Positions 1 to 36,607 of a stretch of 36,607 bases of DNA are shown in pieces (the stretch's first letter is position 1; every line of letters begins with the position of its first letter). The notes beneath the pieces were generated by a model, which saw only the letters and a list, made by a program, of their open reading frames with translations, was not told the origin of the DNA and searched no databases. This DNA is from a candidate division SR1 bacterium. GTDB lineage: Bacteria > Patescibacteriota > Gracilibacteria > Absconditabacterales > Absconditicoccaceae. The stretch is taken from positions 1 through 36,607 of the forward strand of contig SKJI01000044.1 of assembly GCA_007115995.1 (NCBI GenBank), written 5' to 3'. Made by a program: the position numbers and the translations under genes.

Positions 1-228
1 CCCATCATCAAAGATCTTGATCAAAACTTTCAGCTGATCTAAACATATTCGCCATCGTGAGTACATTTCACACATTCCATCATCAGATATCTTGATTGAA
101 ACTACTTGCACCATGAAACATTGAGCTCATTGTTTCTATTGTACTCACATCCCATCATCATATATCGTCATTAAAATTATTTGCTCAATAAAACATCTGA
201 TGCATACTTGTTACATTCGTCAAAAGAG
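1..228 (-). repeat. 75-bp tandem coding repeats (25-aa DUF285 units)
   Basis: The TGG codon of each Gly-Gly-Trp repeat appears (as CCA on the plus strand) at 2-4, 77-79 and 152-154, a strict 75-bp period equal to 25 residues. The sequence around each is similar (cccatcatc plus an atatc or tcttgat block). The array continues beyond the window. Confidence 0.85.
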
Positions 229-685
229 GTGAATTATTATCAACTGCAATTAAATTTTCAGCTCCATAAAATGCGCTATTCATTGATTCCCATTCTTGTG
301 ATCACCACTGAATAACTTCCAACAGTTTGAGTTGATTATCTCCACTAATAGACTGATTTCTAAATGCTGGAAAATTTCATGAAATTCTAATAAGATATTC
401 TTCGTTTGCATCATATATCATACTTGAACAGGTAAATCATCAGGTGATACCTGTTGCATCAAATGGTCATGCAGTTCATCATTGAAAATCACACTCTACG
501 CTATAATCATATCATTGCACATTGTAATTTATAGGGATCTGATAACTTGCACTATTTCATGAATTTATTCTAATGATAAAATCATTTCCTAATGTTGTTA
601 TTGGTTCAGGTACCTGAGCAAATACAAATGAAAATAAACTGATAATGATACATATTGTGATACTTATTCTTTTCACAATATTCAT
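1..685 (-). CDS. BspA-like (DUF285) repeat surface protein, N-terminal part
   Basis: Partial: the gene runs off the left edge, leaving 228 residues. It begins with a signal peptide (MNIVKRISITICIIISLFSF, then VFAQ), so the product is exported. After about 120 residues without a recognisable family, it enters 25-residue repeats of the type SMFHGASSFNQDIGGWNV. This is the pattern of the DUF285/BspA family, which forms solenoid surface proteins often linked to adhesion. The Gly-Gly before each Trp is written TGA TGA TGG, so the gene reads only with UGA as Gly. An in-frame ATG eight codons upstream (709) is an alternative start; I prefer 685 because it gives a compact signal peptide. Family assignment is confident; an adhesin role is inferred. 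Confidence 0.82.
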
Positions 686-730
686 CCAATGGGTGCAAAA
701 TCCTGTCATAGTAACAATAAATCATATAAA

Positions 731-747
731 TTACAATATTATTGTAA
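731..747. promoter_or_regulatory. Perfect palindrome, possible operator
   Basis: The arms TTACAAT and ATTGTAA flank a 3-bp spacer, 22-46 bp upstream of the two candidate starts of the BspA-like gene. Symmetry and position suit a dimeric repressor site. No regulator is identified and no consensus is recognised, so the role is inference. Confidence 0.35.
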
Positions 748-969
748 TGACAGCTAGAGCAATTAGCAAAAAAATCTCTCTAGTTTAAAAGAGTTATATT
801 GACAAAAATTTTTTATTATATAATTTTATGATATACCTCAAGAAAAAGTATTTCTCACACAAAATCTATTTCATAAGGAACCTCTGAAACATTCATTATA
901 CACGATATTTTTTGCATAATTAAAAATTGCCATATTTATTTAATTATATGTAAAAGAGATGTTCCTTGA

Positions 970-1030
970 GGAAGGTTCTCATGCTGAAAAAATTTGATTC
1001 AATCAAATTTATTCCTTTTTCAGACCTTCC
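970..1030. other. Large stem-loop in the 403-bp intergenic region 686-1088
   Basis: Three nested inverted repeats share one axis: GGAAGGT (970-976) with ACCTTCC (1024-1030), CTGAAAAA (984-991) with TTTTTCAG (1016-1023), and AAATTTGATT (990-999) with AATCAAATTT (1001-1010). The outer stem has a one-sided 7-nt bulge (977-983). The element lies about 60 bp downstream of the membrane-protein stop (minus sense) and about 285 bp upstream of the BspA-like gene. It could be a transcription terminator, but no U-tract follows in the minus sense. It could also be an mRNA-stabilising or regulatory structure. A further weak pairing (aaggaac near 876, gttcctt near 961) may extend it. The rest of 686-1088 is AT-rich with no gene visible. 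Confidence 0.55.
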
Positions 1031-1088
1031 ATAAGTTCTTATAATCTGACTACAAAAGATTTTCTATGAGTATTATGAATACATATCA

Positions 1089-2402
1089 CTACTCAACTGA
1101 ACGCAAAGAGTTATAGCTATAACGAATGAGCACAACTTGGATTCATATATACAAACATATCATTGAAAATATCACCTGAAATGACAAGGGCATACGAATC
1201 ATAAAATACAAATTACATAATGATGTTATGATAATTCATAAGATCCAATATGAGACATCTTCATCAAGCAAAATACCACGAACATCAAAAAAATGACGTT
1301 GAATAATAACAATACTGTTTATAACAGTTCGGAGAACTCATAATCATACAATAAAAATAATATCATTTCCAAATAGTGCTATAATGGTCATATATAATGC
1401 AATATTAAGTAAGACAAACGCAATTATTCTTTGTAACTTTCGAGCGAATCAAATAGAACGAAGAAGAATAAAACTACCAAAAAATAAAAGCACTCATGCC
1501 CAAAACCATACATAATCCCAATGGCCTACACCATCATTGATATGATATAAAAATAACACAACTTGTCCGAGAACAAGTGCAATATTGAGTAGTCACATTA
1601 CTCACTTACTAGCCGATCAAATAGTAGAAAAAAATCATCTAATATCATCATAGATTTCAAGTGTTTTGGGAGAGAGAGATCTAGTAAAACGTGTAATTGT
1701 TTGACCAGACAAAATATGTCTAAAGAGATCATCATCGTTATTGTATCAATCTAATCATTGATAATCATACAATACCTGCCAGATAAATCCATATACTATG
1801 AGTAAATACGCCTGTGCTCATGCCAATGAAAGTCATATATTTTGCTGCGTATAATGATAAATCAGATAGACAATACAACAGTTAAATGTAATAAACAAGG
1901 GATAATGTAATGATTTTCATACTGTTTGATCTACTGCTCAAAGCACAAACACCAAAAATGCATATACAGCCATAGTGATACTACACCAAATAACAAGCAT
2001 ATCTAAGACCATACTATACTCTCATAAGCGACTCAATGAAACAAGAAACAAAAGTGATGCAAAATACCATCAATAGTGAAATACCTCTCTTCAGTCCTTA
2101 TATCCAAAAATATATGATCATAACCAAAAGAGTAAATTTATACCCAAAAGCCATAATCACACTTCTAGAGATCATCAAGTCAAAACATCCAAAAATCACC
2201 ATAATCAAACCATAATCAAAATTCGTGCTAAGGTGATGGTATGATCTTGTAATAAACGATTAATTCATAGTGTTTTACTCTCTGCTGTAGAGTCTTTTGG
2301 TGAAGCAAAAAGCATCAATGCAACTCATCAAAGCAATGGTATTAATGCAATCCATCGCACTCATATCACTATCAAAGCGACTATAAAGATCAAATGCCAC
2401 AT
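1089..2402 (-). CDS. Polytopic membrane protein, function unknown
   Basis: This 437-residue protein is almost entirely hydrophobic segments with short charged loops, about ten membrane spans by eye, starting at MWHLIFIVALIVIG. One longer soluble stretch near the middle (around residues 225-265) contains YNNDDDLFRHILSGQTITRF. Many membrane glycines are UGA codons. It ends SLRSVE. I recognise no family; the general look is that of a membrane-embedded carrier or glycan-handling enzyme, but no motif supports this. The start ATG at 2402 is the first in frame after upstream stops. It stands 170 bp from the divergent ATPase gene. Confidence 0.72.
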
Positions 2403-2536
2403 AATTAATAAGAATCCCATATTCTACTTTTACATTTCAGCTTGCAAAAATCAACACTTTCAGTATATATGTTGAGTTTATTAGATAAATTTAGTAAGTA
2501 GTATATATAGTCACTCCTTCATCGCAAAAACACATT

Positions 2537-2566
2537 TTGCCAAGTTTAGACTATATACACTATAAC
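2537..2566 (+). promoter_or_regulatory. Sigma-70-type promoter of the PilT/KH ATPase gene
   Basis: TTGCCA (2537-2542), an 18-bp spacer and TATAAC (2561-2566). The ATG at 2572 is only 5 bp past the -10 box, so a start 6-7 bp downstream would make the transcript leaderless or nearly so, which fits the lack of a Shine-Dalgarno sequence. An imperfect inverted repeat (around 2503-2512 and 2549-2558) overlaps it and could allow regulation. Confidence 0.5.
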
Positions 2567-2571
2567 ATATT

Positions 2572-3783
2572 ATGAAAGCAAAAAAAAACTCATTGGGGCT
2601 TGATACACTCTGAGCGTTGTTTCACGATGATACACTCTCAGTCCATATTATACAAGGTAAGCCTATCGTTCGTAAGCAATGATACCCATGAAATTGGACT
2701 CTCCAAGAATCAGATACTATACGGAATAAAAAAGACTTTCTCCATGTTCTTGATAATTTGGAGGAGCATATTTCTAGTGCTGAAGATGCATATAAAGAAA
2801 TAAACAGAAAACATTCACATGTATGGCAAATATGAATGTATAGAATTGTGCTTGTCTTACCTCCTGTATCACCTGTGATAGAGATGACTATTGTTAGACC
2901 ATTAGTATCACTCTCATTACCAGATTATAACCTACCAAAAAGTATCACTCATATGCTACAAAAACCTTGACATGGTGTACTCATTGCATGATCTCCCTGA
3001 GAATGAAAAACAACCTTTGCACAAGCCTTATTACAATCATTGGATCAACATCGCTATATTATAAAAACACTTGAAGCGCCACGTGATGTGCAGGTCTGAT
3101 GACATGTTACTCAATATGGACTCGCACATACAACTCATAATGAAATTAGAGATATTCTCTTACTAACAAGACCAGATATTACACTGTTTGATGAAGTAAG
3201 AAATAAAGAAGATTTTCTTCTCTATAAAGACATGAGACTAGCAGGAATAGGATTGATATGAGTTATGCATGCTACAAGTGCTATTGATGCAATACAAAGG
3301 TCTATAGGTATTATAGAAATGTGAATGATAGCACAGGTAGTCGATACAATTATATTTATTCAATGATGATCAATTCAAGAAGTCTTGACACTCCGCCAAG
3401 AAGTAAAAGTTCCAGTTGGTATGAATTCTGTAGATTTAGCTCGTCCTGTACTTATTGTAAGTTCAGAACTCAGTAAAAAACCAGTCTATGAAATATATAC
3501 TTATAGTGATAATGTAGTTGTTATGCCGCTCCAGTGAGCACAATCTTCTGCAAATAAGTCTGTCATTTATGAGTATGCAGCACATGCATTAGAAAAACAA
3601 CTCCAGTCTATACTTCGCACATCAGTACGTGTCGAAGTAACTTGAATACAAAGTATTACTCTCTACGTTTCGGCGCGTGAATCTGGTCGTGTCATAGGTA
3701 AAGGATGAAAAAACATAATGCAACTACAAGAAGATTTAGGAGTAAGCATAGATCTCAAAACATTTGATGAATACAAAAAATAA
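2572..3783 (+). CDS. Archaeal-type PilT-family ATPase with C-terminal KH domain
   Basis: This 403-residue protein resembles the archaeal family COG1855 (PIN domain, PilT/VirB11-like ATPase, KH domain). Visible parts: an N-terminal ATPase subdomain (about 1-130), Walker A GSPGEGKTT (140-148) with TGA for three of its surroundings' glycines, a Walker B region RPDITLFDEVR (200-210), MRLAGIGLIGVMHAT (221-235), and a KH signature RVIGKGGKNI (383-392). The PIN domain that normally precedes the ATPase is missing. The family is thought to act on RNA or in assembly of a surface apparatus; its substrate is unknown. Start choice: the first ATG after the promoter, with no ribosome-binding site. Confidence 0.88.
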
Positions 3784-3851
3784 CTACTCTACTCTAGATA
3801 TATGTGCTGTATAAAACAAAGTAGAGATTCTATCAACCTCAGTTTAAAACA

Positions 3852-3857
3852 TATAAT
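3852..3857 (+). promoter_or_regulatory. Possible -10 box of the pyruvate kinase gene
   Basis: TATAAT lies 36 bp before the ATG at 3894. No convincing -35 box is found at 16-18 bp. The 110-bp gap after the ATPase gene also holds a short inverted repeat (ctctac 3787-3792, gtagag 3821-3826). Confidence 0.3.
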
Positions 3858-3893
3858 ACTCTACACTTTACTTTATCTTTTCACTCACTACGA

Positions 3894-5309
3894 ATGAATC
3901 AGTTCCACAATGCAAAAATTATAGCTACTATGTGACCAGCAATTGATAAAGAGACAGTGCTCTCAAAAGTAATCAATAATATTGATGTATTTAGAATAAA
4001 TCTTTCACATGGTGATGAAGAAGTCAAAAGAAAATACATTGATACTATCCTCAAACTTGATAGCAGTAAAACTATAATGCTTGATACGAAATGACCAGAA
4101 ATTAGAACGAGAAATAAAGATGAAGTACTCTGTAAAAAATGATCAATATTTATGCTTCATTATGCAGAATTTTTTAAGCATGCAGACGAAGAAAATATTA
4201 TCTATATAGATTATCCAAATATGTATCGCATAGAAACTGGAGCAGTTATTTCTATCGACAATGATAATGTCAAGCTTCAAGTAATAGAAAATAATGAATG
4301 AGTACTCAGTACCAAAGTAATAGTATGATGAATAATCCTTATAAACAGAGGTGTTGAGTTTGAAAACTACATTCCTAAACTCCCATTTCTTTCAGAAAAA
4401 GATAAAAAACAAATTTTGCGATGAGTTGATAATAAAATTAATGTTATTGCAATATCATATATAAGAGATGCTGAAAATCTTTATACTATAAGAAAATTCT
4501 TGGATCAAAACTGATGAGCTGCAGTCAAAATTATTGCGAAGCTCGAAACGAAAGAAGCATTAGAAAATATTCAAGACATCATAGAAATTTCTGACGGAGT
4601 TATCATCAACAGAGAAAAACTTAAAGTTCTTGTAGATAATACTGACATAGAAGATGTAAAAACCAATATTATCAATATGTCAAACAGATACTGAAAGCCA
4701 AGTATTATAACAACGTGATTAGATATTAAGTGATCAAGCAATAAAAAAACACTCTGATTACTCACAAAAGAAATGCAATTATGAGCTGATGCATTTATGC
4801 TTACAAAAGAAACAGCAGTCGCTGATGAACCGTTAGATTTTGTCATAGATTTATATGAACTTATCAATGCAGAAAGCAGTAAATGCACTACAAACTATCT
4901 CCTCAATGATGTGAGTACCAGTGAAGAAAATGAAATTACAGATTATATTATTTATAATGCATACAGAACATCAAAAGAAAAAGATATAAAAGCAATTATA
5001 TGCCCAACACAAACATGATATACTCCTGCAAGACTTTCAGCATTGAAACCAGACGTCCCAGTTATTTCTTTTACAAAAAATGATGAAGCATATAGATATC
5101 TTAATCTCTTATGGTGAGTGAAATGATATAAAATAAGCAATACATTTGAATACAGCAATATAAAACAAATTTGAAAAGAAATTATAAGAATTTTATTCAA
5201 ATGAAGTATATCTTTGGATGATAAAATTCTCATTGTACATAGTAGCATTGATCCTCAAAATCTTGGTATGATTAACTGAATGGAACTCTATAAGTTTAAA
5301 GATATCTAA
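3894..5309 (+). CDS. pyk: Pyruvate kinase, divergent active site
   Basis: 471 residues, the usual length for the enzyme that converts phosphoenolpyruvate and ADP to pyruvate and ATP. The N-terminus (KIIATMGPA), FRINLSHG, DTKGPEIRT, AKLE (K216, E218), LTKETAVADEP and a C-terminal domain ending MINGMELYKF fit the family. The metal-binding loop that normally reads MVARGDLG is here IINREKLK (about 237-244), replacing the conserved Asp with Lys242. The usual ATQMLDSM segment is also unrecognisable (TTGLDIKGS). The conserved catalytic Lys remains. The fold is secure; whether activity or metal use is normal is open. No Shine-Dalgarno precedes the ATG. Confidence 0.9.
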
Positions 5310-5350
5310 AACAACCAACTGATAATCACTTTATATAATCTTTACAAGGT

Positions 5351-6403
5351 ATGCAAGTCAATAAAACAACACTCATTGCTCTTCTCCTGATAATAGTCTT
5401 GATAATGATGTCGTTGTTTTGAACGATATGATGATGAGTCTGGTGAATCGCTAGTATGTTGCTTTTAATTATTTGATGATTTTATGTACTTGTTGTATGA
5501 TGAGATCAACTAGTTTCAGGTGCATGAAGTATTGCTCAACATTACAAGATATCTCCTTTTATTATATGAATGAGTATCCTAGCATTTGGTACATCACTAC
5601 CTGAACTCTTTGTAAATATTATTGCTGCTGTTCGTTGAGAGAGTAGCCTCTTGATTGCAAATGTCATTTGATCAAATCTATCAAACCTACTACTTATTTG
5701 ATGAGTAACAGCAATTATAGCAAAAATACGCATTTCAAAATCTACACTCTTCAAAGAAATACCACTCAGCTTTTTAGCAACACTCTTATTACTGATTTTA
5801 CTGCATCTATGAGTACAAAATTGAGCAGTAGCAATCCTTTCTCAATGGAAAGCATGAATTTTACTCTTATGATTTATACTTTTTATACGACAACTTATCA
5901 ATGCAGCACAAAACGATGAAATAGAAGTTGAAACAGACATACCTAAACTCACGCTAAAGCAAGCATTTCTCTCTATTATCTGGTGAATTGTTTGATTATA
6001 TATCTGATGAGAAGCACTCGTTACTTATGCTACTCTACTCGCTGAATCCTTATGAGTATCTACAATACTTATTTGAGCAAGTATTATAGCTTTTGGAACA
6101 TCAGTACCTGAACTTGTTACATCTATTATTGCAGCACTCAAAAAAAATACAGATATGGCAATTTGAAATATCATATGATCAAATATTTTTAATATTTTAT
6201 GGATTGTATGAGTAACATGACTCATACAACCCATAAAAGCTGACAGATGATTATTTACTGATATTACTGTTCTTTTGATAGTGACATTGTTTTTATTTCT
6301 CATTATCGGTATTAAAAAGAAAAAAGAACTCAAAGCTAGAGAGTGAGTTGTATTTATAATACTTTATTGAATATATCTCTTCTTTCTATTTTATAGATGA
6401 TAA
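5351..6403 (+). CDS. Na+/Ca2+ exchanger family (CaCA) antiporter
   Basis: 350 residues with about ten membrane spans. Both alpha repeats of the calcium/cation antiporter family are present: AFGTSLPELFVNIIAA with IGSNLSNLLLIGG in the first half, and AFGTSVPELVTSIIAA with IGSNIFNILWIVG in the second. The acidic residue of each GTSxPE motif is the ion ligand. It should exchange Ca2+ against Na+ across the cell membrane (YrbG-like), though the ion is not provable from sequence. A TATAAT (5334-5339) and a short AAGG (5346-5349) precede the ATG. It is followed after 11 bp by the DHH phosphoesterase gene, so the two are probably co-transcribed. Confidence 0.9.
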
Positions 6404-6414
6404 TATCCAATACT

Positions 6415-7419
6415 ATGCAAACAAAACAATCATTCTATGCTGCACGAGAAAAATTAATGCACGCTAACAACATTGCAATATGTGGGCATGCCTTCCCAGA
6501 TTGAGATTCAATTTGAAGCTGCTTATGACTTGGAAGTGCACTGGAAGACTCTGGCAAAGATATAAAATATTTTTCACCTACTCTTCCTGAAGAATACTTT
6601 TGATTTTTAGGAGCAACGGAAAAATTTCATACAGAATGATTTGATCCTTCAGCATATGATTGCATTGTACTCTTAGACACGAGTAATCAGCAAAGATCTA
6701 TGTTCAATTGATATGATATGAATGAGTATGCAGATCGTATAATTATTATTGATCATCACACTGACAATAGTTTAGAAGGTGCTCATAAAATTATCTATAC
6801 AACACTAAGTAGCACCTGTGAAATTGTTTATAAAGTACTTAATGAGGTACAACCAGATCTTATCAATAAAACAGTTGCAACGTTTTTATTGCTAGGTATT
6901 CTTACTGATACTGGCAATTATCTCTATTGATGTAATATTCGCCATGCACTCAGTACAAGTTGTGCACTTATTGATCATTGAGCACCAAAAGAGCGACTCA
7001 CAGATAACCTATTTAGGTCACAAAGTTTTGAAAGTGTCCAATATGCATGAAAGCTTATCCAAAGATCACAATATAATGAATCTAAACTTATTTTATGGAC
7101 ACGATACTCTCACCAAGAACTTGAAAAAGTATCAATAGATCCTAAAAGTATTGAACGTTGATTTAGTATGATACAATCAATTAAACATGATTGAATATAT
7201 ATACTTTTCAAAGTTATAGAAGGTCACAATCTTCTAAAAGTCTCTCTCAGAACACAACAAGATACTATAAATCTTTCTACCCTTGCTAGAGTCTTATGAT
7301 GAGGATGACATAAAAAAGCATCTGGTATCTCACTACCCCTGGAAGATGATTATCAAAGGCAAATGATAACAATACTAGAAATACTTGAAAGCAATATTAA
7401 TCATGCAACTATATCATAA
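6415..7419 (+). CDS. nrnA: DHH/DHHA1 phosphoesterase, NrnA-like
   Basis: 334 residues. The DHH domain carries HAFPDGDSIGS (about 24-34), a DTS motif, IIDHHTD and a LTDTGNYLY segment; the C-terminal DHHA1 domain ends with GGGGHKKASG. These are the marks of bifunctional oligoribonuclease / 3',5'-bisphosphate (pAp) phosphatases, which finish RNA turnover in the cytoplasm with two Mn2+ ions. Three of the four glycines of GGGG are TGA or GGA/TGA mixes, showing the recoding at a catalytic site. A plain DHH phosphodiesterase acting on cyclic dinucleotides is less likely, as there is no PAS/GGDEF or membrane part. Confidence 0.9.
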
Positions 7420-7460
7420 ATTACTCTTTAAATTACTCTTTATAATTTCATCTACTGCTT

Positions 7461-8534
7461 ATGTATGCACTTATTGATTCTCATCTTCATGAGCTCATAA
7501 ACGATCAAACAATCAAGCATATTGATCATATTCATCTATGAAAGTATGTACAACCTGCAAGTATTGATCTTCCAGTATGAGAATATATGTATCATCTCAA
7601 TCATCCGTTTGTTCCCTATAAACAATCTATCCAAGAACAAGTTATAAGAAGTGCAAGTACTAAACTTACAACACAATGATGAGTTACTCTCTATAAATGA
7701 CAAACATATCTCATCCCGTGCTTATCTGTTTCAATCCCATCATGACTGTTTGGTAAAATTAGTCCCAAAAGCTCATTAGGAAGAATTGATGTGCTCATTA
7801 GAGCATTAGTTGATTATACATGAATTTATGACACTATTTTCCCAACAACACAAGGAACAGTCCGACTCGAAGTTACACCACAATCATTTAATATACAATT
7901 ACATCATTGAGATGCTCTAACGCAACTTATGTTTTTTGATACAAACAATACCAGCAAAATTGTACACGACCAATATGAAACAACTTTCCTACGAGAACAC
8001 TGAAAGAAAGGAAAGAGTCACTTTTATCAAAATAATTTGATTGTATGAGTATGAGTTCCAAGAGATACTATTGTATGATATAAAGCACGTTTTACCAATA
8101 AAATAATTAATCTTCAAGAAATTTGAACATATGAGAGTAAAGATTTTTTTGAGCCGCTCTATGCACACGAGCAAGACAACAAACAACAACTCAGCCTAGA
8201 AAAAGGGAGATTTTATATTTTACCAACAAAACAACAAATCTGTGTACCAAAAGAATTCTCACTGGAACTTTTGCCCTTTAGCCATTTAATGGGAGAGTTG
8301 AGAGTACATTATGCTTGATTTTTTGATCCATGATTTTGATGACAACAATGATCAACATGAGTGTTGGAAGTGAGACCACATCAAGATACACTCATCACAG
8401 ATTGACAACCTATTTGCCTGATTGAAATTTACAAAAATAAAGCTATCCCAAAACAGATATACTGACAAGTATCAAATAATTATCAAGGACAACAATGAGC
8501 GACATTAGCAAAATACTTCAAATATCCTCATTAG
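7461..8534 (+). CDS. dcd: 2'-deoxycytidine 5'-triphosphate deaminase, double-domain form
   Basis: 357 residues, the length of the duplicated dCTP deaminase form rather than the usual single domain of about 190. The first half has PASIDLPVGEY, SPKSSLGRIDV and VRLEVTPQSFNIQLHHGDAL; the second has HYAGFFDPGFGGQQGSTG and VLEVRPH, echoing the first. The enzyme makes dUTP from dCTP, feeding dTMP synthesis and uracil exclusion. Its gene ends 7 bp before the end of the convergent yebC, with no room for a separate terminator. The start ATG is 41 bp after the DHH gene. Confidence 0.88.
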
Positions 8535-8541
8535 GAAACTG

Positions 8542-9300
8542 CTATGCAGCATTGTGCCATACAGTATCAATATCATCTTCATCATCTAATAATCACAACA
8601 AGCGTTCCAGTTTTTCTTCAGTTTCTCAATCAATGCTTATTGGATTCTCTGGGATATAAGCAAGTGACGATTCATCAATATGCCATCAACGTTCTTGTAA
8701 GTAATCTAATACTGTACTAAATGATTCCTTTGCAGTGAGTATTCTCACGATAGTATCATCAAACTCATAATTTTCAGCACCAGATTCAATAATATCTTCT
8801 TCGCAAGCATGTATATCCAATGGTAATACAGTTTGTTTAATTATTCACTTAACAGTCTCTTGGTGTATTTTTCAAGTGATAAATATCTCTCATTTTTCTA
8901 AAAACTGTCGAGACACAGATCCCGGCTCTCAGATATTTCATCAATATTTTGATAAAAGTGCTTTTATCATTGCTGAGGATCTATTTGTATTGGACGTTAT
9001 TGATTTCATGTACAATGCGACTCATCAAGGAGCGTATCATTCATAATAGACTTCAACTAACTCTTCTCCTGAGATATTTCATGCGCCTTTATCAATTGCT
9101 TTTTGTATAACATCCTTTGGTAGTCCTACCTGTCTTGCTTTTACTAATGCAGTTTCAAGTGCTGGATTTAGTGAAGGGTCAGATCAAGATTTTGCGGCTA
9201 ACTGAATCATTTTTCATGCTTGCGCATAAATCTTCGATTTCTTTGCATCTTGTGCTGCTTTACGATGTTTTATATTATGCCATTTACTATGTCCTGCCAT
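8542..9300 (-). CDS. yebC: YebC/PmpR family protein
   Basis: 252 residues, standard for the family. It opens with the signature [20 protein letters not shown] and continues with [34 protein letters not shown], and a region [16 protein letters not shown]. YebC proteins were described as transcriptional regulators and are more recently linked to relief of ribosome stalling at proline-rich motifs. It is the last gene of the minus-strand run, 4 bp after dnaB, and its end faces dcd. Start chosen by the family signature. Confidence 0.93.
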
Positions 9301-9304
9301 ACTA

Positions 9305-10648
9305 CTATTGAATATTATAAAACTTCATGTTTTCTTTAGATCGTTGGAGTTCTATCTCACCAGTTGGACCATTTCTATTTTTACGAATAAAAATATCAGC
9401 ACGTCATTTTCTATCTGTATATTGGTCATAATACTCCTCTCTATAAATCATAAGCACACTATCAGCATCCTGTTCTATCGCTCAAGAATCTCTCAGATCA
9501 GCCAACTGTGGTCTCTTATCCGGGCGGCCTTCAACATTACGAGATAGCTGTGAAAGAGCAACAACAGGAACTTTAAGCTCTCTTGCCATCTCCTTGAGTC
9601 ATCTTGATATTTCGGAAATTTCTTGTACTCTATTTCACGCAAATTTGGATCATCACGCGCTCATTAATTGTAGATAATCAATCACGACTAAATCCAATCA
9701 TCATTTTTCAATTTTTAATCTTCTCAATTTTGATCTCAATTCAGCTAAAGTAACAGCTCACTGATCATCAATAAACATATTACAACTACTTAATTTATCC
9801 ATAGCATCTCATAAATTAGCAAAATCTGACTCATCAAGATTTCATTTAGTAATTTTATGCATCGGTACATTTGCAGTTGTTGCTAAGATTCTATCTACAA
9901 TCTGTTCAGATCACATTTCAAGTGAAAACAGACAGACAGTTTTTTTCGCTCTCATAGCTGCGTTCATCATAATATTGAGTGCAAACGATGTTTTTCACAT
10001 TGCAGGTCTTGCTGCTAAAATAATTAACTGTCAAGGCTGAAATCATCAAAGACATGCATCAATTCAATCAAAATGAGTATTCACTTTCATATCTTCTAAT
10101 TTTTGTGGATTATCGACTATTTCCATATAGTCTTCTACTCTTGCAGTAAGAATATCTTTGATATGCATCAGGCTATCAGCAAGATTTACCTGTGTAAGAT
10201 CAAAAATACGTTTTTCTATTCTTTCTAAAATATCAATAACTGGCTGCTGATCATAACAATCACCAGATATTTTCTGACAAGCCTGGAGAATATTTCTCAA
10301 TGTTGCTTTTTCTTTCACAATTTTTGCATAATCAAATGCAGCTGCAGCTGTAATCACAAATGATGCAATATCATATAAATAATCTACACCACCTATCATA
10401 TCTAGATTTTCTCATCATTTTCATAGTTCATCTGAGACTGTTACCACATCAATTGTTGTACGTTTTTGCCATAAAGTCTTTATCGCTTCAAAAATTAATT
10501 GATGCTCTTTTTGGTAAAAATCTGCAGCAAGTAATCATACTGACTCTATAACATACATCACTTCGTTATCGATAAAAACACAGCTTAACGCACTTTTTTC
10601 TGCGTCTATGTGATGCGGTGGTAGTTTAAGATCATCCAATGAAACCAT
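9305..10648 (-). CDS. dnaB: Replicative DNA helicase DnaB
   Basis: 447 residues. The N-terminal domain begins [20 protein letters not shown] (about 9-28), then [12 protein letters not shown]. The RecA-like domain has the Walker [16 protein letters not shown] (about residues 208-222), FSLEMGSEQ, Walker [10 protein letters not shown], and the C-terminal [13 protein letters not shown]. This hexameric helicase unwinds DNA at the replication fork and binds primase through its N-terminal domain. No intein is inserted. Conserved glycines of the P-loop and of LEMGSEQ are UGA codons. Start by family alignment; 39 bp after hisS. Confidence 0.95.
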
Positions 10649-10687
10649 AGATTCAAAATATTTTAACAATAAAATCACATACTTTTC

Positions 10688-12004
10688 TTAAGCCTCTAAT
10701 CGTGGTAGGGTTTTTTTGAGTGTATCACCAGATTTCATCTCTTTTATCTGATATACTCACTCTTGCAGTTCTCATGGTCAAAGTAATATAACATGTTTGA
10801 TATTGTGCTTATCTGCATATTGAAACTGTTTTGATAATTTATCTGGTCATGGAAAAATATCAACTGCAATATTTTTTTGCTTCAAGTGATTTCACAAACG
10901 AATAATTTCCGGAAGAGTTTCTGCAAAGTGTAGAAGGATTACTCAATTTTTTCTCGTTGACAACGCAGTAATATGTTCCTGCACTAAAGAAAATATCCTT
11001 GATATTCATATACTTCATCACACTCAATCAAACTGTGCTGAATGAGGATCCAATGATTGGGTCAGATTAGCATATCTTCATCATGAACATATACTTCACA
11101 ACTCATACTCTCAAGCAATAAGATTCTCAAACACTGTTCACGTATAATAGTCTAATCATCTTACTATAAAAGGATCATATACATATCTAGTTCATACATC
11201 TGATCACATCAAATGCAAGTGCACAAAAACTTCTTTCAACTCAGATACTCACTGAATAAACAATGGATGCTGAATAAACTTTTCATCCAAATTATCTAAT
11301 CATAATGAAAGAAATTGTTTGACTGTTTCATAAGAACTTCAAGAAAGTATAGTCTGTAGTTGTTCATCAAACTCTGTTTGTTGGAGCTTATAAAAACTAT
11401 CAAATAATTTTGAAAGCTTTTGCATGGTCACAGGATCTTCTCATGTTACTGCAGAAAACAATCACCATAAAATATTCCTGTTATTGATATGTGTTGTAAT
11501 TGCTTTTTTGGCAAGATATTTAGTTCTAATTAACTCAAGTGTCTCTCTCAAAAGTACAATAATTTCAGCATCATACAATAAATATTTTACTGCTCAATCA
11601 TCTTGTCTCCATATCGCATCAATGTCTGCTTGTTTAAACTGTCTAAATCTTCATCTTTGTGGTCTTTCTCACCTCCAACAATCTTGTATCTGGTATCTTT
11701 TAAAAGGGAAAATTAACGAACCTTGATGATCAAGAACATATCTAGCAAAAGGAATGGTTAAATCAAAATTAAGACCATAACCTTTAATATCCTCAATTCA
11801 AGATGCCATACCATATAAGCCAAATATCTCTTTGGATGCATTTTCTCATCACTTCAATAATATTTCTGATCTCTCTACTGCTGGTGTTTCTATATGCATA
11901 TATCCATATTTCGTATATGCTTGCTTTATTATACTAACAATATCATCAAATACTTGTTGCTGAGAAGGTGAATATTCTGGAAATCATCAAACCTTAAGGG
12001 TCAT
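10688..12004 (-). CDS. hisS: Histidyl-tRNA synthetase
   Basis: 438 residues, normal for bacterial HisRS. Class II motifs are visible: [15 protein letters not shown] with EIFGLYG (motif 1 region), [29 protein letters not shown] followed by [10 protein letters not shown] (motif 2). It charges tRNA-His with histidine. The N-terminus [17 protein letters not shown] fixes the start at 12004. It sits in the minus-strand run between a 139-aa unknown gene (11 bp gap) and dnaB. Confidence 0.93.
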
Positions 12005-12015
12005 AAATGTTATAA

Positions 12016-12435
12016 TTATATCATAAAAAGGATACTAGAACGATTTTCTATTTGCTGCCTCACCTCATCTACTAAAGTCTGATCGTTATACAGTAAGACA
12101 GTTCTATCAAGCAAAATAAAACATTTACTTAATGCATTCTCATTACTCTCTAAGAGAAAGGTAATCTGTTCTAATGCATGATGAGCACAATCATCTGGTC
12201 TAATTGACTCACGAGAAGTGATATCACCCAATATCATAAATGTTTCAAGTTCTCTTTTATTGTGAGTAAGCTCAGAGAAAGCGCGAAACAACCATCACCG
12301 CTTAGAAAAGGTAACAAGATTCTTATCTTGATAGTTCATATACTGCTGAGCACATCAGATAAGCTGAGGAGTATCTAACTCATTAATATCACAATATAAC
12401 TCAAAATAAGCAAGAAATGTTTGTTGTTGGCACAT
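12016..12435 (-). CDS. Uncharacterised 139-aa protein
   Basis: I do not recognise this protein. It is soluble, predicted mostly helical, and has several Cys (positions 2, 18, 33 and two more) and an acidic character; its segments include CDINELDTPQLIGCAQQYMN and RPDDCAHHALEQITFLLE. Only two UGA glycines near the N-terminus extend it beyond what the standard code would show. Its tight placement (27 bp after proS, 11 bp before hisS) and good codon pattern argue that it is real. The His/Cys-containing centre could bind a metal, but no motif proves it. Confidence 0.7.
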
Positions 12436-12462
12436 AACGAAAATATAAATAAAAGAAAGATA

Positions 12463-13971
<1,509 letters not shown>

Positions 13972-14080
13972 AACTTATATATAAATAAATATAAATACTC
14001 TAGTTTTTTATGAACAATCAATGGATTGTAACAATTCTCTTTGTATAAACTATAAGACGTCTACTGTTTATAGTGACCAC

Positions 14081-15295
14081 CTAGATATAGTCTTCAGTTC
14101 ATAGCTTTTTTCTCTTTCTTTTTTTATCTCCAAAATGTTGATATTTTTCAAAATCATCTTCAAGTCACAATAATCTTTGCAGTCACTCATGCTCTTTGAG
14201 TTTTTGTAAAACTTTCTGCTCGATTTGCCTCACTCTCTCACGTGTTACATTAAACTCTGCTCAGACCTGTTCAAGTGTATATTTTGGTCAGTCAATTCCA
14301 TATCTCATTTTGATAATTTTCGCTTCTCTTTCATCAAGCATATCCAAAATATACTCTAGATTGTTCTTGAGCGCTTCTTTTTGAACATGTTGATCTGGTC
14401 TCAATGTTCACTCATCTGCAATTAAATCTCATAAACTATCTTTCCCATCATCTCATACTTCAGTATCCAAGGAGACATTACCAAATATTACCTCTTCAAG
14501 TTTTTTTATTTTTTTGATAGGAAAGTTAATCTCAGCTGCTATTTCTTTTGAGGTTGGTTCTCTTCAGAGTTTTTGGAACAAAATTTGAGATGCCTTGTTA
14601 TATGCATTGATCTCATCAATCAGATGAACTGGTATTCTTACATTTTTTGTCATATCTGCAATTGATTTGGTGATTGACTGTTTAATCCACCAAGTCGCAT
14701 ATGTTGAAAACTTAAAATCCTTATCAGGATCAAATTTTTCAATTGCTTTTATTAATCACGTATTTCCTTCTTGAATAAGATCTAAAAATGATAGTCTTGA
14801 TCACAAAAATTTCTTTGCAATAGATATAACCAGTCTTAAATTAGAAGAAATCAACTTCTTTCTTGCTCGGTCATCATTTTCTCCATATCTGATTGCATAT
14901 GCTAATTCTTTTTCCTCATCTGCTGTCAACAGAGGAATTTTAGAAATTTCATTAAAATACAATTTGATGAAATCATTATACTGCTTGTCGTTGATAGTAT
15001 GAGTTGTATCATATAAGGTAATTTTTCACAACTTACTTGGTGCTTGCTGCTCTTTCATTTCCTTGATGAGAATATCCTCGATTGTTTCAATTCTAATAGC
15101 TAACTTATCAGCTAACTCATAAAACTTCTCAAGTAATTCAACTTGTTTATCAATATCATCAATTTCAGAAATTACTTCATCTTCAGTAATATATCACTTA
15201 TCAAGTCCAGATTTAAGTAATTTTTGTAATCACTGGGTCAGTTCCATAATATCCTCATATAACTTATCCCACAATGATGCTTTGGCCGTTCACAT
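14081..15295 (-). CDS. rpoD: Primary RNA polymerase sigma factor (sigma-70)
   Basis: 404 residues. Region 1.1 is absent. Regions 1.2-2.4 are clear: YFNEISKIPLLTADEEKELA, NLRLVISIAKKF, FLDLIQEGNTGLIKAIEKFD, FKFSTYATWWIKQSI. Region 3 contains LGREPTSKEIAAE, and region 4 has DEREAKIIKMRYG and the helix-turn-helix TLEQVGAEFNVTRERVRQIE. The N-terminal 100 residues are acidic and helical. As the housekeeping sigma factor it should read the TTGCCA/TATAAT-like promoters seen in this window. The gene starts ATG TGA, so residue 2 is a recoded glycine. Confidence 0.95.
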
Positions 15296-15362
15296 AGTAA
15301 ATAAATAATAATATAAAGAGAGTGATATGCAAATATTCGTACTTTGTATTTTTTATAATAGA

Positions 15363-18300
15363 CTATCTCACAAGTTCTAGCACAACAATTTGACTCACTG
15401 AGTATACCGATCTCGATATAAATGAACGTAACTCAGCTCTATATTGAATAGGATCTTGTGACCTTCTTTGATTATAAAATACATACATTTCCAATACTTG
15501 TTTCTCATCTTGAGTAAGTTGAGCAATATGCTCTTGTTGCAATGCTCCTCAACTCATCATAGATCTTATTAATGCTGCACGAATATCTAATCACAATATC
15601 ATAGCAATATCATCCAAAAACATTCATGTCTCCACTCTTTGATCAGCAATATCTACTAAAGTATCTATCATAGTATTTTCATCAGTATTTGGGTTTACAT
15701 ATCTCGCTGAAGCCATTCTTGATCTAAAAAGAATTCTTTGCTCTTCAGGAATATTTGCAAATGCGCTATCTGGCAAAGTCCAAGCATAATACGTTCATAT
15801 ATTTGATGTAGTTATCAAACGTGCATAACCAGCATCAATAAGTCTGGTCATCATACTAATCACTCAGTCTGATTCGATCTGATTTGTGAATGGATTGACT
15901 GTGGCAAAAAATCTATCAAATAATGATCTATTTCATTCTCATTGTACTACAGTTCAAATATTCAAATCCAATACAAGATATTGTTTTTTCTGATCAAGCA
16001 GTCTTAAATATGTTTTACAAACATTATTATCACTCATTAATTCCCAAATCCAGGTCAACATCTGTTCATATCTTATATGATCTTGTCTTTCGATAAAGTA
16101 TCTTGCATACGTTCAAGCGATCCAAATTCATTCATTTTCTCATCTTTGATTAGCGATGTCAATCAATGCTCTATAATGAGGAAATTGCGCAGCAAAAACA
16201 TCATCATGACCATATCATCACCTTACTACAGGCACACGACGCATTTGTGTATCATGAACCGTATCACGTATCCAATTTGATTTATAAAATAAAAATGTAT
16301 TTCATAATCTTGGAACCATCGAAACAATCCTTAACATATTCATGATTATTTGTATAAGTAACAATCCAAGTAATACGAAAATTATTGGTCATAAAAAGTA
16401 TGTTGACGCATCGTCATCATCCTTATTTTCATCTAATATTCCATATACCAATCAACTTAATCAAACTATCAACCATATTATCATTCATAAATTATACCAG
16501 ACAATTCAGGATGCTACAAGATGCCGTAACAACCAACTAAACAATGCTACTCACAAGAGAACCGTTAGAATTCTTTTTTGAGTAAATAAAGCGTATAGTA
16601 ATCAAAGAAAGACAATAAAGAGCACAACTAATCGTTGAAATCAAATATCAGTATAATAACTCATACTGTTCTGTATAGACCAGTTATATGTCATATTAAA
16701 TATATTTAAATACTTATAGGGAATATATACTATAGCTTCTCATTCATCATGAATAATCTGTATTGCATCCGACTCAGCAATCGTTAAGAGTCATATAAAT
16801 TGTTGACGGAAAAATCTCATTTGATCTTCAACTGATTCATCTGCAACTTGCGCAAATCAGGTACGAATATCATCAATATGCTGATATGCTGTTCATCATA
16901 CCTCTACCTTGTCCTGTAATCAAATGATAGCATTAATATTAAATCATACTATATCATCATAAGCTCTACAAAGTATAAGTGAATCTCACCTTCAATAACA
17001 TCATTCTGGTAATAATCTTGCTAATCTACTAAAATAAGGTCAGTTTTTATTGTCAGCAAATCATCATTTTCGTCAAAATCCAACATATCTTCCAAAATCT
17101 TCATTAAAACCTGCACGATATTGCGCAGAGATTGTTGTATCATAGAGTTCATCCACACTATCAAATCATAATGCATCTAGACTACATTCTTGAGAATCCA
17201 AAGAAGTATCATCAGCTTGTGTAAGAAATATTCTTTGAAAATACTGCTTTGGTGATAAATCTCTTGTATGTAATTGTGCATCAATCATATAATATGTTCA
17301 TTTAACAACAAGCATTGTAGAAACAATAACACCTATCCAAATCAGTAGGAGTAGAAAACCATTAGTTAGCCTTTTTCAACGTCTTTTGATGAAAGACCAT
17401 ACTGATCAACTCAAAAATAATATTATTCATATAATTGATGCAATAATTCAGTCTTTTTGAGAAACATAGTCTACAATTCACATCATCTTAAAATATGAAA
17501 GCACTCATACAGCAAGAAGAATCACTCACAATGATGAAAGTATACCAAACAAAATCCACCAGAATATTAGTCCAAAACTCATCACATCAAACATTCATGT
17601 AGGTTTAATAATCGCTCATCATGCAAAAAACAATCATGAGAGTATCATAAAACCAATCTGGCTTTTGATTAATGAGTGATCAACAAGAAATTTTTTCAAG
17701 ACTATTGTTCATGCAATAAGTCACAAAAGCACAAACAAAAGCATTCAAACATCATTTTTATTATCTACAAACAATAAAAATGCACCCATTCAGCTCGTGA
17801 AAAAAGAAAGAGAAAACAATGTCCCAAAAAGCAGTGCAAAATGATGAGAAAGATTTTTGCCATTTGATCACAGTAATTCTAATAAATGATGGATAGCTAA
17901 TGTAATACAAAGAATAACTAAAGGTCAACTTATCATATTCATAATGAGAGCATAGGTATCAGGTGCAATTCATGTAATTGTGGACAATCAATCACCAATA
18001 CTAAACCAGAACATTAAAAATATCTCTCGGAATCTTGGTACAACACTCATTGCTGCTTCAGTCCAGTATATTCATCAATGTAATGCTCGCATTTTAGGAT
18101 AGAAAAAATATGCATGGTTTGCATCCCATGCGGTAGGATATGGCAAAAATGCCATCTGATAAGCATTATAAAGATATCGCAAAAACAAAAAAATTACTAC
18201 TCGTAAGAGTACTTTGGTAAGAATATGATAGAGTTTACTTCATTGTCTATCGGACTTATACAAAAAATCTACTATATTAGTATGGCAAGCAAGCAACAGA

Positions 18301-18875
18301 TGCTTGTATTGAGTCAATAACGTTTTAGAAAAAAATGTAAGCGCTCATAATGCAATAAAAAGTATCAAGGATGTTATCAAGGATACTATTCAAGTAAAGG
18401 CAAAAACATAGAGTATTAGAATAAAAGAAAAGAGTCATATACCAAAATCTAAAAACATACTTGTAACTGTCTGTTCTTGTATTTTTTGCCATAGTGATCT
18501 AATATTTCATCATAAGACTGTTGTAGTGACTAAAAAATATCATAGAATCACTCACATAACTACTGTATTAAATCATACTTTGAGAAATCATCGTCATGGT
18601 AACGCAGAAAGTGAACTTAATAAAAATACCATAAATATATAAAGTCAGAGGACAAGTGATCACCATCAATAAAGAAACGAAACTGGTTTTCTTCTTAAGA
18701 TCACAATAACAGGCACAAGCGCTCAAAGAAGTCAAAATACCATTAATCTTCGATGCAGTCAAACCGAAAGAATTTCTTGGTAGTATTGATGCGTTTCTCG
18801 ATATCAAAAAAACACTTGAACTGCAACTATAGTTATCAATAAAAGTACTAATAACAAAAATATATATTTTTTCAT
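15363..18875 (-). CDS. Giant (1170-aa) polytopic membrane protein, function unknown
   Basis: One uninterrupted frame under UGA=Gly. Order by eye: membrane spans from residue 3 (YIFLLLVLLLITIV), several more to about 230, a conserved-looking loop LPYPTAWDANHAYFFYPK (about 241-258), further spans to about 520, an extracytoplasmic or cytoplasmic domain with many charged residues (about 520-760), more spans (about 760-880), and a soluble C-terminal domain of about 290 residues (YARYFIERQDHIRYEQML ... RRSQDPIQYRAELRSF). The plan, many spans plus soluble domains, recalls membrane glycosyltransferases, and the acidic loop could be catalytic, but no family motif proves it. It lies 8 bp after secD and 67 bp before rpoD. 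Confidence 0.8.
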
Positions 18876-18883
18876 AGAGTTTC

Positions 18884-20593
18884 TTATTTTTTATCTCATA
18901 AAATCAACAATAACATATATTTTGTTAATGGTACTAATATAGTTAATGTAATTAATATATTTACAACCATCATTGTACCAAATCACTTAAATACATTTGT
19001 TCATACAAGAAGTAGGAGTAAGGCAATAAATCATGTAGTTATATTACCATCTCTGATAGCTGACCAACTGTTGTTATATCAGTCAGTTACTGAATAAAAT
19101 GTTGATTTTCATGCCTTTAATTCTTCTGAAACTCTTTCAAAAATAAGAATATTGGCATCTACACCCATACCAATACTTAATAGTATAGCAGCTATTCAAC
19201 TCAATGACAATGCCACACCAAATAATTTAACGATAGCAAAGAGTACTATCAAAAATGAAAGCAGAGTTATAACTGCAACTATTCATTTTTTTCTTCAATA
19301 AGCAAGAAACATATACACAAAGACAGCAAGAAGCCCTATTCATCATGCTAATAATGCTCAACGCAACGCTCTTTCTCATAGACTTGCTGAAACCTTCTCT
19401 TCATGAGCCAAAATCAATGCTGCTGGTAATGCTCCTTCATTGAGTTCATCGACCATTGTTCTTGCTTCAAGGCTTGTAAAATCTCATGTTATTTGTGCCG
19501 TTCATTGGCATATTCTATCTTGTATGACAGGAGCTGTTACTTGCACTCATCAAACATAAATAGCCATTTGCTTTCCAATATGTCACTGTGTTAGGTTACA
19601 AAAAATTTGTGTACCTCTATCATCAAAATGTACCAACACAGAAGGCTGTCAAGTTTGTGTATGTCATACACTTGCATATCTGAAGAATGTTCCATTAAGA
19701 ATCTCATTTGTAACTGGATCTTGTGCTGTTACCCATGTTGGTACAGAAGTAATAAACAATTCTTCAAGTGTGTATCTGTTAACTATTGAAATATTTCACT
19801 CATCATCTTCATGCTGTTCTTCATTGATCTCCAAAAGTTTACTAATCACTCGTCACTCCATTATGACTTCTTCTTCAATAAATCACTCCAAAGCAGGTAT
19901 AATTGTATGTACTCATTGTATCAAAACGGGACGAACAACTCATACCTGTTGTGCATCCAATGATTCTAGATTTTCAGCATATAACGCAGGTAATTCTTCA
20001 AGTAACTGGTCATTATAAAACTGATAAAAAACATCACGAGATTGATTTTCTGCTCAAATCTGTGCAAGATTGTCTGGCAACTCTACAGCTTGCTTCAAAA
20101 GAGATTCTGCAAAGAGTTGTCTAGAAATTGCAACTTCTTCAGGATCTCATTCAAATGGAACTTTAAATTCTAACTCTACAGTCTTTCAAATAATTTCTTT
20201 TGCTTGTGTTAAATCATGTACTCATCATAAATCTATTACAACATATTGTCCATCTTCCATCGTTTGAATTCTACTTTCATAATCACTCACTCATAATGCA
20301 GAGATTCTTTGGTCAATATTCATGAGAATAACATTTTGTACTGTTCTCACCACCTCATTGAACTCCATAGGATTAGTATAGATTTCTTCATACTTCGAAA
20401 GATCAATTTTATAGTGAAGTCTTACTCATCATGCAACATCCATTCACTTTCTAAAAGCATTTCGTCATGACGAGGTAACTATCAAATTATTTGTGTTTGT
20501 TTCAGAATCAAATGCGCTTCCAACAAATAAAACAACAAATAAACTTGCAACAATAATAAGAATATATCACATAAGTGATTGTTTTCGTTTCAT
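18884..20593 (-). CDS. secD: Protein translocase subunit SecD
   Basis: 569 residues. It starts with a membrane anchor (YILIIVASLFVVLFVG), followed by DVAGGVRLHYKIDLSKYEE and RISALGVSDYESRI (P1 head region). The C-terminal membrane half has ALSLSGIAAILLSIGMGVDA and NILIFERVSEELK, the family hallmark. SecD uses the proton gradient to pull secreted proteins out of SecYEG. Its usual partner SecF is not next to it: downstream is the 1170-aa protein and upstream a 73-aa membrane protein. Start at the ATG before KRKQSLMGYI. Confidence 0.92.
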
Positions 20594-20621
20594 ACGTTTT
20601 TACAAATTTGAAAAGATAAAA

Positions 20622-20843
20622 TTATTCTTCTTTACTAGAAAAAAGCTTTTGAATGAGCATCAATGGTAACGTTGTGACTTGCGATATCGTATCAATAAGA
20701 GAATGAATACGACCAAGTATACGAATTCACCTTAATACAGCTACTAAACATCACAGCAACAAAAAAAACAATAAAATTATTGCTCATGCTCATCATACAA
20801 TGAGAATTTCTCCTGCAACATCAAGAAGCTCTTGTGAAAACAT
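20622..20843 (-). CDS. Small single-span membrane protein (73 aa)
   Basis: The protein has one long hydrophobic segment (residues 12-38, ending LLGCLVAVLRGI) and then an amphipathic tail (IHSLIDTISQVTTLPLMLIQ). This plan resembles the short membrane proteins of the DUF948 type, but the match is only general. It is 28 bp upstream of secD and 48 bp downstream of the TPR-like gene, so it belongs to the same run. A role beside SecD (a YajC-like place in the operon) is conceivable but YajC motifs are not seen. Confidence 0.65.
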
Positions 20844-20891
20844 TATGATACAACAAAAAAGTAAAGCTTCATTATTTTTATGTATTTTGAC

Positions 20892-22373
20892 TTATAATGC
20901 AAGAAGGGATGTAATTCTTTGACGCAAAAACAATAACTCATTACTATCATTTGTTGCTGAAAATGCTTGTATATATGATTTTTTTGCTGATTCAAGATCA
21001 TCCAACGCATAATAAATATCACCAATACGTTCCAATACAGCACTTGTTGGATACCATCTTAACAATGACTCCATAACTGGTAGTGCTCTTTGGTATTGCT
21101 GAGATGCATACAACATTCACGCAGTTCAGTATAAACAAACAAATCAGTGTGACTGTGATAAGTCTGTACGACACTGTTGCAAAAGCTTCTCAGCAAGTTG
21201 CTGTGTTGTATCTGAAAATGCCACTGTTTGCTGTTTATCAAAAAATAATACATCAAATACAGTAAAATAATCAAATGGACTTAACTCATATCACAACATT
21301 GAACTTATAGTATTTGTAACTCACTGCTGATTATTCAACTCCTTGAATGCCAAAAGTAAATATCTTCTTGCATCTAACACAATTGATCTATCAGAAATCT
21401 GTCTCAGTAAAAGGACACTTTCTTCTAGCGCTTCATCATAATATAATGAAATGGCTTGAAGTAATGTATATATATCATCATTATGATGCATTCTGATACG
21501 TTCAAAATGACGAACTGCCACTTTCCAATCACCCATAAAAAGACTACTATAAGCCTGTAGTTGCCTTCACAAAAGGTATGATGGATTAAAGGTATTGAGC
21601 ATATTTCCTATAGTCAATGCAGGCTGATACCACCCTGCTGCAAAAAGTTCAATTCACACTAATCATAACTGATAATACTCAGGCACGTAAGTAAACTGTT
21701 CTGCACGTGTTTTTGTATATTGCATTGCTTCATATCGTCATGCATACAAATCAGTGCTAAGAAGACGATTAGTATAATAATCAAAATGAAACATATCATC
21801 CCTTAGTAAAGCAATCAAACTATAATAAAAATCCATATCTTCTTGGAGTATTAATCATGCTTGCTTCATAGAGTCTACGAAATCCTTGAGCATATCAAGT
21901 CAAAATTCATCATAGAGTGAACTATTAAATAATATACGAAGTAGTACTTTGGGTCATACTGCTTGCACAAACTCACTATTATCAAGCATTTCTCTCTCAA
22001 TATACTGAGCTGCATGCGCCAATGAGTGATGTTGGAGTGACAGTAACACAAGAACAGGTATCACTCTTGTATCATTTGTTTGTGCAAATAAAGACTCAGC
22101 AATATTTAATTTTAGGAACTGATCATGAGCTTGTAAAGCAGTCTCATATGCCTCCCAAAAATCATCAGTTGAAAATCATACTGTATCAAAAAGCTGATCT
22201 AAAATTTCTTGATCAAGAGAGCTTTGAACACCATCAGCACGAACAGCTTCAGATTCAAAGAGTCATCAATCTACGAGTAATGCAGTACGGTCACCTCACG
22301 AACGATAAACCATCACTGATAGCAATATAATAGACGCAATCAACATTATAGACCAATATATTTTCTTATTCAT
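20892..22373 (-). CDS. Membrane-anchored TPR-like repeat protein
   Basis: 493 residues with an N-terminal anchor (IYWSIMLIASIILLSVMV) and an otherwise helical body. The C-terminal third shows tetratricopeptide-like helical pairs, for example MLYASQQYQRALPVMESLLR followed by LERIGDIYYALDDLESAKKS. Earlier parts have weaker repeats (MGDWKVAVRHFERIRMHH). TPR proteins act as scaffolds for protein complexes; here, next to secD, a role in export or envelope assembly is a guess. It starts 8 bp after the tsaD stop. Confidence 0.78.
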
Positions 22374-22381
22374 ACACATTA

Positions 22382-23479
22382 CTATAGCGATAATAAACCT
22401 GACTGCAAGCATCAAACAACTCAGATCATCGCAGCGTTATCAGTACAATAGACAAATTCTTTAGGGAAAAGCACCGAATAGCCCGATCTCTCAAGATGTG
22501 CTCTGAGTGATACATTTGCAGAGACTCATCACACCACTCAAATTGTTGCAATACGGTGATGCGTTGTTCGTTGGTATTGATCATACACGTGTTCGAGTCA
22601 TTGTGATAATCATTGTGCTACTGCTTGCTGAAAATTATAAGCTATTTGCTCTTTGATCTCACTTGGAAGAAGATCTGAGGATTCTATCTGGTATTGGGTT
22701 TTATACGACTGTATCATTTGTTCTACTTGCGATTTGAGACCAGAAAAGCTTCGGACTCATTCCTTCCATGAAGGGATAGAGAATGATCTCAGTAATGCAA
22801 GACCATGGTCAGATGCGGTATCTTGTATCCACTTTCATCAAGGATATGGTCATCACAGCATTCTTGCGACTTTATCAAAGACCTCTCACGCTGCATCATC
22901 TGCAGTTTGCGCAAATTTCGTCACACGATACGGTCCCACATCAATATGTTCTCAGAGTGCAAGATGATTTCTTTTGGCAACGGTATGTGCTTGAATGTAT
23001 TGAGGAAATTGTACCGTCTTGATGTCCTCTACTAGATAGATATCGTTATGTCCGCCACTCACCGTCAAACAACAATATGGCAAGGTAATACTCTCCAGTG
23101 ACCTTCATGCCAATATCGAAAACACATGCCCCATAATATGATTGACATGAATGACTGGTTTTTGGTGTATTGTTCATAGTGTATGTGCAACAGTGACTCA
23201 TACGGTCAATGCACTTGGTAATCATGGATGCGACGTTACTGAAATAGCATCAATCGTTGCTCGATCAACTTCTACTGCATCGATAAGCTCTGGTAGTTTG
23301 ATTGTATGAGATCTTGCCGCAAGTTCTGGCACTACTCATCATCGCTTTTGATGTGCAAGCTGAGTATATGACAACAACATATCAACCGAAAAAACTCAAG
23401 CACGATACGACACCAATGCGATAGAAGTATCATCACAGCTTGTCTCTATAGCTAATGTTGTAAATGATTTACTCGTCAC
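22382..23479 (-). CDS. tsaD: tRNA N6-threonylcarbamoyladenosine transferase TsaD
   Basis: 365 residues. The ASKHA-fold signature LAIETSCDDTSIAL is near the N-terminus (about 10-23), followed by VTSHPGLPSALTVGVTVA, the metal-site region HVNHIMGH (family form H-x-E-G-H; the Glu is Met here), LTVSGGHND, GGPYPGGKW and FSGLKSQVE. With TsaB/C/E it makes t6A37 on ANN-decoding tRNAs. I take the GTG at 23479 as start: its G is shared with the TAG stop of the upstream small gene (TAGTG), a translational-coupling overlap, and it places the ETSCDDT motif at the usual distance. Confidence 0.9.
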
Positions 23480-23691
23480 TATTTCTTTGGTAATGCATTG
23501 AATAAAACTGTTATCAACAAAAATGGAAATAACAAAAAACGCCATATCGTTGTTTTTTCCCAAAGATATGCAGGATAATCATGTAACAAAAATTGTAAAA
23601 TCTCTGAAAAGCGATTACTCTCAGGACGCTTCCTTGTTCCACGAAACGGAAATATGAAAAAGTCTTTTATTAGAAGAAAAAATTGTTTCAT
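23479..23691 (-). CDS. Small membrane protein (70 aa) upstream of tsaD
   Basis: Reads MKQFFLLIKDFFIFPFRGT, a charged middle, then a second hydrophobic stretch WRFLLFPFLLITVLF and ends ALPKK. I know no family. It contains no UGA codon. The stop overlaps the tsaD GTG, and a good promoter stands directly upstream, so it is likely the first gene of this transcription unit. Confidence 0.6.
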   Translation of the reverse strand: MKQFFLLIKDFFIFPFRGTRKRPESNRFSEILQFLLHDYPAYLWEKTTIWRFLLFPFLLITVLFNALPKK

Positions 23692-23697
23692 ACCGAT

Positions 23698-23725
23698 ACT
23701 ATAGTGTTTTTGAGTATGAAGGCAA
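23698..23725 (-). promoter_or_regulatory. Promoter of the 70-aa gene / tsaD unit
   Basis: On the minus strand TTGCCT (23725-23720), a 16-bp spacer and TATAGT (23703-23698). The ATG at 23691 is 6 bp past the -10 box, so the mRNA would begin at or next to the start codon (leaderless). It may drive much of the long minus-strand run. Confidence 0.5.
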
Positions 23726-23887
23726 CGAGAAACATACCTTAAGGAAAATCCTGATACGGAGAAAATTTTATTTCATATATTTCTTTTTAAAACCATTCAT
23801 ACATTCAACTATTTATAAAACAACCACCAAAACACATGTCAAGTACATTCTGGTCACAAAAAAACACAAACATCGTACCTGCTAATG

Positions 23888-23893
23888 TATAAT
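23888..23893 (+). promoter_or_regulatory. -10 box of the Kazal-domain gene
   Basis: A perfect TATAAT preceded by TG, 37 bp before the ATG at 23931, giving a leader of about 30 nt. No good -35 hexamer is seen. The divergent intergenic region 23692-23930 holds this and the minus-strand promoter. Confidence 0.45.
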
Positions 23894-23930
23894 TTTATTT
23901 ATACTTATTTATTTTATCAAATTTTAAACA

Positions 23931-25307
23931 ATGAAAACATTTTTTAACCATGTTGCTTTCTCATTACTCATATTGGTTCTAGCATCAGGTAATTTTATTG
24001 CTGCTTGAGATGACCATAATCATCTTGAAGAAACTACACGGCAACTTCTAACGTACAATGAAGAATCAGTACAATGATCACTTTCATTTGATGCAGAGAT
24101 GATGTACAGCCAGTTTTGTAACAATGTATCACAAGGCTATAGTGTGTGAACATGATGATTAATAGCAACTGGTCCTTGAATGAGTACACTTATGTATTGT
24201 GAATGAATCAGTATGGATATGGAAACAGTCTTCCTACTTTCAGATGATGCTACACCATTTGAGATTCTTGATAACATTCTTACCATTACATTCAACTGAG
24301 AACACAGATTTGTTTTTGAGCTAGTTGCTGAACAAGATGAAGATTCTGAGCATAATGACGATGATAGTATCATTGAAAACGAATGAAACAATGAAGACGA
24401 TATGATCATTTGTCCAGCTGTACGAATGCCAGTTTGTGGAAATGATGGACAAACATATGGAAATAGCTGTGAAGCACAATGAAGAAATGTAGAAATACTG
24501 CACGAAGGAGAATGCGAAATTGTTGATCCATTTGAGGATGAAAGATGTGTTGCACTCTTTGATGGATGTAACAACTGTGCAAGAATTGAATGATCTGATG
24601 AGCGAGCATGTACGAGAATGTACTGTGATGAAGATCATACCACAGAAGCGTACTGTACGCACTTTGCTGACAGTGACATTGATACTGATACAAGCGAAGA
24701 TGCAGACCATACTGATACCGCTCCTACAAGTATTCCGACAATAGTATGTGATGAAGGAACTCGATCTCAATCAATGATGGATTGTCTTGTATCAGCAGAT
24801 GACGATACTCGTACAGACCTCCAACAAGCATACGATCTTGCATTCAACGTTTGAATGACAACAATGGAGTCAATCGAAGCATTTAGAACAGATGACTGGT
24901 TGATGAGACAAGAAGCTGCAAAAATGTTTGGTGCATTAGCAATTAATCATTTTAACAAAGAAGTAATGACTGATGCAGAACTCTGTCCAGAAACATATAC
25001 CGATGATGAGCAATTTGATTATACATTGAGACCATTTATTTATGATGCATGTGGTCTCTGATTGATGAGATGAGCATCTGGTGCATTTCTTCCTGAACAA
25101 TCACTCACAAAATGAGAAACGTTAGCTATTCTTATGAGACTAGTTGATGGGTTTCAAGAAGAAGAAGATACACAAACACGATGGATGCCATACGTACTCA
25201 GAGCAAATGGATTATGAATCCTGACAATCGAATCTACTGATGATTTCAATAATCCTATCCTCAGACAAGAACTCATTGAATGGGTATGGATGATTACACA
25301 AGCATAG
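23931..25307 (+). CDS. Secreted Kazal-domain protein with SLH-like C-terminal segments
   Basis: 458 residues. A signal peptide (FSLLILVLASGNFIAAG) is followed by a domain of about 115 residues and an acidic linker. A Kazal-type inhibitor domain spans about 161-195: PVCGNDGQTYGNSCEAQG and HEGEC. It has four Cys, lacking the pair usually present as first and fifth. A Cys-rich stretch follows (DGCNNCARIEG, RMYCDE). From about 320 there are helical segments like S-layer homology domains (RQEAAKMFGALAINHF, then GLGLMRGASGAFLPEQ and KGETLAILMRLVDG). Kazal domains block serine proteases; SLH domains tie proteins to the cell wall. So a wall-held protease inhibitor is a fair inference. A terminator follows directly. 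Confidence 0.85.
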
Positions 25308-25334
25308 TGTATCATTACAAAACTATAAAAAAAT

Positions 25335-25367
25335 CCTATACAGTTCAGTCTGTATAGGTTTTTTTTT
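25335..25367 (+). terminator. Intrinsic terminator after the Kazal-domain gene
   Basis: A perfect 9-bp stem CCTATACAG / CTGTATAGG (25335-25343, 25350-25358) with a 6-nt loop, followed by nine T. It is 27 bp after the stop codon and is the clearest terminator in the window. Confidence 0.9.
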
Positions 25368-25381
25368 ATAACAATCCTACC

Positions 25382-27277
25382 CTACTCTCCACATTCCTTG
25401 ACCATGTATGTTCAGTCACGATGATATCATTTTTTTTGATAGTATCATCTAACTCATACTCATGAGATCACTGACAGACGCTTGTATCACCATGTATGAG
25501 CAATTTTTTCAGCATAAAAAAGAAGTTGTGTACCAAATCAACCGTGTTGTGCAGTATGATCGCCTGATTGTTTGTTTGTTGATGCTAATGCTTGGAGTGT
25601 CCCATAGACATGTAATTCTCTAATCAATGCAGTATCAGCTCACAATCATGGAAAATCTATGGTTTCCTCCGGTAATGGGAGTAATAATCTCGTAAAACCA
25701 TACAGATATCATAAGGTATCTTCAAACGAACAAAACATTTCGATACCATTTGATGATCTATATGCCCTGACAACAAAAAATGGCTTACTCGTCGCTTCTT
25801 TGGGTTTATGTCTCATTTCACGACATCTAGTACATAAACAAACAAATCATCTTGTTGCTGTACAATCTTCAGATCACGCAAGCATAAACGTTTTAATCTC
25901 ATCTGACGCATCATATGTCCATCATTCACAATTTTGTTTGGGAGTAACAGTAAACTCACTATGACGAATACGCTCCAAAAACTCATCGATATCTCAGCAG
26001 ATAGTACAGTTTGGGAAGAGTCTTTGATATTGTTGTACTCTCGCTTCCTTATCGGTATAAAATTCCTGTTCCATCTCTTTCATGATGAGCTGTCTCAAAT
26101 TTGGCGTATTTGCTCATGCGACTACTTCATTGGTATCAAAATCACGAGCAAGACGTTTGATTCTTGCATAAGGAGGAATAATCTCACATTTACATCTCCT
26201 TATAATCATTGCTAAATCATCAGATTCAATCGGTTTATATGCTCATGATTTCCATAAATCATACAGTCATGTATTTGGAATCACAGCAGTTGGATAAAAT
26301 TTCAACTCATCAGACTTGATTGCTATTGCCTCAAATGCTACACGAAATGTCTCGAGATCCATCTCAGGAGTAGATGTGTACAATCATGGCATATAATGAT
26401 TTGAAATCTTAAAGCCATACTGTCTCAACTTGTGCATTGCCTTGGTAATTGCATCATTATCATGACCACGGACATTTGCCTCGTGAACAGAATTATGTAA
26501 TGTCTGTATACCCATCTCCATACGAGTAATTCATAAGCTTCTTCGATACTGACAGTTCTCATCCGTCACATATTCCGGTCTCGTCTCTACCGTTAGTCCA
26601 ATTATTCTATTTTTTGCAGTTTCATTGAGAAGAATTGACTCTTCTACTGTGTCTGGATATGAAAACTCTAATGACTCAGTTGCCGTATATCTTGCAGATT
26701 TTGGGTTGGAATAATCAATACTAATTTGTGAAAGAAACTCATCAAAATGATTGCACGCGTCGTATAGTCACTTAATGAAAGCAGTTTTGTATGATTGTGG
26801 ATAGACATCTCGAGTTCATCCTAACACAATCATCTCAATTTTATCTGTTGCATGTCACGTGAGCATAAGACTCAAAAGTCTATTATAGACTTGTTTGTAC
26901 GGATCAAACTGATTGAGTAGCGCTCTCATCGCTCATGGCTGTGTATTGATATAGCTCTTTGGCATTGTTGCATCAGTTGGGCAGAAGATACACTTCCCAG
27001 GACACCAAAAAGGTTTGGTCAGCACTTGTACCGCAACAATTCATGATTGAGATCTAATTGATCTTTTCTGTAAGAGACGATCAATACGTACATCATGCTC
27101 TAGTTGCTGTTCTGCGACCATTTTTTTGTATGTTTTGAGGAGTTCCATATTGGTTGGAACATGCTGTTTTCATGCAGATTTTGCCCATGTTCTTTTCATG
27201 GTTATCACATCATCTCTCGTTAACCTCTCAAGATCTGACTGAGCAATATCTCCTATCAATGTATCCAATGTATGCAT
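25382..27277 (-). CDS. elp3: Elp3-family tRNA uridine(34) acetyltransferase (radical SAM)
   Basis: 631 residues. The radical-SAM cluster motif is PFWCPGKCIFCPTD (Cys92, 96, 99). Following are IEMIVLGGTRDVYP, TVETRPEYV, ITRMEMGIQTLHNSVH, HYMPGLY and DELKFYPTAVI. The C-terminal acetyltransferase domain has AQHGGFGTQLLFYAEKIAH and RLSVISGVGVRGYYQK. In archaea and some bacteria Elp3 alone makes carboxymethyl-uridine at the tRNA wobble position from acetyl-CoA and SAM. The neighbours upstream (90 bp) are the ATP-citrate lyase genes, which can supply that acetyl-CoA. Start at the first ATG after the gap. Confidence 0.94.
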
Positions 27278-27367
27278 AGCAATAATATAATAATCTTACC
27301 ATAAAAAAAAAGAAAAGATATGAGTCTCACGCAAGTGATTTAATTACTGCAAAAGTAAATTTCTTGG

Positions 27368-29152
27368 TTACTCATTACAATATAAAATATCATCCCATGG
27401 AGTTCTATATAATCATTCTTGTAGTCTATACTGATCAATATGATGAGCTAAAAATCAAACACTCCTTGCAAGGACAAATAATGCATTAAAAAAATCTGCA
27501 TCGATATACTGTTGTATTTGTTCATTTGTATACTCCATACTTGCAAACATATCTAGCAACATACACGCAATATGGCCATCTACATTGAGAATCAACGTTG
27601 GTTTTTTTTGTGTTGTCAGTGCTTGCACTGCGAGTCCAAATGTAAGATATGTGCGAACTGGAAATGATTCTGAAAGACGAACTAAATGTTCGCATCTTTT
27701 ATCAGGATTATATAATGATTTCACCTTATGACCTATTCATTGAATCAATCTCCCAGCAGCTTTTTCTTGTTGAACGTATTGTGTTGGAGTAATATCACCT
27801 CTCACCGCATCAAAAAACGACTGTGCAGCTCACGTGATAGCTCAGCCAAATCTTGATCATATTGTTGCTAATCATGCAATAAGACTACTCACGCAATCTT
27901 TTCACGCTCTTGCAGCAATAATTGAATTGGTTGCACCACTTACTGCTGGACCATGATCTGCCAACAGTATTAATACCGTATTGATAAACTCCAACGCATA
28001 ATCTGGTAATGCTTGTTTCAGTCGAAGATGACCAAGAAGATGAGCAATCGATTGTTTTTCAACAAAATGACTTATAGGTAGATTATTATATAACAATTCA
28101 TCTCCTCTCTCATCACTAATAGTTGTAGTAAAACGTGTTTTATGTCTTTTAGTAAGCACATCTACTGCTTGGTGTATTGAAATTGGTATGCTTGTAATGT
28201 GTTGATGTTGACCACAATGTTCTCAAAACACGCTCTCAATCATCGCTGCAAATCATACAAATGATTCAGGGACATATGCTCAAGCATCACGTAATGCGTT
28301 ATTTTTATACTGTGCAGTTTCATGGTCACTATTTGCTTGAGCTCACGCATGACCAAATTGAATAGAACGAGAGAGGGTTCATGCTGATGATCATAAACAC
28401 CGTGCTACAACTGGTTTGGTAATAACTCAATCACGAATAAGCTGAGCAACCTCAAGCTCCATAAGATTTCAGACCTCTCACAACAAGACTATCATACGTA
28501 TAGATGGCACTGATTGATAATAACGGACTATATCAGCAAAAGAACTTGCTGGAAATCTATCTCATCCAATCTGAAATGCTGCATAAATTCAATCAGTATG
28601 GTTACTGATCATACGGCACAGCTCATTCATCATTCATCATGATTTTGAAACTAATCACACTGATCCTGCCTTCCAGAGTTGTGATGCAAGAATATTATCT
28701 AATGATCATCCTGTATGTCAAATACGCATAATACCAGGCAGTATTGCTCATACAATAGCAGGACCAAATATTTGAACGTTACTTTGCTTTGCATATGCTT
28801 GTATCATCAATGAATCTTGTTCTGGTATTCACTCTGCAATCACAAAGATACTCTTAAACTTTTCTGACTGTATAGCCTCCATCGTTACAGAACTAGCAGT
28901 ACGAAACGATGCAAGATTAATCAACATATCTGCTCATCAGAGCTGTTCTATTGCATCCCAATCTCTAATAACTGGCAAAAAAAACTCTTTATCTCAATAA
29001 AACACCTTACAACTATCGACTGTATTTACTGGTGATATAAGAGCTTTTATCGATGGTCATCTTCATGTAAGAAAATCATAGTCTAGCATATGCTGAACAA
29101 TATCAAGATGTACTCCATAGATAATCGCTGTACTTTCTGAGGAAAAATGCAT
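27368..29152 (-). CDS. aclA: ATP-citrate lyase, large (citryl-CoA synthetase/lyase) subunit
   Basis: 594 residues, like the large subunit of two-subunit ATP-citrate lyases (about 610). N-terminal CoA-ligase part: ASFRTASSVTMEAIQ, GPAIVGAILPGIM, VGLVSKSGGMMNELCR, and the phospho-histidine loop SIQFGHAGAQAN (His268). C-terminal citrate-synthase-like part: ADHGPAVSGATNSIIAARAG (about 398-417), IGSRFGGAI, GIGHKVKSLYNPDKR (about 472-486) and LYRTPWDDILY at the end. These stretches match human ACLY almost residue for residue. The reaction is citrate + ATP + CoA to acetyl-CoA, oxaloacetate, ADP and Pi. It lies 23 bp after the small subunit gene. The aclA/aclB names follow Chlorobium. Confidence 0.93.
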
Positions 29153-29175
29153 ACATACATACAAGAAATAAAATT

Positions 29176-30423
29176 CTAAGTTCAAAGATACTCTGGAATC
29201 AAGCGAATTGCATCAACCAACGGATAGTCCCCATCCGCAACGAAATAACGTAATCAGTTTTGTGTACAAAACGTCTCAAAAAGAGCTAGTCATTCTTTAT
29301 CATCAATTCATCAACGCCTAACAAATAGTGAAATATTATGTTTTTTGAGGAAACTGCTCTGTTTTTGTAAAACAGCAACACATGCTGAAAGGAGTGCTTT
29401 GATATTCGTAAAATTTGCAATTCATCATAAAATACACAATATTTTGTGGGGTGCATTAGATGCACACAATTCATTGAGCAATCAACTTATGTATACATAG
29501 TTGTCATCATATGATGGGTTTCATGAAAGTTCTCAGTAATTCATTATTTCATCGCCATATCACGCATCAGTTAAGGTATCAATTGTCAGTATAGATGCTC
29601 ATCATCATCACAAGAGTAATGCGATAGATCCATTTGGATTGAGTAATGAGTACTTAAGACTAGATCACGTTTTTGCATCAACAGCACATATAGTTTTTTC
29701 AAACGAATCTGTCACACTCCCAAATCATTCTGTCCGTTCTATATGTGCTCGATCATCACGATGCTTATATGCTGCACATACATCAAGACGAACAACCATG
29801 TCAAGGAATACAAACTTTCATGATGATACTTCCACAAGTGGATTAATTTCCAAAAAAGCGATATCTAGCTTTATAAAAAAATCATATAATCATACTATTC
29901 TACTAACTAATGGATAATTATCACACTGTAATTTCTTTGCAAGAATTGACTGATCAATCGACATATCTATTGGGTGTATATATTCTACACGCTTATCCCA
30001 ATTTTTTTCGACATCAACTCATCAAGCATGATTGATAATGATTTGGACTCATTTTGCATGAGTAGAGAACGAACAATATCGTTCTTCTTTGTGTGGAATA
30101 AATGGTTCAACCAAAAATGTATTGAGTATTCAAATAGTTTGATTAATTTCAAACCTTTTCTCTCGATAGGTATCAAGCCAAGATAGTACTCATTTTTTTT
30201 CTAATCATACTCAAACTAATCAGTATTTTCATCTTTTACCAAACAACTGATCAGGTTTAATCACCCATTGAGTATGACCAAATTTTTGTTCATACTCTTC
30301 AAGAGTATGGAGCAAATCTTCATAGTCATCGTGATTCTCAATTAATATTCAATGATACGGTTCTTGTGCATAGTTTGACCGTAAAACTTTCGCATCATAC
30401 TCTCTGATTGCTTTTTGTGCCAT
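29176..30423 (-). CDS. aclB: ATP-citrate lyase, small (ATP-grasp) subunit
   Basis: 415 residues, the size of the Chlorobium-type small subunit. It contains VIKPDQLFGKRGKYGLVGVG, FLVEPFIPHKEE, the metal/ATP site DIAFLEINPLVEV, KTGSSLKYSLLNPNG, LLLGGGGASILTIDTL, IMNYGELSGNPS, CILGGIANFTN and SLFVRRGGIDDKEGL. All line up in order with the N-terminal half of eukaryotic ATP-citrate lyase. It binds ATP and carries the phosphoryl transfer to the His of the large subunit. Most of the GGGG run is UGA. The first ATG (MAQKAIREYDAK) matches the family start. Confidence 0.93.
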
Positions 30424-30453
30424 AATTCCTTGAAGATTAAATATTACCAATGG

Positions 30454-31458
30454 TTATTGTTCATCAATAAGACGTGTTACTGTACTCACTGACTGATCCA
30501 TAACTATTTCCATACCAGGCATAGGAATTACGACTGTAGCATTGACAATAATATCAGTAAGAAGAGGAAATGGTAGATCTTCACGTACAATCATTGTTCA
30601 TCATCAGGTTCCAATCAGCTCATCATCCATATACTGCTCTACTTCAAGAGTTAAAGTAGCAATATCATCGTCTATAGAAACAAGCGTGTATATTACGGAG
30701 TTTCTCACATCAATCCCATCTACAAATACGCTTTTATCAACTTGCCACGATCATCATACTCATACTAGCTGATCTGGTAAAATAAAAAAGATGTCACGAA
30801 TAGTCTCCGTAAACTGCTCAACATACTCAGCTCATAACATATCATCACCCATATATTGAGCAGAAAGATTTTCCAACAATCATCATGAAGTAATTGAAAA
30901 TTCATAATTAGTATCTAAAAAGATATTTCTTAACTGATCCATAGCTCATTCTAGTTCATCAAGCAACATTTCAGATCCATCAACTGAAATCTCTAATGTT
31001 TCATAGGCTATACTGCTTGATACACGTTGAGGATCAGTCTGTTCTATTGTGAAGAGATAAATTCATGCAAGTTCTTGCATTGTTTCTTGGAAAAATTCAG
31101 TTTCTTCTCATAAAACTTGTGTAATTCACATAGTTGTATCAAATCTAAATGATGTACGTTCAGCAAATCAGTCAAAATTATATGCTTGAAAAAGAGGCTG
31201 AGACTGATCTCAAGCTTCTAACACTATAATTTCTACATCACTCACTGGAAGTGCAAATCAGTCTGAATCAGGCATATCACTCTCTTCTTCTTGCATATCT
31301 GCATCAACTTGCAGTGCATCAGAAACAATTTCTTGTTGTCATTCCATATCATTTAATAGAGTCTGAGTAGCCGGTTGAAATTGGCCTGTTGCAAATAAAA
31401 GAAGAATAACACCAAGAAGTGCAAATAATCAATACAGTAATTTTTGTAAGGTAGACAT
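30454..31458 (-). CDS. Secreted/anchored acidic protein, function unknown
   Basis: 334 residues. It starts with an export signal or anchor (LLYGLFALLGVILLLFATG), then a strongly acidic linker rich in Glu/Asp/Gln (about 35-75) and a beta-rich domain: FRFDTTMGITQVLGEE, LEISVDGSEMLL, a SVFVDGIDVRNSVIYTL segment, and VVIPMPGMEIVMDQSVST near the end. This layout is like the DUF6263-type lipoprotein domains, though there is no lipobox Cys. It is 30 bp upstream of aclB and 34 bp downstream of the first sortase gene, so it may be co-transcribed with either. No function is visible. Confidence 0.75.
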
Positions 31459-31492
31459 AATAATATAAATAGAAAACTAAAAGGGTATAATA

Positions 31493-32413
31493 TTACTGGT
31501 TTAATGTCCTTTCTATATAGTTCAAGACATATCTTTTGAATTTAGCATCATATGAACTATCAGAAAGGTCCATTTCTGATCTTATTGTAGTAATTTTTTG
31601 ATTCATTGCACGTACAATTTCATCCTGTTTTGTAGGTGGTAATTTTTTGAGATCATCAAGCGTACTCAAAAAACGAAATCTCATTGAGAATGGTATCAAT
31701 ACTTCATTCATTTCAATTTTTCTTCATCTTAATATCCACCTTCATTCTAGTCAGTTTGTACACGCAAAAACAGTAATTTCTCTTCATCACTGAGGTAGTA
31801 AAATTTCAACATCAGTTGGAACTGTTTCATATGATTGTTCTATTGCAAATCTAATTAATTCAAATGATCATCAATTGTCTGTACCATCAAAAATCCATAT
31901 TTCATCCTCAAATATTGGATCTAATGCCATAATATCTGCAAAAATAGTCTTATAGTCTCACGGTGCATTTCTAAAGAAATTACTATGTCAAAATATTACT
32001 GGGTTTCACTCTTCTCAAGGCATAGGTGTACCAGCATAATGTAACACTCAGTCATTAAGATATTTATTAATATCAATTTCTCTTCATAATCTCATATCTT
32101 CAAAATCTTGAGATCATTGAGGAATACGAATTATCGGCGCAACCACTCATAACGTTGGCAATACAATATACATATCGTATTGATCTGCTCATGGATATGG
32201 AATGATTGATTTCCAATATGTGATATCTTGAGGAGCGTCAAGCAAAGAAAACGGTGTTAACCAGTCTGGTGCTTCCCAAGCAAGACGATCAGACTTTAGT
32301 GTTATTACACCTTTTTCTTCTTTTGGTGTTAATGCATACAATAGATCTCCTCACCAAAATAATCATACTATACAAATACTTCATAGGAGCATTAGTAATA
32401 TTCTCTGTTTCAT
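31493..32413 (-). CDS. Sortase (transpeptidase) 1 with C-terminal helical extension
   Basis: 306 residues. An N-terminal anchor (LLMLLGSICIVGLFWGG) precedes the sortase beta-barrel: LHYAGTPMPGEEGNPVIFGH with catalytic His143, TVFACTNG with Cys218, and GRWILRGRK with Arg225 or Arg229. Sortases cut LPxTG-type signals and join the protein to the cell surface; a gene for an LPQTG protein lies nearby (35384-36607). About 70 residues after the barrel form a charged helical tail (FLSTLDDLKKLPPTKQDEI), unusual for sortases. The FGH glycine is UGA. It ends 34 bp before the acidic protein gene. Confidence 0.88.
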
Positions 32414-32425
32414 TGTTGTGTCAAG

Positions 32426-33391
32426 TTATAAAGGATAAATAGCAGCAAGTTTATCTTCAATCAACTCTAAGAGTTGCGATTTAAAAGCAAATTGATTATC
32501 AGAAGTGCGTAATGAGTTTCTCGCTCTTTGAATTCATTGAAAAAGAATAATAATTTGTAGTTTTCTCTTATCTATACTTTGTAAATTCATAATAGAAACA
32601 GCTCTTTCCACACGATTCACAATATGCTGTGGAACATCAGGATAGAGATCAGGAAGTACTGTCACGGTGCTTTCTTGCTTCCTTGGTGTTCATAAATATG
32701 TTGCTTCAACCATTCGTCTTCCAGCAATTCAATAATAACAACCAAAAATCAGTGCATCAGCTCATAATCAGTCTCGTAACAATGCCTCTACATCACTTGG
32801 ATCTGTTGGATAAGATGCAGTAACTTCATATGGGAAAAACTCAAATGTTCATCATGGTAGTCTTTGGAAATACCAGACTTGATCACCTGGATCTAACCAC
32901 ATCAGATTTGCAAAAATTGTTTTATACCTACCAGGATCATTTCTAAAGTAGTTGCTATGACCAAAATCTATACGTTTTCACTCAAATCATGGAGGAACGC
33001 TTCATACATACTCTAATATTCAATGTTGTAAATAATTATTGATACCAATCTCCCTTCACGATAACATGGTATAATAATCTTGCGATCAATGCGGGACAGA
33101 GATAATTGGTGCAACAAGTCACAATCAAGGTATAACTAAATAAAGATCAGCATGTCTATCTTCAGGAAATGGTAATACTTGTAACCAAAAGTTCATATCT
33201 TTAGGAGCGGTACGATGATCTATTGGAATAAACCAATCAGGTTTTTCCCATACAAGGTTTGGTGATTGTAAATATAACTCCAATCAAGGATACTTTATTG
33301 CTGGATCAGTAATTGCATGTGTTTTATTTGTTATAATATACAAAAAAAACACACTTGTAAGAGTTAAAACTATATAAATTTTTTTTATCAT
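32426..33391 (-). CDS. Sortase 2, diverged paralogue
   Basis: 321 residues, 12 bp upstream of sortase 1 and clearly its paralogue (both have APKD/APQD, PIISVPHGSQDY / PIIRIPQGSQDF and FGHSNYF / FGHSNFF). N-terminal export segment YIVLTLTSVFFLYIITNK. Catalytic residues: His145 (DFGHSN), Cys208 (IFGCYYG) and Arg215/216 (AGRRMVEA). The HYAGT motif before the His is altered to EYVGS, and the PGEEGN loop to PGFEGK, so substrate choice may differ. It also has a C-terminal helical tail of about 90 residues (NRVERAVSIMNLQSIDKRK). Confidence 0.83.
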
Positions 33392-33514
33392 ATGCATGCA
33401 ATTTTATAGACCACAAAAAAATTAACTTGAGCATAGATATACTACAAATTCATTTAAAAAAAACAATGGCATTTAGAGTAGCATCTACCTAGGAAATGAA
33501 AAATTTATTTTCAT

Positions 33515-33543
33515 AAAAAAAGAAAAATAAGAGCAAACTTATT
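33515..33543 (-). terminator. Probable intrinsic terminator
   Basis: In the minus sense AATAAG (33543-33538), a short loop and CTTATT (33531-33526), then a U-rich tail (TTTCTTTTTTT). It lies 41-70 bp downstream of the stop at 33585, ending the unit before the sortase genes. A competing pairing (AAGAG with CTCTT) overlaps it. Confidence 0.5.
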
Positions 33544-33584
33544 GCACATTACTCTTTCATGCACTAAGTATTTTTTCTCTATTT

Positions 33585-34628
33585 TTAATCAAAAGTATTA
33601 AAAAAATCAGTTGTAGCAATCTGTGTTCTTGTTGGACAAAATTCAGTAAGTCAACGCTCTTGAGCAACAGTCCAGTATCTTTCAAAAACACCGACACTCA
33701 TATTTACATTCCATCATTCAGCAAGTCACAAAATAACCATCAGATTTTGACATCACACCCTTCGTTGTGGATCTATATTTGATCAGACCATTCATTCCGC
33801 ACGAGCAATATTAAATGCTGAATATAACGGGGCATCTGAAGAAAGATTTGTAAAAGTATATCTTGCCGTTGTGTCTATATTATAACGTTCTACAATCCAA
33901 GGAAGTAAATCACTATAAAGCATTGGTCTAGAGGGAAAAACTTCTGTTTCTTCAGTATCTTCTCATGTAAGATTTTCTCATCATTGCTCATCAGGGTCTT
34001 CAAAGAGTTCTGTGAGATCTATAAAAGCATCATTTTCAGTTCAGTTGAGTATTTCATCATTACTTGCAATTTCATCGCTTTCTCATTCTACTGTTCTCAT
34101 TTCACGTTGAATAGGTTGGATAGTATGTACTTCTCTCCATCATGTTTCTACAAAATAAACAAATACTCAGCTTGTATACATAAACAATAATAATCTAGCT
34201 AACCAAAGAGTCGCTGCCAAAAATGCTACTGCCAAAAATCGCTTAAACGGATGCTTCCAACCATGATGTTGTTTATCCATTCTGAATACAAGATAACTAC
34301 CTACAAAGAAAAACAATCATATAAAAAGAGATCATCTTATAGGATTAACCATCAACGTTTCCCATAATAAAGGATCTGCAAAATAATAGACAATAACTCA
34401 TAACCAGATTGCTATCAACAAAAAGACACTAGGAGAAAATAAAAGTCTTTTTGATGCAGGAATAATTTCTGAAATTGCTGTACGATGTTGAAAAAGCAAT
34501 ATAAAAAGAAACAATAGATTAATCAGTGAAAGGTACACGACCCAGTCAATTCAACTCCACAATCAAATGAAAACAGGATTTAATACAAATAAAACAATAA
34601 AACACTTTAGAAAAAGTTGCTGAATCAT
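33585..34628 (-). CDS. Membrane protein with SLH-like C-terminal domain
   Basis: 347 residues. The first 160 carry about five membrane spans (LFLKCFIVLFVLNPVFIGLW, INLLFLFILLF, SVFLLIAIWLGVIVYYF and others). A linker rich in Glu, Asp and Asn follows (about 175-235). The last 110 residues read SDLLPWIVERYNIDT, FTNLSSDAPLYSAFNIARAE, GMVGSNIDPQRRVGCQNLMV, in the style of an S-layer homology repeat (FxDLxxxAPxYxA, then GMIxGxxDG). I infer a surface anchor or assembly role; the exact family is unknown. Confidence 0.75.
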
Positions 34629-34742
34629 GATGTTTATTGAGAGAATAAAAGCATGTGATTCTTACTTACTTATACCAAGATAGATACTAAATTACTAGAT
34701 AAATAACGTATTAAATTATGTTTTTGTAAGAACAAATGAATT

Positions 34743-35126
34743 TTATTTTCGTTCTATTTCTTTATTTGTATGCGTTGCTATTACTATCAGCATTCCACTC
34801 ATAATTGCAAGAGTACTTGTTAATAATAGAAGCATTTCAGTAAAATATATTCATGCAAACGTCAAATATATTGGAATAAATATACTCATTCAGAGCGATA
34901 ATGCTATACTCGTGACAGCTCTCTCCCAATTAGTGAGTTGTTGCTTTCAAAAAAACACATAACTCCACCAATATCAAGGCAAAAAAAACATAATTACGAA
35001 AAATAATATTTCATACACTCATCCAAGAATATGCTCTCAAATACCGGTAAACGAAACAAGAGGAAAGAGTATCAGAAACAATATTACTATAATAATCATC
35101 TGAGTAACAAGAAGATGTCTAATCAT
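34743..35126 (-). CDS. Small membrane protein (127 aa)
   Basis: Four membrane spans by eye: MIIIVILFLILFPLVSF, EILFFVIMFFLPGYWWSYV, a third (AVTSIALSLGMSIFIP) and a fourth (MLLLLTSTLAIMSGMLIVIA), then a charged tail KEIERK. I know no function; the four-helix plan is like small DUF1616-type membrane proteins. An in-frame GTG and further codons upstream could lengthen it slightly. It lies 114 bp upstream of the SLH-like gene. Confidence 0.65.
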
Positions 35127-35258
35127 AGAGTATGAGATAAAATAAAATACTCATAGGTCAATACATATATAGCAACTCACGTATTTATAAAACTAAAAGA
35201 GCTCTAGTAAGTACTCAGTACCTATATTGTCTAATTTCTTGCGTATACAAGAGTGTAT

Positions 35259-35301
35259 AGAACAGCAAGATCTTTTGAGTATTCAAGGACCTTGCTGCTC
35301 T
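35259..35301 (-). terminator. Stem-loop after the LPQTG protein gene
   Basis: In the minus-strand RNA a 14-bp stem, AGAGCAGCAAGGTC with GATCTTGCTGTTCT, has two G-U pairs and no mismatch; on the plus strand these become A-C mismatches, so the structure is meant for minus-strand transcripts. TTGA/TCAA in the loop can extend it. It starts 83 bp past the stop at 35384. There is no proper U-tract, so it may end transcription weakly or protect the mRNA 3' end. The rest of 35127-35383 shows nothing else. Confidence 0.5.
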
Positions 35302-35383
35302 TAATTTCTATTTTCACTCATTTTGCATCATCTGATTGCCTAAACGTTGGTACAATCAACATACATCTTTTAGACATATCAAC

Positions 35384-36607
35384 TTAAGGAAGTAATAATC
35401 TTCTTGATGGGGCGAATCTTTCCAATCTTCATGTTTGCGGCAGTATCGCAGGAGTTTCTATTGGTCTAAAGACAATAGGTTCTGGACGAAGTATTACTCT
35501 ATCTTCAATTTCTCTTTCTCTTTCTTCGATTCTATCGATCACAATATTCTCTTCTAATTGACATGTAGAACTACATCCATCTCAATCAATCAAATTTCAA
35601 TCATCACATTGCTCTCATACTTCTACAATTCCATTTCCACATACTGGAGTTGGAATTGAACTCACAGATCATCAAGCATACCTTACTCTAGAATAAACAA
35701 CTGCAACTTCTTCATTACATCTAACATCGTTATTTCTTGCAGTTGCAGTAATTGTATATCTTCAATTTGTTGTATATGTTAATTCTATTTCAAATCTTCA
35801 CTGACTATCTACTGTTACAAGCTGATCATTTACTCTCACTTCTGCAGTAAGATCCTGTACAGTTCCAGTTACTAATACATTATTTGAAGAACTCGTCGTA
35901 TCATTTGCAGGCGATGTAATAACTAGTCAAATAGGATCCTCACAAACTTCTCATGTTGCTGAGACTGTTCATGTTCAAGCTGGACAAATATAATCAACTC
36001 AATCAGTCATACCTGTACAAATAAACTCATAATTTCATGTCTGTAGTGGTGTATACTGCCATGTCTCCATATCATTACCATCTGTATCCACAAGCACAGG
36101 ACTATTTCATAATATTACTCAATTACGCTTTACTGTTACAATAAATTGATCAATATTTTCTCACGTACATGTTACAAGGAAGTTTCAACTTGTTCATAAA
36201 ATAACAGATGCTGGACTAACTGTTGTATCTAAACATACTGACGTTGATGGTTGATCATCTGGATTATACTGTACTGAAAATTGTATATCTAATGGTGCAC
36301 ACAATGAGTCCAAAGGAGTAGCAATGATTGTTAATGAATTGTTTCATACTTGTAACGGTATGAGAGTACTCCATGTGTTTCAAACAATAGAAGCCTGAAT
36401 AATTTGTCATGTTGATAATTTTATATGTATAGATGCTGTTCATGGCTCAACTGTTCATGATAGAGTAATAACATTGGAATTCACAATCTCTCATGAAACA
36501 TGTGAATCTACTGTCAGTGTTTCGATTGGCTCTTCACATACTGGTGTATGTGGTGATGTCACAACTCATGTTGCCGCTGGACATGCTACATCATCGTTTG
36601 GTCACCA
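35384..36607 (-). CDS. Large Ig-like surface protein ending in LPQTG (C-terminal part)
   Basis: Partial: the start lies beyond the right edge; 407 residues are seen. Repeated beta domains are visible: VNSNVITLSGTVEPG ... NNSLTIIATPLD, and ITSPANDTTSSSNNVLVTG with GRYTITATARN, bacterial Ig-like folds. Then a Cys-rich repeat of the DUF4215 type, CGNGIVEVGEQCDDGN plus IDGDGCSSTCQ, a charged stretch (RIEEREREIEDRV), and finally ETPAILPQTG followed by RLERFAPSRRLLLP and stop. LPQTG is a sortase signal; its Gly is a UGA codon. A membrane span normally follows such a signal, but here only 14 basic residues do. Two sortase genes are 2-4 kb downstream. An adhesin role is inferred. Confidence 0.85.

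Follow-up and report, generated by a model that had tools for sequence, protein, structure and literature searches.

The locus at 23931-25307 (+) raises the question of what a Kazal domain does on a protein of a tiny and probably host-dependent bacterium. Inhibitor modules of the Kazal and pacifastin types are known mainly from animals. The window, which is the whole stretch of 36,607 nucleotides that was analysed, comes from a genome of 1.0 Mb (94.5% complete), and the reading frame is open only when TGA is read as glycine: the standard code was rejected, since 16 TGA codons would break the frame, and genetic code 25 (TGA=Gly) was adopted. One of the TGA-encoded glycines, G381, stands in an invariant glycine column of the aligned SLH family. 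The genome and its use of code 25 are consistent with the SR1/Gracilibacteria lineages that have this code. The gene is solitary, with both flanking genes on the opposite strand, and the region shows the following features:

22382-23563, - strand: tsaD-like flanking gene (by eye)
23931-25307, + strand: whole gene, encoding P0001, 458 residues under genetic code 25
23931-24005, + strand: signal-peptide-like N-terminus, residues 1-25, MKTFFNHVAFSLLILVLASGNFIAA, by eye, without a lipobox cysteine
24030-24329, + strand: META/HslJ-like domain, approximately residues 34-133 (Pfam, AF2, Foldseek)
24405-24518, + strand: Kazal domain, residues 159-196 (Pfam, AF2, Foldseek, alignment)
24417-24422, + strand: predicted Kazal scissile bond P1-P1', Ala163-Val164 (position C2+2, alignment with LDTI and GmSPI-2)
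24546-24656, + strand: pacifastin-like (WFDGCNxC-type) module, residues 206-242, with six cysteines and the canonical Cys4 missing
24615-24620, + strand: predicted pacifastin-type P1-P1', Arg229-Met230, in the CTRMYC loop (rule from PMC13388995)
24795-25304, + strand: SLH domain with three repeats, residues 289-458 (AF2, Foldseek, Pfam matches of the family)
25327-25366, no strand assigned: two-way intrinsic terminator, 3' of the gene
25382-27277, - strand: Elp3-like flanking gene (by eye)

From the N- to the C-terminus the protein shows a signal-peptide-like segment, the META/HslJ-like domain, an acidic linker, the Kazal domain, the pacifastin-like module, a second acidic linker and the SLH domain. 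An NCBIfam search with the protein gave no match; neither did a search of genome contigs with the full protein, where its most distinctive peptides were not found again. Elsewhere in the window there are two adjacent sortase-like genes, 31493-32413 (-), with 41.3 bits, and 32426-33397 (-), with 21.2 bits and under its cut-off. Near this pair, 35384-36607 (-) encodes a DUF4215/Glucodextran_B surface protein with LPQTG in its C-terminus and, by eye, no obvious hydrophobic tail. The contig edge, 2-709 (-), encodes a protein that is cut short and matches DUF285 (100 bits), a repeat family whose name comes from Mycoplasma.

The preliminary description of this DNA placed the Kazal domain between an N-terminal domain and SLH-like segments, and this layout holds. 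The N-terminus suggests that the protein is probably exported. The N-terminal domain is META/HslJ-like: its META score (PF03724) is just under the cut-off (22.7 bits vs 24) and that of a relative, L040, is over it (34.4 bits). The AF2 model of this domain has a pLDDT of ~95, and its nearest Foldseek matches are 2la7 (E 1.5e-5) and E. coli 2kts (E 9.7e-5, TMt 0.71); matches to DNA sliding clamps, with an rmsd of 11-18 A, were disregarded. No link between META and Kazal domains was found in the papers searched. Because a joint alignment of the whole protein put the SLH rows wrongly, the SLH domain was aligned and modelled separately from the N-terminal part. For the SLH segments the fold stood and the Pfam match did not: the model has a pLDDT of 91.8 and finds nothing but SLH domains among its 15 best PDB matches, whereas the score of the protein alone with Pfam SLH (PF00395) is 13.1 bits, under the cut-off of 20.8. 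In its family, 21 of 23 members match Pfam SLH at E below 0.01, and the model shows the C-terminus as a complete three-repeat SLH domain. The SLH domains of Bacillus anthracis Sap (3pyw; Foldseek E 8.3e-5) and Paenibacillus SpaA (6cwc) have the same three-repeat fold (TM 0.65-0.69), but with only 15-20% identity, and a cysteine pair, C352 and C374, in invariant columns is specific to the family of the protein studied here. About nine further copies of this SLH family are present in the same genome, and within the taxonomic family the protein has a match in 46 of 49 genomes, mostly via the SLH domain. Proteins of ~540-700 residues with two tandem SLH domains (L041, L044-L046, L048-L053, L055-L060 and L064-L066) were also found, one per genome in 19 genomes, and are candidates for S-layer or other core envelope proteins.

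The Kazal domain is confirmed by both Pfam models: residues 156-195 score 30.8 bits with Kazal_2 (PF07648; cut-off 22.8) and 28.9 bits with Kazal_1 (PF00050; cut-off 21). The inhibitor loop is also retained and exposed in the predicted fold (AF2 pLDDT ~90), which superposes at 0.5 A on LDTI (leech-derived tryptase inhibitor; PDB 1an1; a non-classical Kazal inhibitor) and at 0.7 A on GmSPI-2 (Galleria mellonella silk protease inhibitor 2; PDB 4hgu; MEROPS I1). The Foldseek E-value of the model is only ~0.03 because the domain is small, and the probability is 1.00. In Kazal numbering the four cysteines of the domain, C161, C169, C180 and C195, are C2, C3, C4 and C6; C1 and C5 are lacking, in agreement with the preliminary description. 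The classical six-cysteine scheme (bonds 1-5, 2-4 and 3-6) does not apply and, given the absence of C1 and C5, the domain is assigned to the non-classical two-disulfide form of GmSPI-2. The wax moth inhibitor lacks the same two cysteines, shows an identical four-cysteine spacing of 7, 10 and 14 residues and shares 47% identity over 36 columns; it is, however, a single free insect domain with Thr at P1, whereas the bacterial domain has Ala at P1 and belongs to a multi-domain, SLH-anchored protein. GmSPI-2 (cysteines C5, C13, C24 and C39; two disulfides) is highly active on subtilisin and proteinase K (PMC4169406), and EPI1a, which is without the other pair (C3 and C6), likewise inhibits and is stable (PMC1236909). 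LDTI aligns gap-free, with 53% identity over 36 columns, but has all three disulfides and Lys at P1. The predicted P1 residue, Ala163, would suit elastase- or subtilisin-type proteases.

Loss of the C1-C5 pair, which had been singled out as a noteworthy feature, is not special to this protein. Among the complete-core Kazal domains of relatives, the pair is absent in 38 of 48 and present in seven; the other three have C5 and no cysteine close before C2. The 38 include seven domains scored as C1-only, which were put in the pair-lacking class because most such cysteines are the last cysteine of the preceding domain. Among 14 distinct Kazal domains listed from elsewhere in the phylum, 13 are without the pair (by eye), and GmSPI-2 inhibits without it; the four-cysteine Kazal domain is the majority, ordinary bacterial form in this lineage. 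The claim that Kazal domains are rare in bacteria stood in part: they are uncommon in the phylum (14 of 287 genomes sampled phylum-wide), yet not exceptional: the cut-off is exceeded in 36 of 118 near relatives and in none of the 14 genomes used as controls. The loop frame C-[TP]-P1-x-x-x-P-V-C-G, with T or P at P2, is conserved in relatives, and within the loop P1 varies most, with some other surface positions equally variable; Glu, Asp, Gln and His are found at P1 in some relatives. Seven loci (L040, L061, L082, L083, L020, L111 and L132) have a Kazal variant in which an insert of 12 residues brings in two additional cysteines (PVCG..QC...PC.PI..TF.N.C), and that of L040 is under the Pfam cut-off although homologous.

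The second cysteine-rich motif, DGCNNC and MYC, was noted in the preliminary description and left unnamed there. It belongs to a module, CVALFDGCNNCARIEGSDERACTRMYC...C, with six cysteines (C206, C213, C216, C227, C232 and C242), whose AF2 confidence is low (~57) and whose Pacifastin_I score (PF05375; MEROPS I19) is 18.1 bits, under the cut-off of 27.9. Pacifastins have the bonds C1-C4, C2-C6 and C3-C5 and a reactive loop with the rule C5-x-P1-P1'-x-C6 (PMC13388995). The module shares with this family, including the bacterial members reported in PMC13388995, the signature DGCN-x-C ... C-T-P1-P1'-x-C with Arg-Met at P1-P1', and its loop C-T-R-M-Y-C fits the rule; it differs in its score under the curated cut-off and in its scaffold, in which Cys4 (of CxC) and its partner are missing and a downstream cysteine, Cys242, is additional. 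Because Cys4 is missing and Cys242 is extra, it is termed pacifastin-like and not a pacifastin member. The predicted P1 residue, Arg229, would suit trypsin-type proteases.

Modules of this kind, which have lost the canonical Cys1-Cys4 pair, form a subfamily with a scattered distribution in bacteria. A scan of the genomes of 84,980 species gave 35 loci with the WFDGCNxC signature, including two cultured Gilvimarinus strains, Myxococcales, Sulfurovum, Bdellovibrionales and many Patescibacteria. Three members exceed the Pacifastin_I cut-off (L023, 30.2 bits; L071, 28.0 bits; L111, 28.1 bits), and ten score 15.8-27.7 bits with a model built from canonical bacterial modules alone; none of 500 cysteine-preserving shuffles of each of ten members reaches its own real score. 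A profile search of the PDB gave nine matches, all of them pacifastins (E 0.05-5). In two loci of Myxococcales type, L109 and L119, the signature and the canonical extra pair are found side by side. Of 49 modules, four have both the additional upstream cysteine (C0) and the canonical Cys4, 44 have neither and one is an exception, and the sole module without C3 is also without its partner C5. This co-occurrence matches the pacifastin bonds and suggests that the C1-C4 bond was dropped and that another pair, C206-C242, may be used instead. The same class also has canonical six-cysteine pacifastin modules that adjoin SLH repeats (L073, two copies, 61 bits). A 2026 paper described pacifastin-like domains from CPR and Myxobacteria, with the six-cysteine scaffold as criterion (PMC13388995); a search of its text gave no mention of SLH or the S-layer. 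The same survey reports no pacifastins in Archaea (PMC13388995). A WFDGCNTC pacifastin-like module was found in L103 (JACOVN010000127.1), labelled Woesearchaeota, which may be a contamination or a binning error.

The modules recur in shuffled order in relatives. Those with META show the orders META-Kazal-SLH-DUF6174 (L040), SLH-Kazal-META (L086), Kazal-META (L082 and L083) and SLH-META-META (L085), and five of the seven META proteins found contain a Kazal domain. L040, a protein of 496 residues from the relative G008, shares the order META, Kazal, SLH with the protein of this locus, but its Kazal domain has a PCPPI-type insert, the pacifastin-like module is absent and a DUF6174 domain is extra. 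Kazal and SLH are combined in seven proteins (L061, L004, L010, L012, L013, L005 and L015), four of them (L004, L010, L012 and L013) with a four-cysteine Kazal domain in other genera, and Kazal and pacifastin-like modules in L002 (of the same genome), L003, L023 and L028. A Kazal domain is present in 11 of 36 ORFs chosen by the pacifastin-like motif alone. This recurrence argues for a shared task and against chance fusion. A recurring motif of the type GG-D-DEHGC-x-SAGY-x-W-x7-C-x-R-x-x-E was also seen between Kazal or SLH and META in L040, L083 and L085.

The reading preferred here, with a probability of about 0.58, is that a secreted, SLH-anchored protein displays two modules of the serine-protease-inhibitor type that would guard the cell surface against foreign proteases. 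The C-terminal SLH domain would hold the secreted protein on the surface, and the two-disulfide Kazal domain followed by the divergent pacifastin-like module would be displayed between the acidic linkers. Each module would act by the standard (Laskowski) mechanism, in which a rigid loop enters the active site of the protease as a substrate and stays there: the Kazal loop, by its P1 residue, on targets of the elastase/subtilisin type, and the pacifastin-like loop on trypsin-type targets. Foreign proteases would thus be kept off the surface layer, or off the zone where the cell touches a partner. Computation supports the domains, the folds (that of the SLH domain included), the cysteine pattern, the loop residues and the recurrent combination; export, disulfide bonding, protease inhibition and its target are inferences.

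A target inside the genome is an unlikely but live alternative, in which the Kazal module would restrain the cell's own exported subtilase on the surface. The genome encodes a single Peptidase_S8 protein (E 6.4e-25), with a hydrophobic N-terminus and the Asp, His and Ser motifs in place, and a Trypsin_2 search of the same genome gave no match, which keeps this alternative alive; two-disulfide Kazal domains are, moreover, known subtilisin inhibitors. However, the two genes lie on different contigs (C33 for the gene of this locus and C27 for the subtilase) and linkage is not seen, the trypsin-type Arg at P1 of the pacifastin-like module has no obvious target in the genome, and the diversity of Kazal P1 residues between relatives looks more like the tracking of outside targets.

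Not all Kazal-like domains inhibit proteases, and those of follistatin and agrin do not. Both modules could be structural or adhesive spacers of the envelope, as are the non-inhibitory Kazal domains of the animal matrix, and the multi-domain, SLH-anchored setting, the matches to VWC-type Pfam models that the second module's canonical relatives give in some cases and the acidic, Gln or His P1 residues of some relatives, untypical of strong inhibitors, point that way. This is improbable, since the Kazal loop frame is conserved while P1 varies and two unrelated inhibitor folds co-occur repeatedly (the 11 of 36 ORFs above). Least probable of all is that DGCNNC/MYC is an unrelated, random cysteine cluster and the Kazal domain the only inhibitor module. 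The low score, the missing Cys4, the extra Cys242 and the low pLDDT would fit such a cluster, but the members over the Pfam cut-off, the shuffles, the loci L109 and L119, the paired presence and absence of C0/C4 and C3/C5, and the pacifastin-only PDB matches of the profile all disfavour it.

Kazal, pacifastin and SLH modules are each already known, and there is nothing unusual in a four-cysteine Kazal domain; the new elements are an SLH-anchored double module in code-25 bacteria and a pacifastin-like subfamily whose cysteine pattern is altered. The literature search found no paper joining Kazal domains with Gracilibacteria; one paper that mentions both Kazal and 'S-layer homology' (PMC3901451) concerns, by its abstract, B. 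subtilis IPI. The subfamily bears on the 2026 report of bacterial pacifastins: it takes their known range into cultured Gammaproteobacteria and includes forms intermediate between canonical and altered cysteine patterns. A broader view, tentative and rather less probable than the reading of this single protein, is that code-25 Gracilibacteria and their kin possess a shuffled kit of SLH-anchored, multi-headed Kazal and rewired-pacifastin inhibitors whose P1 residues change fast in an arms race with host or prey proteases, and that WFDGCNxC marks a widespread branch of the pacifastin fold in prokaryotes, as yet without a name, where a bond of the C206-C242 type has taken the place of C1-C4. Ultra-small, partner-dependent bacteria live on protease-armed cells, and the means by which they survive there are little known. 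The 90-residue double module, with its predicted scissile bonds, makes protease shielding testable in vitro, with no need of culture; if the modules act as their shapes suggest, the surface of these cells could be shielded from proteases.
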